From Psychroserpens burtonensis DSM 12212 (lineage in GTDB: Bacteria > Bacteroidota > Bacteroidia > Flavobacteriales > Flavobacteriaceae), in the NCBI RefSeq assembly GCF_000425305.1, contig NZ_KE384346.1:60919-124918 (forward strand): a DNA stretch of 64,000 nt, read 5' to 3'. Position 1 is the stretch's first letter; every line of letters starts with the position of its first letter. The translations under genes were made by a program, and so were the position numbers. This document shows, in pieces, positions 1-64,000 of the stretch. Under the pieces are notes generated by a model. It searched no databases. It saw only the letters and a list, made by a program, of their open reading frames with translations, and had not been told where the DNA came from.

Positions 1-67
1 ATGAATTGTTGATTGAAAATAAGAACAATGGCGAAGATGGCACAGGTTGGTTTACTGTTTTAGATGA

Positions 68-192
68 ATTGTTGGTGGAAAACACCAACAATGGCATAGG
101 TTTTTGGTTTTAGGAGTATTGTTGGTGGAAAACACCAACAATGGCTAAGGCTTATGGATTTATACAGATTGTTGGTGGAAAACACCAACAAT
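68..192 (+). repeat. Tandem run 1: three palindromes, 50-bp period
   Basis: Units 68-92, 118-142 and 168-192 have identical 10-bp stems and GAAAA loops and lie exactly 50 bp apart. The two spacers differ (ATAGGTTTTTGG-type and TAAGGCTTATGG-type), and both recur elsewhere in the array. Confidence 0.9.
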
Positions 193-469
193 GGCGAGTG
201 TTTATTTATATATTAGATAAATTGTTGATTGGAAATAAGAACAATGGCATAATGGCTGCACTTCGAATGATCTGTTAGTCTGCCTTTGTTGGTGTTTTTC
301 ACCAACAAATAGCCGGCCTTTGTTGGTGTTTTTCACCAACAAATAGTCCACCAGTGTTGGTGTTTTTCACCAACGCTATATAATAAAATGGCCACCATTT
401 TGAGTTATGGTTTAACTATGATTTGAAATAGTAGATTTAATAATAGACGGGTTTTTTGGTTTTAGGAGT
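193..469 (+). repeat. Composite repeat, copy 1
   Basis: This begins with GGCGAGTGTTTATTTATATA, then a degenerate palindrome, a unique-looking block GCTGCACTTCGAATGATC, two reverse-orientation palindromes (285-309, 319-343; 34-bp period), a third shortened one (about 353-376), and an A/T-rich block ending in TTTTTTGGTTTTAGGAGT. The same order of blocks recurs at 645-891 and 991-1267. Confidence 0.85.
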
Positions 470-644
470 ATTGTTGGTGGAAAACACCAACAATGGCATA
501 GGTTTTTGGTTTTAGGAGTATTGTTGGTGGAAAACACCAACAATGGCGCAGGTTTATTGTTTTAGATAGATTGTTGGTGAAAAACACCAACAATGGCGCA
601 GGTTTATTGTTTTAGATGAATTGTTGGCGGAAAACACCAACAAT
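470..644 (+). repeat. Tandem run 2: four palindromes, 50-bp period
   Basis: Units start at 470, 520, 570 and 620, exactly 50 bp apart. The third has loop AAAAA and the fourth has one stem mismatch (GGCGG in place of GGTGG). Spacers are of the GGTTTTTGGTTTTAGGAGT and GGTTTATTGTTTTAGATRRA types. Confidence 0.9.
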
Positions 645-891
645 GGCGAGTGTTTATTTATATATTAGATGAATTGTTGATTGGAAATAAGAACAATGGT
701 ATAATGGCTGCACTTCGAATGATCTGTTAGTCTGCCTTTGTTGGTGTTTTTCACCAACAAATAGTTCGTCAGTGTAGGTGTTTTACTTTCGCCAACGCTA
801 TATAATAAAATGGCAACCATTTTGAATTGTGCTTTAACTATGATTTGAAATAGTAGATTTAATAATAGAGAGGTTTTTTGGTTTTAGGAGT
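645..891 (+). repeat. Composite repeat, copy 2 (one hairpin fewer)
   Basis: Same block order as copy 1, but with only one intact reverse-orientation palindrome (737-761) and a decayed last one (near 770-798). It is about 30 bp shorter than copies 1 and 3, so the number of inner hairpins varies between copies. Confidence 0.85.
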
Positions 892-990
892 ATTGTTGGT
901 GGAAAACACCAACAATGGCGAAGTGGAAAACACCAACAATGGCTAAGGCTTATGGATTTATACAGATTGTTGGTGAAAAACACCAACAAT

Positions 991-1267
991 GGCGAGTGTT
1001 TATTTATATATTAGATGAATTGTTGATTAGAAATAAGAACAATGGTATAATGGCTGCACTTCGAATGATCTCTTAGTCTGCCTTTGTTGGTGTTTTCCAC
1101 CAACAAATAGCCGGCCTTTGTTGGTGTTTTCCACCAACAAATAGTCCACCAGTGTTGGTGTTTTTCGCCAACGCTATATAATAAAATGGCAACCATTTTG
1201 AATTGTGCTTTAACTATGATTTGAAATAGTAGATTTAATAATAGAGAGGTTTTTTGGTTTTAGGAGT
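991..1267 (+). repeat. Composite repeat, copy 3
   Basis: Same block order as copy 1, with reverse-orientation palindromes at 1083-1107 and 1117-1141 (loop TTTTC) and a shortened third at about 1151-1173. A fresh three-unit tandem run (1268-1392, units at 1268, 1318, 1368) follows directly. Confidence 0.85.
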
Positions 1268-1539
1268 ATTGTTGGTGGAAAACACCAACAATGGCGAGTG
1301 TTTATTGTTTTAGATGAATTGTTGGTGGAAAACACCAACAATGGCTAAGGCTTATGGATTTATACAGATTGTTGGTGGAAAACACCAACAATGGCGAAGT
1401 GGAAAACACCAACAATGGCGAAATGGCGTAGGTAGGTTTACTGTTTTTTACCAACGCTATATTATAAGACACCAACAATGGCGAAATGAAAAGACCATTT
1501 ATGGAAGCACGCAACAATAGTAGCTATTTTATTAAACCT

Positions 1540-2322
1540 TTAGATCGCATCTTCTGGTTTTTGACCCTCTTGAGCCGTTTCAAAATTCAACTTCTTTTTA
1601 CGCAATTCAAAATTCTGTCCTAAATAGACTTTACGTACCATTTCATCACTGGCTAAGTCTTCTGGCTTCCCCGCTTTTAGAATGCTACCTTCAAACATTA
1701 AATAGGTTCTATCTGTAATTGCTAAAGTTTCTTGTACGTTGTGATCTGTGATAAGAATACCAATATTTTTTTTGGTAAGTTGTGCGATAATACGCTGGAT
1801 ATCCTCGACAGCAACGGGGTCAACACCAGCAAAAGGTTCATCTAATAAGATGAAATCTGGATCTGTAGCGAGTGCACGAGCAATTTCAGTACGACGACGT
1901 TCGCCTCCAGATAATAAATCACCTCTGCTTTTACGAATATGTTCTAAACTAAACTCATCAATCAACGATTCCATTTTAGCTTGTTGTTCTTTCTTACTAA
2001 GTTTAGTCATTTGAAGGACACTCAAAATATTATCTTCAATACTCAGTTTTCTAAATACAGAAGCTTCTTGGGCTAAATATCCAATGCCGTTTTGAGCACG
2101 CTTATACATTGGGAAATTGGTAATATTATTACCTTCTAAAAATATGTTTCCACCATTTGGTTTTATGAGCCCAACAATCATATAAAAAGACGTCGTTTTA
2201 CCAGCGCCATTAGGACCCAGTAATCCGACGATTTCTCCCTGTTTAACTTCAAGAGAAACATCTTTCACTACTTTTCGTCCGTTATAGGACTTCATTAAAT
2301 TCTCGGCTCTTAGTGTTTTCAT
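1540..2322 (-). CDS. lptB: LPS export ABC transporter ATP-binding protein LptB
   Basis: This is the cytoplasmic ATPase of the LptBFG complex that extracts lipopolysaccharide from the inner membrane. The 260-residue protein has Walker A GPNGAGKT at 36-43, the signature LSGGE at 137-141, Walker B FILLDEP near 158-163 and the switch histidine in ITDHN near 194. The match to LptB along the whole length (including the QEASVFRKLS stretch after the Q-loop) is what separates it from other ABC ATPases. It carries a charged C-terminal tail of about 20 residues beyond the usual end. It is the last gene of a minus-strand group with kdsD, which makes the LPS inner-core precursor; the shared envelope theme supports the call. 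The repeat array lies just past its stop codon. Confidence 0.93.
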   Translation of the reverse strand: MKTLRAENLMKSYNGRKVVKDVSLEVKQGEIVGLLGPNGAGKTTSFYMIVGLIKPNGGNIFLEGNNITNFPMYKRAQNGIGYLAQEASVFRKLSIEDNILSVLQMTKLSKKEQQAKMESLIDEFSLEHIRKSRGDLLSGGERRRTEIARALATDPDFILLDEPFAGVDPVAVEDIQRIIAQLTKKNIGILITDHNVQETLAITDRTYLMFEGSILKAGKPEDLASDEMVRKVYLGQNFELRKKKLNFETAQEGQKPEDAI

Positions 2323-2454
2323 AAATGAGGTAATAATAGCTAAAATAGCAAATTCAAATTGAGGGTTATTTACTTTGTTATAAGTTTAACGCTCATTATG
2401 TCAAGGAATCATCGTATCAACACGAATTCTTTTTTAATTTTTAGAATTTGGGAT

Positions 2455-2814
2455 TTAGGATTTTATTTTGGAATTTATTTCAAGTGCATCCCAATATTCA
2501 TAAGCTTTACGCAAATGCGGAATCACAATAGTACCACCAACCAAAGTGGCGATACTTAAAGCTTCAACAACCTCTTCTTTATTTAAGCCTGCTTTATGGC
2601 TAGACTCTAGATGATATTTCACACAGTCATCACAACGCAAAACCGTTGAAGCAACTAATCCAAGGAGTTCTTTTGTTTTTTTATCTAAAGCACCTTCAGT
2701 AAAGGCATTGGTATCTAGATTAAAGATACGCTTGATAATTTTGTTATTATCTTGAAGAATGGCGTCGTTCATTTTAGAACGGTAGGCATTAAAATCATTA
2801 ACGATATCAGACAT
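2455..2814 (-). CDS. Carboxymuconolactone decarboxylase/AhpD-like protein
   Basis: A 119-residue all-helical protein of the CMD/AhpD family. The redox-type motif CDDCVKYH (Cys-x2-Cys followed by His) lies in its middle, as in AhpD-like alkylhydroperoxidases. The reading frame stays open upstream to 2853, but the ATG at 2814 (MSDIVNDF) is preferred: it overlaps the tatC stop by only 8 bp, typical of translational coupling, and the upstream extension is just lysine-rich. The substrate is unknown; family members include peroxide-reducing and gamma-carboxymuconolactone enzymes, and the CxxC motif favours the former. Confidence 0.8.
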   Translation of the reverse strand: MSDIVNDFNAYRSKMNDAILQDNNKIIKRIFNLDTNAFTEGALDKKTKELLGLVASTVLRCDDCVKYHLESSHKAGLNKEEVVEALSIATLVGGTIVIPHLRKAYEYWDALEINSKIKS

Positions 2815-3637
2815 GGGTTTTTCTTTCTTTTTTATTTTGGTTTTTAACAACAACTTTTGATATGTAAATACTTACTTGGTATAAAATTAATATTGGAATG
2901 GCTACAATTACTTGACTCGCTAAATCTGGAGGTGTAATTATTGCAGAGATAATTAATACAATTACCAATGCGAATTTTCGGTACTTCCTCATTATTTGAG
3001 GCGTTACCAATCCTATTTTAGTTAGGAAATATATGATAATGGGTAACTCAAATACAAATCCAGCTGCAAGACACGAGGAGCGAACCGTTGAAATGTAGGA
3101 GCTAATATCAAATTCATTAGACACTTCTGGACTAATACTATAATTAGCTAAGAAATTTATAGAGAGTGGTGTGACAATGTAATAGCCAAATAAAATGCCA
3201 AGGAAAAATAGAAACGAGGTTATTAAAATAAACCCTCGTGAATGTTTACGTTCTTTATTGTGCATTCCTGGACTTATAAAACTCCAAAATTGATAAATTA
3301 CATAAGGGAACGCTAATATGAAACCAGCAAAAATAGAGGTCCATATATCTGCGGAAAATTGCCCAGCCATTTGTCGGCTTTGAATTTTAAAAGGAAACTC
3401 TGTAGCGCAAAACGTTGTGTCATTAATGCCTATGAATTGTGAGGCTTGACATAGCCATTTGTAGGTTGGGAAATCCATCCGTTTTGGAGCAAATATGATA
3501 TGCTCAAATATGAAGCCACTAAAAATAAAAGCGACTGTTGCGCAAATAAGTACAGAAAAGGTAATCCTAATTAAATGCCATCTTAAGTCTTCGAGATGAT
3601 CTAAAAATGACATCTCTTTGGTGTTTGTGTGTGCCAT
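2807..3637 (-). CDS. tatC: Twin-arginine translocase subunit TatC
   Basis: Integral membrane protein that recognises twin-arginine signal peptides for export of folded proteins. The 276-residue sequence starts with the typical SFLDHLEDLRWHLIR helix (conserved HL/EDLR), has six hydrophobic segments, and shows the conserved FELP motif before TM4. A loop of about 45 residues between TM1 and TM2 contains two cysteines. The start codon overlaps the last base of the kdsD stop, so the two are translationally coupled. No tatA is present in the window. Confidence 0.93.
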   Translation of the reverse strand: MAHTNTKEMSFLDHLEDLRWHLIRITFSVLICATVAFIFSGFIFEHIIFAPKRMDFPTYKWLCQASQFIGINDTTFCATEFPFKIQSRQMAGQFSADIWTSIFAGFILAFPYVIYQFWSFISPGMHNKERKHSRGFILITSFLFFLGILFGYYIVTPLSINFLANYSISPEVSNEFDISSYISTVRSSCLAAGFVFELPIIIYFLTKIGLVTPQIMRKYRKFALVIVLIISAIITPPDLASQVIVAIPILILYQVSIYISKVVVKNQNKKERKTHV

Positions 3638-4602
3638 TATATAAGACCTTCTTTTATTAAATCATGAATATGAATAACTCCTGCATATTCACCGTCTTTT
3701 TCAACGAGTAACTGCGAAATGCCGTATTTTTCCATGAGTTCCTTAGCATCAACTGCCATAGCATTTTCATCAATTCGCTTTGGATTACTACTCATAATAT
3801 CTTTCGCAGTTAGATGAATAAACGCATCGCTTTTTGTAAGCATGCGTCTTAAATCTCCATCAGTAACAATTCCAGCAATTTTATTGTTATCTACAACAGC
3901 AGTAACGCCTAGCATTTTTTCTGAAATTTCTATAATTACATTTTTTGCAGATGTATTGAGTTCTACTCGTGGTTTTTCATTTACAGATGATAAATCACTA
4001 ACACGTAAATACAAACGTTTGCCTAAAGCACCTCCTGGATGGTATTTTGCAAAATCTTTACTAGAAAATCCGCGTAATTCTAATAAGCAAACTGCCAAAG
4101 CATCACCAAGCACTAATTGAGCAGTTGTACTTGTGGTTGGCGCTAAATTATTAGGGCAGGCTTCTTGCTCGACATAGGCATTCAAAATAAAATCTGCTTG
4201 TTGTGCTAAGAAGGACTTTTCGTTGCCAGTTATAGCGATCAACTTGTTTTTAGCATTTTTAATAAAAGGGACCAACACTTTAATTTCTGGCGTATTTCCG
4301 CTTTTAGAAATACAAATCACAACATCATCATCTAATATTAATCCTAAGTCACCATGAATGGCGTCTGCAGCGTGCATAAATACAGAAGGTGTCCCTGTAG
4401 AATTTAAAGTAGCTACAATTTTATTAGCTATAATGGCACTTTTCCCAATTCCGGTAATAATAACACGCCCTTTAGAGTTATAAATTAAAGACACAGCATT
4501 AGCGAAGTCATTTGTTAATAAATGACTTAAATTTGCTATGGCATCACGCTCTAAATCTATAGTCTTTCTTGCGGTTTTAAGGATAGATTGTATAGTGTTC
4601 AA
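3637..4602 (-). CDS. kdsD: Arabinose-5-phosphate isomerase, KpsF/GutQ family
   Basis: Converts ribulose 5-phosphate to arabinose 5-phosphate, the first step towards Kdo of LPS. The 321 residues hold an N-terminal SIS sugar-isomerase domain (about 30-170; GIGKSAIIANK and SKSGNTPEI phosphate-binding motifs, conserved HPGGALGK near 190) and two CBS domains (about 200-320). It is the first gene of the minus-strand operon and is divergent from recQ across an 85-bp gap. The neighbouring lptB fits an LPS role. Confidence 0.93.
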   Translation of the reverse strand: MNTIQSILKTARKTIDLERDAIANLSHLLTNDFANAVSLIYNSKGRVIITGIGKSAIIANKIVATLNSTGTPSVFMHAADAIHGDLGLILDDDVVICISKSGNTPEIKVLVPFIKNAKNKLIAITGNEKSFLAQQADFILNAYVEQEACPNNLAPTTSTTAQLVLGDALAVCLLELRGFSSKDFAKYHPGGALGKRLYLRVSDLSSVNEKPRVELNTSAKNVIIEISEKMLGVTAVVDNNKIAGIVTDGDLRRMLTKSDAFIHLTAKDIMSSNPKRIDENAMAVDAKELMEKYGISQLLVEKDGEYAGVIHIHDLIKEGLI

Positions 4603-4687
4603 AATTATTTTTTTTTGAGTTCGATGGGTATAAAGAAATTGTTATCTTTAGGTTATGCAAATGTATCAAAAATACTAATAGGGATTA

Positions 4688-6889
4688 ATGAGTACAAAAG
4701 AAATTGATATACATTCTGCACTCAAGCAACACTTTGGTTTTTCTAAGTTTAAAGGGCTTCAAGAAAGCGTGATTAGAAGTGTTGTTGCACGTGAGGATGT
4801 ATTTGTTATTATGCCAACAGGAGGCGGAAAATCGTTGTGTTACCAGCTTCCAGCACTAATAACGGAAGGTACAGCAATTATAGTGTCACCACTTATTGCA
4901 TTAATGAAAAATCAGGTGGATGCTATTCGAGGCATCTCAGATCATGATGGGGTTGCGCATGTTCTTAATTCTTCGCTCAATAAAACTGAGGTTAAGCAGG
5001 TAAAAGAAGATATTGTAAACGGAGTCACTAAATTATTATATGTGGCGCCAGAGTCATTGACAAAGGAAGAGCATGTTGAGTTTTTACGTTCTGTCACAAT
5101 TTCATTTATGGCAGTAGATGAAGCCCATTGTATAAGTGAATGGGGACACGACTTTAGACCAGAATACAGAAACCTTCGACATATTATCAAACGAATTGGT
5201 GATAATATTCCAATTATAGGATTAACTGCTACCGCAACACCAAAAGTTCAAGAAGATATTTTAAAGAGTCTCGATATACAAAATGCGACTACTTTTAAGG
5301 CCTCTTTTAATAGACCCAATTTATATTACGAAATCCGACCAAAAACTAAAACTGTAGATGCAGATATTATTCGTTTTGTTAAAAAGAATGATGGGAAATC
5401 TGGTATTGTTTATTGTTTAAGTAGAAAGCGTGTTGAAGAATTAGCACAAGTTTTACAGGTTAATGGCGTAAAAGCAGTCCCATATCATGCTGGATTAGAC
5501 CCTAAAACTAGAGTTAAACATCAAGACATGTTTTTGATGGAAGATTGTGATGTGGTTGTTGCCACCATTGCCTTTGGAATGGGGATTGATAAGCCAGATG
5601 TTCGTTTTGTAATTCATCACGATATTCCAAAAAGTATAGAAAGTTATTATCAAGAAACGGGTCGTGCAGGTCGTGATGGAGGTGAAGGTCATTGTTTAGC
5701 CTATTACGCCTATAAAGACATTGAGAAATTAGAGAAATTCATGTCTGGAAAACCTGTAGCAGAACAAGAAATTGGTCATGCTTTGCTTCAAGAAGTTGTT
5801 GCATTTGCAGAAACATCTGTGTCTAGACGTAAGTTTATTCTTCACTACTTTGGTGAAGAATTTGATAATGAAACTGGAGACGGAGGAGATATGGATGATA
5901 ATATACGTTATCCTAAAAAACAAAATGAAGCTAAAAGTGACGCTGTTATCGTATTAGAAACTGTTAAAATAACTAATGAAAAGTATAAATCTAAAGATTT
6001 GGTACAGGTTTTAATTGGTGAAACAAATGCACTTATTTCGTCGCATAAAACAGATGCTCAACCTTTCTTCGGAATAGGAAAACATCATAATAAACGTTAC
6101 TGGATGGCATTAATTCGTCAAGTACTCGTTGCTGGTTTTCTTAAAAAGGATATAGAAACGTATGGTGTTTTAAGAATTTCTATTGAGGGTCATGATTATA
6201 TAAAATCACCTCAATCCTTTATGATGACTGAAGATCACGTCTTTGACGAAGGCTTAGACGACGGTATTGTTACGGCTGCCAAAGGTGCGGGAGGAGTTGC
6301 TGATGAAAATTTAATGAAAATGCTTAAAGAGTTACGTAAGCGAAATGCAAAATCTTTAGGTGTGCCACCATTTGTAATTTTTCAAGATCCATCATTAGAA
6401 GATATGGCTCTAAAATACCCTATGACTTTAGAGGAGTTAAGCCATGTTCATGGCGTAGGAGACGGGAAAGCTAAAAAATATGGCGAAGATTTTGTCTTAT
6501 TAATTTCTCAGTATGTTGAAGATAATCAGATTGAAAGACCAGACGACTTTGTAGTTAAAAGTACGGGCTCAAATTCTGCAATAAAATTATACATCATTCA
6601 AAATGTAGATAGAAAGTTACCACTTACAGATATTTCATCTAGTAAAGGTATGACAATGTCAGATTTTATAAAAGAAATGGAAGCTATTGTGTTTTCAGGA
6701 ACCAAACTTAATATCAATTACTGGATAGATGATATTTTAGATGAAGATCAGCAAGAAGAGATTCATGACTACTTTATGGAATCTGAAACTGATAAAATAG
6801 ACGACGCAATTGAAGAGTTTGATGGTGATTATGACGATGAAGAATTACGCTTGTATCGTATAAAGTTTATTAGTGAGGTGGCGAATTAA
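4688..6889 (+). CDS. recQ: ATP-dependent DNA helicase RecQ
   Basis: A 3'-5' DNA helicase used in recombination and repair. The 733 residues show Walker A TGGGKS (44-49), the DEAH box with the RecQ aromatic-rich loop AHCISEWGHDFRP (about 145-160), motif VI QETGRAGRDG, a winged-helix region, and an HRDC-like segment (TLEELSHVHGVGDGKAKKYG, about 580-600). It has an acidic C-terminal extension of about 100 residues. The zinc-binding cysteines of classical RecQ are absent: where CRR...CGNCDxC is expected (about 376-400) the sequence reads SRRKFILHYFGEEF...TGDGGDMDDN. The rest of the domain is intact, so activity is still expected. Confidence 0.93.
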   Translation: MSTKEIDIHSALKQHFGFSKFKGLQESVIRSVVAREDVFVIMPTGGGKSLCYQLPALITEGTAIIVSPLIALMKNQVDAIRGISDHDGVAHVLNSSLNKTEVKQVKEDIVNGVTKLLYVAPESLTKEEHVEFLRSVTISFMAVDEAHCISEWGHDFRPEYRNLRHIIKRIGDNIPIIGLTATATPKVQEDILKSLDIQNATTFKASFNRPNLYYEIRPKTKTVDADIIRFVKKNDGKSGIVYCLSRKRVEELAQVLQVNGVKAVPYHAGLDPKTRVKHQDMFLMEDCDVVVATIAFGMGIDKPDVRFVIHHDIPKSIESYYQETGRAGRDGGEGHCLAYYAYKDIEKLEKFMSGKPVAEQEIGHALLQEVVAFAETSVSRRKFILHYFGEEFDNETGDGGDMDDNIRYPKKQNEAKSDAVIVLETVKITNEKYKSKDLVQVLIGETNALISSHKTDAQPFFGIGKHHNKRYWMALIRQVLVAGFLKKDIETYGVLRISIEGHDYIKSPQSFMMTEDHVFDEGLDDGIVTAAKGAGGVADENLMKMLKELRKRNAKSLGVPPFVIFQDPSLEDMALKYPMTLEELSHVHGVGDGKAKKYGEDFVLLISQYVEDNQIERPDDFVVKSTGSNSAIKLYIIQNVDRKLPLTDISSSKGMTMSDFIKEMEAIVFSGTKLNINYWIDDILDEDQQEEIHDYFMESETDKIDDAIEEFDGDYDDEELRLYRIKFISEVAN

Positions 6890-7008
6890 TATAGGAGTTT
6901 TCAGTATTTGGAAGAGCTAACATAAATTTAATTTTAGACATAATGTTCTATTTGTCGTAGTGGTTCCCACCGAAACTTTGTGCAACAATTCAATAAGAAC
7001 AAATCATC

Positions 7009-7470
7009 TTATTGCTTTTGATCATGTGCTATCGCTGTAAATACAATCTCATGCTTCTTGCAATTCAACGTTAATTCATCAATTTTAAGGGGGTCAATTT
7101 TACCAGCATTCTTTTCATCAATTTGAAAGTCTATTTTTGTAACCATTCTACCTTTTAAGGCTGTTGCTTCCGTTTCAAATTCAACAGATTCTGATTTTAA
7201 TACGAGATTTAAATCTTTTCCAACAATGGTAAGCTGGGCACCTTTTTTAGTTTTCACTTCAAGTGTACCAACAATAACGGTTTGAAAACAGAAATAGCCT
7301 CCAAGTTCGTTTAAGCCAGCATATAATACGTTCTGGTCAGAAATAGCAAAAGGCTTATTATCAACATCTTTCATAATAGCATCAGTAGTATCTTGGGTCG
7401 CTACTGTTTTGCTAGCATTAGAATTTCCGAAGGCAGATTTTAATTTTGTAATAAAACTCATATAGTCCAT
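7009..7470 (-). CDS. Conserved hypothetical protein
   Basis: I do not recognise a family with confidence. The 153-residue product has no signal peptide or membrane segment; after a low-complexity N terminus (to about residue 35) it alternates short beta-like stretches rich in Val/Thr/Lys/Glu and has two cysteines (CFQT near 60, NCKK near 136). A second ATG at 7461 (MSFITKLK) is an equally good start. It is a single gene between recQ and the divergent peptidyl-prolyl isomerase. Composition and codon use look like its neighbours, so it is probably real. Confidence 0.65.
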   Translation of the reverse strand: MDYMSFITKLKSAFGNSNASKTVATQDTTDAIMKDVDNKPFAISDQNVLYAGLNELGGYFCFQTVIVGTLEVKTKKGAQLTIVGKDLNLVLKSESVEFETEATALKGRMVTKIDFQIDEKNAGKIDPLKIDELTLNCKKHEIVFTAIAHDQKQ

Positions 7471-7509
7471 ATTTTTTACAAAGCTAAAGTAATTGTAAGC
7501 AATTCCAAA

Positions 7510-7539
7510 TTGTGCTTCTCACTTAGTTTCATATCTTTG
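7510..7539 (+). promoter_or_regulatory. Bacteroidetes-type promoter of the PPIase gene
   Basis: TTG at 7510-7512 (-33 element) and TATCTTTG at 7532-7539 (-7 element TAnnTTTG) are separated by 19 nt, the expected spacing for the Bacteroidetes primary sigma factor. The gene starts 24 nt further on. Confidence 0.7.
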
Positions 7540-7562
7540 CAACTTAAACAAAAATTAATACC

Positions 7563-8495
7563 ATGCAAGACGGTTTATACGCAAAATTTAATACGACAAA
7601 AGGCGAGATTTTAGTCGCTTTAGAATTTCAGAAAACACCAGGAACAGTAGGTAATTTCGTGGCTTTAGCTGAAGGGAATTTAGAAAATGAAGTGAAGCCT
7701 CAAGGGACTCCTTATTACGATGGACTCAAGTTTCACAGAGTAATTCCAGATTTTATGGTACAAGGTGGTTGCCCACAAAGTACAGGTACGGGAAATCCAG
7801 GTTATAAGTTTGATGATGAATTTCATCCTGATTTAAAACATGATGCACCAGGTATATTGTCTATGGCAAATGCTGGTCCAGGAACAAATGGAAGTCAGTT
7901 TTTTATCACTCACATCGAAACACCTTGGTTAGATAATAACCATACAGTCTTCGGAAAAGTGATCACAGGACAAGATGTTGTAGACGCTATCGCTCAAGGA
8001 GATGCTATTGATTCTTTAGAAATTATTAGAGTAGGATCTAATGCAGAAAACTTTAATGCTGTAGAGGCTTTTAGAACTTTTGAAGGTTCAAGAGAGAAAA
8101 GAGTTGTAGCAGAGCGCGATGCTGCCAGTGCAGAATTAGATAAATTATCAGCTGGTTTTGAAGAGACTAAAAGTGGATTACGTTATCAAATCATCCAAAA
8201 GGGAACTGGTAAAGCTGCCGAAAAAGGTAAAACGGTATCCGTACACTATAAAGGTCAATTAGCAGATGGTACTGTGTTTGATTCATCATACAAAAGAAAT
8301 GCACCATTAGACTTTCAAGTAGGAGTAGGGCAAGTCATCGCAGGTTGGGATGAAGGCATTTGTTTATTAAATGTTGGAGATAAAGCTCGTTTGGTAATTC
8401 CTAGTGATTTAGGTTATGGTTCAGCAGGAGCAGGAGGTGTAATTCCACCAGATGCTACTTTAGTATTTGATGTGGAATTGATGGACGTAAAGTAA
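7563..8495 (+). CDS. Dual-family peptidyl-prolyl isomerase: cyclophilin fused to FKBP
   Basis: Catalyses cis-trans isomerisation of Xaa-Pro bonds during folding. Residues 1 to about 165 are a cyclophilin domain (FHRVIPDFMVQGG with the catalytic Arg, and SQFFIT). A charged helical linker of about 40 residues follows, then an FKBP domain from about 205 to 310 (VSVHYKGQLADGTVFDSS, GWDEGICLL, IPSDLGYGS, IPPDATLVFDVEL). Both halves keep their signature motifs. The domain order corresponds to the cyclophilin-FKBP immunophilins described from Flavobacterium. No signal peptide, so it acts in the cytoplasm. Confidence 0.92.
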   Translation: MQDGLYAKFNTTKGEILVALEFQKTPGTVGNFVALAEGNLENEVKPQGTPYYDGLKFHRVIPDFMVQGGCPQSTGTGNPGYKFDDEFHPDLKHDAPGILSMANAGPGTNGSQFFITHIETPWLDNNHTVFGKVITGQDVVDAIAQGDAIDSLEIIRVGSNAENFNAVEAFRTFEGSREKRVVAERDAASAELDKLSAGFEETKSGLRYQIIQKGTGKAAEKGKTVSVHYKGQLADGTVFDSSYKRNAPLDFQVGVGQVIAGWDEGICLLNVGDKARLVIPSDLGYGSAGAGGVIPPDATLVFDVELMDVK

Positions 8496-8767
8496 GCAGT
8501 GAACCAAATTCTTCTTTTTCGAAGAATTTGAGTGAATCGCTAATCCCGAATTTATTTCGGGATCTCAGCGAACCATTTTACAGCTATCGAGTTCACGACG
8601 TTAATTGTGAGACCATCGCTTATCCCGAACTTGCTTGGGAATTTTAAAGAGCCAAGTATTGCTCATCGCAAAACTTGAGTGAATTGCTTATACCGAACCG
8701 GTCAGAGCATCCTTAAAAAGGAATCATATTATAGCGTTTGAACATCGTTCAAATTCTGATTATAAAT
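8496..8767. repeat. Intergenic stretch with hairpins and degenerate repeats
   Basis: No gene. Two perfect inverted repeats stand out: AAATTCTTC/GAAGAATTT at 8506-8529 and ATCCCGAA/TTCGGGAT at 8543-8563. The motif GCTwATCCCGAA recurs in decayed form near 8620-8640 and 8690-8700, each preceded by GTGAAT- or GAGACC-like sequence, so this looks like three worn copies of an intergenic hairpin element. The first hairpin could also act as a weak terminator for the PPIase gene. Confidence 0.55.
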
Positions 8768-8800
8768 AAAAAAAGCACCAATACAATTGGTGCTTTTTTT
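8768..8800. terminator. Bidirectional rho-independent terminator
   Basis: A 15-bp stem AAAAAAAGCACCAAT / ATTGGTGCTTTTTTT with a 3-nt ACA loop and T-runs on both strands, between the PPIase gene and the gene remnant on the minus strand. Confidence 0.85.
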
Positions 8801-8823
8801 ATACTTTAATGTTAAATTTAATC

Positions 8824-9220
8824 CTAGTTATAGGTCAGATTCACAGTTAACTCAGCAGTTTTTGTATCGAAACAACCTTGTACCTTGAGTTTCTATTGTT
8901 ATTTTCTGTAATATATAAATCATCGATAAGCGTAAAGTCGTTTCTAGAGATATAATCATTTAGATCCACTAGCTGTCTGTCAATTATAAATTTTGATACT
9001 TTTTTGTTGTCTTTACATGGACAATCTATGGACATAACTTCTGGACTATTTACGCCAGTTCTCAACTCGATATTATCGATATTAAATACTCGGCAAGATT
9101 GCGCGTTGTATGTGATTTTTCGAAGAGATGTAAGCTGTCATAAAGTGCTGAAATACACGCAATAATGACGCTTATGCCTATCATTACTTTTTTAATCCTG
9201 TAGGTTTTGTTTAAAAACAC
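8824..9220 (-). pseudogene. Frameshifted remnant of a small membrane-anchored protein
   Basis: Three reading frames join into one plausible protein. From about 9220 (GTG, or ATG at 9184) the first frame gives a hydrophobic segment IGISVIIACISALYDSL. From about 9140 a second frame reads TYNAQSCRVFNIDNIELRTG and continues through 8847-9065 (with a CPCKD motif). Near 8895 a third frame gives LKVQGCFDTKTAELTVNLTY and stops at 8824. Each frame is protein-like only in its own section and stops soon after it. I infer two frameshifts in a gene of about 125 codons. Family unknown. Sequencing errors could mimic this. Confidence 0.6.
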
Positions 9221-9289
9221 TTGATACTCCTAATTTATAATATGAATTTTTATGCAGTACTAAACGAGTATTTGAAGTTAAAGACTAAA

Positions 9290-9321
9290 AAAAAAGCACT
9301 CAATTATTAGAGTGCTTTTTT
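9290..9321. terminator. Bidirectional rho-independent terminator
   Basis: Stem AAAAAAGCACTC / GAGTGCTTTTTT with an 8-nt loop. It lies 12 bp past the serine hydrolase stop (minus strand) and also upstream of the gene remnant. Confidence 0.85.
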
Positions 9322-9333
9322 GAGTATGTCATG

Positions 9334-11127
9334 TTATTTTCGTTTTGCTACAAACGTACCATTGGGTTGAATCATTTTTATTTCACCTATTGTACCATCT
9401 TCAGATTCTAAAAATTCGATTTTATAACCTTCTAAAGTTTTAAATGAGAATTTATGTTTAGCGGTAGGGATTTGTTCATATTCTGGCTGGCCGTTGACAA
9501 ATATATAGAGCACCTCTTTTTTAATATAAACTTTGATTTCTGTCCCGGCAATGTCGTATTCTCCAGTATACATCTCTAGTGTTTTTGTTTCTACGTCAAT
9601 AGTATTTGGAGTGCGGTCAAATTTAATAGCGCTTAACATTGGTTCAAGTTGAATATCGACATCTGAAATATCACCGGCGACATTAGTCACAAAATGTACT
9701 TTAAGACCTTCTCCATATTCTGTAGTATCTACTTTATTCTCGACTACAGATATTAATTCAAAGGTGTCATAATGTACGTGATTTAAGTACGCTTTTTCTT
9801 TATTGAGTTCGGTGAACAGGGAGTCATTTACTAATTCAATTTTAAATGTACCATATCCTTTATTTGAATAACTACCCGAATAATCTAAAGAGATGTGAGA
9901 GGGTTTAGTGTTTTTTACAGTTGATGTTTCTTTGGTGTCTTCTGTAGATTTTTCAGCTTCCTTTGCCTTTTCTTGAGCATCTGTATAACGCTGTAACCAA
10001 TTGGTAGTTTCTCCTCCAATTAAGCGATCTGCAATTGTATTTCTTACAAGTCCTGTAGCTGCAGATCCATCTGTATTAACAAGAACGACAATACCTATTT
10101 TTTTAGCTGGGTAAAATGCAGTACTCGCTCTAAAACCGTTAATAGCGCCACCATGTTCTACTCTGTAGTTTCCTCGATATGAGGACAACGCCCAACCATA
10201 ACCATAATTAGCAAAATGCATGTCTGGTAAATCCTCGTCTGGTAGAGCAGCATCAATGACCATTTGAGAGCTTAAAGCTTCGCTTAAATAACGCTCTGGG
10301 ATTATTTCTTTATCGTTATATTTTCCATTGTTAACCCATGTAATGAGCCATTTACTCATATCATTAACACTACTGTTAATACTTCCTGCAGGCGACATTG
10401 CTGCGATATCATAATAATCTGTTTTTACAATGCTATCATTTTTTACTTCATAACCTAGAGAGGCATTACTTGCTGATTTCATTTCTCCAATACTCACATT
10501 GGTTCTTGACATCTCTAATGGTTTTAAGAAATGCTCTCGAATGTTATCTTCCCAACTTTTACCAGATATGCGCTCTGCAATTACGCCTTGCACCAAGAAC
10601 ATAAAGTTATTATAATACCATTTCTGTCTAATTCCTGTAAACGGCTCTTGATATTTGATGCGACTAATTAAACTGTCTTTGTCGTGTGACGGAAACACAT
10701 ACCAAGAACCATCGTGTCTCGGAAGTCCTGTGCTATGTCTCATAAGATCCTTAATAATAATATTATTATTCATATCATTATTGTAAAACTCTAATTCTGG
10801 AATATACATTCTTGGGTTGTCATTAAAGGATAATTTATCATCAGCTCTTAATTTACCTAGTACAGCAGCTGTGAATGCTTTTGTACAGGAGCCAATAGCA
10901 AATAAGGTATTGGCATCTACAGGGACTTTATTTTCAAAGTCTCTATAGCCAAAACCTTGGGCATAAATGACTTTATCGCCTTCAACAACTGCAACAGCAA
11001 AACCTGCTGTATTGGTTGCTTCAAGAATTTTGTTCAAATCTTTTTCTATATTTTTAAGTCGTTTGTCTTGTGCATTAATTGAGAAAATGACAAAGAAACC
11101 CAATGTGAGTAAAATTAATTTTTTCAT
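9334..11127 (-). CDS. Secreted serine hydrolase, beta-lactamase/penicillin-binding family
   Basis: A class C beta-lactamase-fold hydrolase exported by Sec (signal peptide 1-19 ending SINA/Q). The catalytic SxxK is S80-C-T-K83, the YxN motif is Y172-N-N174, and HGG takes the place of KTG at about residue 327. These define the serine hydrolase domain (about 30-380). A charged linker (EKAKEAEKSTEDTKETS) leads into a C-terminal beta-rich domain (about 415-597) like those found on other members of this family. Length 597. Substrate unknown; such proteins act as esterases, peptidases or D-amino-acid hydrolases rather than true beta-lactamases. Confidence 0.85.
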   Translation of the reverse strand: MKKLILLTLGFFVIFSINAQDKRLKNIEKDLNKILEATNTAGFAVAVVEGDKVIYAQGFGYRDFENKVPVDANTLFAIGSCTKAFTAAVLGKLRADDKLSFNDNPRMYIPELEFYNNDMNNNIIIKDLMRHSTGLPRHDGSWYVFPSHDKDSLISRIKYQEPFTGIRQKWYYNNFMFLVQGVIAERISGKSWEDNIREHFLKPLEMSRTNVSIGEMKSASNASLGYEVKNDSIVKTDYYDIAAMSPAGSINSSVNDMSKWLITWVNNGKYNDKEIIPERYLSEALSSQMVIDAALPDEDLPDMHFANYGYGWALSSYRGNYRVEHGGAINGFRASTAFYPAKKIGIVVLVNTDGSAATGLVRNTIADRLIGGETTNWLQRYTDAQEKAKEAEKSTEDTKETSTVKNTKPSHISLDYSGSYSNKGYGTFKIELVNDSLFTELNKEKAYLNHVHYDTFELISVVENKVDTTEYGEGLKVHFVTNVAGDISDVDIQLEPMLSAIKFDRTPNTIDVETKTLEMYTGEYDIAGTEIKVYIKKEVLYIFVNGQPEYEQIPTAKHKFSFKTLEGYKIEFLESEDGTIGEIKMIQPNGTFVAKRK

Positions 11128-11324
11128 TGTATTGATTATTTACGTTAGAATAGATACTGTATTGGTAGCTTTGGAGCTTGTTAAGTTACTCAATTCTTCA
11201 TTTATTTTACAACTCATCTTAAAAAAATCACAGTTCGGTCATTCCTTTTTTTTAAATGACGATGTCTATTAGATATTTGTCTCATCAATCAAGCTGTAAC
11301 AGTTTCAGCCTAAAACAAAAAATT

Positions 11325-11747
11325 ATGGGAACCTTAGTTAAGTTTTTTATTCTGTTTTTATTTAGTCAATTACTAAATGCGCAAACAGTATCTGGATACG
11401 ATATTATAGTAAAAATTAATAATCTTGAGAGTAACCAAGGAAAAGTATATGTTGAAATCTACGACTCTCAGGAGGCCTTTTTAAATAAAGGATTAAAATC
11501 AACTGTGGTTAAAATAACAGAGAAGAGCTGTGACGTTACATTTAAAAATATCCCAAAAGGTATTTATGCGATCTCGATGTTTCATGATAAGAATGACAAC
11601 AATAAAATGGATACTAATTTTCTTGGTATTCCAATTGAAGACTATGGTTGTTCAAATAATGCAAAAGGATTTATGGGTCCGCCAAAATGGGAAGACGCAA
11701 AATTTGAAGTAAATGATAAATCAATAACACAAACTATAACACTGTAA
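11325..11747 (+). CDS. DUF2141 family secreted protein
   Basis: The 140-residue product starts at the ATG at 11325, which gives a clean signal peptide (MGTLVKFFILFLFSQLLNAQ); the frame is open upstream to 11256 but that part is not protein-like. The body has the DUF2141 pattern: an opening beta strand (YDIIVKINNLES), G-KVYVEIYDS, and the conserved FHDKNDNNKMDTNFLGIP-EDYGCSNNA segment. Function unknown; periplasmic or outer surface. First gene of the operon ending with the LytTR regulator; the next start is only 4 nt after its stop. Confidence 0.85.
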   Translation: MGTLVKFFILFLFSQLLNAQTVSGYDIIVKINNLESNQGKVYVEIYDSQEAFLNKGLKSTVVKITEKSCDVTFKNIPKGIYAISMFHDKNDNNKMDTNFLGIPIEDYGCSNNAKGFMGPPKWEDAKFEVNDKSITQTITL

Positions 11748-11751
11748 TATC

Positions 11752-12375
11752 ATGCAAAAATTAATACTCATCACAATTATTTTAGTATCAGGTTTTACAT
11801 CTGCACAAACCAATTACGAAAAAGGAATGGAAAAGGCTTTTGCACTTTGGCAAGATCAAAAAATAGATGAAGCAGAGAATATGTTTGAGCGTATTTCTAA
11901 TGCTGAATCTAAAGAGTGGCTTCCTCATTATTATATAGCACAAATAAATAGTATAAAAAGCTGGAATATTAAAGATGATAATATATTGAAAGCACAGTTA
12001 GGAAAAGCTCAAGAACATTTAAATAGCGCTATTTCATTAAGTAAAGAGAATCCTGAAATTCTAGTTATGCAAGCACAAGTTTTAACTAATTGGGTTGCGT
12101 TTGATGGGATGACCTACGGAATGAAATACTCAGGAAAAATAACCGAACTATATAGCAAAGCAGAAAAGCTATCACCAAATAATCCAAGAGTTATGTATTG
12201 TAAAGCAGAATGGGCAATGAATAGCGCTAAATATTTTGGACAGGATACAACACCATATTGTGATGCGATAGAAAAATCTATTAAACTTTTTACTAACTTT
12301 AAACCAGAAAGCAGCTTATACCCAACTTGGGGAAAAGATCGTGCTGAGCAAGGTGCTAAATCATGTAAAGAATAA
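11752..12375 (+). CDS. Secreted TPR-like repeat protein
   Basis: A 207-residue protein with a signal peptide (MQKLILITIILVSGFTSAQ) and helical repeats of tetratricopeptide type (EKGMEKAFALWQDQKIDEAENMFE; LGKAQEHLNSAISLSKENPEI; YSKAEKLSPNNPRVMYCKAEWAM). Probably a periplasmic scaffolding protein with no catalytic site. It sits between the DUF2141 gene and the histidine kinase with gaps of 4 and 7 nt, so the three are co-transcribed. Confidence 0.8.
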   Translation: MQKLILITIILVSGFTSAQTNYEKGMEKAFALWQDQKIDEAENMFERISNAESKEWLPHYYIAQINSIKSWNIKDDNILKAQLGKAQEHLNSAISLSKENPEILVMQAQVLTNWVAFDGMTYGMKYSGKITELYSKAEKLSPNNPRVMYCKAEWAMNSAKYFGQDTTPYCDAIEKSIKLFTNFKPESSLYPTWGKDRAEQGAKSCKE

Positions 12376-12382
12376 ATCAATT

Positions 12383-13729
12383 ATGACAAAAACATTAAGA
12401 AAAATCATTATTACTGTCATCATTGGATGCATCGTATTTGTTGTAGGAAAGGCTCTATCAGGAGGGTTTAATTTTAAAACAATCAATGATTTTTTAATTG
12501 ATTTTGGGTTTTATCAACTGTATTCTTTTATTCTAGGTTATTCTAATATGACATTCTTTGATTATATGGAGCGTCGCAGTTGGAAAAAAGGTGATACCAT
12601 TAAACGTCTCATGGTTGGAGTCATTGGCGCTATCATTATCACGCTAATTGGATTATTTCTTATCAGAGTTGGGCAAGCAATGTTGTATAGAGGATATACT
12701 TTTGAAGAGTTTTTAGCGTATGATTCTTGGCAAGGTTATTCTTTCGGTTTATGGATCACGCTAACGATAATTTCAGTATTTCACGTCATATACTTTTATA
12801 ATCGTTATCAAAAGAATAAAATCAAAGAACAAAAAGTCATTGCAGGTGCCGCAAATGCGACGTTTGATGCCTTAAAAAATCAGTTAGATCCACATTTTTT
12901 ATTCAATAGTTTAAATGTACTAACAAGTTTAATAGAAGAGAATCCAAAAAATGCTCAAAAGTTCACAACGTCTTTATCAAAAGTATATCGATACGTTTTA
13001 GAACAAAAGAATAAAGACTTAATACCTGTAGATGAGGAATTGAACTTTGCTAGGACGTATATGTCGCTTTTAAAAATGCGTTTTGAGGATAGTATTATTT
13101 TTGAAATTCCAGATCATGCTACCAATCCAGAGAGTAAAGTAGTACCATTATCTCTTCAGTTATTATTAGAGAACGCGGTAAAGCATAATATGGTAACAAG
13201 CAGTAAGCCCTTGCACATTAAAATTTATGAAAAAGAAGGGATGCTCATTGTTGAGAATAACCTTCAGCCAAAACAAATTGTAAAAAAGAGTAGTGGCGTT
13301 GGATTAGAAAACATCAAGCAACGGTATCAATTATTATCAAACAAAACCGTATCAATCAATCAACAAGCAACCCGTTTTGCAGTCGCAATACCAATGCTTA
13401 CCAAACAAGTAACCATCATGAGATCAATAGAGCCACAAACACAATACGACGACAGATATGTAAGAGCACGTAAGCGTGTTGAAGAGATGAAAGAATTTTA
13501 TTATAGTTTAATTTCTTATTGTATCGTCATCCCCTTTTTATTCTTTATTTGGCTTCGTTACACACCAAATACGATCCAATGGTTTTGGTTTCCAATGTTT
13601 GGTTGGGGAATAGGATTAGCATTTCATGCCTACAAAGTGTACGTCAATGACGGCGTGTTAGGTAACGGTTGGGAAAAACGTAAAATTGAAAAACTTATGC
13701 GTGAAGAAGATGAGCAACGTTGGAATTAA
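12383..13729 (+). CDS. LytS-type sensor histidine kinase with C-terminal 2TM module
   Basis: Membrane sensor kinase, partner of the LytTR regulator at 14808. Four N-terminal hydrophobic segments (about 8-140) precede a His_kinase domain with the phospho-acceptor H171 in LDPHFLFNSLN, then an ATPase domain (LLLENAVKHN, SGVGLENIKQRY). After about residue 345 an extra 100-residue module follows (DDRYVRARKRVEEMKEFYYSL..., two membrane helices, then WGIGLAFHAYKV and GWEKRKIEKLM). This is the same 2TM module that stands alone in the next three genes. The ATG at 12383 is used because the frame upstream overlaps the previous gene. Confidence 0.88.
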   Translation: MTKTLRKIIITVIIGCIVFVVGKALSGGFNFKTINDFLIDFGFYQLYSFILGYSNMTFFDYMERRSWKKGDTIKRLMVGVIGAIIITLIGLFLIRVGQAMLYRGYTFEEFLAYDSWQGYSFGLWITLTIISVFHVIYFYNRYQKNKIKEQKVIAGAANATFDALKNQLDPHFLFNSLNVLTSLIEENPKNAQKFTTSLSKVYRYVLEQKNKDLIPVDEELNFARTYMSLLKMRFEDSIIFEIPDHATNPESKVVPLSLQLLLENAVKHNMVTSSKPLHIKIYEKEGMLIVENNLQPKQIVKKSSGVGLENIKQRYQLLSNKTVSINQQATRFAVAIPMLTKQVTIMRSIEPQTQYDDRYVRARKRVEEMKEFYYSLISYCIVIPFLFFIWLRYTPNTIQWFWFPMFGWGIGLAFHAYKVYVNDGVLGNGWEKRKIEKLMREEDEQRWN

Positions 13730-13743
13730 AAAAACTGAATATC

Positions 13744-14076
13744 ATGGAAGAATTTACAAAAGCACACAACTATAAAAAAGTAAAAGATAAAGTAGATAAT
13801 CTTAGAGCGTTTTATCTACATTTCACGGGTTATCTTGTTTTTAATACAACCATAACTACTATCAAGATCATTGATGATTTAGATGAAGGAAAAACATTGC
13901 AGGAAGCTTTATTTGACTTTGGAACAGTAGCTATTTGGCTAATCTGGGGAATAGGAATAGCATTTCACGCATTTTCAGTTTTTGGGTTTGATTACTTCTT
14001 AGGCAAAAACTGGGAAAGAAGAAAGCTTCAAGAATGTATGGAAGAGGAAGAACGTATTTTAAATCAGAAAGAATAA
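13744..14076 (+). CDS. 2TM domain protein (first of three)
   Basis: A 110-residue protein consisting of one 2TM module: an amphipathic N-terminal helix (YKKVKDKVDNLRAFYLHF), two membrane helices with the conserved WGIGIAFHAFSVFG motif in the second, and the C-terminal signature GKNWERRKLQECM. A TTG-initiated frame extends 24 nt into the kinase gene, but the ATG at 13744 matches the start of its paralogues. Function unknown; the fusion of the same module to the kinase suggests it interacts with or tunes the signalling complex in the membrane. Confidence 0.82.
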   Translation: MEEFTKAHNYKKVKDKVDNLRAFYLHFTGYLVFNTTITTIKIIDDLDEGKTLQEALFDFGTVAIWLIWGIGIAFHAFSVFGFDYFLGKNWERRKLQECMEEEERILNQKE

Positions 14077-14082
14077 AATATC

Positions 14083-14421
14083 ATGGAAAACAATATAGAA
14101 CCCTTCGGAAATAATAAGGCTCAAAGAGCTTGGGAAAAAGAAGAAGCCTATTTAAGAGCTCAGAAAAAAGTAAAAGCTATCATGGGTTTTTATTGGCACC
14201 TAGCATCTTATGTGATTGTGAATTTATTCCTAATCATTTTGATAACTACTAGTGGTGGACGGCTTTTTAGCTTCGGAACATTCTCTACAGCATTTTTTTG
14301 GGGAATCGGACTAGCATTTCACTTTATGGGTGTTTTTGGTCCAAGTTTTTTCTTTGGAAAGCATTGGGAAGAGCGTAAGATTAAAGAGTTGATGGACAAG
14401 GATACAAACAATTGGGAATAA
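14083..14421 (+). CDS. 2TM domain protein (second of three)
   Basis: 112 residues, same plan as its neighbour: AYLRAQKKVKAIMGFYWHLASY, two membrane helices, WGIGLAFHFMGVFG, then GKHWEERKIKELMDKD. It is 6 nt downstream of the first copy, and its stop codon overlaps the next ATG by one base (TAATG), so translation is coupled. Confidence 0.82.
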   Translation: MENNIEPFGNNKAQRAWEKEEAYLRAQKKVKAIMGFYWHLASYVIVNLFLIILITTSGGRLFSFGTFSTAFFWGIGLAFHFMGVFGPSFFFGKHWEERKIKELMDKDTNNWE

Positions 14422-14744
14422 TGGAAAACAATAGAATTTATCATAAAGAACGCTACCAAATTGCAGCTAAACGCGTAAAACGAATTAAAGGCTTTTACAC
14501 ACATGCATTGATTTATATAGTAGTGAATCTAGTTTTTGTTTATATCAATATTGAAAATTTAGAGGATGGTGAAAGCTATTTTCAATGGCGAAATTTTATC
14601 ACATTCTCTTTTTGGGGAATAGGTTTATTATCACATGCTGGTTCTGTATTTTTACCAAGTTTGATTTTTGGTAAAAATTGGGAAAGCAAGAAAATCAAAG
14701 AGTTTATGGATAAAGATTCTAATGAGATTGACCGTTACGAATAA
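14421..14744 (+). CDS. 2TM domain protein (third of three)
   Basis: 107 residues: YQIAAKRVKRIKGFYTHALI, two membrane helices, WGIGLLSHAGSVF and GKNWESKKIKEFMDKDS. The ATG at 14421 is chosen over an upstream TTG because it forms the TAATG overlap with the previous gene and matches the start of the second copy (MENN). The response regulator follows after 63 bp. Confidence 0.82.
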   Translation: MENNRIYHKERYQIAAKRVKRIKGFYTHALIYIVVNLVFVYINIENLEDGESYFQWRNFITFSFWGIGLLSHAGSVFLPSLIFGKNWESKKIKEFMDKDSNEIDRYE

Positions 14745-14807
14745 TTATAATATAGCATCACAACGTATCAAAATTAAATTAATAACCCATCAGAAAAATC
14801 TATATAA

Positions 14808-15563
14808 ATGAGTATCATCATCATAGAAGACGAAAAACCATCAGCAAGACGTTTGCAACGAATGTTGACCTTATTAGATATGGAAGCAGAGACCATGTTG
14901 CATTCTGTAGAAGAATCTATCGCGTGGTTTCAAAATAATGAACATCCAGATTTGATATTTTTAGACATTCAACTTAGTGATGGTTTATCGTTTGAGATTT
15001 TCGAAACTATTGACATTAAATCTGCAGTGATTTTTACAACAGCCTATGATGAATATGCGCTTCAAGCTTTTAAATTGAATAGTATTGACTACCTACTAAA
15101 ACCAATTGACGAAGATGATTTGGCGATAGCAGTTTCAAAATATAATGGGCGTGTAGCACAACAACAGTCGGTTACTTTAGATTTTGATGATATTAAGAAG
15201 TTATTGGTTAATCCTATAGAGCGCGAGTATAAAAAACGGTTTTCGGTAAAAGTTGGTCAGCATTTAAAGTTGATTAATATCGATGATATAGAATGTTTTT
15301 ACAGTGAAAACAAAGGCACTTATGCGTTTACTTCGGAAGGTAGAAATTACTTGCTAGACACGACATTAGAGCAACTTGAAGACGAGTTAGAGCCTCACAA
15401 ATTTTTTAGAATTAGTAGAAAGTTTTACGTCAATGTAAATGCTATTAAAGATATGGTGAGTTATACGAACTCCAGACTTCAAATTAAATTGAAGACTTAT
15501 AAAGAGCACGACGTGATTGTTGCTAGAGAACGCGTAAAAGATTTTAAAGAGTGGTTGTCTTAA
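14808..15563 (+). CDS. LytTR-family response regulator
   Basis: Transcription regulator phosphorylated by the upstream kinase. The receiver domain (1-120) has the acidic pair E8/D9, phospho-acceptor D53 in IFLDIQL, T77 in the FTTAYDEYA motif and K98 in YLLKPID. The C-terminal LytTR DNA-binding domain (about 145-250) has FSVKVGQHLKLINIDDIECFYSE and KFFRISRKFYVNVNAI. Length 251, normal for the family. The last gene of the plus-strand operon; it ends on the end of the J-domain-like gene, which is read from the other strand. Confidence 0.92.
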   Translation: MSIIIIEDEKPSARRLQRMLTLLDMEAETMLHSVEESIAWFQNNEHPDLIFLDIQLSDGLSFEIFETIDIKSAVIFTTAYDEYALQAFKLNSIDYLLKPIDEDDLAIAVSKYNGRVAQQQSVTLDFDDIKKLLVNPIEREYKKRFSVKVGQHLKLINIDDIECFYSENKGTYAFTSEGRNYLLDTTLEQLEDELEPHKFFRISRKFYVNVNAIKDMVSYTNSRLQIKLKTYKEHDVIVARERVKDFKEWLS

Positions 15564-15988
15564 AAAACATCAAAGATATCACCTAAAGAATCTCCTAAAC
15601 CGTCAAGTAAGTCTTCTGTGCCGGAAAGTAGACCACTAAACCCAACGTCTAAGAACAGATCAAGTACTAGTAATTCACTGAGAGCGCTATTCTAATAGCA
15701 TTCAGATTTTGTTTCAGATTCTTTTTTCCAATCTCGGTACTGTTCTTCCAGTCTAGGCTCATGAATAATTACGGATTTATTGTTTTCAGTAGAAAAAAGC
15801 ATTTTATCATAAGCGTCACGTTTTTTTAGGTTTGATAACATATCAAAACCTTCAACTAGCAAGTCAAAATGTGCTCTAGCTCCTTCAGATGTATTATTAT
15901 CTGAATGATATCTAAATGCTTTCTTAATTGTATTTAAATCTGCTATTTTTTCAATCTTTAATACATCATAGTAATTTGTTAATTCCAT
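15560..15988 (-). pseudogene. J-domain-like gene interrupted by an in-frame amber stop
   Basis: Codons 1-98 (to the TAG at 15692-15694) read as a J-domain-like helical protein: NYYDVLKIEKIADLNTIKKAF, then FDLLVEGFDMLSNLKKRDAYD. In the same frame, after the TAG, another 43 codons run to a TAA at 15560-15562 and are strongly protein-like (ALSELLVLDLFLDVG, then a Gly/Leu/Asp-rich tail GLGDSLGDIFDVF) as in C-terminal tails of small J-domain proteins. The J domain is also damaged: the HPD tripeptide reads HSD, and about five residues of helix II (the KLALK part) are missing. The full frame of 143 codons overlaps the LytTR gene by 4 bp tail to tail. Confidence 0.65.
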
Positions 15989-15995
15989 GATTTTA

Positions 15996-17015
15996 TTATT
16001 CTGAAAAGTAAGCTTCTACTTTAGATTTGAAGTTTTGATTATCATCCACAAAAAGTAATAATTTAGTGAATGTCTTTGGCTTTCCGTAGATAAAGTCTAA
16101 TTGTTGAGGTGATTTTAAATAAATCACAATATTGCTCTGTTCTAACTCTCCTAAAAGAGATAACGTTTTCGTGCCTTTCTCCTTGTCAAAATCTGATGAA
16201 TTTATTATTTCAATGCGATCAATAGCGTCATAAGGAATAGTAGTTTCACTTAAGATGCCAAAGCGTAATTGTAGATGGTGTTCGTTAATAGTGATAGGTC
16301 TTTTAGGTACCGATCTAATAATGCCAATTAATTGAAGTGCAGAATATATACTCAAACCAGTAAGAACCCAAGCTAGAGTGGGACTCCATTTTGCTGAAAT
16401 AATATGAACGGTAATCATTTCAATACCAACAACGAGAATCAATGCACTAAGGGTTGATAAAATACCAGACCCTTTATAATTAGAAAACTCATTGTCTTTT
16501 AATATGGTTTTTTTGAAATTAAAAAAACCGTAATAGATGAGTGCTACTTCATTGGCTACTAATTTGGCCACGTTCTTGGGGAATAACGATGCGCAATACG
16601 TTACTAAAGCACTATAAAAATCCTGATGATAATTTACCGATGTTTTATAAAGGGTTCTCGCTTTTCTAACCTTAATTATAATAACAGCTAATACACTTAA
16701 TTCTATGATAGGGATTAACCAAGTTTTAGATAGACTGAGTAGGTCTTGGTTTTCTGAAGGAATGGTATAGGACGCAATCACAATACATAGAATTAGAAAA
16801 GGCGCTACTGTAACATTTGAGATACTTCGTTTTCTAATGAGTAAGAAATATAGGATTGGAATTGTAATCATAAAATCAATAGTCACAAAGGGGGATAGGA
16901 AACTTTGATGGACAGAAAATAAACTGGTATTGGTTAGAAATACTAATAGTATTAAAAGCGCTAATGGGATTATAAAAGCTATTGTATTTTTTTGAAATGT
17001 AGAAGTTTTAGTCAT
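15996..17015 (-). CDS. Conserved membrane protein, function unknown
   Basis: 339 residues with about eight hydrophobic segments in two groups (about 10-125 and 185-245) around a soluble loop, and a C-terminal cytoplasmic part of about 100 residues (from LRFGILSETTIPYDAIDRIEI) that resembles a bacterial PH-like beta domain. No catalytic motif seen. It lies 7 bp upstream of the broken J-domain-like gene and probably shared its transcript. The family could not be named. Confidence 0.7.
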   Translation of the reverse strand: MTKTSTFQKNTIAFIIPLALLILLVFLTNTSLFSVHQSFLSPFVTIDFMITIPILYFLLIRKRSISNVTVAPFLILCIVIASYTIPSENQDLLSLSKTWLIPIIELSVLAVIIIKVRKARTLYKTSVNYHQDFYSALVTYCASLFPKNVAKLVANEVALIYYGFFNFKKTILKDNEFSNYKGSGILSTLSALILVVGIEMITVHIISAKWSPTLAWVLTGLSIYSALQLIGIIRSVPKRPITINEHHLQLRFGILSETTIPYDAIDRIEIINSSDFDKEKGTKTLSLLGELEQSNIVIYLKSPQQLDFIYGKPKTFTKLLLFVDDNQNFKSKVEAYFSE

Positions 17016-17279
17016 GCCTATCTCGCTTTTATACAGTTGTCTATTGGACGAGTTTTAAGTTAAAATGTTACGTTTTTTTACACTAAAACTCTAAAACGAC
17101 TGATCTACTTAAATAGGTACCCAAGCCTAATATAAGTTTTAGTTTTTAAAAACTAAAGGATAGCTGCTAAACTTAAATGTAACCTTGACGTTATTTAATG
17201 TGTTACGAGTAGGTCGGTTTTTGTTAAGATTGGATAATCTATCCTTAAAATGCTAACATAAGATTTGTGAAGTCATAAA

Positions 17280-18467
17280 TTAGTCTTCAATTCTATTATC
17301 GTCAAAAGCAGATGGCAATAGGTTTGGAATTAGTTTGACGAATATTGGTAATAAAATAGCCCCACCAGGCAGCATGAATATGGCTAAGCTTGGTATTGTT
17401 TTTAAGGTATCAAGCAATTGAGCTTGCATTTGCTTTTGTTCCTCTTTACTGAGCTCAGAATGTGTAGACTTTGTGATTAGCAACATCAAGTCTTTACTTT
17501 GACGCACTTCTTTGATTAATCGTTTACTGTTTCGTCTAATTAATTTATTGACAAGCTGAGACGAATTCTCGTAAAAGTTTGCAAGGGGATTACTTTGTTC
17601 AAATAATAAAACTTCCTTTTTATGTTCTCTATGAAAGTGTGATACAGATAAAATAGAATCCTGTATTTCAGAAATTTCCATATCCAAGCGTTTTGTCAAC
17701 TGTTTTAAGAATTGATACTCGGAACGTTCTAGTATTTCATCGTCCCAAACAGATAAGCATATTAAATCTAAAAGGTATTTTTTCTCATTCAAATCCATAT
17801 CATAATCTATATCATAGATAAGATCTTCTGTGTCTATATCATCAGCATCCATGTTAGATGCCGACGATTCTATGATATTAACAATTTCTTTATCATAATC
17901 TGTAATCTTACTTTTAGAGTTTAAAGACTTATATAAGGTACCAACAATAATACTTTCTAGATGAGCGGCGTAAGTTTTGGGGTCTAAATCCTTTGTCAAG
18001 TAGGCTTCAAAAGCTAAAACATCAACAAAAAGTAACGAGTTGGTTATTGATTTATTGAAGTTTCTAGTCAGTAAATTATCATCTATTTGGATGCGGTCAT
18101 GAATTAATCGCTCTAACATAGAAGTTTCGCTTTTACCAATAACCAATTTATCCCAAAGCGATAAATCTGAGACTTCTAAACCTTTATAAAATGCCAATAG
18201 TGCTTTTAAAAACGCTTGTGTAGTGACTTTTTTATTTTTAAAATAATACACATGAAATAAGCCAGTGATGAGGTTCACTTTAGCTAATTCGTCTTCAGAA
18301 TATTTATGAATCTGTTCAATATTATCTGTAACGTTAACATTAACTCCATAAATAAAACCATAACTTTTAAGGTTGGTATACAGTGAGTTATAGTGCTCAA
18401 AAGGAATTCCGTTTTTTAATAATTGAGAACAAAATTTCTCTATCCAACCACTAGTAGATGGGTTCAT
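17280..18467 (-). CDS. LETM1-related protein
   Basis: 395 residues, no signal peptide. The C terminus (about 345-395) carries the LETM1-like signature: LLDTLKTIPSLAIFMLPGGA followed by LPIFVKLIPNLLPSAF. The middle (about 215-300) is an acidic helical region (EKKYLLDLICLSVWDDEILERSEYQFLKQL) like TerB-type helical bundles. Flavobacterial proteins with this architecture have been linked to biofilm formation; the molecular role is not known. A stand-alone gene with 264 bp of gene-free sequence after it and a divergent DUF4331 operon before it. Confidence 0.75.
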   Translation of the reverse strand: MNPSTSGWIEKFCSQLLKNGIPFEHYNSLYTNLKSYGFIYGVNVNVTDNIEQIHKYSEDELAKVNLITGLFHVYYFKNKKVTTQAFLKALLAFYKGLEVSDLSLWDKLVIGKSETSMLERLIHDRIQIDDNLLTRNFNKSITNSLLFVDVLAFEAYLTKDLDPKTYAAHLESIIVGTLYKSLNSKSKITDYDKEIVNIIESSASNMDADDIDTEDLIYDIDYDMDLNEKKYLLDLICLSVWDDEILERSEYQFLKQLTKRLDMEISEIQDSILSVSHFHREHKKEVLLFEQSNPLANFYENSSQLVNKLIRRNSKRLIKEVRQSKDLMLLITKSTHSELSKEEQKQMQAQLLDTLKTIPSLAIFMLPGGAILLPIFVKLIPNLLPSAFDDNRIED

Positions 18468-18534
18468 TTCTTCATTTTTAATGCCGTTGTAAAGTTACTT
18501 TATTCTTTTAACAATTATAAGTTTTTGATAATTA

Positions 18535-18566
18535 TTGAAATAAAAATAAAACCGCATTTATGTTTT
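18535..18566 (+). promoter_or_regulatory. Possible promoter of the DUF4331 operon
   Basis: TTG at 18535-18537 and TATGTTTT at 18559-18566 are 21 nt apart, close to the Bacteroidetes -33/-7 pattern; the -7 lacks the final G. The gene starts 54 nt further on. Confidence 0.35.
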
Positions 18567-18620
18567 TTGCGTAGGTAGAATAGAGACAAATAATAAATTA
18601 ACAAAAATCTCAAAAGTATT

Positions 18621-19274
18621 ATGAAAAAATCTAAAATTTTAATTGGAGCTGCAGTCATAACAATGGCCGGCTTTTTCGCAATCGCAGCAGATCATATTGA
18701 TGCTCCTGCAGTTGCTGGTGGTACAAGTGATATCACAGACATTTATGGCTTTCAAGGTCAAAACAACGACAACATCGTGTTTGTTGCTAACGTACAAGGA
18801 CTAATTAGTCCTACAGATACTGATGGTGCCGCATTTGATGAAAATGTATTGGTAGAGTTCAACATTGATAACAATGGAGATGCAATTGCAGATCTCGTTA
18901 TCCAGGCAACGCCTAGAGATGGTAAAATGTATTTCTTTGGACCTATTGCGCCTTCTCAACCTGGCTTAAACAGTGTTATTTTAGCAGATATAGCTGTTCA
19001 AAATGAAGTTGATATTACGGCTTATGGGGCGAGTGCAATTATTGAAACGAATAATGGTATGAGCTTTTTTGCAGGACCAAGAGATGATCCTTTCTACTTT
19101 GACTTTTTCCGTTTTGGAGATATCATCGCTGGTAACGAAACAATGTTTAGCAGCCCAGGAACAGATAGTTTCGCTGGTACAAATGTAATGTCTATAGTAG
19201 TAGAATTGCCAAAAGCTATTGTTGGATCTGGAGATTCAGTTAATATCTGGGTAGAATCTAAAAGAAAACAGTAA
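18621..19274 (+). CDS. DUF4331 protein, N-terminal half only
   Basis: A 217-residue exported protein (signal peptide MKKSKILIGAAVITMAGFFAIA). It has the DUF4331 opening DHIDAPAVAGGTSDITDIYGF, N-terminal beta strands (NIVFVANVQGL; VLVEFNIDNNGD) and FAGPRDDPFYFDFFRF. It stops where a full-length DUF4331 domain continues. The missing second half is recognisable in the next gene, 60 bp downstream. Function unknown; secreted or periplasmic. The operon continues with a TPR lipoprotein and a TonB receptor. Confidence 0.8.
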   Translation: MKKSKILIGAAVITMAGFFAIAADHIDAPAVAGGTSDITDIYGFQGQNNDNIVFVANVQGLISPTDTDGAAFDENVLVEFNIDNNGDAIADLVIQATPRDGKMYFFGPIAPSQPGLNSVILADIAVQNEVDITAYGASAIIETNNGMSFFAGPRDDPFYFDFFRFGDIIAGNETMFSSPGTDSFAGTNVMSIVVELPKAIVGSGDSVNIWVESKRKQ

Positions 19275-19334
19275 GGTCATTCTTCTTATTTCCGAAGAAC
19301 AACAAACTATTAAATATTTAAAAAAACAAAGAAC

Positions 19335-19916
19335 ATGAAATTAAATAATATAAAATTAGCAGCAATTGCATTGCTAGTATCATTTTCAGCAGTAAACTGC
19401 AGTAATGATGACGATAACAGACCGACAGGGCCAACAGGAACAAACGGAACAACCGAACCGAACTTTACAGGTGTGTATGCTCAGGAAGACCAAATGGGAC
19501 GACCAGCTATTAATACCGTATTTGTAAGTATGGGAGATAAAGACACGTTCAACGTCACGGTACCTTCTAACCAAGGTGTTGCATTTCAAACTAAGTTTCA
19601 AACTAAATTAGAAGCTTTAAATCCTGCACACGCAGATCCTATGTATACAAATGCCTTAGGTTTTAATGCCGAACAGTTTACAGGGGCATTAGCAACAGAT
19701 GTGTTGACAGTATCATTAGTAGGGACCACAACATTTTTTGATGGTACAAATGTACTAACAGGTCGTACGCTAGCAGATGATGTTATTTCAACAGAGTTAT
19801 TGTTGATATTTGGTGGGCCAATGGGTACTGATAACCCAGGATTGACAGATGATAATGTAGATGGTAATGATAAATCATTTTTAGCTTCGTTTCCTTACTT
19901 AGCAACACCTCATTAA
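19335..19916 (+). CDS. DUF4331 protein, C-terminal half, lipoprotein
   Basis: 193 residues with a lipoprotein signal (lipobox AVNC, Cys22) followed by an Asp/Gly/Thr-rich linker. The body matches the second half of DUF4331: QMGRPAINTVFV, KDTFNV, GRTLADDVISTELLLIFGG and the closing DGNDKSFLASFPYLATPH. Together with the preceding gene it reconstitutes one DUF4331 fold as two separately exported chains. A strong terminator follows. Confidence 0.78.
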   Translation: MKLNNIKLAAIALLVSFSAVNCSNDDDNRPTGPTGTNGTTEPNFTGVYAQEDQMGRPAINTVFVSMGDKDTFNVTVPSNQGVAFQTKFQTKLEALNPAHADPMYTNALGFNAEQFTGALATDVLTVSLVGTTTFFDGTNVLTGRTLADDVISTELLLIFGGPMGTDNPGLTDDNVDGNDKSFLASFPYLATPH

Positions 19917-19926
19917 TAAGTTTCTT

Positions 19927-19969
19927 ATTCTGAAATGGGCTTCTAACAAGCTCATTTCAGAATTTTTTT
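19927..19969 (+). terminator. Rho-independent terminator
   Basis: Stem ATTCTGAAATG...CATTTCAGAAT (with GCTT/AAGC extending it) and a run of seven Ts. It lies between the DUF4331 pair and the TPR lipoprotein, so it either ends the transcript or reduces expression of the downstream genes. Confidence 0.8.
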
Positions 19970-20004
19970 ATAACTCTAAATAATCACTCAAAAAGCACAC
20001 TAAT

Positions 20005-21303
20005 ATGAGCTCGAAATACACTTATTTAATTGCAGTACTGGCAGTAGTTCTATTGACTAACTGCAACTCAACTTCAAAGAAACAACTTACAGCTACAAAA
20101 GACTATAATGCTTATCTCGATATTTCTACAAATGAAACGCTAGAGAGAGTAAAAGAAAACGAAATATTTTGGTCTAATAAATTAGAAAAAACACCAAACC
20201 AATATGGCTATCACAGCAAATTGGCATCCACATATACTCAGTATTTTTCGGCAACTGGAGAGGTTGAATATCTTAAAAAATCTGAAAAAGAATTATTAAA
20301 GGTTAACGACATTACACAATATAATAACCCTTCATATTTAAAAAGTTTAGCCTACAATTATATCTCACAACATAAATTCAAAGCAGCTTTAGAATTATTA
20401 GAAAAAGCAGAGGCTTTACAAGGAAATTTGCAAGAAACGCGTAAAATGTTATTTGATGTGCACTTAGAGTTAGGAAACTACTCTGCTGCACAATCCTATC
20501 TTGAAACTATTGAGAATTTCAGTGATTTTGATTACCTCATTCGTTTATCTAAATGGAGTGATCATAAAGGAAATCTTAATGCAGCTATAAAATATATGGA
20601 AAAAGCCATGGCAATCGCTGAGTCTTCAAATTTGAAAAGCTTAAAGCTATGGTCATACACTAATATAGCAGATTTTTATGGTCATTCTGGTGACATTGAA
20701 AAATCATATAATCATTTTCTAAAGGCATTAGAGATTGATCCTAATGACGCTTATGCAAAAAAAGGAATTGCTTGGATTGTGTATTCACATGAGAAAAATC
20801 CTGACGAAGCACTTCGTATTTTAAATACAGTAACCGAAACCTATAAAGCACCAGATTATTATTTGCTTAAGTCTGAAATTGCACATTATAAAGGCGATAT
20901 AGAAATGAGTACATCTCAATTAGAACGCTATCATACTGCTATGCAAAATAAAGCCTATGGAGACATGTATAATAAGTATAACGTACTTTTATATATAGAC
21001 GAAAATAGTAGACTTGAAGACGCCATAGCGATTGCAAAAACCGAAATAGAAAATAGACCAACACCACAGTCTTATGATTTATTAGCATGGTCATATTTTA
21101 AAAATGGAAATCTAGAAGACGCATTACAAATTGTAGAGAAACATATTATAAATAAAACGTATGAACCAGCAACATTGTATCATGTGGCAGAGATTTATAA
21201 AGCGACAGGAAAGACTGAAGACCTTAAGCCTTTAAAAAAGGAGTTATTGGCTAGTTTATATGAGTTAGGACCAAGTATGGAAGATAAAATCAATCAACTG
21301 TAA
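20005..21303 (+). CDS. TPR-repeat lipoprotein
   Basis: 432 residues with a lipoprotein signal (LLTNC, Cys20). At least six tetratricopeptide-like repeats follow (for example SLAYNYISQHKFKAALELLEKA; HFLKALEIDPNDAYAKKGIAW; SYFKNGNLEDALQIVEK). No catalytic motif. It is 13 bp upstream of the TonB receptor gene, so it is likely an envelope partner of that receptor or of the DUF4331 pair. Confidence 0.83.
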   Translation: MSSKYTYLIAVLAVVLLTNCNSTSKKQLTATKDYNAYLDISTNETLERVKENEIFWSNKLEKTPNQYGYHSKLASTYTQYFSATGEVEYLKKSEKELLKVNDITQYNNPSYLKSLAYNYISQHKFKAALELLEKAEALQGNLQETRKMLFDVHLELGNYSAAQSYLETIENFSDFDYLIRLSKWSDHKGNLNAAIKYMEKAMAIAESSNLKSLKLWSYTNIADFYGHSGDIEKSYNHFLKALEIDPNDAYAKKGIAWIVYSHEKNPDEALRILNTVTETYKAPDYYLLKSEIAHYKGDIEMSTSQLERYHTAMQNKAYGDMYNKYNVLLYIDENSRLEDAIAIAKTEIENRPTPQSYDLLAWSYFKNGNLEDALQIVEKHIINKTYEPATLYHVAEIYKATGKTEDLKPLKKELLASLYELGPSMEDKINQL

Positions 21304-21316
21304 AACTCCTAATATC

Positions 21317-23551
21317 ATGAATTATAGAAAAATAATTATACTGCTAATATTAGCAGTCTTGGCAAGTACTGCCTATAGTCAAGATATTAAAGGTCAAATT
21401 ACAAATGAGATTGAACAGCCGTTAGAAGCTGTATATATTTATAATATTAATTCTCAAAGTCACTCACATTCCGAAGAAAATGGCATGTTTATTTTGAAAA
21501 ACAGTAAAATAGGAGATACAATAAAAGTAGGCTTATTGGGCTACCAAAATAAAATTTTGGTATTACAACCTCGAAATTTTGAAATCAATATACTACTTGT
21601 ATTAGAAGAAAAAGCCTTTCAATTAGAAGAGATGGTGATTATTGAAGAACTAAATGCCTTGAGTACGATTTCAAGATTGGATTTAAATACCAGTCCAGTA
21701 AATTCTACCCAAGAAGTTTTGCGTAAAGTTCCCGGTTTAATTATTGGTCAACATGCGGGAGGTGGTAAGGCAGAGCAATTATTTTTGCGAGGATTTGATG
21801 TTGATCATGGAACAGATGTTGCCATATCTGTTGACGGTATACCTGTAAACATGGTGTCTCATGCTCATGGACAAGGGTACAGCGATTTACACTTTTTAAT
21901 TCCAGAAACGGTAAATAAGATTGACTTCGGAAAAGGGCCTTATTATGCGCAAGAAGGCGATTTTAATACTGCTGGTTACGTGGGTTTTTCTACGAGGGAT
22001 TATATAAAAGATAGTCAGATTTCAATGTCAGTAGGAGATTTTAATTCTTTAAGAACTTTAGGACTATTCAATCTTCTAGAACACACAAAGAATCAAAACG
22101 CTTACATCGCTACAGAATTTATTTCTACCGATGGTCCGTTTGAGTCACCACAAAATTTTAGTCGTTTTAATATCTTCGGAAAGTATGTGATATACACACC
22201 TGAAAACGATAAGTTGTCTTTAAGTGCGTCACATTTTACAAGTCGATGGGATGCGTCAGGACAAATACCGCAAAGAGAAGTTGATAATGGAAACATCACC
22301 AGATTTGGAGCTATTGACGATACAGAAGGAGGAGAAACTGAGCGTACAAATCTTAATGTAGAGTTTAGTAAGCGTATTTCTGATAAAACGACATTGAAGT
22401 CTAATGCATTTTACTCTCGTTACGCCTTTGAGCTGTATTCTAATTTTACATTCTTTTTAGAAGACCCTATCAATGGAGATCAAATTAGGCAAAAGGAAGA
22501 CCGTCAGATTTTTGGAGTGAACACTGCAATAACCTACAATACCTTCTTAGGGAAAACAGAAATGACATTGACATCAGGTCTAGGTTTTAGACATGATATC
22601 GTGGATGATGTAGAATTGTCAAGAACATTAAATAGAAGAACGACATTAGAAAATATTTCATTAGGTGATATCAACCAAACTAATATGGATGCATTTGTTA
22701 AAGCAGAGTTCGAGTTTGGCAAGCTTACTATTGCTCCAGCCTTACGTTTAGATTACTTTAAAATGTTATACAACGACAAATTACAAACAGCATATACGTT
22801 ACAGGCAGAAACTAAAACTATTGTAAGTCCGAAATTGAACTTTTTTTACGACGTTAAAGACAATTTACAATTATATGTGAAATCAGGAATTGGTTTTCAC
22901 TCTAACGACACAAGAGTTGTAGTGGCTAACTTAGGCGAAGATATTTTACCTAGAGCTTATGGATTAGATGTTGGAGATGTTTGGAAACCAACCAAGAAAT
23001 TGGTAGTAAACACAGCTTTATGGTATTTGTTTTTAGAGCAAGAATTCGTTTATGTTGGAGATGCAGGGATTGTAGAACCTAGTGGTAAAACAGAGCGTTT
23101 TGGAATAGATTTAGGTATTCGTTATCAATTTAATGATTGGTTGTTTTTAGATACAGATGCGACGTACACTAAAGCGAGGAGTTTAGAAGCAGTAGCTGGT
23201 GAAGATTTCATCCCATTAGCTCCAGATTTTACGATGGCAGGAGGTTTATCTGTAAATAATCTTAATGGTTTTTCTGGAGGAATTAGATATAGATACATAG
23301 ATGACAGGCCAGCTAATGACGATAATAGTCTAATTGCCAAAGGTTATTTTGTAACCGATTTCAATGCGAATTACACCTTTAATAATATCACTCTGGGTCT
23401 TGTTATAGAGAATATGTTTGATGTAGAATGGAATGAAACGCAATTTGCGACAGAATCTCGTTTACAAAACGAAGCGCAGTCTGTTGAAGAAATTCATTTT
23501 ACACCTGGAACTCCCTTTTTTATTAAGGGTAGTATCAGTTATAGATTTTAA
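21317..23551 (+). CDS. TonB-dependent outer-membrane receptor
   Basis: 744 residues. After the signal peptide (MNYRKIIILLILAVLASTAYSQ) there is a carboxypeptidase-regulatory-like beta domain (DIKGQITNEIEQPLEAVYIYN, about 22-100), a plug domain (about 125-230, VPGLIIGQHAGGGKAEQLFLRGFDV type) and a 22-strand barrel ending in an aromatic residue (SISYRF). The plug holds the conserved His-rich turn SHAHGQGYSDLHF. The substrate is unknown. There is no SusD partner, which argues against a glycan importer. The neighbouring ECF sigma/anti-sigma pair may regulate it. Confidence 0.88.
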   Translation: MNYRKIIILLILAVLASTAYSQDIKGQITNEIEQPLEAVYIYNINSQSHSHSEENGMFILKNSKIGDTIKVGLLGYQNKILVLQPRNFEINILLVLEEKAFQLEEMVIIEELNALSTISRLDLNTSPVNSTQEVLRKVPGLIIGQHAGGGKAEQLFLRGFDVDHGTDVAISVDGIPVNMVSHAHGQGYSDLHFLIPETVNKIDFGKGPYYAQEGDFNTAGYVGFSTRDYIKDSQISMSVGDFNSLRTLGLFNLLEHTKNQNAYIATEFISTDGPFESPQNFSRFNIFGKYVIYTPENDKLSLSASHFTSRWDASGQIPQREVDNGNITRFGAIDDTEGGETERTNLNVEFSKRISDKTTLKSNAFYSRYAFELYSNFTFFLEDPINGDQIRQKEDRQIFGVNTAITYNTFLGKTEMTLTSGLGFRHDIVDDVELSRTLNRRTTLENISLGDINQTNMDAFVKAEFEFGKLTIAPALRLDYFKMLYNDKLQTAYTLQAETKTIVSPKLNFFYDVKDNLQLYVKSGIGFHSNDTRVVVANLGEDILPRAYGLDVGDVWKPTKKLVVNTALWYLFLEQEFVYVGDAGIVEPSGKTERFGIDLGIRYQFNDWLFLDTDATYTKARSLEAVAGEDFIPLAPDFTMAGGLSVNNLNGFSGGIRYRYIDDRPANDDNSLIAKGYFVTDFNANYTFNNITLGLVIENMFDVEWNETQFATESRLQNEAQSVEEIHFTPGTPFFIKGSISYRF

Positions 23552-23676
23552 GTTTTTAAAATTAATACCGATGGTTTGAGGGAATTACTTGGTGTTAAAA
23601 CTGACATAAAATTGATGGATTAGTTTTTAAAAATTTACCATGTGGAGATGTGGTATTTTAGAGTTTTTTGTTAGTT

Positions 23677-23713
23677 GAAAACACCTGCTTCTAGTTTGTT
23701 AGCGGGTGTTTTC
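23677..23713 (+). terminator. Rho-independent terminator of the TonB operon
   Basis: Stem GAAAACACCTGC / GCGGGTGTTTTC with one G-T wobble and a 13-nt loop, then CTTTTG. Confidence 0.75.
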
Positions 23714-24078
23714 TTTTGCGGTTACTAGACGTACACTCTTAAAATCGACCTATCAGAATGAGTTGCTTATTTAGATTTTAGTTATCGTTTTTTTTTAATG
23801 TTTTAGAGACTGGTTTATTCTTTTGAGTAGGTGGCTATAAGCTATTGGCTGTCGCTCTGTAACAGTGATTTAAAATGCATAATTTCGTTTTAAGCGACTT
23901 TAATTTTTCGAACTAATATGTTGTCTTAGTAGAGCTTTAAAGATTTATGGGATTAAAATGAGTTCAATACCTTTGAACAGAGAACGTTAAATATATAACG
24001 ATTAGAGCTTAAAAGAAGTCCAAATAATAGGCTTTTTAAGCGGTTATGAATATTAAGTTTAGGATTTATTGCTATAAA

Positions 24079-24108
24079 AAAAGCGCCAAACTTGAGTCTG
24101 GCGCTTTT
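24079..24108 (-). terminator. Rho-independent terminator of the sigma/anti-sigma operon
   Basis: Stem AAAAGCGCCA / TGGCGCTTTT with a 10-nt loop, followed on the minus strand by a T-run; 20 bp past the anti-sigma stop codon. Confidence 0.8.
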
Positions 24109-24128
24109 CAATATAATCAACTGTATTT

Positions 24129-24932
24129 TTAAGGTTGCGATACCACTCCTAAAGTATGAAGTTGCTCCATAGTTGGAGATTCACTACCTCCAGCAGGTTC
24201 TAGGGTGATAGCAAATGCTTGACTTTCATTAGTATTCGCTATGTTAAAGATTTTGTTGTCGTCATCATTGAAGTTGTCAATAATACCAAGACTTGTTGGA
24301 GTCAAAGGATTTAGGGTTAATGACCATACTTGCCATACCTTACCCTCTGGCGCGTTTGGTAAACCTTGGGCATCTAGGTAAATGCTATTATTTGATTTGT
24401 TCCAATATACTTTTGCATAAGTATTTGCAAAGTCACCTTGACCTCCTAATGGTACAGAAATAATATCTCTATCTCGAAGCACATTTAGTAAGTTTTCTTT
24501 GACTGCTAAATCAGTTTTTGCTGCTTCAATCTGAACTTCTAAATATGCTTTTTCAATGTCTGCATCAGAGACCTGCATTTCCAATTGCTGGTTTTGGTTA
24601 ACCGTCCATAATAATCCTGCACCAACGATAAGCGCTGCAGCCCATCCTGAATAGGTTAACCAGTTATATTTCGCTTTTTCAATTGAAATTACTTTTACCT
24701 CTTTTCCACCTATTTGTAACTTGTCCTTTATGAGCTGTAACAAATGTTTGTTGTCACCAGGAGACATGGCAGAGGATAGTTTTATTATGGCAGATTCAAT
24801 TTCTAGAACCTCTTGTAATATTTCAGGATGTTTAAGCATAAGGTCTTGGACATCTTTATTGTCTTGACTACTTAATTGGCCAGCAACAAAAAGCTCGAGT
24901 ATTCCTGATTCTATGTATGCTTTTATATCCAT
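24129..24932 (-). CDS. Anti-sigma factor, RskA family
   Basis: 267 residues. A cytoplasmic N-terminal domain (1-95) with the ESGILELFVAGQLS helix of anti-sigma factors is followed by one membrane segment (YSGWAAALIVGAGLLWTV, about 97-116), a coiled-coil stretch (120-160) and a periplasmic RskA domain (about 170-265: VYWNKSNNSIYLDAQGLP, GKVWQVWSL, AFAITLEPAGGS). It binds and silences the ECF sigma factor encoded 1 bp upstream. Gene order sigma then anti-sigma is typical. Confidence 0.9.
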   Translation of the reverse strand: MDIKAYIESGILELFVAGQLSSQDNKDVQDLMLKHPEILQEVLEIESAIIKLSSAMSPGDNKHLLQLIKDKLQIGGKEVKVISIEKAKYNWLTYSGWAAALIVGAGLLWTVNQNQQLEMQVSDADIEKAYLEVQIEAAKTDLAVKENLLNVLRDRDIISVPLGGQGDFANTYAKVYWNKSNNSIYLDAQGLPNAPEGKVWQVWSLTLNPLTPTSLGIIDNFNDDDNKIFNIANTNESQAFAITLEPAGGSESPTMEQLHTLGVVSQP

Positions 24933-24933
24933 C

Positions 24934-25464
24934 TTATTTTAATACTATTGTTCTCAAATCTTTGATGCAATTTCTATTTCTAGTTTTTATTGTTCCTATT
25001 GGAATGTCTAATTCTTCTGACGTCTCTTTCTGAGTATACCCCTTAAAGTATAAGTATTCAATAATTTTTTTGCATTTTTCACCTAGCGCTTTCACGTATT
25101 TTTCAATGCCTATAGCGTCAACTTTGTCGTTTAAGCTATCTGCGGTTTCTAAAATATCTACGAAAAATTCAGCATTAAGGTTTTTCCCAGAATTTTTATA
25201 AGCTTTTGATCTTGTTTTGTCTATGGCAGCATTTCTTGCGATATTTAAAATCCAAGTAAAAAAACGTCCTTTACTTGAGTTATAAGAATCTGCTTTATGC
25301 CATGCTTTTATGAACACGTCTTGCATAACCTCTTCAGCAATCTCGTGATCTCTCACAATATTGTAAATAACACCATGCATGCTATTACTATACATATGGT
25401 ATAATTTTTCAAAAGCTCTTTCGTCTTGCTTTTGAAAATCTCGTACCAATTGATCTAAATCCAT
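24934..25464 (-). CDS. ECF-type RNA polymerase sigma factor
   Basis: 176 residues. Region 2 (about 20-90) has the core-binding YNIVRDHEIAEEVMQDVFIKAW; region 4 (about 120-170) has GYTQKETSEELDIPIGTIKTR, a clear helix-turn-helix. No region 3, as expected for ECF sigma factors. First gene of a two-gene operon with its anti-sigma factor. Targets unknown; the converging DUF4331/TonB operon and the upstream superoxide dismutase gene are candidates by proximity only. Confidence 0.92.
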   Translation of the reverse strand: MDLDQLVRDFQKQDERAFEKLYHMYSNSMHGVIYNIVRDHEIAEEVMQDVFIKAWHKADSYNSSKGRFFTWILNIARNAAIDKTRSKAYKNSGKNLNAEFFVDILETADSLNDKVDAIGIEKYVKALGEKCKKIIEYLYFKGYTQKETSEELDIPIGTIKTRNRNCIKDLRTIVLK

Positions 25465-25544
25465 AAAATATGTGTTGCACTATGAGGTTTAAAAATAAGA
25501 TGTTTTAAAACTTGTAAATAACTCAATTGTTTAAAATAGTAATC

Positions 25545-26168
25545 TTATTGAATAATACCACCACAGCTTACACGAGTTCCTGCAGCTCCAGAGGGTTGAG
25601 ATGTGAAATCATCTGTACCTTGATGCACAATTATAGCTTTACCTAGAATATCTTTTGTTTCATCGCCACAACCAATACACCACGCGTCTGTAATTTTGGT
25701 AATAGTTCCATGTCCTTTTGCATTGGCTTTAAAGTTACCAATATCACCTTTGTGATAACCAGCAGCATCTCCCCATTTACCATGCGGTTCTGCAGTTGGA
25801 TTCCAGTGCCCTCCAGCCGACTTTCCATCACTAGATGAGCAATCAGCCTTTTCGTGAATATGGATAGCGTGTTCACCTTCTGTCAATCCGTCAAGTACGG
25901 CAATCATAGTCACAATTCCTTGATCTTGTGTAAATACAATATTTCCAGTAGCAGTACTCTCACTCTTAGATTCAAGAGTTAATACTACTTTTTTATCATC
26001 TGCGTAATAGGCAGGTTCTTCTTTAGCTGTGGCTCTATTTTGAACGTTTTCCTCAGTTTTTATTTCTACGTCTGTAGTCTCCTGTGTTGGGACCTCCTTC
26101 TTGTCAGACTTACAGGATACACTTAAGCCTAAAGTTAAAATTGAAATGTATAAAATTGATTTTTTCAT
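25545..26168 (-). CDS. sodC: Cu-Zn superoxide dismutase lipoprotein
   Basis: Dismutates superoxide in the envelope. The 207 residues begin with a lipoprotein signal (GLSVSC, Cys19) and a Glu/Thr/Lys-rich linker of about 40 residues. All metal ligands are present: HIHE (two Cu His), GGHWNP (bridging His), EPHG and YHKGDIGN (Zn His and Asp) and IIVHQGTDDF (last Cu His). The structural disulfide cysteines (ADC, VSCGG) and the active-site Arg in AGTRVSC are also there, so it should be active. It is divergent from hemN. Confidence 0.92.
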   Translation of the reverse strand: MKKSILYISILTLGLSVSCKSDKKEVPTQETTDVEIKTEENVQNRATAKEEPAYYADDKKVVLTLESKSESTATGNIVFTQDQGIVTMIAVLDGLTEGEHAIHIHEKADCSSSDGKSAGGHWNPTAEPHGKWGDAAGYHKGDIGNFKANAKGHGTITKITDAWCIGCGDETKDILGKAIIVHQGTDDFTSQPSGAAGTRVSCGGIIQ

Positions 26169-26250
26169 CGGTATGATTTTTAGTAAAATTTATGTTGAAA
26201 GATACTCAATATTTAAAGCGATTAAAAATTTTTCAACTTATTTTATATAG

Positions 26251-26294
26251 ATGATATATGTCATGTTTTTTCAACACTTATGGCTGTAACTTTG
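26251..26294 (+). promoter_or_regulatory. Fnr-type box plus -7 element of hemN
   Basis: Palindrome ATGATATATGTCAT at 26251-26264. The -7 element TAACTTTG begins at 26287, 36 nt after the start of the box, and there is no TTG -33 element. The box centre is about 40 bp before the expected start of transcription, as for class II activation by Crp/Fnr proteins. Confidence 0.75.
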
Positions 26295-26311
26295 ACATAA
26301 ATTGTTTTGGT

Positions 26312-27676
26312 ATGTGCAAGTCATTAGTTCAAAAGTATAATGTGGCTGGACCTCGTTATACAAGTTATCCAACTGTTCCGTATTGGGACGATGCATCGTT
26401 TTCACTCAAAAAGTGGAAAGAATCACTCTCAGTATCCTTTAACGAAAGTAATATTTCTGAAGGTATTAGTCTTTACATTCATTTACCGTTTTGTGAAAGT
26501 ATGTGCACATTTTGCGGTTGTAATAAGCGTATTACTAAACGACATAACGTTGAAGAGCCGTATATTAAAGCGGTTTTAAAAGAGTGGAGTTTATATCGCG
26601 AATTATTAACAGGACGACCAAAAATTAAAGAACTCCATATTGGAGGAGGAACACCTACATTTTTTTCTTCGGAAAATTTAGAATTACTTATAAAAGGCAT
26701 TTTAAGAACCGCTAATCTAGCAGATGATTACGAATTCAGTTTTGAAGGTCATCCAAATAATACTACAAAGAAACACTTGCGAACACTTTATAATCTAGGA
26801 TTTACTCGAGTAAGTTTTGGTGTTCAAGATTATAATAAGACGGTTCAAAAAGCAATCCATCGCATCCAACCTTTTGAAAATGTAAAGCAAGCTACATTGG
26901 CTGCTAGAGAAATTGGTTATACTTCAATTGGTCACGATATCATTTTTGGATTGCCATTCCAAACGGAAGTTCATGTCTCTAAAACGATAGAGCTCACTAA
27001 AGAATTGATGCCAGATAGAATTGCTTTTTATAGTTATGCTCACGTCCCATGGATTAAAGGAAATGGTCAACGAGGTTATAATGAAACCAATTTGCCTTCT
27101 GGAGCTTCAAAACGAGCACAATATGAAGTTGGTAAAGCCTTGTTAAGTAAAGCGGGTTATCATGAAGTTGGAATGGATCATTTTGCTTTAGAATCAGATA
27201 GCTTATATAAGGCGATGATAACTAATAAATTACATCGTAATTTTATGGGTTATACAGCTTCAAAAACACAAGCAATGATTGGCTTAGGTGTCTCATCCAT
27301 TAGTGATAGTTGGTATGGGTTTTCTCAAAACGTAAAAGGAATTGAAGAATATTATCATTTAATTGAACAAAATATTATTCCAGTTTATAGAGGACATATG
27401 CTAACTAAAGAAGATCTTATAGTTAGACAGCATATTTTAAATTTGATGTGTCATTTTGAAACGAGTTGGACAAATCAATCGCTTATTATCGATGAATTAA
27501 ATGACATTGTTTTTAAACTAAAAGAAATGGAAGCTGATGGTTTAGTTATATTTGAAAAAGAAAGCATTAAAATTACACAAAAAGGACAACCGTATATCAG
27601 AAATGTTTGTATGGCTTTTGATGTTTTACTCCAAAGAAAACAGCCTAAAACAAGATTGTTTTCTATGACTGTTTAA
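26312..27676 (+). CDS. hemN: Oxygen-independent coproporphyrinogen III dehydrogenase
   Basis: Radical-SAM enzyme that makes protoporphyrinogen IX when oxygen is scarce. The 454 residues start MCKSLVQKYNVAGPRYTSYPTVPYW, typical for HemN; the open frame further upstream (to 26258) covers the promoter and is discarded. The iron-sulfur motif is C-x3-C-x2-C (CESMCTFCGC), followed by GGGTP and a second conserved FGVQD. The C-terminal HemN domain (about 360-450) is present. Driven by an Fnr-type site, which suits an anaerobic enzyme; haem supply for the nos and cbb3 genes nearby. Confidence 0.94.
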   Translation: MCKSLVQKYNVAGPRYTSYPTVPYWDDASFSLKKWKESLSVSFNESNISEGISLYIHLPFCESMCTFCGCNKRITKRHNVEEPYIKAVLKEWSLYRELLTGRPKIKELHIGGGTPTFFSSENLELLIKGILRTANLADDYEFSFEGHPNNTTKKHLRTLYNLGFTRVSFGVQDYNKTVQKAIHRIQPFENVKQATLAAREIGYTSIGHDIIFGLPFQTEVHVSKTIELTKELMPDRIAFYSYAHVPWIKGNGQRGYNETNLPSGASKRAQYEVGKALLSKAGYHEVGMDHFALESDSLYKAMITNKLHRNFMGYTASKTQAMIGLGVSSISDSWYGFSQNVKGIEEYYHLIEQNIIPVYRGHMLTKEDLIVRQHILNLMCHFETSWTNQSLIIDELNDIVFKLKEMEADGLVIFEKESIKITQKGQPYIRNVCMAFDVLLQRKQPKTRLFSMTV

Positions 27677-27757
27677 ATCAATGTTAAATAAGTTTTAAAT
27701 GTTTTGATAAGTTATTAAAACCTTTATATTAACTCATATACAATCAAAAATAATAAT

Positions 27758-28579
27758 ATGGATAAGATAATAGTACCAATAGATTTCTCTCAATATTCTG
27801 AATATGCATTAGAAACAGCTGCTATTTTAGCAAAACGAAACAATGCGGATCTTTTAGTATTACACATGTTAGAGCTAGATCAAGGAAGCTTGATTAGTTC
27901 TGGTGAGGACCAAAACCAACAAATGGTATTCTATTTGAAACTAGCTGAACAAAAATTTGACGAGTACTTAAATAAGGATTTTCTTAAAGGTGTTAGTGTA
28001 ACACCAATCGTTAAACACTTCAAAGTATTTAGTGAAGTTGCAAAGGTAGCTGAAGAGCATAATGCAGATATGATTGTTATGGGATCTCATGGGGCAAGTG
28101 GTTTGTCAGAGATTTTTGTAGGATCTAATACAGAAAAAGTAGTGAGGTACTCAGAGATTCCTGTACTAGTCGTTAAACAAAAACCTGATAAATTAGATTT
28201 TGATATTGTTGCATTTGCTTCTGATTTTTCTAAAGAAATGATAGAACCCTATATTAAGGCTCGTCATCTATTTAGCAATTTAAAGTTAATACATGTTAAT
28301 GTTCCTGGAGAAGGTTTTAAAAGTTCTTCGGAAATAGAAAAAACAGTAGCTAGTTTCCTTCAAACAGCAGATGGCAATCTAGATAGGTTAAACGATGTAC
28401 ATTATGCCTCAGACTATACTGTAGAAAAAGGAATACTAAATGCTTCCAATCTTTTGGGAGCAGATTTAATTGCTGTACCAACACATGGAAGAAAAGGTTT
28501 AGCACATTTCTTTTCAGGAAGCGTGTCTGAAGATGTTGCTAATCACGCAACATTACCAGTTATTACATTTAAAATATAG
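27758..28579 (+). CDS. Universal stress protein with two UspA domains
   Basis: 273 residues: domain 1 (about 1-145) starts MDKIIVPIDFSQYSEYAL and ends with the ATP-type motif GSHGASGLSEIFVGSNTEKV; domain 2 (about 150-273) ends PTHGRKGLAHFFSGSVSEDV. Both have the G-x2-G-x9-G(S/T) pattern of ATP-binding Usp proteins. It lies 81 bp after hemN. A near-palindrome TTTTGATAA-G-TTATTAAAA (27702-27720) precedes it; I see no clear promoter. Tandem Usp proteins in this phylum often belong to low-oxygen regulons. Confidence 0.88.
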   Translation: MDKIIVPIDFSQYSEYALETAAILAKRNNADLLVLHMLELDQGSLISSGEDQNQQMVFYLKLAEQKFDEYLNKDFLKGVSVTPIVKHFKVFSEVAKVAEEHNADMIVMGSHGASGLSEIFVGSNTEKVVRYSEIPVLVVKQKPDKLDFDIVAFASDFSKEMIEPYIKARHLFSNLKLIHVNVPGEGFKSSSEIEKTVASFLQTADGNLDRLNDVHYASDYTVEKGILNASNLLGADLIAVPTHGRKGLAHFFSGSVSEDVANHATLPVITFKI

Positions 28580-28611
28580 TTTTAGTTTGCTTTTAGATGT
28601 TTACTAAAATT

Positions 28612-28644
28612 AAAAAAGCTTGAGCAATTTGCTCAAGCTTTTTT
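28612..28644. terminator. Bidirectional rho-independent terminator
   Basis: A near-perfect 16-bp stem AAAAAAGCTTGAGCAA / TTGCTCAAGCTTTTTT between the Usp gene and the convergent S9 peptidase gene. Confidence 0.9.
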
Positions 28645-28662
28645 AATTATTATAATACAATA

Positions 28663-30615
28663 CTAATTCGTTTTTTCAACTTCAATTTCTGTGCTTTCAA
28701 TGTCTCCATCTAAAGCAGCGTTTTCCTTTTTAAGATGTTTATCTAAAAACTTTAAAATTCTGCTATACGATTCTATTTGGTTTTCTTTTTTCACGAAGCC
28801 ATGACCTTCATCTTCGAATAAAACATATTCTACAGGAACACCATTTTTTCTCACGCCAGCGACAATCTCGTCACTTTCTACTTGTAAAACTCTAGGGTCT
28901 TGGGCACCTTGTAAAACAATTAAAGGTTTTGTCACCTTATCCGTGTGAAACAATGGAGAAATACGTTTCAATCTCACAGAATCTGCCGAAAACGGATCAC
29001 CTAACTCTAAGTAGAGCGACTTTCTCATTGATTCCCAATATGGCGGAATACTTTTTAGTGTTCGCATCCAATTGGTAACACCAAATAAATTGACACCAAC
29101 ATCAAATTCTTCTGGAGTGTAAGTGAGAGCAGCCATTGTCATATACCCACCATATGAGCCACCTATAATTCCAATTTTATCACCATCAATTTCAGTTTGC
29201 GACGCTAACCAGTTTTTACCTTCTACACAATCTTGCAAATCTTTCTCTCCGTGGTTGAGATCATCCATTTGGTAAAAGGTCTTTCCGTAGCCACTACTGC
29301 CACGATTATTTACTGCTAAAACGGCATAACCATGATTGACCATATATTGAACTAGAGAATTAAACCCTTGACGCGTTTGACCTCCAGGACCACCATGAAC
29401 CCAAACCATTGCTGGTACTTTATTTTCTACGGAAGCTTGCTTAGGCAGATAATATATCGCTGGAATAACAGTACCATCAAACGACTCATAACGAACAACT
29501 TTTGCAGTTACTAAGTCGTCTGCATTGATTTCCTCATTTAAGACATTTGTAAGTTTGTGTTGTTCTTTGGTTTCAAAATTATAGGTGTATAAATCTGATG
29601 GTGAGTTAGAACCACCAACATACATACGCATCCAATTTTCGTCATCGCTAAAGCCAACGCTAGTAATACTTTTATCTCCAAAATCTGGTAAATCAATAGC
29701 TTTCATGGTTTTAGAATCTAAAACTTCTATGGCGTTTTTGCCATCGTCATTGACATAAACCACCATGTATTTTCCCTCAGAAGTAAAACCAGCTCCCGAA
29801 ATATCCCATGATTTCTCTAACACTTTTGTCGCCTCTTTAGTGTCTAAATTGTAAGACATTAGATAGGCGAATTCTGAGCCATCGTCAGTCGTATAATAGA
29901 ATGTGGAGTTGTCTTTAGAGAAATCTTCTGAAGAATTGCCACTCTGGTTGGCATTAACCTTAGTTGTCTCTTTTGTAGTGACATTGTAAATAGACAGGTC
30001 ACTATCATTGGTGTTTAACGATTTGCTTAATGCAAAATAATTCTCATCATTAGACATCCCTGAAAAAGTAAGCCCAGTATCATCCTGATATATCATTTCC
30101 GAAGTATAATCATCGATTGACATTTTGTACACATCAAAATATCTAGGATCTCGTTTATTAGAACCATAATATAAATATTGGTTATCTTCAGACCAGCCAT
30201 AAAAAAGTGCTTTAGCACCTTTCGTTGGAGTGATGTCTTTAATTGTACCCTCTAGATCTCGTACAAAAAGGTGGTCAATTTCATCACCGTTTCCATCGGC
30301 ACTTAATAACATTCTATTGTCATTAGGAAAGTAAGACTCTGCAAAAACCGAAGTGCTATCTGATGTTGTAATCGCAGTCATTTCACCGCCTTTAGTAGGT
30401 ATGGTGTATACATTGTAAATGCCAGAGCGATTGCTTGATACGAGTAAATTACTATTATCAGCAGAAAAACTTCCGCCTCCAACGGCTTCATTGTCCATGA
30501 ATTGTTCAATAGTGTACTGTTGAATTTCCCGTGTTGCCATTGCCTCTTCTTTATTTTCCTCTTTACAGGAAAACATAAGAATTGCTAAGCATAATCCTAA
30601 TAGTTTTGTTTTCAT
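28663..30615 (-). CDS. S9-family prolyl oligopeptidase-like lipoprotein
   Basis: 650 residues with a lipoprotein signal (LMFSC, Cys17). The N-terminal beta-propeller (about 40-370, Asp/Ser/Gly-rich repeats) is followed by an alpha/beta-hydrolase domain with nucleophile Ser in GIIGGSYGGYMTMA (about 490), Asp in LQGAQDPRV (about 575) and His in EDEGHGF (about 607). It cleaves peptides on the periplasmic or outer side. It is 21 bp downstream of the BNR-repeat protein gene and likely co-transcribed with it. Confidence 0.9.
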   Translation of the reverse strand: MKTKLLGLCLAILMFSCKEENKEEAMATREIQQYTIEQFMDNEAVGGGSFSADNSNLLVSSNRSGIYNVYTIPTKGGEMTAITTSDSTSVFAESYFPNDNRMLLSADGNGDEIDHLFVRDLEGTIKDITPTKGAKALFYGWSEDNQYLYYGSNKRDPRYFDVYKMSIDDYTSEMIYQDDTGLTFSGMSNDENYFALSKSLNTNDSDLSIYNVTTKETTKVNANQSGNSSEDFSKDNSTFYYTTDDGSEFAYLMSYNLDTKEATKVLEKSWDISGAGFTSEGKYMVVYVNDDGKNAIEVLDSKTMKAIDLPDFGDKSITSVGFSDDENWMRMYVGGSNSPSDLYTYNFETKEQHKLTNVLNEEINADDLVTAKVVRYESFDGTVIPAIYYLPKQASVENKVPAMVWVHGGPGGQTRQGFNSLVQYMVNHGYAVLAVNNRGSSGYGKTFYQMDDLNHGEKDLQDCVEGKNWLASQTEIDGDKIGIIGGSYGGYMTMAALTYTPEEFDVGVNLFGVTNWMRTLKSIPPYWESMRKSLYLELGDPFSADSVRLKRISPLFHTDKVTKPLIVLQGAQDPRVLQVESDEIVAGVRKNGVPVEYVLFEDEGHGFVKKENQIESYSRILKFLDKHLKKENAALDGDIESTEIEVEKTN

Positions 30616-30636
30616 AATGATTGTTTTAGTGTGTTG

Positions 30637-33600
30637 TTAATCTAATTTAAAAGTCTTTAGTTCTTTAAATGGATTAGGCTGTACTTGTTCCATTTTAGAT
30701 TGATAGGGTTTCCAGTTGTCATTAAAAAATATATTGATCTCAGTTAATACAGTTTCTAAAGCATCTTTAGCATTTTTTATCAAAGTCGTTTCTGTTGCCG
30801 TAATCCCATTTTGTCTTGAGCCAACATATTGTCTGGCTTGACCTAAACGTTGCATAATGGTAACTTCTGGATTTCTTGTAATGCCTTGGCGCTTATCTTC
30901 TTTTCCTAAAAATTGGTCAACGAGACTGTCAATATTTTTAATAATAGCTTTTGATGCTTTTATATCGTCTTTGTACTTTTTCTTATCCAATTTACTAAGA
31001 CGTGATTGGTAGTCTTTAGCAATAGTCTTGCTCTCAATGAGTTGTTTTACAGCATCTGCTGCAGTTTGTTGCATACCTTCTAACTGTTTAGAGGCATCAT
31101 AAACTTGATTGATATTTGTCATTAACGCATTAACTCTTGGGTCTGATTTCACAGTGATCATCTCTTCAGAAGTTTGATCACCAAAATTCATCACCAATTT
31201 ATAATTCCCTGGTTTTACAGTCACACCTCCTGGTTCGTTTGTGCGTTTTTTAATGCGTTTTGAAGGGTAATCTACACCAGCCTCTTCCAAATACCAAGTC
31301 CATTTATATAAACCAGTGGAGTCAGGAGCCTTTTGTTTAAGTGTTCGTATTAAACGATCTCCATCATAAATTTTAAGGTGAATAGAATCCCATTTTACTT
31401 TAGTTTCTTCTTTTTCAGTTGTTGAAGTGTCATCTGTTTCTTGGTCACTTAGCGCAGTCGAAGTATCATTATCTTTTTCTTCGGAATTTTCTTCCTCATT
31501 ATCCTCTTTTTTATCTATTTCATTTTCTGAATCTTTTTTCTTCTCATCTATTTTTACAAAATAAGAGAGTCTTGCTCCATAACCTCTATTTTCACCATGA
31601 TACATAGCGTCTGCTCCAAAACGACTACCTGTTGGTTGTTGGTAGGCAGCTTGATATGCAGTTGGTGGTTCAAAAAGTTCTAGTTTTTGATTGATAAGCT
31701 CTTTGGTTTTTGCCATAGCACGTAACGGACGAATATCATCTAATACCCAAGCAGCACGACCAAACGTACCAATAATTAAATCGTGTTCTCTGGGATGTAT
31801 AATCAAATCTTTTACTGATACTGTTGGAAATCCATTAGTCCATTTAGTCCATTTGTTTCCAGCATCGAAAGAAATATATAATCCGTCATCTGTTCCTAAA
31901 AATAAGAGATTTTTTTCTATTGGATCTTCTATTATAGATAAAGCGTAGCTTTCTACATCTTCAGCATCTACAATGCGAGTCCACGTTTTTCCGTAGTTTG
32001 TAGTTCGGTAAGCGTAAGGTGTGTAATTAAAACGTCTGTAGTCATTCGCTACTAATAATGCTTCACCTTTATTTTTATTAGAGGCTTTTATTTGAGTCAC
32101 CCAGCTTCCCGCAGGTAAGTCTTTGATGTTTTTTGTGATATCATTCCATGATGCACCACCATTCATCGTATAGTGTACTTTCCCGTCATCTGTGCCTACC
32201 CAAAGCATCTTTTCTTCTAATGGAGAAGGTTCTATGACCAAGATCGTTGTGTGATTTTCTGCTCCTGTAGCATCCATTGTAAGACCGCCACTTTCAGATT
32301 GTTTCTGTTTTTCAGGATTGTTGGTGGTGAGGTCTGGAGAAATAACAGTCCATGTTTCTCCTTTATTTGTGGATTTATGCACGAACTGACTTCCGAAATA
32401 CAGTGTGCTATTATCAAACGGATCAATATTTATAGCAGAGTTCCAATTGAAACGTAATTCCATTTTTGGATCTGGATGTGTTGGTTTTACCGAATAATTA
32501 TTCCCTGTTTGCCAGTCATATCTACTCACATAACCTTGTTGGCTCATTGACCAACCGTAACGCGAATCATCTCTATCTGGTACGACATCAAAACCATCAC
32601 CAAAGCTAATTTCTTGCCAGTAACTATTACGAATTCCTTGTGTTCTCCATACGTATGCAGGACCTCTCCATGAGCCGTTATCTTGCATGCCACCATATAC
32701 ATTGTACGGGATTTCATTATCGACATTGATGTGATAAAATTGGGCAACAGGTAAGTTGCCAATAAAGCGCCATGACTTCCCACCATCTTTGGTAATATTT
32801 AGTCCGCCATCATTCCCATCAATCATAAAATTACCATCTGTAGGATGAATCCACCAAGCGTGATGATCTGGATGTACACCGTTATCTGCGCCATAAGCAG
32901 GCATCAATTGTTTGAAGTTTTTTCCGCCATCTTCAGAAACGTTAATATAGGTGAAAACAGAGTAGACACGATTTTCATTTTGTGGGTCTACGTATATTTC
33001 AGAATAGTAAAAGGGTCTGTTTCCAATATCACTTTTTTTGTTCGTCATTGTCCATGAAAAACCACCATCTTCACTTTTATATAATGCGTTTTTCTCTGCT
33101 TCAACCAGTGCATAAATTATATTGGGTTTGTTTGGCGCTATAGCGACACCAATGCGACCTAAGTTACCTTTTGGAAAGCCTTCTTTTTCTGTGATTTTTT
33201 TCCAAGTTTTTCCGCCATCATGAGTGATGTGTAAACCAGAGCCTTTACCTCCAGAATTAAAAAACCATGGGTCACGTTTATGTTCCCATAGTGCTGCAAT
33301 TAATTTGTTTGGATTTGTGGGGTCCATGACTAAATCGGCAACCCCTGTTTTGTTGTTTGCAAATAGGATTTTGTTCCATGATTCTCCGCCATCTGTAGTT
33401 TTAAAAACACCACGTTCTGGGTGTGCTCCCCATGGTGAGCCTATAGCTCCAACATAAACCACATCTGGATTTGTAGGATCAATAATTACACGATGAATAT
33501 GTCGTGTGTTTTTTAAGCCCATGCCAGTCCAAGTTTTTCCGCCATCTAAGGATTTAAAAACACCATAACCACCATTTAAACTATTTCTAGGATTACCTTC

Positions 33601-33915
33601 ACCTGTTCCCACCCAAATCACACTAGGATTTGATTGTTGTATAGCAACTGCTCCAATGGATGCGGTTACTTCATTATCAAAAATTGGAGACCAAGTAATG
33701 CCTCCAGAGTCACTTTTCCAAAGACCACCAGAAGCAGTTCCTACATATATAATATTGGTGTTAGTGTGAACAACATCAATGGCTGTGACACGTCCAGACA
33801 TTCCGCCAGGACCAATGTTACGAGGTTTCATGTTTTTTAATACGTCTAGTGAAATGTCTTGTGCTAGAAGAGTGATTGATGCTAATAATAGCAACAAGGA
33901 AAGTGATTTTTTCAT
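30637..33915 (-). CDS. Large secreted BNR/sortilin-like beta-propeller protein
   Basis: 1092 residues with a signal peptide (MKKSLSLLLLLASITLLAQ). From about 20 to 740 there are many BNR (Asp-box) repeats of the form SxDGGxTW (KSDSGGITW, KSLDGGKTW, KTTDGGESW, KSEDGGFSW), giving two beta-propellers like VPS10/sortilin and exo-sialidase folds. A very acidic stretch (about 795-845, Glu/Asp/Lys/Ser) leads to a C-terminal region with a beta domain (YKLVMNFGDQTSEE) and helices. No sialidase catalytic set was identified, so an enzymatic role is not claimed. Similar proteins are found beside S9 peptidases in Bacteroidota. Confidence 0.82.
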   Translation of the reverse strand: MKKSLSLLLLLASITLLAQDISLDVLKNMKPRNIGPGGMSGRVTAIDVVHTNTNIIYVGTASGGLWKSDSGGITWSPIFDNEVTASIGAVAIQQSNPSVIWVGTGEGNPRNSLNGGYGVFKSLDGGKTWTGMGLKNTRHIHRVIIDPTNPDVVYVGAIGSPWGAHPERGVFKTTDGGESWNKILFANNKTGVADLVMDPTNPNKLIAALWEHKRDPWFFNSGGKGSGLHITHDGGKTWKKITEKEGFPKGNLGRIGVAIAPNKPNIIYALVEAEKNALYKSEDGGFSWTMTNKKSDIGNRPFYYSEIYVDPQNENRVYSVFTYINVSEDGGKNFKQLMPAYGADNGVHPDHHAWWIHPTDGNFMIDGNDGGLNITKDGGKSWRFIGNLPVAQFYHINVDNEIPYNVYGGMQDNGSWRGPAYVWRTQGIRNSYWQEISFGDGFDVVPDRDDSRYGWSMSQQGYVSRYDWQTGNNYSVKPTHPDPKMELRFNWNSAINIDPFDNSTLYFGSQFVHKSTNKGETWTVISPDLTTNNPEKQKQSESGGLTMDATGAENHTTILVIEPSPLEEKMLWVGTDDGKVHYTMNGGASWNDITKNIKDLPAGSWVTQIKASNKNKGEALLVANDYRRFNYTPYAYRTTNYGKTWTRIVDAEDVESYALSIIEDPIEKNLLFLGTDDGLYISFDAGNKWTKWTNGFPTVSVKDLIIHPREHDLIIGTFGRAAWVLDDIRPLRAMAKTKELINQKLELFEPPTAYQAAYQQPTGSRFGADAMYHGENRGYGARLSYFVKIDEKKKDSENEIDKKEDNEEENSEEKDNDTSTALSDQETDDTSTTEKEETKVKWDSIHLKIYDGDRLIRTLKQKAPDSTGLYKWTWYLEEAGVDYPSKRIKKRTNEPGGVTVKPGNYKLVMNFGDQTSEEMITVKSDPRVNALMTNINQVYDASKQLEGMQQTAADAVKQLIESKTIAKDYQSRLSKLDKKKYKDDIKASKAIIKNIDSLVDQFLGKEDKRQGITRNPEVTIMQRLGQARQYVGSRQNGITATETTLIKNAKDALETVLTEINIFFNDNWKPYQSKMEQVQPNPFKELKTFKLD

Positions 33916-34051
33916 TTATTTTGGTTTGATTGCTTTAAAGATAAGCAAAAGTTTGAATCCATAAATCATGACTTTAGTTTAAAGGTGAAATTTAACAGGA
34001 TCAACAATCTCATATAGTTGAAGATTTAATAAAGATAGATATATCCGATAT

Positions 34052-34095
34052 ATGATAAATGTCATATGTATTGCGATGTCAACTCACTAAATTTA
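34052..34095 (+). promoter_or_regulatory. Fnr-type box plus -7 element of the nos operon
   Basis: Palindrome ATGATAAATGTCAT at 34052-34065. The -7-like TAAATTTA begins at 34088, exactly 36 nt after the box start, as at hemN. The first nos-cluster gene starts at 34115. Confidence 0.7.
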
Positions 34096-34114
34096 CTCCA
34101 TAAATCAATATATA

Positions 34115-34618
34115 ATGAAAAGAACACTAAAACTAATGACTGTATTATTTGTAACCCTACTTTTAAGTTGTGGAGGCAAAGAAGAAAAGAAAAAAGAGGC
34201 TATTTCTTTTGGGAAAAAAGAAGCTCCAGTAAAGGTTGAGGTACCCAAGGAAACTCAAGTGCCTGCATCAAAAAGAGTAGATTTAACTAACAAAGGCATT
34301 GGACCAATTACGTCTATAACATTAGATGCAGTTATAGATCAAAAAATGGCAACTCACGGAGCTGATGTATATAAAAAAATGTGTACTGCATGCCATAGAG
34401 CAGATAAAAAGTTTATTGGTCCAGCACCTACAGGGATTTTAGAACGTAGAACACCAGAATGGGTTATGAATATGATTTTGAATCCAGATGAGATGGTGAA
34501 AAAGGATCCTTTAGCCAAAGCGTTATTAATGGAATTTAACGGTTCTCCTATGGCAAATCAAAACCTATCAGAAGAAGATGCTAGAGCAGTATTAGAATAT
34601 TTTAGAACTCTTAAATAA
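34115..34618 (+). CDS. Mono-haem cytochrome c lipoprotein of the nos cluster
   Basis: 167 residues: lipoprotein signal (LLLSC, Cys19), a Lys/Glu-rich linker to about 55, then a cytochrome c domain with the haem site C90-x2-C93-H94 (CTACH) and the likely axial Met in SPMANQNLS (about 148). First gene of the nos operon, 6 bp before the fasciclin protein. Likely electron donor to nitrous oxide reductase, since no NosR is found in the window. Confidence 0.88.
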   Translation: MKRTLKLMTVLFVTLLLSCGGKEEKKKEAISFGKKEAPVKVEVPKETQVPASKRVDLTNKGIGPITSITLDAVIDQKMATHGADVYKKMCTACHRADKKFIGPAPTGILERRTPEWVMNMILNPDEMVKKDPLAKALLMEFNGSPMANQNLSEEDARAVLEYFRTLK

Positions 34619-34624
34619 TTAATT

Positions 34625-35200
34625 ATGAATGCGATAAAACAATTCTTTTTTGTTTTTGCATTTGTAGCATTGGTTTGCTCATGCAAGAATAAAAACAAAG
34701 ATACCTCAAATGACTCAACAATTGATGAAACTGAAACCATAACTAATACAAAAACTGGACAAGCTTTTATTACAGATGATGAGAGCACTACGGTTTTAAG
34801 TATAGCTATTGGCTCTAAAGATCATACAACCCTAGTTGCTGCTGTACAAGCTGCTCAATTAGAAAATGTTTTAGTTAATGCAGGACCTTTAATGGTTTTT
34901 GCTCCAACTAACGAGGCCTTTGCGGCTTTGCCTGAGGGAACAGTTGAAAACTTACTAAAACCAGAGAGCAAAGAGGCGTTAGCTAACCTATTAAAGTACC
35001 ACGTTACACCAGGAAACTATTCTAAAGACTTTTTAAAGAAATTTAAAAAATTAGGTCAGGCCAATAACCAATATGTTAAAGTAGAAATTGTTGATGGAGA
35101 ACCAATGATTGGAGGAGCAAAAATACTAGCGAGCATAAAAGCGGGAAATGGTATTGTGCATGTTATTGATAAAGTATTGCTGCCACCAACAGAAGAATAA
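34625..35200 (+). CDS. Fasciclin-domain lipoprotein of the nos cluster
   Basis: 191 residues: lipoprotein signal (LVCSC, Cys20), short acidic linker, one FAS1 domain (about 55-188; TVLSIAIGSKDHTTLVAAVQ, GPLMVFAPTNEAFAALP, LLKYHVTPG, GIVHVIDKVLLPP). FAS1 domains usually mediate adhesion or protein contact. Placed between the cytochrome and nosZ with gaps of 6 and 26 bp, so it is probably an accessory protein for the N2O reductase system; its precise role is unknown. Confidence 0.85.
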   Translation: MNAIKQFFFVFAFVALVCSCKNKNKDTSNDSTIDETETITNTKTGQAFITDDESTTVLSIAIGSKDHTTLVAAVQAAQLENVLVNAGPLMVFAPTNEAFAALPEGTVENLLKPESKEALANLLKYHVTPGNYSKDFLKKFKKLGQANNQYVKVEIVDGEPMIGGAKILASIKAGNGIVHVIDKVLLPPTEE

Positions 35201-35226
35201 AACACTAATTTAATTTGTAAGAACAC

Positions 35227-37197
35227 ATGAAGAATTTACTAAAAATAAACATTGCCTTTATATTTGTTATTGCAGCTTTTACGAGTTGTAATAATGCAAA
35301 GTCATCAAATGGAAAATCTGGTGCGTTGGCAAGTAATGTAGCCGAAAAAGTTTATGTTGCACCTGGAGAACATGACGAGTTTTACGCTTTTCTCTCTGGT
35401 GGTTACAGTGGTAACTTAACCGTTTATGGTTTACCGTCAGGAAGGATGTTCAAAGAGATTCCTGTATTTTCACAATTTCCAACTTCTGGATATGGGTATT
35501 CAGAAGAAACAAAACCGATGTTGAATACCTCTCACGGATTCATTCCTTGGGGAGATTCTCATCATCCAGATATTTCACAAACTAATGGAGAAATTGACGG
35601 TCGTTTTATTTTTATAAATGAAAACAATACACCGAGAATTGCGAAGATCGATCTTAGAACTTTTGAAACCACTGAAATTATTGAAGTGCCTAACAGTGCT
35701 GGTAACCACAGTTCATCATTTGTAACTGAAAACACAGAATATGTGGTTGCAGGAACCCGTTTTTCAATTCCTATTCCTCAACGCGATATGCCAATCAAAG
35801 ATTACAAAGGTAATTTTCAAGGCGCACTATCTTTTATCAGCGTAGCGCCAGAAACAGGAAATATGGATATAAAATTTCAAATACTAATGCCAGGCTTTAA
35901 CTACGATTTATCACATCCTGGACGTGGGAAATCTCATGGTTGGTTTTTCTTTACAACTTATAACACAGAAGAAGCTAGTACTTTGTTAGAGGTTAACGCG
36001 TCACAAAATGATAAAGATTTTATTGCAGCGATTAACTGGAAAAAAATTGAAGCATACGTAAATAATGGTGGTGGTACTATGATGCCAGCTAATTATGCGC
36101 ATAATGTATATGATGAGGAGACACATACTGCAACGTCTACGATGAAGAAAGAAGTACGCGTTGTTAACCCGTCTGAGGTTCCTGGAGCTGTGTATTTCTT
36201 GCCAACACCAAAATCACCTCACGGTTGTGATGTTGATCCATCTGGTGAATATATTGTGGGTAATGGGAAATTATCGGCAAACTTAACAGTTCACTCTTTT
36301 ACAAAAATGTTAGATGCTATCGAAAATAAAAAATTTGCTGGTGAAGCCTATGGTATTCCAATCTTAAACTTTGAAGATGTATTAGCAGGATCTGTAGAGC
36401 AACCAGGTTTAGGTCCTTTGCATACAGAGTTTGATGGTAAAGGAAATGCATATACAACGTTTTTTATTTCTTCGGAAGTTGTAAAATGGAAATTAGGCAC
36501 ATGGGAAGTTTTAGATAGACAACCTACATTTTACTCTGTTGGTCACTTAACCATTCCAGGAGGGAACTCTAGTAAGCCTCAAGGTAAGTATATGTTTGCG
36601 ATGAATAAAATTACTAAAGATCGGTATTTACCAACAGGACCAGAATTAGAGCATAGCGCTCAATTGTATGATATTTCTGGTGATAAAATGGAATTACTTT
36701 TAGATTTCCCAACACACGGTGAACCTCACTATGCAGCTGCAATGCGAGCGGACTTAATTAAAGAGCGTTCTCAAAAAATCTACAACTTAGAAGATAATAA
36801 GCATCCTTATGCTGCTAAAACTGATGCGGATACTAAAGTAGTGAGAAAAGGGAACGAAGTACATATTTATATGACCACAATTAGAAGTCACTTCTCCCCA
36901 GATAATATTGAGGGTGTTAAGGTTGGAGATAAAGTATATTTTCATATCACAAACTTAGAGCAAGATTTTGATGTGCCTCATGGTTTTGCGATGATAGGTC
37001 AAAATTCATCAGAATTACTAGTCATGCCTGGGCAAACTAAAACTTCTGTTTGGGAACCAAAACAAGTGGGTGTTTGGCCCTTCTATTGTACAGATTTTTG
37101 TTCTGCACTTCACCAAGAGATGCAAGGCTATGTTAGAGTATCGGCCGTAGATTCTGATACGCCATTAAAGTGGTCACTTGGAGAAGATATTGAATAA
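35227..37197 (+). CDS. nosZ: Nitrous oxide reductase, Sec-exported (clade II type)
   Basis: Reduces N2O to N2 at a CuZ centre. 656 residues with a Sec-type, lipoprotein-like leader (FTSC, Cys20) and no twin-arginine motif, which is the mark of clade II NosZ. The N-terminal seven-bladed propeller has His-rich CuZ motifs (DSHHPD, SPHGCDVDP, GPLHTEF, EPHYAA). The C-terminal cupredoxin domain has the complete CuA set in CTDFCSALHQEM (C-x3-C-x3-H-x2-M), plus PHGF. Lies in an operon with accessory genes. A hairpin with T-run directly follows. Confidence 0.96.
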   Translation: MKNLLKINIAFIFVIAAFTSCNNAKSSNGKSGALASNVAEKVYVAPGEHDEFYAFLSGGYSGNLTVYGLPSGRMFKEIPVFSQFPTSGYGYSEETKPMLNTSHGFIPWGDSHHPDISQTNGEIDGRFIFINENNTPRIAKIDLRTFETTEIIEVPNSAGNHSSSFVTENTEYVVAGTRFSIPIPQRDMPIKDYKGNFQGALSFISVAPETGNMDIKFQILMPGFNYDLSHPGRGKSHGWFFFTTYNTEEASTLLEVNASQNDKDFIAAINWKKIEAYVNNGGGTMMPANYAHNVYDEETHTATSTMKKEVRVVNPSEVPGAVYFLPTPKSPHGCDVDPSGEYIVGNGKLSANLTVHSFTKMLDAIENKKFAGEAYGIPILNFEDVLAGSVEQPGLGPLHTEFDGKGNAYTTFFISSEVVKWKLGTWEVLDRQPTFYSVGHLTIPGGNSSKPQGKYMFAMNKITKDRYLPTGPELEHSAQLYDISGDKMELLLDFPTHGEPHYAAAMRADLIKERSQKIYNLEDNKHPYAAKTDADTKVVRKGNEVHIYMTTIRSHFSPDNIEGVKVGDKVYFHITNLEQDFDVPHGFAMIGQNSSELLVMPGQTKTSVWEPKQVGVWPFYCTDFCSALHQEMQGYVRVSAVDSDTPLKWSLGEDIE

Positions 37198-37240
37198 GCA
37201 AAATAGGGGAATTTTGTTTTAGTGTTTATTTTCCTATATA

Positions 37241-37278
37241 AAAGGTGAGAGTTGATTTTTCGCTCTCGCCTTTCTTTT
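37241..37278 (+). terminator. Hairpin after nosZ, probable partial terminator
   Basis: Stem AAAGGTGAGAG / CTCTCGCCTTT (one G-T wobble), 11-nt loop, followed by CTTTT. It lies 44 bp past the nosZ stop and 58 bp before the next nos gene, so it may lower expression of accessory genes relative to nosZ or stabilise the upstream mRNA. Confidence 0.6.
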
Positions 37279-37335
37279 AAAACACCAAGTTCTTGCGAAA
37301 GCAGAAATCTCATAACAATCACAAAACACCAAAAG

Positions 37336-37935
37336 ATGAAAAAGTCAAACATTATAATGTTGCTCGCAGCTATTCTGCCCTTAGGACTGTTTTTATTTCC
37401 GCTTTGGAGAATTACATTAGAAGCACCTCAGTACCCTATACCATTAGCAATGAATATTCATATAAATGATTTTTCTGATGTTCATCCACATGACATTAAA
37501 AATATTAATTTGATGAATCATTATGTGGGTATGCAATACATTCCAGAAGCGATTCCTGAGTTTAAAATATTTCCAGCAGGTATATTGATAGTAAGTTTTT
37601 TAGGTTTATTAATCGCTTGGAAAGGTAATTATAAATGGTTTTTAGGTTGGTTTATTTTAATGATTGTCATGAGTATAGCAGGTATGTATGACTTTTATTT
37701 ATGGGAACATGATTATGGGCATAATTTAGACCCTAAAGCTATTATGAAATTCACCAATAAAGATGGTACTGTTATGGGATTTCAACCACCTCTTTATGGG
37801 TCTAGAGATATCTTAAATTTCAGAGCACATTCTTATCCGCAATTAGGTGCACTCTTTTTAGGTTTAGGTATAGCTGCTGGACTTTTAGCCTATGTTGTTG
37901 GAAAAAAGAAGGATAAAAAAACGTTGGTTATGTAA
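37336..37935 (+). CDS. Membrane protein of the nos cluster
   Basis: 199 residues with about four membrane segments (MLLAAILPLGLFLFPLW; ILIVSFLGLLIAW; FLGWFILMIVMSIAGMY; LGALFLGLGIAAGLLAYVV) and an outward loop rich in His and Asp (NIHINDFSDVHPHD) that could bind copper. The ATG at 37336 gives a clean N-terminal hydrophobic segment; the frame further upstream runs through the nosZ hairpin. Not a recognised Nos subunit, but similar membrane proteins accompany clade II nosZ genes. Confidence 0.78.
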   Translation: MKKSNIIMLLAAILPLGLFLFPLWRITLEAPQYPIPLAMNIHINDFSDVHPHDIKNINLMNHYVGMQYIPEAIPEFKIFPAGILIVSFLGLLIAWKGNYKWFLGWFILMIVMSIAGMYDFYLWEHDYGHNLDPKAIMKFTNKDGTVMGFQPPLYGSRDILNFRAHSYPQLGALFLGLGIAAGLLAYVVGKKKDKKTLVM

Positions 37936-37973
37936 ATAATATCAAAACACTAAAACACTAAAATACTAAAATA

Positions 37974-38432
37974 ATGCAAACACTAAAACACTATTCAATC
38001 ATTGCATTGCTATTTCTTTTCTTTTGCTGTAATGTATCACCAAAACCCATAGATTATGGCAGCGATGGTTGCTATTTCTGTAAAATGACCATTGTAGATA
38101 AAGTTCATGCAGCAGAAATTGTAACCAAAAAAGGAAAAGTCTATAAGTTTGATGCTACAGAATGTATGATTAATTTTAAAGATGAATTTGATACTACTGA
38201 AATAGGCTTGTATTTATCAAATAACTATTCAGAACCTGAAGAGCTAATCGATGCTACTAAAGCAACGTTTTTAATAAGCGAAAATATTTCAAGTCCCATG
38301 GGAGCTTTTTTATCTGCTTTTAAAAATAGAGCAGACGCTGAAAATACTAAAGCCGAGAAAACAGGTGCTTTATTTACTTGGGAAGAATTATTAATTTATT
38401 TTAAAGACAAGAGCGATGTATATAATCAATAA
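37974..38432 (+). CDS. nosL: NosL copper chaperone lipoprotein
   Basis: 152 residues with a lipoprotein signal (LFFCC, Cys18/19). The NosL core is clear: GCYFCKMTIVDKVHAAEIVTKK...YKFDATECMINF with the CxxCKM copper-binding motif. Supplies Cu(I) for the CuZ centre of NosZ in the periplasm. The next gene starts inside its last codons (17-bp overlap). Confidence 0.9.
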   Translation: MQTLKHYSIIALLFLFFCCNVSPKPIDYGSDGCYFCKMTIVDKVHAAEIVTKKGKVYKFDATECMINFKDEFDTTEIGLYLSNNYSEPEELIDATKATFLISENISSPMGAFLSAFKNRADAENTKAEKTGALFTWEELLIYFKDKSDVYNQ

Positions 38433-38709
38433 TGAAATAAGCCAAACAACCTATAAAGATTTACAAACAGGAAAATTATTAGATCTTGATGCTCAAGAAA
38501 TTTTACTTATAAGTTTAGAAAAGGGTGCCTTATTTCCAGAGCATAGATCACCACGAGATGCCAATATATTGGTCTTAGAAGGATCGATTACGTTTATTAT
38601 AAATGATAATGAGTATTCATTAACAAAACACAACATTTTCAATTTCCCTAAGGACGAAGTACATAAGGTCATTGCAATTGAAAATTCTAAATTTCTAATA
38701 ATTAGATAA
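38416..38709 (+). CDS. Small cupin-domain protein of the nos cluster
   Basis: 97 residues, no signal peptide: a single cupin barrel (LEKGALFPEHRSPRDANILVLEGSITFII...LTKHNIFNFPKDEVHKVIAIENS). Metal-ligand positions are only partly conserved (one His before RSPRD and one in EVHKV). Overlaps nosL by 17 bp and nosD by 1 bp, so it is translationally coupled to both. Its role in N2O reduction is not established; a cytoplasmic sensor or stabiliser is a guess. Confidence 0.75.
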   Translation: MYIINNEISQTTYKDLQTGKLLDLDAQEILLISLEKGALFPEHRSPRDANILVLEGSITFIINDNEYSLTKHNIFNFPKDEVHKVIAIENSKFLIIR

Positions 38710-39950
38710 TGCTCTCGAAACGACTGTTTTTCTTCTTATCTATTGTGTGTAGTACCATGCAAAATCAGGCACAGACTATTCAAGTTTGCGAGTCTTGTTC
38801 CGTGTCTTCGTTGAAGGATGCAGTCAATCAGGCAAAGGCTTTTGATACCATTATAGTACAAAAAGGCACGTACAAAGAGTATAATATTCTTATTAATAAA
38901 CCATTAACGATAATTGGTAAGGACTATCCTGTTATTGATGGAGAGTTAAAAGGTGAGATTATTACAATTATCTCAGATGATGTTACTGTTGATGGTTTAT
39001 TTATTATCAATGTTGGAACTAGCTATACAGAAGATTATGCAGCCATACGTGTAAGAAAAAGTAAAAATTTTGTAATTAAAAATTTAGTGCTTGAAAAATT
39101 GTTTTTCGGAATTTACATAGAAAAGTCTCATCACGGTAAAGTCTTTCATAATAAAGTTATTGGAGATGCTATTGAAGAATATAATTCTGGTAATGGGATT
39201 CAATTGTGGTATAGTCATCATATTGAAATCGAGAATAATTATGTTGAACATGTTCGCGACGGTATTTATTTAGAATTTTCTGATGATTGCCTAATTAGGA
39301 ATAATGTAAGTGCTCTGAACTTAAGATATGGGCTGCACTTCATGTTTTCAAATGATGATATTTATCAAGATAATACTTTCGAAAATAATGGTGCCGGAGT
39401 AGCCGTTATGTTTTCAAAAAATATAAAAATGCTTAACAATACTTTCAAAGAAAATTGGGGAACCGCGTCTTACGGCATGCTTCTAAAAGAGATTAATGAC
39501 GCAGAGATTATAGGTAATACATTTGAAGAAAACACCATTGGCATCAATGTAGAAGGTTCGAATAGAATTATTTATAAACACAACAATTTTAAACACAACG
39601 GGTGGGCAATCAAAGTTCGTGGTGCCTGCTATGCTAATCAATTTACAGAAAATAATTTTTTGTATAACTCTTTTGACCTCGCTTACAACAGTAAAATTAA
39701 TGACAACGTGTTTGATGGAAATTACTGGAGTAATTATACAGGTTATGACTTGGATAAGGATGGAGTGGGAGATGTGCCCTATAGACCTGTGAAACTGTTT
39801 TCATACATTGTAAACCGTACACCTGAGACTATTATTTTATTGCGAAGTATGTTTATAGATATTATTGATTTTTCTGAAAAAGTATCTCCAGTATTCACAC
39901 CAGATAACCTATTGGACAATAACCCATTAATAAAAAAAGTAACATGGTAA
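38709..39950 (+). CDS. nosD: NosD periplasmic maturation protein
   Basis: 413 residues with a signal peptide (MLSKRLFFFLSIVCSTMQNQAQ) and a right-handed parallel beta-helix of about ten NosD/CASH repeats (GNGIQLWYSHHIEIENNYVE; DGIYLEFSDDCLIRNN; GLHFMFSNDDIYQDNTF; GVAVMFSKNIKMLNNTF), then DGNYWSNYTGYDLDKDGVGD, typical of NosD. Needed for CuZ assembly together with the NosFY ABC transporter. The end overlaps nosF by 7 bp. Confidence 0.93.
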   Translation: MLSKRLFFFLSIVCSTMQNQAQTIQVCESCSVSSLKDAVNQAKAFDTIIVQKGTYKEYNILINKPLTIIGKDYPVIDGELKGEIITIISDDVTVDGLFIINVGTSYTEDYAAIRVRKSKNFVIKNLVLEKLFFGIYIEKSHHGKVFHNKVIGDAIEEYNSGNGIQLWYSHHIEIENNYVEHVRDGIYLEFSDDCLIRNNVSALNLRYGLHFMFSNDDIYQDNTFENNGAGVAVMFSKNIKMLNNTFKENWGTASYGMLLKEINDAEIIGNTFEENTIGINVEGSNRIIYKHNNFKHNGWAIKVRGACYANQFTENNFLYNSFDLAYNSKINDNVFDGNYWSNYTGYDLDKDGVGDVPYRPVKLFSYIVNRTPETIILLRSMFIDIIDFSEKVSPVFTPDNLLDNNPLIKKVTW

Positions 39951-40651
39951 GTATTATAGGTTTACATAAAAAATTTGGAAAAAATCCAGTGTTAAGCGGT
40001 TTAGATTTAACAATTAACGAAGGTGGGATTTTCGCCGTCCTTGGGCCAAATGGCTCTGGGAAAACGACGTTGATTAAATCTATTCTTGGGATGGTAATCC
40101 CTAATGAGGGCGAAATTAAGGTCTTCGGAGAGAATGTAAAGAATAATTCAAACTATAGACATAAAATAGATTATCTACCTCAGATTGCTAATTTCCCTAG
40201 TAATCTAAAGGTAAAGGAGTTGATTAGGATGATTAAAGACTTACGTCAAAATACCAGCGAAGATCAGCACCTAGTAGAACTATTTAAATTAAATCCGTTT
40301 TTAGATAAAAAACTGGGGACTCTTTCTGGTGGAACCAAGCAAAAAGTAAATCTTGTCTTAACCTTCATGTTTGATAGCCCGTTAATTATTTTGGATGAAC
40401 CTACAACTGGTTTAGACCCTATTTCTTTAATTCGTTTAAAAGATTTAATTCAAGCTGAAAAAGCAAAAGGTAAAACCATACTTATAACGTCTCATATTAT
40501 GAGCTTTGTTGAAGAAGTTTCAGACGAAATCGTTTTTTTACTAGAAGGTAAAATTTATTTTAAAGGTTCAATTTCAGAATTAAAAACCAAGACCAATCAG
40601 CCAGATTTCGAACATGCTATTGCGTCTATATTAATCGACAACCATGCTTAA
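39944..40651 (+). CDS. nosF: NosF ABC transporter ATPase
   Basis: 235 residues: Walker A GPNGSGKTT (34-42), signature LSGGTKQKV (about 127), Walker B IILDEPTTGLDP (about 147), switch His in ITSHI. Energises NosY in the NosDFY maturation system. Coupled by overlaps to nosD (7 bp) and nosY (8 bp). Confidence 0.93.
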   Translation: MVSIIGLHKKFGKNPVLSGLDLTINEGGIFAVLGPNGSGKTTLIKSILGMVIPNEGEIKVFGENVKNNSNYRHKIDYLPQIANFPSNLKVKELIRMIKDLRQNTSEDQHLVELFKLNPFLDKKLGTLSGGTKQKVNLVLTFMFDSPLIILDEPTTGLDPISLIRLKDLIQAEKAKGKTILITSHIMSFVEEVSDEIVFLLEGKIYFKGSISELKTKTNQPDFEHAIASILIDNHA

Positions 40652-41426
40652 AATATTAAAATATAGTTTTTTTGATTTAATGCGTAGTCGTTGGAGTTAC
40701 GTCTATTTCGCGTTTTATTTATTACTAGGGACTGTGCTCTTATTTTTAAATAATGATTTGTCTAAAGCAGTTATTACACTAATGAATGTGATTATTGTTT
40801 TGGTGCCTTTAATTGGGACTATTTTTGGTGTAATGTATTATTACAATTCTAAAGAATTTACCGAGCTCTTATTAGCGCAACCCTTAAAGCGTTCATCCAT
40901 ATTTTTAGGACAATATTTAGGTGTAGCGTTATCGCTTTCAATGAGTTTAATTCTTGGATTGGGAACTCCGTTTGTGTTTTACGGATTGTTTGAGAGTAGT
41001 GCAATTTGGGATTTTTCATTACTGCTTGTCACGGGAACATTTTTGACTTTAATTTTTACAGCCCTGGCATTTAATATTGCATTATCAAATGAGAATAAAA
41101 TTAAAGGCTTTGGCTATGCTATTTTACTCTGGTTATTTTTAGCAATTATCTATGATGGTTTGTTTTTAATGACTTTAATATTTTTTGAAGAATACCCTTT
41201 AGATAAATTGTCGCTAGTTGGTACTATGTTGAATCCAATTGATTTGTCAAGAACACTCATTCTTCTAAAACTTGATATTTCAGCTTTATTGGGATATACA
41301 GGAGCTGTCTTTAAGCAATTTTTCGGAACAAGTTTCGGGCTTATTGTATCCTTCGTCATGTTGACGGTTTGGGTAGTTTTACCAGTGTTGCGCATTCTAT
41401 TTAAATCGAAAAGAAAAGATTTTTAG
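40644..41426 (+). CDS. nosY: NosY ABC transporter permease
   Basis: 260 residues with six membrane segments, beginning MLKILKYSFFDLMRSRWSYVYFAFYL and showing the conserved PLKRSSIFLGQYLG loop. Forms the membrane part of the NosDFY complex. Last gene of the nos operon. Confidence 0.9.
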   Translation: MLKILKYSFFDLMRSRWSYVYFAFYLLLGTVLLFLNNDLSKAVITLMNVIIVLVPLIGTIFGVMYYYNSKEFTELLLAQPLKRSSIFLGQYLGVALSLSMSLILGLGTPFVFYGLFESSAIWDFSLLLVTGTFLTLIFTALAFNIALSNENKIKGFGYAILLWLFLAIIYDGLFLMTLIFFEEYPLDKLSLVGTMLNPIDLSRTLILLKLDISALLGYTGAVFKQFFGTSFGLIVSFVMLTVWVVLPVLRILFKSKRKDF

Positions 41427-41454
41427 ATAGTATATAATTCGATTCTATAGTATT

Positions 41455-41517
41455 ATGAAGAGACTATTTATATGTTCAATAGTATTACTAATTGTAGCAA
41501 TCTATAAAAACACATGA
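41455..41517 (+). CDS. Possible 20-residue hydrophobic micro-ORF
   Basis: An ATG-started frame, MKRLFICSIVLLIVAIYKNT, reads like a signal anchor or a very small membrane peptide. It follows nosY by 28 bp. It could equally be the surviving start of a deleted secreted gene. No sequence similarity can be judged at this length. Confidence 0.2.
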   Translation: MKRLFICSIVLLIVAIYKNT

Positions 41518-41604
41518 TATCGAAATCTAATTAGGCTGTGGAGCGTCTTTCGTTTTTAGACACTTTAAAGCCAAATTTTAAAATGTGATACAACTTTACA
41601 AAGG

Positions 41605-42306
41605 TTAATCTAAAGTCGACAGAGCGATTTCAATCATAGTATTAAATGTAGATTCGCGTTCATCTGCAGATGTAGCTTCTTTGGTTACCAGAGAATCTGA
41701 AATCGTTAACAGAGAAAGTGCTTTCACATTGTGCTTAGCAGCAATGGTGTACAGTCCCGCAGTTTCCATTTCAACACATAATACCCCAAAATCGGCCCAC
41801 TTTTTGTAACTATCAAATTCATCTTCATAAAATTCATCAGATGATAGTACATTTCCTGCTTTGATAGGTATGTTATTCGCTTTTGAATAGGCAGCAGCTT
41901 TCATGAAAAGCTCAAAATTTGCAGTAGGCGCATAATCTGCATTTATAAATCTAGAATTATTAATTCCAGAGGTTGAAGATGCAGACATAGCGATTACAAT
42001 ATCTCTGATATTTACATGTTTTTGATAAGATCCAGCGGAGCCAACACGAATTAAATTTTTTACGCCATAGTTGTTAATGAGTTCGTGGCAATAAATTAAT
42101 GTAGACGGTATTCCCATTCCTGTACCTTGAGTAGAAATACGTTTGCCTTTATATGTGCCAGTATAACCAAGCATACCTCTAACATCATTATATTGCTTAG
42201 AGTTCTCAAAAAAGGTTTCTGCAATCCATTTTGCTCTCATTGGGTCACCAGGTAATAAAACTGTTGCTGCTATATCTCCCTTTTTTGCTTCTATGTGTAT
42301 ACTCAT
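41605..42306 (-). CDS. deoD: Purine-nucleoside phosphorylase
   Basis: Phosphorolysis of purine (deoxy)nucleosides to base and (deoxy)ribose 1-phosphate. 233 residues, the standard size of DeoD: LLPGDPMRAKWIA near the N terminus, GYTGTYKGKRISTQGTGMG, LIRVGSAGS (phosphate binding), and GVLCVEMETAGLYTIA with catalytic SDSL motif near 205. It lies 25 bp downstream of the Rrf2 regulator and is probably co-transcribed with it. Confidence 0.93.
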   Translation of the reverse strand: MSIHIEAKKGDIAATVLLPGDPMRAKWIAETFFENSKQYNDVRGMLGYTGTYKGKRISTQGTGMGIPSTLIYCHELINNYGVKNLIRVGSAGSYQKHVNIRDIVIAMSASSTSGINNSRFINADYAPTANFELFMKAAAYSKANNIPIKAGNVLSSDEFYEDEFDSYKKWADFGVLCVEMETAGLYTIAAKHNVKALSLLTISDSLVTKEATSADERESTFNTMIEIALSTLD

Positions 42307-42331
42307 CTGATATTAATTTATAATATATTTT

Positions 42332-42766
42332 TTAAATTTTTAGAAAAGAAGCACCTCTCTGCAAATCTATGGCAAGTTCTTCAATACTCGTGTTCTTAAG
42401 CATCTCTTTAAGACTGTCTCGTATAATTTTAAATTTATCATGCACAGGACAAGGGTGCTGTTCTTCACATTTGTCTAAGCCTAATCCACAGCCTTCATAA
42501 ATAATATCTCCATCTATAGCCTCCACAATTTGAGAAAGCTTAATATTTGGAAGATCTTCTTTAATTATCTCAAAACCACCGTGCGCTCCTCTTACTGATT
42601 GAATGATATTGTATTTCACTAAAGTTTGTAATATTTTTGCTGTGAACGCATAAGGAGAATTTATTTCTTCGGAAATTTCCCGAGGATTAACACGTTTGCC
42701 TTCAAAGGAGTTTTTGGCAATAAAAATGGATGCTCTTATACCGTATTCGCAAGCTTTAGAAAACAT
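42332..42766 (-). CDS. Rrf2-family regulator with iron-sulfur-type cysteines
   Basis: 144 residues. The winged-helix N-terminal domain (1-65; MFSKACEYGIRASIFIA, SPYAFTAKILQTLVKYNIIQSVRGAHGGF) is typical Rrf2. Three cysteines, C93, C100 and C106 (C-x6-C-x5-C), match the cluster-binding pattern of NsrR/IscR-type members (usually C-x5-7-C-x5-C). No isc or suf genes are nearby; the neighbouring nos operon and cbb3 genes make an NO-responsive role plausible, but that is inference. Confidence 0.85.
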   Translation of the reverse strand: MFSKACEYGIRASIFIAKNSFEGKRVNPREISEEINSPYAFTAKILQTLVKYNIIQSVRGAHGGFEIIKEDLPNIKLSQIVEAIDGDIIYEGCGLGLDKCEEQHPCPVHDKFKIIRDSLKEMLKNTSIEELAIDLQRGASFLKI

Positions 42767-42800
42767 TTTTCTTTAGTTTAAGTGAAAAAATAAATTTAAA

Positions 42801-42838
42801 TAAATCCTAAAAAATTACAAATCATCTTTTAGGATTTA
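42801..42838 (-). terminator. Hairpin terminator of the CBS-domain gene
   Basis: Perfect 12-bp stem TAAATCCTAAAA / TTTTAGGATTTA with a 14-nt loop. On the minus strand it follows the CBS gene stop by 20 bp and is followed by a T-rich tract. Confidence 0.7.
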
Positions 42839-42857
42839 TCATGTTAATGATGGTATA

Positions 42858-43277
42858 TTAAAACTGTTCAATTAAAAAATTAATTAAATCTGTAGTCGTT
42901 ACAATACCAACCAATTTATTATCATCTACTATCGGTAATGCATGAAATTCTTTTTTAGAAAGGATCTCTGCAACTTCTTTTATTGTCGAATTAGAAGTCA
43001 CACTAACTAGGTTTTTAGCCATGACCTGCTCAATGGTAAACATATTGTAAACTACAGTATCAACATCTTGTTCGTCTTCATTTACACTATCTGCAAAGCT
43101 AATTCTTAGTAAATCGGTATAACTCAACATGCCTATAATGTGGTCTCCACTTACAACTGGAATATGCCTAATTTTGTTTTTCTTAAAAAGGGATTCTGCG
43201 GTTTCTAGATTATCAGTAAGGTTTAAAGTGATAACGTTTGTTGTCATTATTGCTGAAATAGGTGTTCTTTTTTTCAT
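42858..43277 (-). CDS. Two-CBS-domain protein
   Basis: 139 residues made of two CBS domains (about 1-60: TPISAIMTTNVITLNL...IRHIPVVSGDHIIGMLSYTDLL; and 78-139: TIEQVMAKNLVSVTSNSTIKEVAEIL...FHALPIVDDNKLVGIVTTTDLI). Such stand-alone modules bind adenine nucleotides and act as energy or redox sensors. An Fnr-type site lies upstream at the same spacing as for hemN and cco, placing it in the low-oxygen regulon. No partner domain is fused, so its target is unknown. Confidence 0.88.
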   Translation of the reverse strand: MKKRTPISAIMTTNVITLNLTDNLETAESLFKKNKIRHIPVVSGDHIIGMLSYTDLLRISFADSVNEDEQDVDTVVYNMFTIEQVMAKNLVSVTSNSTIKEVAEILSKKEFHALPIVDDNKLVGIVTTTDLINFLIEQF

Positions 43278-43301
43278 GTTTTTAGGTTTTAAATTCTATA
43301 C

Positions 43302-43345
43302 TAAAATTACAATTAGATAGCCTGAAAAACTATGATAAATGTCAG
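43302..43345 (-). promoter_or_regulatory. Fnr-type box plus -7 element of the CBS gene
   Basis: In gene orientation CTGACATTTATCAT (43345-43332; one mismatch to the palindrome ATGAY-N4-RTCAT) with TAATTTTA starting exactly 36 nt later (43309-43302). The gene ATG is at 43277. Confidence 0.65.
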
Positions 43346-43370
43346 TAAACTCTTAAATTTAAATCTAATT

Positions 43371-44810
43371 TTAGAGGCGTGTTTCAGTAAAAGATTCACA
43401 TAATTCTAAGGTCTCCTTTACATCATTAAGAGTTGTTCTTGGGTTTATCAAACACATTCTAAGTACCACTTGGTTTTGTAGAACCGTAGTTACTAATAGC
43501 GCTTCTCTAGAGTCTACTACGTTTTGAGAAATTTTTTGATTTAGAGCATCTAATTCTTTTTCTGAAAATGTCTTACCGATTGGATTATATCTAAAGTTTA
43601 TTACCGCTAATGTTGCTGGTGAAATAACTTCCCAGTTCATGCTTTTTCGCAAGTAATCTTCTACGTTATCTGCTAGATCAATAGAGTAGGTAATCGCGCT
43701 TTTAAAGGCATCTAATCCAAATGTCTTCATAGACATATAAAATTTTAAAGCTCTAAAGCGACGAGTTAATTGAACACCGTGATCATAAAAGTTAATTTCG
43801 GAGGTATTACCTTCAATATCCCTGAGATATTCAGGTTTTTCACTAAATGTCTTACTTAACCATTTATGATTACGTACCAATAAACATCCCATTTCATAAG
43901 GTTGAAATAACCATTTATGAGGATCTATAGTTAAGGAGTCAGCCTTTTCTATACCTTTTAATAATTGCTTGCCTTTTTTAGATAAAATAGCAGCTCCTCC
44001 ATAAGCACCATCAACATGAAACCATAAATTTTCTATTTTACATATTTTCGCAATTTCATTAAGAGGATCTACACTTCCTGTATTGGTCGTTCCTGCTGTG
44101 GCAATAATACAAAAAGGTTGAAGCCCTTCTAAGCGATCTTTTGCAATTGCATTTTTTAGCTTATTCATCGCCATTTTGAATTCTAGGTCTGTAGGGATAA
44201 TTCTAACCTGTTCTTTTTTAAAACCAAGTATTCTTATGGCTTTTATATTTGAAGAGTGAGTTTGGTCTGACATATAAATAATGGCTTTAGAAAAATCATC
44301 ACCGCAACGTTGTTGTCTTGCAGTAGTAAGAGCCGTTAGATTAGCCATTGAGCCACCACTAGTAAAGATGCCTCCTCCTGTTTTTGCGGGAAATTTAAAT
44401 AGTTTTAATAACCAGTTCATAGTCACTATTTCAACTTCTGCGGCTGCGGGAGATGCAGCCCATCCACCAGAAAAAACATTAAATCCAGTTGCTAGCGTGT
44501 CTGCCATAACACTTACATAATTACTTGGGCCTGGAACAAAAGAAAACGATTTTGGATGCGAAACAATATTACTATTTGGTAATACTTTTTTAATCACAAA
44601 ATCAAAAACTTCTTGAAAATCGCTTTCTTTTTCAGGGATTTCAGCATTAAAAAGTAAATCCATTTCGTCTCTAGAAGCATAAGCCACTGGTTTTTTTAAA
44701 TGTTCTGTGTCAAAATGCTCAACAATGGCGTCAATCACTTGGTAGCCATAGCTTTTCATGTCTTCTTTTGATACTTGTAATTTACTTATATTAGTTTTAG
44801 TTAATGACAT
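43371..44810 (-). CDS. PLP-dependent group II decarboxylase
   Basis: 479 residues. The fold and motifs are those of aromatic-amino-acid/glutamate-type decarboxylases: GGWAASPAAAEVEIVTMNWLL, FTSGGSMANLTAL, IATAGTTNTGSVDP, HVDGAYGGAA (Asp to the pyridine N) and the Schiff-base Lys in TIDPHKWLFQPYE. The ATG at 44810 (MSLTKTNISKL) is preferred; the frame upstream to 44852 is short and unlike the family. Substrate cannot be told from the sequence (aromatic L-amino acids, glutamate, aspartate or 2,4-diaminobutyrate are possible). It follows the cco operon on the same strand by 45 bp and could be read through from it. Confidence 0.85.
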   Translation of the reverse strand: MSLTKTNISKLQVSKEDMKSYGYQVIDAIVEHFDTEHLKKPVAYASRDEMDLLFNAEIPEKESDFQEVFDFVIKKVLPNSNIVSHPKSFSFVPGPSNYVSVMADTLATGFNVFSGGWAASPAAAEVEIVTMNWLLKLFKFPAKTGGGIFTSGGSMANLTALTTARQQRCGDDFSKAIIYMSDQTHSSNIKAIRILGFKKEQVRIIPTDLEFKMAMNKLKNAIAKDRLEGLQPFCIIATAGTTNTGSVDPLNEIAKICKIENLWFHVDGAYGGAAILSKKGKQLLKGIEKADSLTIDPHKWLFQPYEMGCLLVRNHKWLSKTFSEKPEYLRDIEGNTSEINFYDHGVQLTRRFRALKFYMSMKTFGLDAFKSAITYSIDLADNVEDYLRKSMNWEVISPATLAVINFRYNPIGKTFSEKELDALNQKISQNVVDSREALLVTTVLQNQVVLRMCLINPRTTLNDVKETLELCESFTETRL

Positions 44811-44855
44811 ACGTTGAGTTAAAAAAATAGTTAGTGTATGATGGGATGTCATACT

Positions 44856-45557
44856 TTAATGGCAGTCTATTGTACTAGAAGCTACATCAACAATTGGAGC
44901 AGGAGAGAGGTAAGGAATTCCCAATCCCATACCACGAACTATAAATAACAATCCAATAATCACGATAAATACAGGAATCGCTTTTTGAATGCGCTGCTTT
45001 ACAGAAGAATTTAAAAATTTCCCTAGATAAATTGCAGTCGTCATTAAAGGGATTGTGCCCAAACCAAAAAGTATCATATATAAACTACCATATACTGCAT
45101 TTTGCATCGCTAGAGACGCAAAAACTGCCATATATACTAATCCGCAAGGGAGAAAACCGTTAAGAAAACCTATGGTTAAAAACGTATCGGCTGTTTTCTT
45201 TTTAAGTGCTTTCCCTAGTTTTGTTTTTACTGCGGAAATGAGCCTGTATAAAGGTTTTGAGAAGTTGTATTTATTGAAAATTCGAACTGGAATGAGCACG
45301 ACTACGATCATTAAAATTCCGATAAGAATTGATAGTTGTTGTTGAATTCCGAAGAGATATAAACTCTTGCCTACTAATCCAAAAACGAGACCTATAACGG
45401 AGTAGGCCAGCAACCTTCCGAAGTGATACGTGAAAATCTGAAATACTTTTCTAGTAGAATTACTTCTATCTACAGGCAACATAAAGGCGATAGGTCCACA
45501 CATGCCAACGCAGTGAAAACTTCCTAAAAGACCAAATATGAGTGCAGACCAGAGCAT
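44856..45557 (-). CDS. TauE/SafE-like membrane protein at the end of the cco operon
   Basis: 233 residues, six or seven membrane segments, starting MLWSALIFGLLGSFHCVGMCGPIAF with the C-x3-C pair (HCVGMC) typical of this family of cytochrome-oxidase-associated membrane proteins, and FLNGFLPCGLVYMA (PCG) in the second half. The ATG at 45557 is chosen because it starts the first helix; the frame further upstream overlaps ccoH. Proteins of this type follow ccoH in many Bacteroidota and proteobacteria and are thought to take part in copper delivery or oxidase maturation. Confidence 0.82.
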   Translation of the reverse strand: MLWSALIFGLLGSFHCVGMCGPIAFMLPVDRSNSTRKVFQIFTYHFGRLLAYSVIGLVFGLVGKSLYLFGIQQQLSILIGILMIVVVLIPVRIFNKYNFSKPLYRLISAVKTKLGKALKKKTADTFLTIGFLNGFLPCGLVYMAVFASLAMQNAVYGSLYMILFGLGTIPLMTTAIYLGKFLNSSVKQRIQKAIPVFIVIIGLLFIVRGMGLGIPYLSPAPIVDVASSTIDCH

Positions 45558-45567
45558 TTTTTTTACT

Positions 45568-46014
45568 TTAATATATAATCTCTTTTTTGTAGAGATATGA
45601 TTTACCTTTATATTGCCAATCAACTTTAATGTTCCAACGACCATCTAACAAACGATTGTCAGGTATGAGCAAATTGTGATTTGACAATGAAATTGTAGTT
45701 TCAAAGTCCACTTGTTTATTAGACGGTCTATATAGGAACACTTTTCCAGTGATTTTATTTGTGTCTAAAGATTTGGGAAATGAAATTTCTAAACCTTTGT
45801 CAGTTCGGATCCAGGAAATATTTGTTGTTAAAGCTTTAGCATTATTTTCTTTGTTTATTTCGTCTTGGAATTCTAATTCTGCCTTATAATAATTTTCTGT
45901 CACTAATGATGTATCATATTTATCATTCATATTCATATGAATGACGAAGTACATTATAAAGCTTATAAAAGCTATAAAAGCTAATATGATTCCTGTTCCC
46001 CAATTAAATTTCAT
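45568..46014 (-). CDS. ccoH: FixH/CcoH assembly protein
   Basis: 148 residues with a single N-terminal membrane anchor (WGTGIILAFIAFISFIMYFVIHM) followed by VTENYYKAELEFQDEINKENNAKAL, the FixH signature, and a small beta domain (GKVFLYRPSNKQVDF...LLDGRWNIKVDWQYKGKSY). Needed for assembly of cbb3 oxidase. 12 bp downstream of ccoG. Confidence 0.88.
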   Translation of the reverse strand: MKFNWGTGIILAFIAFISFIMYFVIHMNMNDKYDTSLVTENYYKAELEFQDEINKENNAKALTTNISWIRTDKGLEISFPKSLDTNKITGKVFLYRPSNKQVDFETTISLSNHNLLIPDNRLLDGRWNIKVDWQYKGKSYLYKKEIIY

Positions 46015-46026
46015 AATTCTTTGTTT

Positions 46027-47451
46027 TTAATTATAACTTCTTGGACCTAAGAAATTAACAGTCGTGGTTTCTATCAATTCATCTCCACTGTACACCTCAA
46101 TCATTAGTTTGTCTTTATCACCCGAGAGTTCACTCTTATCAATTTCTATAAATACTGTACCTTCTGCAGCGCCTTGAGCTGGTACTTGAAAATTATCTGA
46201 CGTTGATACCAATTTAATTTCGCCTTTATACTTTCGTAATTTAAAGCTCACATCGCTTATAGTATCTGTTGTTTTGTTAATCAATTTATAGGTAAATACA
46301 TTACTAATGATATTACCCTGTTTATGCTCATATAATTGACCGGGAAGCCTCAAAATTCTAGCTTCAAGATCTGTTCTTAATAAAAGCAATCCCGTGAGCA
46401 GACCAGTCAAAATAATCAATACTGCGGTATAGCCTTTTAATCGTGGTGTAAATTCAAATTTATTTTTCTTTTCTATGTCATCTTCACTGGCATAACGAAT
46501 CAATCCTTGTGGCAGATTGATACTCTCCATAATATGATCACATTCATCTATACAAGCTGTGCAGTTTACACATTCTAACTGGGTACCATTTCTAATATCA
46601 ATTCCTGTAGGGCAAACATTTACACATTGCATACAATCTATACAATCACCATGACCAAGAGCTTCACGGTCTTCATTTTTTCTAAAACTTTTACGTCCAT
46701 TCTCACTTTCACCACGTTTATGATCGTAAGCCACAATAATTGACTTATTATCTAATAAAACGCCTTGTAATCTACCATAGGGGCAAGCGATAATGCATAC
46801 TTGCTCTCTAAACCAGGCAAATACAAAATAAAAAACAGCTGTAAATATGACTAGCGGAATAAGTGTGCCAGTATGAGCAAAAGGCCCTTCGGTTATATAT
46901 TTAATAAGGGTGTCACTTCCAATTAAATAAGCTAAAAATACGTTAGCGATTAGAAATGAAATCACCAGAAATACGAACCATTTTAATAGACGTTTTCTAA
47001 TTTTTTCTGCATCCCATTTTTGTCGATCAAGCTTACGTTGTTTATTTCTGTCACCATCAATCCAATATTCTATTCGTCTAAAAACCATTTCCATGAATAT
47101 GGTTTGCGGACAAATCCATCCACAGAAAATACGACCAAATGCTACTGTGAAAAGAGCGATAAAAACGACGCCAATCAACATCGAAATCACAAACAGGTAG
47201 AAATCTTGTGGCCAAAACGGAAATCCAAAAATATTAAAACGACGCTCCAATACATTGAACATTAAAAATTGATTGCCACCCACTTTGATAAATGGTGCAA
47301 TACATAGAAATACGATTAGACCATAGCTTACTATTTTTCGTTTTTCGTAATAGCGACCACTTGGCTTTTTTGGATATACCCAAGCGCGTTTTCCATCATC
47401 AGTAAGGGTGCCAATAGTATCTCTGAACGATTCGTTTTTGGGTGTTTCCAT
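46027..47451 (-). CDS. ccoG: CcoG (FixG) iron-sulfur protein
   Basis: 474 residues: a membrane part with about five helices including GRIFCGWICPQTIFMEMVFRRIEYWIDG and ACPYGRLQGVLLD, then a ferredoxin domain with two 4Fe-4S sites (CIDCMQCVNVCPTGIDIR; CVNCTACIDECD), and a C-terminal Ig-like domain (about 375-474). CcoG reduces Cu(II) to Cu(I) for insertion into cbb3 oxidase in other bacteria. 3 bp downstream of ccoP. Confidence 0.93.
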   Translation of the reverse strand: METPKNESFRDTIGTLTDDGKRAWVYPKKPSGRYYEKRKIVSYGLIVFLCIAPFIKVGGNQFLMFNVLERRFNIFGFPFWPQDFYLFVISMLIGVVFIALFTVAFGRIFCGWICPQTIFMEMVFRRIEYWIDGDRNKQRKLDRQKWDAEKIRKRLLKWFVFLVISFLIANVFLAYLIGSDTLIKYITEGPFAHTGTLIPLVIFTAVFYFVFAWFREQVCIIACPYGRLQGVLLDNKSIIVAYDHKRGESENGRKSFRKNEDREALGHGDCIDCMQCVNVCPTGIDIRNGTQLECVNCTACIDECDHIMESINLPQGLIRYASEDDIEKKNKFEFTPRLKGYTAVLIILTGLLTGLLLLRTDLEARILRLPGQLYEHKQGNIISNVFTYKLINKTTDTISDVSFKLRKYKGEIKLVSTSDNFQVPAQGAAEGTVFIEIDKSELSGDKDKLMIEVYSGDELIETTTVNFLGPRSYN

Positions 47452-47454
47452 GTG

Positions 47455-48405
47455 TTATTTATTTTCGATCGTAATGATAGCATCTGTTTTGACTTCTATT
47501 GCTTCGGTAGGTATGTCTTCTGCAGGTGCCTCTTTACTAACCCAAATATCACCTTCAGGAGCTTTAGGTTCAGCAGGTGTGGTTCCTTGAAATGTAAGAA
47601 GGTAGCTAGCAACTTGTGCCATTTCTGACGGTTTTAAACTTTGTTTCCATGATATCATACCTTTTCCGTCACGACCACCTTCAGAAATTGTTTTAAATAC
47701 ATTTTTAATTCCTCCACCTAAAATCCAGTTTTTATCGGTCAGGTTAGGGCCAATTCCTCCACCGCCATCTGCTTTGTGACAAGCCACACAGTTAGTTTCA
47801 AAGATTGTCTTACCATTACTAAGGTCTGAAGCATCGGCTAATAGTGTTACCGTATTAAAGTCTACTAAGTCTTTTGCCGTTTTTTTATACTCTTGAATAT
47901 CAATTTTGGCCTGAGCGATTTCTGCTTGAAGTTCATCAATTTGGGTGGCACCATTGAATACATGATATTTTACCATATAAACTGCTGCAAAAACAATAGA
48001 AGCGTAGAATCCATATTTCCACCAAGGCGGTAAATCATTATCTAATTCTTTAATTCCGTCATAGTTATGATCTAAAATGATCACATGTTCTTGTTCAATA
48101 GGTTTTTGACCTAGAGATTTAGAATATAATTTTTGAAGCCACTGTATTAGTTTTGAAGGTGCATTTCGTTTTGTATCGTATCTAGCTTTTGCTTCGGCAT
48201 CAAGACTTTGATACAATACATTGTCTAATGCACTAGTAATTGCCTCTATGGCAATTAAAATAAGAAGTATAAGTAACAAGAATAACGACACTAAAGGTTG
48301 CGCTATAAATGCTGGTTCACCTCCAGAATCTATAACAAGTTCTGTAATTGCGAAAATGATAAAGAATATTACAGGTACTCTTAACCATGATGGTATAGTT
48401 CTCAT
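47455..48405 (-). CDS. ccoP: cbb3 oxidase subunit III (CcoP), one-haem form
   Basis: 316 residues: two N-terminal membrane helices (about 8-50), a central helix at about 130, and a single cytochrome c domain with FETNCVACHKADGGGGIGPNLTD and the later Met in GKGMISWKQSLKP. CcoP in Proteobacteria has two CxxCH sites; here only one exists. Delivers electrons to the CcoN-CcoO catalytic core. Overlaps ccoQ by 4 bp. Confidence 0.92.
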   Translation of the reverse strand: MRTIPSWLRVPVIFFIIFAITELVIDSGGEPAFIAQPLVSLFLLLILLILIAIEAITSALDNVLYQSLDAEAKARYDTKRNAPSKLIQWLQKLYSKSLGQKPIEQEHVIILDHNYDGIKELDNDLPPWWKYGFYASIVFAAVYMVKYHVFNGATQIDELQAEIAQAKIDIQEYKKTAKDLVDFNTVTLLADASDLSNGKTIFETNCVACHKADGGGGIGPNLTDKNWILGGGIKNVFKTISEGGRDGKGMISWKQSLKPSEMAQVASYLLTFQGTTPAEPKAPEGDIWVSKEAPAEDIPTEAIEVKTDAIITIENK

Positions 48406-48587
48406 AGTTCTGATGGATTTTGGTTATCTAAAGGGATATTACTCACGGTAGTGATGTAGTCTTTTTTTGCAGTAATGACCCACCAAAATAAGATGACAAA
48501 AAAACTGAAAAATATAATTAGGGAAATCAAGGGATATATTTCAATTCCTGCGATGCTTTCCATATGGTTTTTTACAAATTTTAACAT
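48402..48587 (-). CDS. ccoQ: cbb3 oxidase small subunit CcoQ
   Basis: 61 residues with one membrane helix (YPLISLIIFFSFFVILFWWVI) followed by a short charged tail (TAKKDYITTVSNIPLDNQ), the usual FixQ/CcoQ layout. Position between the ccoNO fusion (6 bp gap) and ccoP (4 bp overlap) decides the identification. Confidence 0.85.
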   Translation of the reverse strand: MLKFVKNHMESIAGIEIYPLISLIIFFSFFVILFWWVITAKKDYITTVSNIPLDNQNPSEL

Positions 48588-48593
48588 GATTAA

Positions 48594-50777
48594 TTAGTTT
48601 TGAGTTGTTGAAACGTCCTTAACTTTAATATCTGTACCAAGTCGTTGTAAATAAGCAATGACTGCTACAATTTCTCTATTTCGCATTTCAATGAAAGCTT
48701 CTCCACCAGCTTGTTTATCTGCTTCATATGATGACGCAAAATCTGGATCTGTATATAGATTTTTTTCAATTTGAGTACCTTGCTCATCCATCAATTGTTG
48801 TGCATTAGCAATTTCTTCGTCTGTATAAGGCACTCCAAGCGTAACCATAACTTTCATTTTAGCCTCGGTTTGTGATTTGTCAAGCGCATCTCTTACGAGC
48901 CATTGATAAGAAGGCATAATAGAACCAGAAGAGGTGCTTTGTGGGTCATACATATGGTTTAAGTGCCAATTGTCTGAGTACTTTCCTCCAATTCGATGTA
49001 AATCTGGACCTGTACGTTTACTTCCCCAAAGGAATGGATGATCATAAACAAATTCTCCAGCTTTTGAATATTCACCATAGCGTTCAACCTCATTTCTAAA
49101 TGGACGTACCATTTGTGAATGGCAGCCAACACAGCCTTCTCTTATATATATATCTCGCCCTTCTAGTTCTAAAGGTGTATAAGGTTTTACACTAGCAATA
49201 GTTGGGATATTTGATTTTACTAATAATGTTGGTACAATTTGTACGATACCACCAATAAGTATAGCGACGGTAGCCAAAATTGTTAATTTAACAGGCTTAC
49301 GTTCTAGCCAAGTGTGCCATCCTTCTCCAGCAACACGTCTTTTAGAGACACGCTGAAGTGCAGGAGCTTCTGCAAGTTCGTCGGTGACTTTACTACCTTG
49401 TACAATAGTGATAATAACATTGAATACCATGATTAAGGTACCCGTAATAAACAGTGTTCCACCAATGGCACGCATCCAGTATAGTGGCATTATTGCAGTT
49501 ACTGTTTCTAAGAAATTACCATACACTAAAGTTCCATCTGGATTAAACTGTTTCCACATTGCCCATTGCTGAAAACCAGCTACGTACATTGGTAAGGTGT
49601 AAAAGATAATTCCTAATGTGCCAATCCAAAAGTGAAGGTTAGCAAGACCTATAGAATATAATTTTGTTTTAAATAATTTTGGTACTAGGTAGTAGATCAT
49701 TCCAAAGGTTAAAAACCCATTCCAAGCGAGTGCTCCAACGTGTACGTGAGCGATAATCCAATCTGTGAAATGCGCCATAGCATTTACACTTTTAAGCGAT
49801 AGCATAGGGCCTTCAAAAGTTGCCATACCATAACCGGTAATGGCGACGACCATAAATTTTAAAACAGGATCTGTACGAACTTTATCCCAGGCACCACGAA
49901 GCGTCAGGAGACCATTAATCATTCCTCCCCAAGAAGGCATTAATAACATAACTGAAAAGGCCACCCCAAGGTTTTGAGCCCATTCTGGTAACGCCGTGTA
50001 TAATAAATGGTGAGGACCAGCCCAAATGTAAATGAATATTAATGACCAAAAGTGAACGATTGAAAGTCTGTAAGAGTAAATCGGTCTATTCGCTGCTTTT
50101 GGCACAAAATAATACATCAATCCTAAAAAAGGTGTGGTTAAGAAAAAGGCAACAGCATTATGTCCATACCACCATTGCACTAAGGCATCTTGAACCCCTG
50201 CATATACTGAGTAACTTTTTAAACCACTCACTGGTAAAGCTAAACTATTAAAGATATGAAGCACAGCGACGGTTACAAATGTTGCGATATAAAACCAGAT
50301 GGCTACATATAAATGACGTTGCCTTCTTTTTAATATGGTGCCTATTAAGTTCCAACCAAAAACAACCCAAATAACAGCAATCGCTATATCAAAAGGCCAT
50401 TCTAATTCAGCGTATTCTTTAGACGTTGTATACCCTAGAGGTAGTGTAATCGCTGCACCAACTATTATAGCTTGCCAACCCCAAAAGTTGATTTTACTTA
50501 AGGTATCATTAAACATTCTTGCTTTTAATAACCGTTGTGTCGAGTAATAGACACCAGCAAAAATGGCATTTCCAACAAACGCAAAAATCACCGCATTGGT
50601 GTGTAACGGTCTTAAACGACCAAAACTTAACCAGGAGATTCCGCTGGTCATATTTGGAAATAGAAACATGAATGCGAGTAGCAAACCTACTGACATCCCT
50701 ACAACTCCCCAAATCATGGTGGCGTAGAGGAAATTTTTGACGATTTTGTTATCGTAATGAAACTGTTGAACTTCCAT
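48594..50777 (-). CDS. ccoNO: cbb3 oxidase subunits I and II fused (CcoNO)
   Basis: 727 residues. Residues 1 to about 500 are CcoN: twelve membrane helices with haem and CuB histidines (PLHTNAVIFAF; YGHNAVAFFLTTPFLGLMYYFVPKA; GPHHLLYTALPEW; AHVHVGALAWNGF). From about 540 the CcoO part follows: ELEGRDIYIREGCVGCHSQMVRPFRNEVERYGEYSKAGE with one haem c site and GPDLHRIGGKYSDNWHLNHMYDP. The fusion of the two subunits in one chain is usual for Bacteroidota. High-affinity terminal oxidase for low oxygen. Confidence 0.95.
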   Translation of the reverse strand: MEVQQFHYDNKIVKNFLYATMIWGVVGMSVGLLLAFMFLFPNMTSGISWLSFGRLRPLHTNAVIFAFVGNAIFAGVYYSTQRLLKARMFNDTLSKINFWGWQAIIVGAAITLPLGYTTSKEYAELEWPFDIAIAVIWVVFGWNLIGTILKRRQRHLYVAIWFYIATFVTVAVLHIFNSLALPVSGLKSYSVYAGVQDALVQWWYGHNAVAFFLTTPFLGLMYYFVPKAANRPIYSYRLSIVHFWSLIFIYIWAGPHHLLYTALPEWAQNLGVAFSVMLLMPSWGGMINGLLTLRGAWDKVRTDPVLKFMVVAITGYGMATFEGPMLSLKSVNAMAHFTDWIIAHVHVGALAWNGFLTFGMIYYLVPKLFKTKLYSIGLANLHFWIGTLGIIFYTLPMYVAGFQQWAMWKQFNPDGTLVYGNFLETVTAIMPLYWMRAIGGTLFITGTLIMVFNVIITIVQGSKVTDELAEAPALQRVSKRRVAGEGWHTWLERKPVKLTILATVAILIGGIVQIVPTLLVKSNIPTIASVKPYTPLELEGRDIYIREGCVGCHSQMVRPFRNEVERYGEYSKAGEFVYDHPFLWGSKRTGPDLHRIGGKYSDNWHLNHMYDPQSTSSGSIMPSYQWLVRDALDKSQTEAKMKVMVTLGVPYTDEEIANAQQLMDEQGTQIEKNLYTDPDFASSYEADKQAGGEAFIEMRNREIVAVIAYLQRLGTDIKVKDVSTTQN

Positions 50778-50787
50778 AGTAATTTAA

Positions 50788-50973
50788 TTAGTCTTTTTTG
50801 ATTTTAATAGATGGTTTTGGTTGCTTTTTAACGAGTTCGTCATCAAAAAGCATTCTAACAGAAGGTGTATAACTATCATCAAACTGTCCTTTTCTCACTG
50901 CAGTTATAAATGCAATAAAAAACACAACAGCAATAATAATGCTGATACTTAATAAAATATATATAACACTCAT
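50788..50973 (-). CDS. ccoS: cbb3 maturation protein CcoS
   Basis: 61 residues: one membrane helix (LLSISIIIAVVFFIAFITAV) followed by RKGQFDDSYTPSVRMLFDDE, which is the CcoS/FixS signature (GQFDD..P..R.L.DD). First gene of the cco operon, 10 bp before ccoNO. Needed for cofactor insertion into CcoN. Confidence 0.92.
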   Translation of the reverse strand: MSVIYILLSISIIIAVVFFIAFITAVRKGQFDDSYTPSVRMLFDDELVKKQPKPSIKIKKD

Positions 50974-50993
50974 ACCTATTAGAAGTTATGGTT

Positions 50994-51040
50994 CAAAATT
51001 ACGTTCGAACGCGTTCTTAAAACATGATTTTTATCATGTT
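50994..51040 (-). promoter_or_regulatory. Fnr-type box plus -7 element of the cco operon
   Basis: A perfect 20-bp palindrome, AACATGAT-TTTT-ATCATGTT (51021-51040), contains the core ATGATTTTTATCAT (51024-51037). On the minus strand TAATTTTG, a full consensus -7 element, begins at 51001, exactly 36 nt from the core start. The ccoS ATG is at 50973. Confidence 0.8.
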
Positions 51041-51107
51041 TGGAATTTAATGTTGCTCTATTTAAATTATTTTATTCGGAAATATGCAAACACCATATTT
51101 CTTCTTT

Positions 51108-53480
51108 TTATTTTAGCTTTTTACCCAAAAGGTTAGTCGTAATAGTGGTAAATACTACGATACTAATAGAGCTTAAAGGCATCAGAATAGCTGCGATAAC
51201 GGGAGCTAATTGTCCTGTGACTGCAAAGTAAAGCCCTATGATGTTGTAAATAAATGACAACAGAAAACTCCATTTTATAATCTTGATAGCACTTTTTGAA
51301 GCACTAATAAATTTGTTAAGCTGATTGAATTTTGAAGCATCTAAAATGGCATCACAAGCAGGGGAAAACACATTCACGTTTTCTGACAATGCAATGCCAA
51401 CGTTACTTTGCGCAAGTGCTCCAGCATCATTTAGACCGTCACCAATCATTAATATTTTTGCACCTTCAGTTTGATGATATTTAATGTAGTCTAGCTTATC
51501 ATCTGGTTTTTGATTGAAAATTAGTTTCGTTTTTGAAGGCAATAACTTTTTGAGATTGTCAAATTCACCTTCATTATCTCCAGACAGAATGACTAAATCG
51601 TAGTTCTTCTTCAGTTTGTTGAATAATTTTGATAGTCCTTTTCTATAGCTATTATAAAAGGTGTATTTTCCTTTATATTTATTGTTTGCACTAATGTGCA
51701 CTTGCGTGTTTAGAATTGTAGATTCTTGAGTACCGACAAAACTTGCTGATCCAATTTTTATATGATTTTCGTTGTAAGTTCCTTCAATCCCTTTTCCTAA
51801 ATGTTCTTCAAAATGATTGAGTGAAATAATATGATGTTCATCCAAAATATCATAAAGCGTTCTGCTTAATGGATGATTAGAACCACGAAGTGTGTTTTTT
51901 AATAATGTTTCTTCTGAAGGGTTTAAAGCCATTCCATCATATTGCGCTCTGCTTTTTTTGTTGGACGTGATGGTGCCAGTTTTATCAAAAATGATGGTGT
52001 CAATCTCAGCCAGCTGTTCAATAACAGAAGCGTTTTTGACGTAGAATTTTAACTTTCCGAAGATACGCAGTAAATTTCCAAAGGTAAAAGGAGCAGAGAG
52101 TGCAATGGCGCAAGGGCAGGCAATAATGAGAACTGCAGTGAAAACATTCATTGCTTTTGAAGCATCCACAAAAAGCCAAAACGTGGTTGAAACAAAAGCA
52201 ATACTGAGTACTGCTATCGTGAATTTTTTACTAATTTTATTAGTTAAGGTTGTGAAGCCGTCTTCCTTGTTTTTGCTAAATACATCGTTACTCCACAGCT
52301 GTGTGAGGTAACTTTGTTCTACAGATTTTAGTGCTTCCATCTCGATAACTCCAGAGGTTTGTTTCCCTCCTGCAAAGAGTTTGTCACCCGATTTTTTACT
52401 CACTGTCTCAGATTCTCCAGTAACGAAACTGTAGTCAATTCGTGCTTTTCCGTTGATTAAGATGCCGTCAACAGGAATCAGTTCTTCATTTCTAATAAGT
52501 AAACGATCACCTTTTTTAATGTCATAGACTTGGATTGGGTGTTCGCCCATTTTCGAAGATATTTTAGTTACCGCAATTGGGAAATACGATTTGTAATCGC
52601 GTTCAAAAGATAAAAATGTATATGTTTTTTGCTGAAAGAATTTACCGAGTAACAAAAAGAATACGAGTCCTGTTAGACTATCAAAAAACCCCGAGCCGAA
52701 ATCAAAGATGATGTCTACGGTACTTCTTATAAATAGAACTGCAATACCTAATGCAATTGGGACATCAATGTTTAATAATTTAGATCGTAATCCTTTATAT
52801 GCTGAGACAAAATAATCACGTCCTGCATAAAAAACAACGGGTAAAGAAAAGGCGAACATTAACCATCGAAATACGGGTTTGTATTGTTCTATCCAAAAAC
52901 CATCTACTTGAAAATATTCTGGAAATGATAAGAACATTACATTACCAAAGGCAAAGCCAGCAACACCTAACTTATAAATGAGACTTCTATTGACGTTTTG
53001 TTGACCGGTTTTAAAATCGTCAAGTGAAATGTAAGGCTCATAGCCAATTGTAGCTAATAATAAAACAACCTCTTTAAGCGATGTAATTTCAGAATTATAG
53101 GTGACGCGGACAGTTTTCTTTCCAAAGTTTACTTGAGAAGACGATATATTTGGATTTAATTTATTGAGGTTTTCTAAAATCCAAATACAAGAACTACAGT
53201 GAATATGTGGAATGTATAAAGTCGTAATTTGTGTGTTTCCGTCGTTAAATTCGGTGAGTTTTTCAATGATATTTTCTTGAGAAAGGAAATCGTATTTACC
53301 TTGAATTTCTTTTGGAACAGCACCAGGAGCTGCTTGTAAATCATAGTAGCAAGTCAAGTCATTCTCTGAGAAAATCTCATAAACCGTCTTACATCCATTA
53401 CAACAGAAGTTTTTATCATCAAAGGCTATGATTGTGTTATTACAATCATCACCACAGTGGTAACAAGAAATCTTGTCCAT
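51108..53480 (-). CDS. ccoI: Copper-transporting P-type ATPase CcoI
   Basis: 790 residues. An N-terminal Cys-rich zinc-ribbon-like part (CYHCGDDCN...FCCNGCKTVYEIF, 5-35) precedes a heavy-metal domain with HCSSC (about 95), then eight membrane helices with the CPC motif in IIACPCAIALSAPF, the phosphorylation site DKTGTIT, and the GDGLNDAGAL hinge. Exports copper for cbb3 and probably N2O reductase assembly. It is read towards ccoS (127 bp gap) and has its own Fnr-type promoter at 53506-53549. Confidence 0.93.
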   Translation of the reverse strand: MDKISCYHCGDDCNNTIIAFDDKNFCCNGCKTVYEIFSENDLTCYYDLQAAPGAVPKEIQGKYDFLSQENIIEKLTEFNDGNTQITTLYIPHIHCSSCIWILENLNKLNPNISSSQVNFGKKTVRVTYNSEITSLKEVVLLLATIGYEPYISLDDFKTGQQNVNRSLIYKLGVAGFAFGNVMFLSFPEYFQVDGFWIEQYKPVFRWLMFAFSLPVVFYAGRDYFVSAYKGLRSKLLNIDVPIALGIAVLFIRSTVDIIFDFGSGFFDSLTGLVFFLLLGKFFQQKTYTFLSFERDYKSYFPIAVTKISSKMGEHPIQVYDIKKGDRLLIRNEELIPVDGILINGKARIDYSFVTGESETVSKKSGDKLFAGGKQTSGVIEMEALKSVEQSYLTQLWSNDVFSKNKEDGFTTLTNKISKKFTIAVLSIAFVSTTFWLFVDASKAMNVFTAVLIIACPCAIALSAPFTFGNLLRIFGKLKFYVKNASVIEQLAEIDTIIFDKTGTITSNKKSRAQYDGMALNPSEETLLKNTLRGSNHPLSRTLYDILDEHHIISLNHFEEHLGKGIEGTYNENHIKIGSASFVGTQESTILNTQVHISANNKYKGKYTFYNSYRKGLSKLFNKLKKNYDLVILSGDNEGEFDNLKKLLPSKTKLIFNQKPDDKLDYIKYHQTEGAKILMIGDGLNDAGALAQSNVGIALSENVNVFSPACDAILDASKFNQLNKFISASKSAIKIIKWSFLLSFIYNIIGLYFAVTGQLAPVIAAILMPLSSISIVVFTTITTNLLGKKLK

Positions 53481-53505
53481 AATATTTGCTCATTTATACC
53501 TACTG

Positions 53506-53549
53506 CAAAGGTTGAAAATGAAGTGAATGTAAAATATGATTTTTATCAT
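53506..53549 (-). promoter_or_regulatory. Fnr-type box between ccoI and the Crp/Fnr gene
   Basis: ATGATTTTTATCAT at 53536-53549. On the minus strand a -7-like AACCTTTG (first base off consensus) begins at 53513, 36 nt from the box start, for ccoI. The same box lies 33-46 bp before the regulator's ATG on the plus strand, where no matching -7 element is seen; autoregulation is possible. Confidence 0.7.
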
Positions 53550-53582
53550 GTTTTCATTATTTTTGAAATAGAAATACTGGGT

Positions 53583-54260
53583 ATGAGTAGATGTGAACAT
53601 TGCATAGCAAGACAATTAAACTCAATACGAACATTGACTAAGGTGGAGTTAAAACGTGTGTCACATTGTAAGACCACCAAATACTATAAAAAAGGAGCTA
53701 TTATCTTTGATGAAGGAGACGCTTTAAACGGTGTGTTTTGCGTTCGTGACGGTATTGCTAAATTGACCAAGTTGAGTCCAAATGGTAAAGATCAAACTGT
53801 TAAATTATTGGGTAAAGGTGAACTTCTTGGTCAGCGGTCTGTAATAAGTAATGAGCGCAGCAATTTGAGTGCTGTTGCGCTTAATGATATTGAATTGTGT
53901 TATGTGCCAAAAGACCAAACAGTTGACCCTTTGCAAAACAATCAAGTATTTTCTTTTGATGTATTACAGCATTTGGCTAAAGATTTGCGACATGCTGAAA
54001 ACGATTTAATTGACATGGCGCATAAGACGGTAAAACAGCGCCTCGCACAAGCAATTATGTATGTTGATAAAACCTTTGATGTGGACGATAGCGGCCATTT
54101 AAATTTGATTTTATCAAGAGAGGACTATTCCAATTTTGTTGGGACTGCTACTGAGTCTGCAATACGAATTATCTCCCAGTTTAAGAAGGATAATTTGATT
54201 TCTACGCAAGGAAAACGGATAAAAATCGAGAATCTCGAAAAACTACAACGTATCGAATAG
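53583..54260 (+). CDS. Crp/Fnr-family transcription regulator
   Basis: 225 residues. Cyclic-nucleotide-binding-like sensor (about 20-145; YYKKGAIIFDEGDALNGVFCVRDGIAKLTKLSPNGKDQTVKLLGKGELLGQ) and a C-terminal winged helix (LSREDYSNFVGTATESAIRIISQFKKDNLI, recognition helix with TESAIR). The start at 53583 (MSRCEHCIARQL) gives an N-terminal C4-x2-C7, a further C29 and C53, so an oxygen-labile iron-sulfur cluster is possible, but spacing differs from E. coli FNR (C20-x2-C23-x5-C29). Candidate regulator of the five ATGAY-N4-RTCAT sites. Confidence 0.88.
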   Translation: MSRCEHCIARQLNSIRTLTKVELKRVSHCKTTKYYKKGAIIFDEGDALNGVFCVRDGIAKLTKLSPNGKDQTVKLLGKGELLGQRSVISNERSNLSAVALNDIELCYVPKDQTVDPLQNNQVFSFDVLQHLAKDLRHAENDLIDMAHKTVKQRLAQAIMYVDKTFDVDDSGHLNLILSREDYSNFVGTATESAIRIISQFKKDNLISTQGKRIKIENLEKLQRIE

Positions 54261-54314
54261 TTTTATAAAAACTTTACGATAATTGAACTGAAATAGTTGT
54301 ATTTTTATACAGCT

Positions 54315-55442
54315 ATGAAAGAACAAAATAAATTAAAAAAAGGTTTCGTTTTTAAACCTTATGAATCACCTCACCAGTCCCCTTTTGATAAGCTTTTTGA
54401 AATTTTTAAAGAATTAATTACACATACGTCTGGAGATTTTGATGAAGCTATTTCTTGGCTTCGAGAATTAGATAAGGAATATGAATTAACGACTGCTGAA
54501 TATTCTATTGATGATTTTATTGGAGACCTTAAAAAGAAAGGGTACATAAAAGAAGAAATTGATCCAGATGGAAATGGAGGTATGGCAATTACGGCAAAAA
54601 CAGAACGTGCTATTAGACAACAAGCTTTGGAGCATATCTTCGGAAAAATAAAGCGAAGTGGCCAAGGTAATCATAAAAGTAAAAGTCCGGGAATTGGAGA
54701 CGAGCATACTGGTGATTTTAGGAATTATCAATTTGGTGATGCTTTAGATAAAGTCTCAATGACCGAAAGTCTTCGTAACGCTCAAATTAATCACGGTATT
54801 GACAATTTCAATATTACTGAAGATGATTTGGTGGTTGAAGAGACCATGCACAAATCACAGATGAGTACCGTTTTGATGATTGATATTAGCCATAGTATGA
54901 TTTTGTATGGCGAGGATCGCATCACTCCAGCAAAGCGCGTTGCAATGGCTTTAGCAGAACTCATAACGACGCGTTACCCAAAAGATACGTTAGATATTAT
55001 TGTCTTCGGAAATGATTCTTGGCAAATAGAAATTAAAGATTTACCTTATTTAAAAGTAGGTCCTTATCACACAAATACAGTTGCAGGACTGCAATTGGCC
55101 ATGGATCTACTGCGAAGAAAACGTAATACTAATAAGCAGATTTTTATGATAACCGACGGGAAACCGAGTTGTTTAAAGTTACCTGATGGTCAATATTATA
55201 AAGATAGCAATGGGCTCAATCCATACATTACAAATAAATGTTACGCTATGGCAGGTCAAGCCAGAAAACTGCACATACCTATAACCACATTTATGATTGC
55301 TCAGGACCAATACTTGATGCAATTTGTTCAAGAATTTACAAAAGCTAATCAAGGCAAAGCTTTTTATACAGGTCTTAAAGGCTTAGGTGAAATGATTTTT
55401 GAAGATTATGAGACGAATAGGAAGAAACGTATAAAGGGGTAA
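54315..55442 (+). CDS. VWA-domain protein
   Basis: 375 residues, no signal peptide. The C-terminal von Willebrand A domain (about 175-375) has the MIDAS motif D-I-S-H-S in LMIDISHSMI, with downstream Thr and Asp positions (TNTVAGLQ, MITDGKPSC). The N-terminal part is helical and charged. Paired with the following AAA-ATPase, which is the classic MoxR-VWA arrangement of chaperone-like metal or cofactor insertion systems. The ATG at 54315 is preferred over the one at 54297. Confidence 0.88.
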   Translation: MKEQNKLKKGFVFKPYESPHQSPFDKLFEIFKELITHTSGDFDEAISWLRELDKEYELTTAEYSIDDFIGDLKKKGYIKEEIDPDGNGGMAITAKTERAIRQQALEHIFGKIKRSGQGNHKSKSPGIGDEHTGDFRNYQFGDALDKVSMTESLRNAQINHGIDNFNITEDDLVVEETMHKSQMSTVLMIDISHSMILYGEDRITPAKRVAMALAELITTRYPKDTLDIIVFGNDSWQIEIKDLPYLKVGPYHTNTVAGLQLAMDLLRRKRNTNKQIFMITDGKPSCLKLPDGQYYKDSNGLNPYITNKCYAMAGQARKLHIPITTFMIAQDQYLMQFVQEFTKANQGKAFYTGLKGLGEMIFEDYETNRKKRIKG

Positions 55443-55586
55443 GATCCCATCCCAAACTTCCCAGAGGGAAGTAGCAAATCGCAGATATTTTATATGAGAA
55501 TATCAAATAACAAAAAAATTATAATTATTAAATTTAAAAAGCCCAAAACAGTTCCCTTTCCTTTGGAAAGGGTTAGGGACAGGAAT
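55443..55586. repeat. Palindromes between the VWA and AAA genes
   Basis: Two perfect palindromes: ACTTCCC-AGA-GGGAAGT (55456-55472) and CCCTTTCC-TTT-GGAAAGGG (55554-55572), the latter followed by TTAGGGAC. Sequences of this kind recur between genes in Flavobacterium relatives. The second one ends 14 bp before the AAA start codon, so it may affect translation. Confidence 0.6.
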
Positions 55587-57053
55587 ATGAAAATTGAAAC
55601 TACAAAAACACTAGGAGAATTAAAAAAAGCAGGTTATCAATCAAAATCTATAAAAGATGAATTGCGTAATAACCTGATTGAAAAAATTAAAAATAAAGAG
55701 ACTGCTTTTGAAGGTGTACACGGTTACGAAAATACTGTGATTCCAGAATTAGAGCGCGCCATATTATCAAGACATAACATTAATTTATTAGGGCTTCGCG
55801 GACAAGCAAAAACAAGATTAGCACGTTTGATGTTGAATTTATTAGATGCGTATATTCCTGTGGTGGAAGGCTCTGAGATTAATGATGATCCATTACATCC
55901 AATATCCCGTTTTGCTAAGGAATTAATTATTGAAAAAGGTGATGATACACCAATTACATGGATGCATAGAAGCGAGCGTTTTGCTGAAAAACTGGCAACT
56001 CCAGATGTCACTGTAGCAGATTTAATTGGTGACGTAGATCCAATTAAAGCTGCGAACTTAAAATTAAGTTATGCAGATGATCGCGTGATTCATTACGGAA
56101 TGATACCAAGAGCTAACCGTTGCATTTTTGTGATCAATGAGTTACCAGATTTACAAGCGAGAATACAAGTCGCCTTATTTAATATTTTACAGGAAGGTGA
56201 TATTCAAATTCGTGGATTTAAATTAAGACTGCCTTTAGATGTGCAATTTATTTTTACTGCAAACCCTGAAGATTATACTAATAGAGGAAGCATAGTAACG
56301 CCTTTAAAAGATAGAATTGGGAGTCAGATTTTAACACATTATCCTACAGATATTGAAACGGCGCGTTTAATCACGGAGCAGGAAGCTAAAGTTGTAGAAG
56401 CTCAAAAAGATTCAGTTATTGTTCCAGATTTGGCGCGTGATCTTTTGGAGCAAATTGTATTTGAAGCAAGAGAAAGTGAATTCATAGATGCAAAAAGTGG
56501 TGTGAGTGCGCGTTTAAGTATAACCGCTTTAGAGAATTTGTTGAGTACAGCAGAACGTCGTGCTTTGCGAGTAGGAGACGATAAAACGATGTTACGATTG
56601 AGTGACTTTGTTGGGATTATACCATCAATCACAGGTAAAGTAGAGTTGGTTTATGAAGGCGAGCAAGAAGGTGCTGCAATGGTCGCTTATAATTTAATAG
56701 GTGAGGCAGTAAAGAGTTTGTTTCCAGAGTTCTTTCCGAAGATAGAAAAGTTAAAGAAAGAAGATGAAGATACGCCTTATGACGCTATTGTTTCTTGGTT
56801 TTTCAACGAACAAGATGGGTTTGAAATCTTAGATGATTTGAGAGATAAAGAATATATGGCTTTATTAGATGCTGTTTCTCCATTAGGAGATTTATTGGCA
56901 GAACATCAACCTAATCTTAAAAAAGAGGAAAGTTATTTTGTAAAGGAGTTTGTGCTTTGGGCTTTAGTAGAGTTTAAGCAGTTAAGTAAATACCGTTTTA
57001 CTAAAGGGATTCAATTTAAGGACCCTTATGGAAGTTATATTAGTGGGATATAA
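55587..57053 (+). CDS. MoxR-type AAA ATPase
   Basis: 488 residues. The P-loop reads LGLRGQAKTRLARLML (Walker A with Gln-Ala-Lys-Thr, as is usual in this subfamily) and Walker B is CIFVINELPDL. VMGDPI-type insert: LIGDVDPIKAANLKLSYADDRVIHYGMIPRANR. FTANPEDYTNRGSIVTPLKDRIGSQI marks sensor 1 and the arginine finger. A helical C-terminal domain of about 200 residues follows. Start at 55587 (MKIETTKTLGELKKAGY); the frame open upstream to 55494 crosses the palindromes and is rejected. Works with the VWA protein. Confidence 0.88.
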   Translation: MKIETTKTLGELKKAGYQSKSIKDELRNNLIEKIKNKETAFEGVHGYENTVIPELERAILSRHNINLLGLRGQAKTRLARLMLNLLDAYIPVVEGSEINDDPLHPISRFAKELIIEKGDDTPITWMHRSERFAEKLATPDVTVADLIGDVDPIKAANLKLSYADDRVIHYGMIPRANRCIFVINELPDLQARIQVALFNILQEGDIQIRGFKLRLPLDVQFIFTANPEDYTNRGSIVTPLKDRIGSQILTHYPTDIETARLITEQEAKVVEAQKDSVIVPDLARDLLEQIVFEARESEFIDAKSGVSARLSITALENLLSTAERRALRVGDDKTMLRLSDFVGIIPSITGKVELVYEGEQEGAAMVAYNLIGEAVKSLFPEFFPKIEKLKKEDEDTPYDAIVSWFFNEQDGFEILDDLRDKEYMALLDAVSPLGDLLAEHQPNLKKEESYFVKEFVLWALVEFKQLSKYRFTKGIQFKDPYGSYISGI

Positions 57054-57680
57054 TAACTAAGTATCTATACTTTTAATACTAGTATCGCAGAGATTAAAAG
57101 TCTCTGCGATTTTTTTTGTCTTGTTTTCTGTGTTGTTTCATGATTTAGTGAGGTAAATAGATGTTTAAATAGAAAGGAGCAATTTTAGTATCGTTAGCAA
57201 GCGCTTTTGGGTTTTCGTGAATTGCGTCTTTTAGAGTTTCTGTATAACACTTTTTTCAATGTTATCTAATGCTGTCTAGTTGCTGTTTTGTTTTACGATT
57301 TGTATTGACTTGTATGTCCTTTATGTATTAGGTTTTCTTTAATTAGTAGTTTTTATTTCATGTACACCAGACACTTTTATGTATTCTTTTGTAGACATAG
57401 TGTTTACGTTTTTGACGTTATAGAAGGTCAAATAAACACTATTTTATTATGATAATTATTGATAAGATAAGGTCTCTAGATTGGATTTGTTTTAAGCTGC
57501 TTTGACTCAAATTTGAGACTTAATACGTTGAATAGATTGTTTTTCTGCTGCCTTTTTATTCAGTTCAATAACGTATTTCATCGATTTTATTAATTTTTTA
57601 TGCACTTTATCGAGTTTATATTACACTTTATCTGAATAATTATTATATTTAGTTTTTGAAATTATAAATTTACACAGGAT
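57054..57680. other. Gene-free interval after the MoxR operon
   Basis: Apart from the terminator at 57084-57117 I see no gene, tRNA or repeat. The sequence is A/T-rich and has stops in every frame. Confidence 0.6.
57084..57117 (+). terminator. Rho-independent terminator of the VWA/MoxR operon
   Basis: Perfect 10-bp stem ATCGCAGAGA / TCTCTGCGAT, 7-nt loop and a run of eight Ts; 31 bp past the stop codon. Confidence 0.9.
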
Positions 57681-58044
57681 ATTGGAATTGTATATAATTT
57701 TTACAATGAAATATTTGGCCCCAAGCCTATGAAACTTTAATACCTATTTAATACAGCACTAGCTGTTACGTCGTGTCTTATTTTTCTGAAGTCTGTTTTA
57801 CAGATAACTTAGGATTATCTTATGTCATGCACGTAGTTAACAAATCGGTAATGCGCTTCATATTATTTTTTCAATATCTAATTAATCCAAAATACATTTC
57901 GTAATAACGAAAGTATGTCCCTCGTTGTGTCCACTACTATACATTGTATTAGTGTCGACACATCCAATAAAAAATTATTATTAATATAATAAAGTAAGGG
58001 ATTTACTTAAACAATGGTGCCATACATCATTAAAAACTATTATT
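57681..58044 (+). promoter_or_regulatory. Long leader of the T9SS surface protein, shared with its paralogue
   Basis: Two blocks recur upstream of the gene at 63349. Block A (57681-57734): ATTGGAATTGTA, a TACAAT arm, then ATATTTGGCCCCAAGCC and TATGAAA. Block B (about 57860-57924): TTTTTTCAATATCTAATTAATCC, then stem arms ATAC-A-TTTCG / CGAAA-GTAT and TCCCTCG. The region just before the ATG also matches (TACATCATTA). The blocks look like a conserved operator or a structured 5' untranslated RNA. Confidence 0.6.
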
Positions 58045-61000
58045 ATGAAAGCTGTTAACCACTTTAGAAGGCCTACAATCACAAGGGTATTTATTTTAAT
58101 TTTCTTGTTCGTTCTTAATACCGTTTTAGCGTTTGCTCAGCAATCTGAAGCTAATAACGTAACTAATTCCACCAGTAATACAGTCTCAAATCCATTTGAT
58201 ATCCAAGATATGTCTTCAGAGTCGTCTTTGACTATGTGTGAAACCACCGTTATAAACTTCTCGACTTTTGAAAGTGGATTAAATGGATGGACGATTGGTG
58301 GTGGCGATGCACAAAGAATAAATAATACGTCATGGTCGTATAATGGAAACTATAGTATAAGATTGAGGGATGATGATGCTACTGGTAATGCTTCTTCAAT
58401 TTTATCTCCGTTATTTAATATTTCGACACTTGACAAAGTAGATTTTAAATTCTTTTTCAAACCTAATGGAATGGAGAATGGAGAAGATTTTTTTATTGAG
58501 TATAGTAGTGATGCAGGTTCCAATTGGACTATTGTTGGAACTTTTGTTAGTGGTTCTGTTGCAAGTAAAACAGCAGATTTTGAGGCGACTACTTCAGCTA
58601 TAAGTTATAGTAAAACAGTAACTATATTTAAAACAGATCATTCATTTCCAGCCGGAAATAATGCGAGATTTAGAGTGCGTTGTGACGCAAGTGAAGATAA
58701 CGACATGATATATCTTGACGACGTTAAAATATCTGGAGTTTCATTTTGTACACCAACAAAAGCACCAGGAGGAATAACATCAAATTTAGATTTATGGCTA
58801 AAGGCAGATAAGTTAAATGGAATCACTCATGCATCAGATGGTTCTCCTGTTAGCCAATGGGTTGATATGGGTAAAGGAAATAATGCAGAGGTTGTGGTGC
58901 CTGGTCAAGAACCGGTTTACAGAAACAGTATTGCACGTAACTTTAATTTTAACCCTGTTATTGATTTTGAGAATAATCATACTACTGCAAATCGTGACAT
59001 GACCTATATTATTAGTAATGGAAGCAGAGATGAATTGAAAGGAACAGGTGGCTTTAACACAAATGATATGTTTGTTGTATTAATGCCAGACCCTACAATA
59101 ACAGCGTCAATGATTCCATTAGATACGTTTACAAGTACTGATCCAGACGGCGAGACTTATACTGAGGATATTACTGGATTTGGATATGGAGGATATACCG
59201 CTAGATTTCATAATGAAAGACTCGCGTATTGTATAGCGACGACGAATGAAACGTCCTCTAGTGATCCTAATTATGAAAATGGTTATGGTAGAGCCGATAC
59301 TGGGACGGGAACTGATTACAATCAAATACAAATAGTAAATGTTAGACAAAATGCTGCACTCTTAGATATGGAGTTGTTCTTCAATGCTAATCAAGTTGGA
59401 ACAGCAACTAATGATATTTCTAAATATAAAATGATTAATAATGGTAGATATTGGTTGGGAAGAAGTCAGTATTGGAATGGAAGTTTTGATGGTCGTATTG
59501 CTGAGGTTATTACTTATAATTCTAGAAAGTCTGATGGTGATTTAACACAAGAACGTAACAGAATTCAGTCTTACCTTGCTATTAAATACGGTATTACCTT
59601 AGGAGTAAATGGTACTTCGCAGGACTATGTGAATAGCAATGGAAATCTCATTTGGGATCAATCTCTTAACCTTGGTTATAATTATGATGTTGCAGGTATT
59701 GGTAGGGATGATGTTTCAGAATTATACCAAAAACAATCTAGAAGTGTCAATGATGCTGCAGATGTAGGAGGAAGAACTGAAGGAATTATAACTATGGGTT
59801 TAGATAATATATATGATACTAATACAACGAATATAACATCTAATCCCGTAAAGTTTGATAATAGGGAATACTTGGTATGGGGAAATAATGGTGAAGATTT
59901 AAATTTAGCGGCATCCACAATATCTGTAAATATGAGTTCAGGTATCTCTCCATCTTTAACTACAAATGTCTCTTTTACAGCAATGAAACGTGTTTGGAAA
60001 GTCATGGAAACTGGCGGAGATATCCCTTCGGTAAAAGTTAGAATACCACAAGATGCGATTAGAAATATCATACCTCCAGGCAGCTTTTATATGTTTATAT
60101 CTAGTACTGGTGTTTTTGACCCAACTGCAGATTATAGAATAATGACATCAGATGGTAATGGTAATCTTGAAACAGATTATGATTTTGATGGGACAAAATA
60201 CATCACTTTTGGATATGCTCCAAGAGTTGAAGTTGTACGTTCAGTATTGTTTGATGGAAATGTTGACTATGTGGATATGGAAGATGCCTTAAACCTAAAT
60301 AACTCTGAGTTCACTATTTCGGCATGGATAAAAAGAGATCCATCAGATTTTTATGTAAAATCAATTATTTCTAAAAGAGATAACCCTTTTACTAAAGGTT
60401 ATGATTTAAGAATTTTAAATACGAATAAAATTCAAATGTATTGGAAAAATGGATCTGACCAGATTTTAGTATCTAATACTGCTATTCCAAAGAATGAATG
60501 GCATCATGTTGCTGTGATTTATGATGGTACTCAAGCTTCTATATATATAGATGGTGTTTTAGATATTTCTGCCAACAGAACTAATCCAATTGATACAAAC
60601 GAATCTTTCTACATTGCAGCTGCTGGTAAAAATAGTCCGACACAACATTTTGGAGGGAATATTGATGAAGTTCGTGTTTGGGATATAGATCTTACTCCTG
60701 CTCAATTGAGATTTATTATGAATCAAGAAATAGAAGACAACTCTAATTTTGTTGCTGGTAAAATAATGCCAATAACAATTTCTAAAAATGATGTAGGATC
60801 TATTCCTTGGTCTAAGCTAGCAGGCTATTATCCAATGTCTGTGTATACCTATACAAATACTGAAGATGCTTCTGGAAATGGGCATCAAGGTGCTCTTAGG
60901 AATTTAAATACCGTAGATAGGCAAACAGCTCCATTACCATATGCATCGAATACTAATGGTAATTGGGAAACTAGTTCTACATGGGTTAATGGTGCACTTC

Positions 61001-62832
61001 AGACGATTCCAGGAACGAAGTCGATTGTGAATTCATCAACGTATATAGATTGGAATATTGTTCAAACCTCACACAATTTGACTTTAGATAATACTTCTAT
61101 TACTTCTGGAAACAGATCGCTACTAGGATTATTTGTGAATTCAAATAAAATAACTATTTCGGGAAACAACGCTACAAAAACTGGGTTTGGTTTGACTGTA
61201 ACACACTATTTGAAATTAAATGGTGATATCGACTTACAAGGTGAATCGCAATTAATACAAACTATAAAAAGTGATTTAGATATTTCAAGCTCTGGAAGTT
61301 TAGAAAAGGATCAGCAAGGAACTAGAGATTTATTTACTTATAATTATTGGTCTTCTCCTGTTGGAAGCACAAGTACGTTATCTAATAATACAAATTATAC
61401 AGTGAACTCCATCTTTAAAGATGGTACAAATACGGTTTCACCAATAAATATAAATTTTATAACCAGTGGATATGATGGTAATGCTGGTTCGCCAATTAGT
61501 ATAGCAGATTACTGGATTTGGAAGTTCGCCAATCAGCCAGATGATATGTATTCAGCTTGGCAACAGGTAAGAAGTACTGGTAATTTAAGTCCGGGTGAAG
61601 GGTTTACCATGAAGGGTGTTACCAATACTTCTGGGAACGTATCCTTAGAACAAAATTATGTGCTAAAGGGAAAACCTAATAATGGGGATATCACTTTACC
61701 TTTAACAGCAGGGAATGATTATTTAGTAGGGAACCCTTATGCTTCTGCAATAGATGCGCACGCTTTTATCATGGAAAATGCGCCTACTATTGAAGGTAGT
61801 GGTAATACAACAGGGACATTATATTTTTGGGAACATTGGGGTGGTGGTTCTCATAATTTAGCAGAATATCAAGGCGGTTACGCAACTTATAATTTAGCAG
61901 GCGCAGTTCCAGCTGTTGCTTATGGTACAGCAGATCCTGATGTAGACCAAAACTCATTGATAGGAACTAAACTTCCAGGTAGATATATTCCAGTTGGACA
62001 AGGCTTCTTTGTCGTAGGAGAAAACACAGGAACTATTAGATTTAATAATAGTCAGCGTATATTTAAAACTGAAGCGACTAGTGCATCTACGTTTATGAGA
62101 ACCGATTCGGCATCATCAAGTAATCAAGGCTCAGAAGGTAATGGTGACACACGAATGAAAATAGGACTAAAATTTAATTCTATCAATACATATACTCGAA
62201 AAATATTAGTTACAGCAGATGAAAATGCAACAATGGGCTATGATTGGGGTTATGATGCAGAGTTATACGAGAACCAAGCAGAAGATATGTATTGGTTGAT
62301 AGATGACGGTAAATTTGTAATTCAAGGTATTAATAACCTTACAACCGAAACAGTTCTTCCAATAGGTATCCATACATCAGAAGATGGTTCAAATAGTATC
62401 TCTATTGATAAATTAGAGAACATACCAGACGCTATGGATATCTTTATTCATGATATAGAATTAGGATTATATTTTAATCTTAAGGAAGCAGATTATAGTT
62501 TTACATCTCAAGCAGGTATTCACTTAGATCGTTTTGAAATTGTATTTAACAATGAAGACACCTTAAGTTTAGAAACGGCAGAAATAGAATCAAACATATT
62601 AGACATCTTATATGATAAAGATAATAAAGATATCACAATTTTAAATCCTCAAAATTTGAGTATTGAAGGCTATGAGCTCATTACAATACTAGGTCAAAGT
62701 GTATTAGTCTCAAATGCATTAACGACAGCGAATGAAATAAAGCTAGATACAAAATCATTAAGTATTGGGGCTTATGTTGTAAAAGTAAAAACCGAAAGAG
62801 AACATGTATCAAAGAAGGTTATGGTGAATTAG
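58045..62832 (+). CDS. Large T9SS-exported surface protein with lectin-like domains
   Basis: 1595 residues. Signal peptide to about residue 32 (ending AFAQ). Domains in order: a MAM-like beta domain (about 70-235, FESGLNGWTIGGGDAQRIN), a jellyroll region (about 245-520, LDLWLKADKLNG, typical of flavobacterial cell-surface proteins), a linker domain, a LamG-like concanavalin domain (about 731-905, VLFDGNVDYVDMEDALNL, FTISAWIKR), further beta domains (to about 1365), a pre-CTD domain (about 1369-1525), and a type A T9SS sorting domain at the end (about 1530-1595, GQSVL...GAYVVKVKTE...KKVMVN). Probably a surface adhesin or polysaccharide binder; no catalytic motif found. Confidence 0.88.
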   Translation: MKAVNHFRRPTITRVFILIFLFVLNTVLAFAQQSEANNVTNSTSNTVSNPFDIQDMSSESSLTMCETTVINFSTFESGLNGWTIGGGDAQRINNTSWSYNGNYSIRLRDDDATGNASSILSPLFNISTLDKVDFKFFFKPNGMENGEDFFIEYSSDAGSNWTIVGTFVSGSVASKTADFEATTSAISYSKTVTIFKTDHSFPAGNNARFRVRCDASEDNDMIYLDDVKISGVSFCTPTKAPGGITSNLDLWLKADKLNGITHASDGSPVSQWVDMGKGNNAEVVVPGQEPVYRNSIARNFNFNPVIDFENNHTTANRDMTYIISNGSRDELKGTGGFNTNDMFVVLMPDPTITASMIPLDTFTSTDPDGETYTEDITGFGYGGYTARFHNERLAYCIATTNETSSSDPNYENGYGRADTGTGTDYNQIQIVNVRQNAALLDMELFFNANQVGTATNDISKYKMINNGRYWLGRSQYWNGSFDGRIAEVITYNSRKSDGDLTQERNRIQSYLAIKYGITLGVNGTSQDYVNSNGNLIWDQSLNLGYNYDVAGIGRDDVSELYQKQSRSVNDAADVGGRTEGIITMGLDNIYDTNTTNITSNPVKFDNREYLVWGNNGEDLNLAASTISVNMSSGISPSLTTNVSFTAMKRVWKVMETGGDIPSVKVRIPQDAIRNIIPPGSFYMFISSTGVFDPTADYRIMTSDGNGNLETDYDFDGTKYITFGYAPRVEVVRSVLFDGNVDYVDMEDALNLNNSEFTISAWIKRDPSDFYVKSIISKRDNPFTKGYDLRILNTNKIQMYWKNGSDQILVSNTAIPKNEWHHVAVIYDGTQASIYIDGVLDISANRTNPIDTNESFYIAAAGKNSPTQHFGGNIDEVRVWDIDLTPAQLRFIMNQEIEDNSNFVAGKIMPITISKNDVGSIPWSKLAGYYPMSVYTYTNTEDASGNGHQGALRNLNTVDRQTAPLPYASNTNGNWETSSTWVNGALQTIPGTKSIVNSSTYIDWNIVQTSHNLTLDNTSITSGNRSLLGLFVNSNKITISGNNATKTGFGLTVTHYLKLNGDIDLQGESQLIQTIKSDLDISSSGSLEKDQQGTRDLFTYNYWSSPVGSTSTLSNNTNYTVNSIFKDGTNTVSPININFITSGYDGNAGSPISIADYWIWKFANQPDDMYSAWQQVRSTGNLSPGEGFTMKGVTNTSGNVSLEQNYVLKGKPNNGDITLPLTAGNDYLVGNPYASAIDAHAFIMENAPTIEGSGNTTGTLYFWEHWGGGSHNLAEYQGGYATYNLAGAVPAVAYGTADPDVDQNSLIGTKLPGRYIPVGQGFFVVGENTGTIRFNNSQRIFKTEATSASTFMRTDSASSSNQGSEGNGDTRMKIGLKFNSINTYTRKILVTADENATMGYDWGYDAELYENQAEDMYWLIDDGKFVIQGINNLTTETVLPIGIHTSEDGSNSISIDKLENIPDAMDIFIHDIELGLYFNLKEADYSFTSQAGIHLDRFEIVFNNEDTLSLETAEIESNILDILYDKDNKDITILNPQNLSIEGYELITILGQSVLVSNALTTANEIKLDTKSLSIGAYVVKVKTEREHVSKKVMVN

Positions 62833-62855
62833 TTAGTTTTTTAAATTAAGTCAAT

Positions 62856-62886
62856 AAAAAGGCTGCCTCCTAGAGGTGGCCTTTTT
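62856..62886 (+). terminator. Rho-independent terminator of the surface-protein gene
   Basis: Stem AAAAAGGC-TGCCTC / GAGG-TGGCCTTTTT with a small loop, followed by G and a further T-run; 24 bp past the stop codon. Confidence 0.85.
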
Positions 62887-63107
62887 GTTTTAAGATGATC
62901 TTATCTTTTGAAGAAAACTAAAAGTATAATCGGCTTTATTTTGTAATTTATTGATAAGTAGTAATCTATGTGGTTAGTGTTATGTGTTTAAAAGGACTAT
63001 CACATAATCGATTATATTAACCTTTTTACTCATTTGAACGAGAATGTAATGCAAATTATCGGGTTTGTAATCGATGTGCTGTACTTTGATTCTACCTTTG
63101 GTCTTGT
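62887..63107. other. Gene-free A/T-rich spacer
   Basis: Nothing recognised between the terminator and the conserved leader of the next gene. Confidence 0.5.
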
Positions 63108-63348
63108 ATTGGAATTGTAGTATTTACAATTAAATATTTGGCCCCAAGCCTATGAAATTAATTATTCATTTTAATTTCAAAATATTTTTTCAATGCAAGA
63201 TTAATCCTAATACTTTTCATAAGCGAAGTATTCTCCCTCAAGTGCAAAGGTTTACATATAAACCTTAAAAACACACAAGTATTAAATAAAGAGAATTTAA
63301 CTAAGCGATGATGTTTTACATCATTATTATTATTATTAACATGTAATT
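63108..63348 (+). promoter_or_regulatory. Leader of the short T9SS paralogue
   Basis: Block A at 63108-63157 and block B at about 63181-63242 are the counterparts of those before the large gene. In block B the stem arms are AATACTT / AAGTATT, different in sequence from the first copy yet still paired, then the same TCCCTC. Another hairpin GATGATGT / ACATCATT precedes the start codon. Confidence 0.6.
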
Positions 63349-64000
63349 ATGAAAATTATGGCAACAATTTTACTCAAAACTTTAAAAAAATCATTCGTAG
63401 GTACTTTTATTCTAATATTGAGTACTACGAGTTTATTCGCTACTAATCCTTCAAATGTTTCTGATGATTCAGATCAAAGAATGAAGATTAGTCTAATGCT
63501 TAATTCTGCAGGTACATACGAAAGAGAATTATTTGTAATGGCAGATGAAAATGCAACACCTGGATATGATTCAGGTTTTGATACAGCAATTGATACAATG
63601 CAAGATGAGGATATGTACTGGTTAATTAATTCAGGAAAATATATCGAGCAAGGTATCAATGAAATTAATGAAGAAACTATTATTAAAATAGGAATGCATA
63701 CCTATGCTAATGGTCTCAATACGATTTCAATTCATAAACTTGAAAATATTCCTAGTACAATGAAAATATTTATGCATGATAAAACTTTAGGTGAATATCA
63801 TAGTATTAAAGACGGAGCTTATGAAGTGTATTTAGATGCTGGGGTGTATTTAAATAGATTTGAAATTGTGTTTTCTCAACCAGAAACATTGGGTGTCTCT
63901 CAAATTGAAACTAGAGAGAATCAATTAGATATACGTTTTTATTATGCAACAAATAAGATTGAAATAGTCAACAATGCTAATATTAATATAGAAAGTGTAA
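63349..64000 (+). CDS. Short paralogue of the T9SS protein's C-terminal part (runs off the window)
   Basis: The frame starts at ATG 63349 and is open to the end of the window (217 codons). It has a signal peptide (FVGTFILILSTTSLFA) and from about residue 44 aligns to residues 1369 onwards of the 1595-residue protein: RMKISLMLNS / RMKIGLKFNS, ADENATPGYD / ADENATMGYD, EDMYWLI / EDMYWLI, IEQGINEI / VIQGINNL, ISIHKLENIP / ISIDKLENIP, LNRFEIVF / LDRFEIVF. It then enters the sorting-domain region. It has none of the large N-terminal domains. Confidence 0.82.
   Translation, partial: MKIMATILLKTLKKSFVGTFILILSTTSLFATNPSNVSDDSDQRMKISLMLNSAGTYERELFVMADENATPGYDSGFDTAIDTMQDEDMYWLINSGKYIEQGINEINEETIIKIGMHTYANGLNTISIHKLENIPSTMKIFMHDKTLGEYHSIKDGAYEVYLDAGVYLNRFEIVFSQPETLGVSQIETRENQLDIRFYYATNKIEIVNNANINIESV

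Follow-up and report, generated by a model that had tools for sequence, protein, structure and literature searches.

A palindrome array beside an lptB-type gene in Psychroserpens burtonensis is probably an orphaned REP cluster with a GGC tag

The window, by which we mean the whole 64-kb stretch of Psychroserpens burtonensis DNA that was analyzed, opens with an array of palindromes lying between two genes. The gene to the right of the array encodes an ABC ATPase that we take, from its sequence, to be lptB; the gene to the left, outside the window, is presumably of the LURP type, a name that likewise comes from its sequence. The array extends to the left of the window: between the next gene and the window there is one further exact copy of the palindrome, followed by a run of N. 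Coordinates of all features are given in Table 1.

Table 1. Palindrome units and neighboring features in the window (positions are those of the window)
Feature	Position	Strand	Basis or remark
Probable REP array (likely orphan REP cluster), right-hand part of a larger cluster	1..1488	none	pattern scan and repeat analysis
Degenerate unit ending in GGC	5..32	+	core match 8-32, 5 mismatches
Exact hairpin + GGC tag	68..95 (10-bp stem 68-92)	+	pattern scan
Exact hairpin + GGC tag	118..145	+	pattern scan
300-nt superunit	125..424	+	copies at 923-1222 (96%) and 577-876 (71%)
Exact hairpin + GGC tag	168..195	+	pattern scan
Exact hairpin + tag	282..309	-	pattern scan
Exact hairpin + tag	316..343	-	pattern scan
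Hairpin, tag GGT	350..377	-	1 mismatch to pattern
Exact hairpin + GGC tag	470..497	+	pattern scan
Exact hairpin + GGC tag	520..547	+	pattern scan
Exact hairpin + GGC tag	570..597	+	pattern scan
Hairpin + GGC tag	620..647	+	1 mismatch, in stem
Exact hairpin + tag	734..761	-	pattern scan
Exact hairpin + GGC tag	892..919	+	pattern scan
Half unit (hairpin 3' half + GGC), within 24-bp tandem	919..943	+	4 mismatches
Exact hairpin + GGC tag	966..993	+	pattern scan
Exact hairpin + tag	1080..1107	-	pattern scan
Exact hairpin + tag	1114..1141	-	pattern scan
Hairpin, tag GGT	1148..1175	-	2 mismatches to pattern
Exact hairpin + GGC tag	1268..1295	+	pattern scan
Exact hairpin + GGC tag	1318..1345	+	pattern scan
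Exact hairpin + GGC tag	1368..1395	+	pattern scan
Half unit (hairpin 3' half + GGC), within 24-bp tandem	1395..1419	+	4 mismatches
lptB-type ABC ATPase gene; marks the RAYT site by synteny in relatives	1540..2322	-	synteny

A scan of the window allowing up to five mismatches gave 22 matches to the unit, every one ending before position 1420, and no match in the rest of the 64 kb. Sixteen of these are exact (11 on the plus strand and 5 on the minus strand), three carry one or two mismatches, two are half units, and one is degenerate. The first-pass annotation had described more than fifteen near-identical hairpins, each made of a 10-bp stem and a 5-nt loop and followed by GGC. This is borne out by the 16 exact and 3 near-exact copies found at positions 1 to 1420, and all ten of the hairpin starts that it listed are present as described, the one at 620 having one broken pair. 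The 50-bp step that it reported inside runs holds for the plus-strand copies, and the few recurring spacers are seen in the array sequence. Missing from its list were the half units and the minus-strand copies with their 34-bp step, which is the spacing of the copies starting at 282, 316, and 350 and at 1080, 1114, and 1148. Runs of plus- and minus-strand copies alternate along the window array, and no clean inverted-pair unit stands alone there. Among the 19 copies with two or fewer mismatches in the core, the tag is GGC in 17 and GGT in 2.

The same annotation had reasoned that a unit found only here and varying freely in relatives would be nothing but a local duplication; the unit recurs, however, in the rest of the genome and, patchily, in other Bacteroidota. 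In the P. burtonensis genome, 43 matches with up to three mismatches (39 in the scan of 97 genomes) are spread over eleven contigs, ten of them besides the one that carries the array, and a reversed-pattern control gave none. An exact-pattern scan of a genome collection detected the core and tag in at least 116 DNA stretches of other genomes, against a chance expectation of about 0.1 (calculated for 21 fixed bases on both strands of 257 billion bases); the tag is constant in this set by design, as the pattern demanded GGC. Among the 116 matches listed, 114 are from Bacteroidota, 1 is from Ignavibacteriota, and 1 is from Pseudomonadota. With P. burtonensis itself included, the hairpin occurs in 7 of 97 genomes of relatives, in 8 of 397 genomes sampled from the family, and in 8 of 316 sampled from the phylum. 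The relatives with most matches are Subsaximicrobium wynnwilliamsii (G021; 141) and Gelidibacter salicanalis IC162 (G035; 27), and four others have one or two each; the genome labeled G009 is Psychroserpens damuponensis. The single match of one family-sample genome (G114) has its stem broken by a mismatch and could be a chance hit. Five stretches of viral contigs also match the hairpin pattern. The loci fetched around the hairpins contain 135 hairpin clusters, of which 95 lie between genes, 5 lie inside an ORF as called by a simple ORF caller, and 35 lie at locus edges and were left unclassed. REPs (repetitive extragenic palindromes) are expected to be short, at 20 to 40 bp, and to occur in many copies, mainly in intergenic DNA, and the 25-bp hairpins fit this description. 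At three loci (L172, L204, and L143), hairpins stand between small ORFs spaced roughly 1 kb from each other, a layout that might suggest cassettes or an integron.

The unit follows the plan NNN-GTTGGTG-NAAAA-CACCAAC-N'N'N'-GGC, in which the three outer base pairs covary. With one copy taken per locus, outer pairs 1, 2, and 3 are Watson-Crick in 110, 106, and 94 of 114 loci (the other 2 of the 116 loci did not have enough flank). These counts exceed those of all 2,000 shuffles, for which the means were 88.5, 63.2, and 33.1 and the maxima were 95, 75, and 49, and they fall to 79, 30, and 8 when the partner is slid by +1. Pairs 4 to 6, for which the shuffle is uninformative as the 3' side is the fixed GGC, are Watson-Crick in merely 13, 15, and 25 of the 114 loci, which places the end of the stem at pair 3. 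Since the search pattern dictated the core, loop, and tag, the structural evidence in this set of 114 loci lies in the outer pairs alone. The covarying outer stem fits the earlier suggestion that the hairpin, or a protein that binds it, is under selection.

When the ORFs within 2.5 kb of the hairpins were compared, the top cluster comprised 18 ORFs from 11 loci in several genera, and its eight nearest members lie 0 to 12 bp from a hairpin. A second cluster, made up of ABC ATPases from 10 loci, pointed to the lptB site. The ORFs of the top cluster encode HUH proteins that carry motifs of the NHIH and YIHxNP types, and in an alignment of 10 rows (A1) residues H59, H61, Y135, N139, and P140 are invariant, which supplies both the HUH motif and the Y-x-x-x-N-P motif. 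The NCBIfam model REP_Tyr_transpos matches all 10 members of A1 at an E value of ≤1e-3, with member 1 at 71.5 bits against the curated NF047646 cut-off of 80 bits. The NCBIfam IS200 model matches 1 of the 10, and PF01797 (Y1 transposase) finds 4 of the 10 at an E value of ≤1e-3. The sole PDB profile match at that threshold is 4er8, TnpA_REP (E value, 2.6e-6). An AlphaFold model of the protein from Winogradskyella undariae (L234; pLDDT 86, pTM 0.83) has as its best PDB fold match the same entry, which contains TnpA_REP with a REP hairpin (E value, 3e-7; TM, 0.62/0.65; rmsd, 5.6). By sequence and predicted fold, we assign the hairpin-adjacent protein of the relatives to the HUH-type REP-associated tyrosine transposases (RAYTs, TnpA_REP). 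The fit of A1 to the published subclass motifs is loose (mostly NHIH; W followed by K, Q, or E; YIH-E/Q/N/A/L/Y-NP), and the clade is probably subclass 2.6, which is the same as group 5. Other RAYTs were rejected as cognates: those at L059 and L065 in S. wynnwilliamsii have hairpins of their own, several followed by CTAC (GTAG type), and those at L063 and at L055 (the latter in G. salicanalis IC162) are flanked by other hairpins.

The arrangement of gene and hairpins was assessed at 13 of the 15 distinct RAYT loci, leaving out one cut by the locus edge (L129) and one with pieces only (L237). At nine of the 13 (L234, L158, L155, L191, L273, L274, L275, L141, and L187), the RAYT is bracketed by its nearest hairpins with the tags outermost, in the order GCC-hairpin to the left of the gene and hairpin-GGC to the right. 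In two loci (L215 and L229), the nearest right-hand hairpin has the opposite orientation, one locus (L222) is cut on the left, and one (L143) is ambiguous and has a broken gene. At L191, the left hairpin overlaps the end of the gene. A REP is expected to flank a cognate RAYT somewhere in its lineage, and in the relatives these hairpins do so. The same layout is also seen without a gene, with "-+" pairs accounting for 59 of the 190 adjacent hairpin pairs that lie within 300 bp. An 88-bp unit of the form GCC-hairpin..hairpin-GGC at L180 is found inverted, with other outer flanks, at L153 (both loci are in one MAG), and the P. burtonensis genome has units of this form that are 90 to 93 bp long. 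Inverted pairs that disperse as one unit are the mark of REPINs and BIMEs, and by their layout we class the gene-free inverted hairpin pairs as the REPIN form.

In the phylum sample, 11 RAYTs of 163 to 265 bits became loci, and a hairpin of the same plan lies beside nine of them; the other two (L325 and L326, with RAYTs of 265 and 261 bits) show none within about 300 bp. The core dinucleotide beside the nine is TG at L327 and L328, CG at L329, GA at L330 and L334, CT at L331, L332, and L333, and TC at L335. The tag is GGC at four loci (L327, L330, L334, and L335), GGG or GGT at three (L328, L331, and L332), and of other sequence at two (L329 and L333). A tree of 57 RAYTs places all 20 rows for which a GT-NN-GTG hairpin was detected within a single clade of 22 rows (100/100), compared with 0 of 35 outside it; 13 of these 20 labeled rows carry the TG core, most having been found through their proximity to hairpins, and 9 (L327 to L335) came from a profile search that was blind to hairpins. 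On this tree, the core dinucleotide takes 4 changes for its 5 states, versus 5 to 7 in 300 shuffles. In one sister group outside the clade, hairpins around CRAAGT occur at the loci of 12 of 15 RAYTs, and 6 of those 12 loci include a copy with three outer pairs followed by AGC. We read this pattern as the hairpin core changing together with the RAYT clade.

The overlap between RAYT genomes and hairpin genomes can be illustrated by two hypergeometric p values, on which the conclusion does not depend and for which the score thresholds were set after the scores were known. In the family sample, where up to 8 candidates per genome were scored, the three genomes with a RAYT of ≥285 bits are all among the 8 hairpin genomes of 397 (p 5e-6), with two of the three (G148 and G378) included in A1, which was built from hairpin-adjacent RAYTs. 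In the phylum sample, where up to 11 candidates per genome were scored, 4 genomes are shared between sets of 8 and 11 in 316 (p 5e-5), and the RAYTs of the shared genomes have other cores or the tag GGG. Four phylum-sample genomes combine the hairpin pattern with a RAYT of ≥160 bits, and in none of them does a hairpin with the TG core plus GGC flank this RAYT: in G589, G632, and G547 the cores are different, and in G741 the tag is GGG.

The lptB gene provides a common reference point for several of these loci. An open RAYT lies on its 3' side in W. undariae (L234), Gelidibacter salicanalis PAMC21136 (L215), and G378 (L274), and in Winogradskyella pacifica (L187) the RAYT is broken and one gene stands between it and lptB. 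Hairpins are present at the lptB site of G. salicanalis IC162 (L072), where no RAYT was detected, and a single hairpin, again with no RAYT detected at the site, is present in G015 (L085) and in P. damuponensis (L150). In S. wynnwilliamsii (L205), the lptB-side array reaches the end of the contig and a 36-residue piece of a RAYT is found there, so the gene may lie in an assembly gap. Among the nine congeneric genomes that have the LURP gene (P. burtonensis included), hairpins lie between this gene and lptB in three and are absent from this interval in six (L084, L086 to L089, and L091). Among the 40 longest matches, the window array is 71 to 84% alike to the arrays of L215, L274, L205, and L234 over 78 to 165 bp, hairpins included. 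From this synteny, the window array looks like it sits at an old home of the RAYT. It is possible that independent insertions at one tolerant site explain the shared position beside lptB.

As one of three options, the annotation had looked to an enzyme encoded elsewhere in the genome, and no such RAYT was found in the assembly. A profile search of the P. burtonensis genome, with all 21 candidates scored, gave no RAYT at an E value of ≤1, and a full-sensitivity search of the window array gave no trace of one. There was also no match to PF01797 in this genome, which says little by itself because the model recovers just 4 of the 10 aligned RAYTs. In the family sample, where up to 8 candidates per genome were scored, five of the eight hairpin genomes (G000, G035, G046, G114, and G228) have no RAYT-profile match. 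With no RAYT in the array or in the assembled genome, we read the array as an orphaned REP cluster, and one that was likely enlarged by tandem duplication. The assembly consists of 68 contigs, some of which end in these repeats, and a run of N lies inside the array; given these gaps and contig ends, it is likely, short of proof, that the window lineage has lost its RAYT. The 24-bp, 50-bp, and 300-nt periods, together with the half units, suggest ordinary tandem duplication, and not transposition, as the way in which the array grew. The proposal that the array is a REP/MITE-like element amplified by such an enzyme is supported as to the kind of element, since relatives have a RAYT bracketed by this hairpin, at the orthologous site as well; for the growth of this particular array, tandem duplication is likelier than an enzyme.

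We consider it very likely that the array is a REP cluster, and we expect that the RAYT of its relatives would recognize, cut, and mobilize GCC-hairpin units. By analogy with published work on TnpA_REP (PMC8266576 and PMC6006769), a RAYT encoded between two hairpins would read them in single-stranded form, and the GCC that lies 5' of the hairpin foot (GGC on the complement) would serve as its guide tag, a part usually played by GTAG. The enzyme would cut near the foot of the hairpin, and paired hairpins of the form GCC-hairpin..hairpin-GGC would move as one unit. After loss of the enzyme, the cluster may have grown by slippage or by unequal recombination.

Several other readings of the array can be weighed against a REP cluster. 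A host function might keep the hairpins in place whatever moved them, either as binding sites for a chromosomal protein (the BIMEs of E. coli are bound by gyrase or IHF) or by the stabilizing of mRNA 3' ends. Such a function is compatible with the REP explanation, and we regard it as unlikely, although it has some observations in its favor. Of the 95 intergenic clusters, 34 lie in convergent gaps, 55 in co-directional gaps, and 6 in divergent gaps, compared with 77, 281, and 80 of 438 background gaps, so that clusters are rare in divergent gaps and enriched in convergent ones; in addition, two congeners have a single hairpin next to the same gene. However, tolerated insertions would likewise avoid promoters, both hairpin orientations are about equally common in the clusters, and 389 of the 397 family genomes have no match, which would be unexpected for a housekeeping site. 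It is very improbable that positions 1 to 1520 are transcribed into a multi-hairpin RNA and that the array acts as RNA. The perfect 10-bp stems with their compensatory outer pairs are what a functional RNA would have, but single-stranded DNA bound by an HUH nuclease predicts a covarying stem equally, copies occur on both strands in the array and at other sites, and an Rfam scan of the window gave no family at threshold.

An ordinary IS200/IS605 transposase was considered as the mobilizer because one TnpA (PF01797 at 7e-38) lies between hairpins inside the L190 array of G. salicanalis PAMC21136. This gene was rejected as a passenger, and the chance that an enzyme of its kind moves the hairpins seems slight: the shared unit of about 580 bp (L190 3588-4169, blastn) is without hairpins, the hairpin core is found in none of 14 homologue loci (up to two mismatches), two genomes (G028 and G185) have close homologues but no hairpin match, and P. 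burtonensis, as noted, has no PF01797 match. That the array is mere local tandem duplication, unrelated to any mobile element, is scarcely credible. The 24-, 34-, and 50-bp and 300-nt repeats are indeed local tandem duplications, and a RAYT was not found in the genome, but a purely local origin does not account for copies on ten further contigs and in the stretches of other genomes, where about 0.1 would be expected by chance. Tandem duplication is thus refuted as the complete account and is likely as the mode of growth of the array. A CRISPR array was rejected since the spacers are few and recurring, not unique. Among the ORFs of the first 12 kb, read by eye, no cas gene was recognized. The core of an integron attC site has the order RYYYAAC..GTTRRRY, and attC was rejected because the hairpin starts with GTT and ends with AAC, which is the reverse of that order.

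Returning to the REP cluster, a wider proposal joins a modular REP code, a fixed RAYT home on the lptB side, and hairpins that outlive a lost gene; we offer it tentatively and doubt that the combination will hold in full. Under such a code, the outer stem would be free in sequence but paired, and the frame GT--GTG / CAC--AC would be constant. Two specificity base pairs (TG, CG, GA, CT, or TC) would follow the RAYT clade, and a short foot tag would be GGC in the branch of the window, with GGG or another sequence in its place in some sister branches. The RAYT of several Flavobacteriaceae would have a fixed home beside lptB, in the manner of a domesticated rather than a nomadic gene, and in the window lineage the RAYT would have gone while the hairpins survived and multiplied at the site.

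REP-RAYT pairs are a main model for single-strand-DNA transposases that are kept without clear mobility. The RAYT biochemistry described in the available part of one source covers GTAG-tagged pairs of groups 2 and 3 (PMC8266576). The system described here would be a Bacteroidota counterpart with another tag, and it offers enough natural pairs of RAYT and hairpin to propose a recognition rule. The shared RAYT site, with lineages that have and lineages that do not have the enzyme, makes the maintenance of REPs and RAYTs directly testable, and if the wider proposal is true, the window lineage offers a natural experiment on REPs that have lost their transposase.

The first-pass annotation had found that the repeats resemble no standard repeat class, and yet, apart from the tag, their plan is that of REPs and REPINs. 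Most likely, the hairpins are a REP family in which GGC/GCC replaces GTAG and which is cognate to a clade of Bacteroidota RAYTs. Like the GTAG REPs, REPINs, and BIMEs of E. coli and Pseudomonas, they are short, mostly intergenic palindromes with a tag at one foot and with inverted pairs, and an HUH Y1 RAYT is flanked by the hairpins, here in relatives. Unlike canonical REPs, they carry the tag GGC/GCC rather than GTAG or GTGG, and the genome that bears the array has no detected RAYT. The CGTC-tagged palindromic repeats, which in the available text of their description occur in Bacteroidetes among other phyla and have no dedicated transposase (PMC3733652), are likewise tagged palindromes in Bacteroidetes, but their tag differs and the hairpins described here flank a RAYT in relatives. 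An HUH Y1 enzyme, terminal hairpins, and guide bases beside the stem are shared with IS200/IS605 elements as outlined in the accessible part of PMC6006769. In contrast to those elements, the REP-associated model matches 10 of 10 of the aligned enzymes and the IS200 model 1 of 10, the best fold match is 4er8, and hairpins without the enzyme are the usual form. Also among the closest known systems are the RAYTs of subclass 2.6 (group 5), which the same part of that source describes as Bacteroidetes proteins with a mean length of about 179 aa, NH[LIV]H, WQ, and YIH[QN]NP motifs, a C-terminal SS, and atypical flanking structures without GT[AG]G (PMC6006769). Like that subclass, the present system has a Bacteroidetes RAYT in which motifs that loosely fit NH[LIV]H and YIHxNP are joined by a C-terminal SS, and it has flanking structures with copies elsewhere in the genome and no GT[AG]G tag. 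It differs from the subclass as described there, with weaker structures and no consensus in the text, by its 10-bp stem, its GGC tag, and a core common to many genera (PMC6006769). As a text string, the hairpin core was not found in the literature searched. REP-RAYT systems as such are already known, and the GGC/GCC-tagged form appears to be new, set apart from subclass 2.6 by that subclass's text description.

Three loci fetched around hairpins or REP-associated tyrosine transposases (RAYTs), namely, L172, L204, and L143, have a layout of hairpins and small open reading frames (ORFs) that is cassette-like and that REP insertion by itself is insufficient to explain. Beside some of the hairpins at these loci, shared sequence of up to ~240 bp is present on one side.

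Coordinates of cassette-like layouts, repeats, and an apparently inserted element (positions within each locus or the window)
Locus	Positions	Genome	Feature
L172	4215-6847		Small ORFs ~1 kb apart, hairpins between
L204	5090-6950		Small ORFs ~1 kb apart, hairpins between
L143	2244-4590		Small ORFs ~1 kb apart, hairpins between
L067	5900-10060	Subsaximicrobium wynnwilliamsii	Large higher-order array
L069	11890-14330	S. wynnwilliamsii	Large higher-order array
L022	4272-4654	P. burtonensis, contig C16	~260-bp duplication, each copy ending in hairpin
Window	37944-37993	P. burtonensis	Tandem repeat, 8-base unit AAAACACT, ~6 copies
L190	3588-4169	Gelidibacter salicanalis PAMC21136	IS200/IS605-type element at hairpin array

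In the S. wynnwilliamsii arrays, spacings of ~370 and ~236 bp were observed, and the strand alternates from hairpin to hairpin. This genome also carries further RAYTs (L059 and L065), each flanked by its own hairpins, which are unlike the window-type hairpin; several of these are followed by CTAC.

The hairpin core was present in five viral contigs (L238 to L242). Among metagenome-assembled genomes outside the Bacteroidota, the hairpin was found in L148 and in one locus labeled as Pseudomonadota, occurrences which may reflect either transfer or misbinning.

The L190 element appears to be an insertion into the Gelidibacter hairpin array, and its TnpA resembles that of ISDra2.
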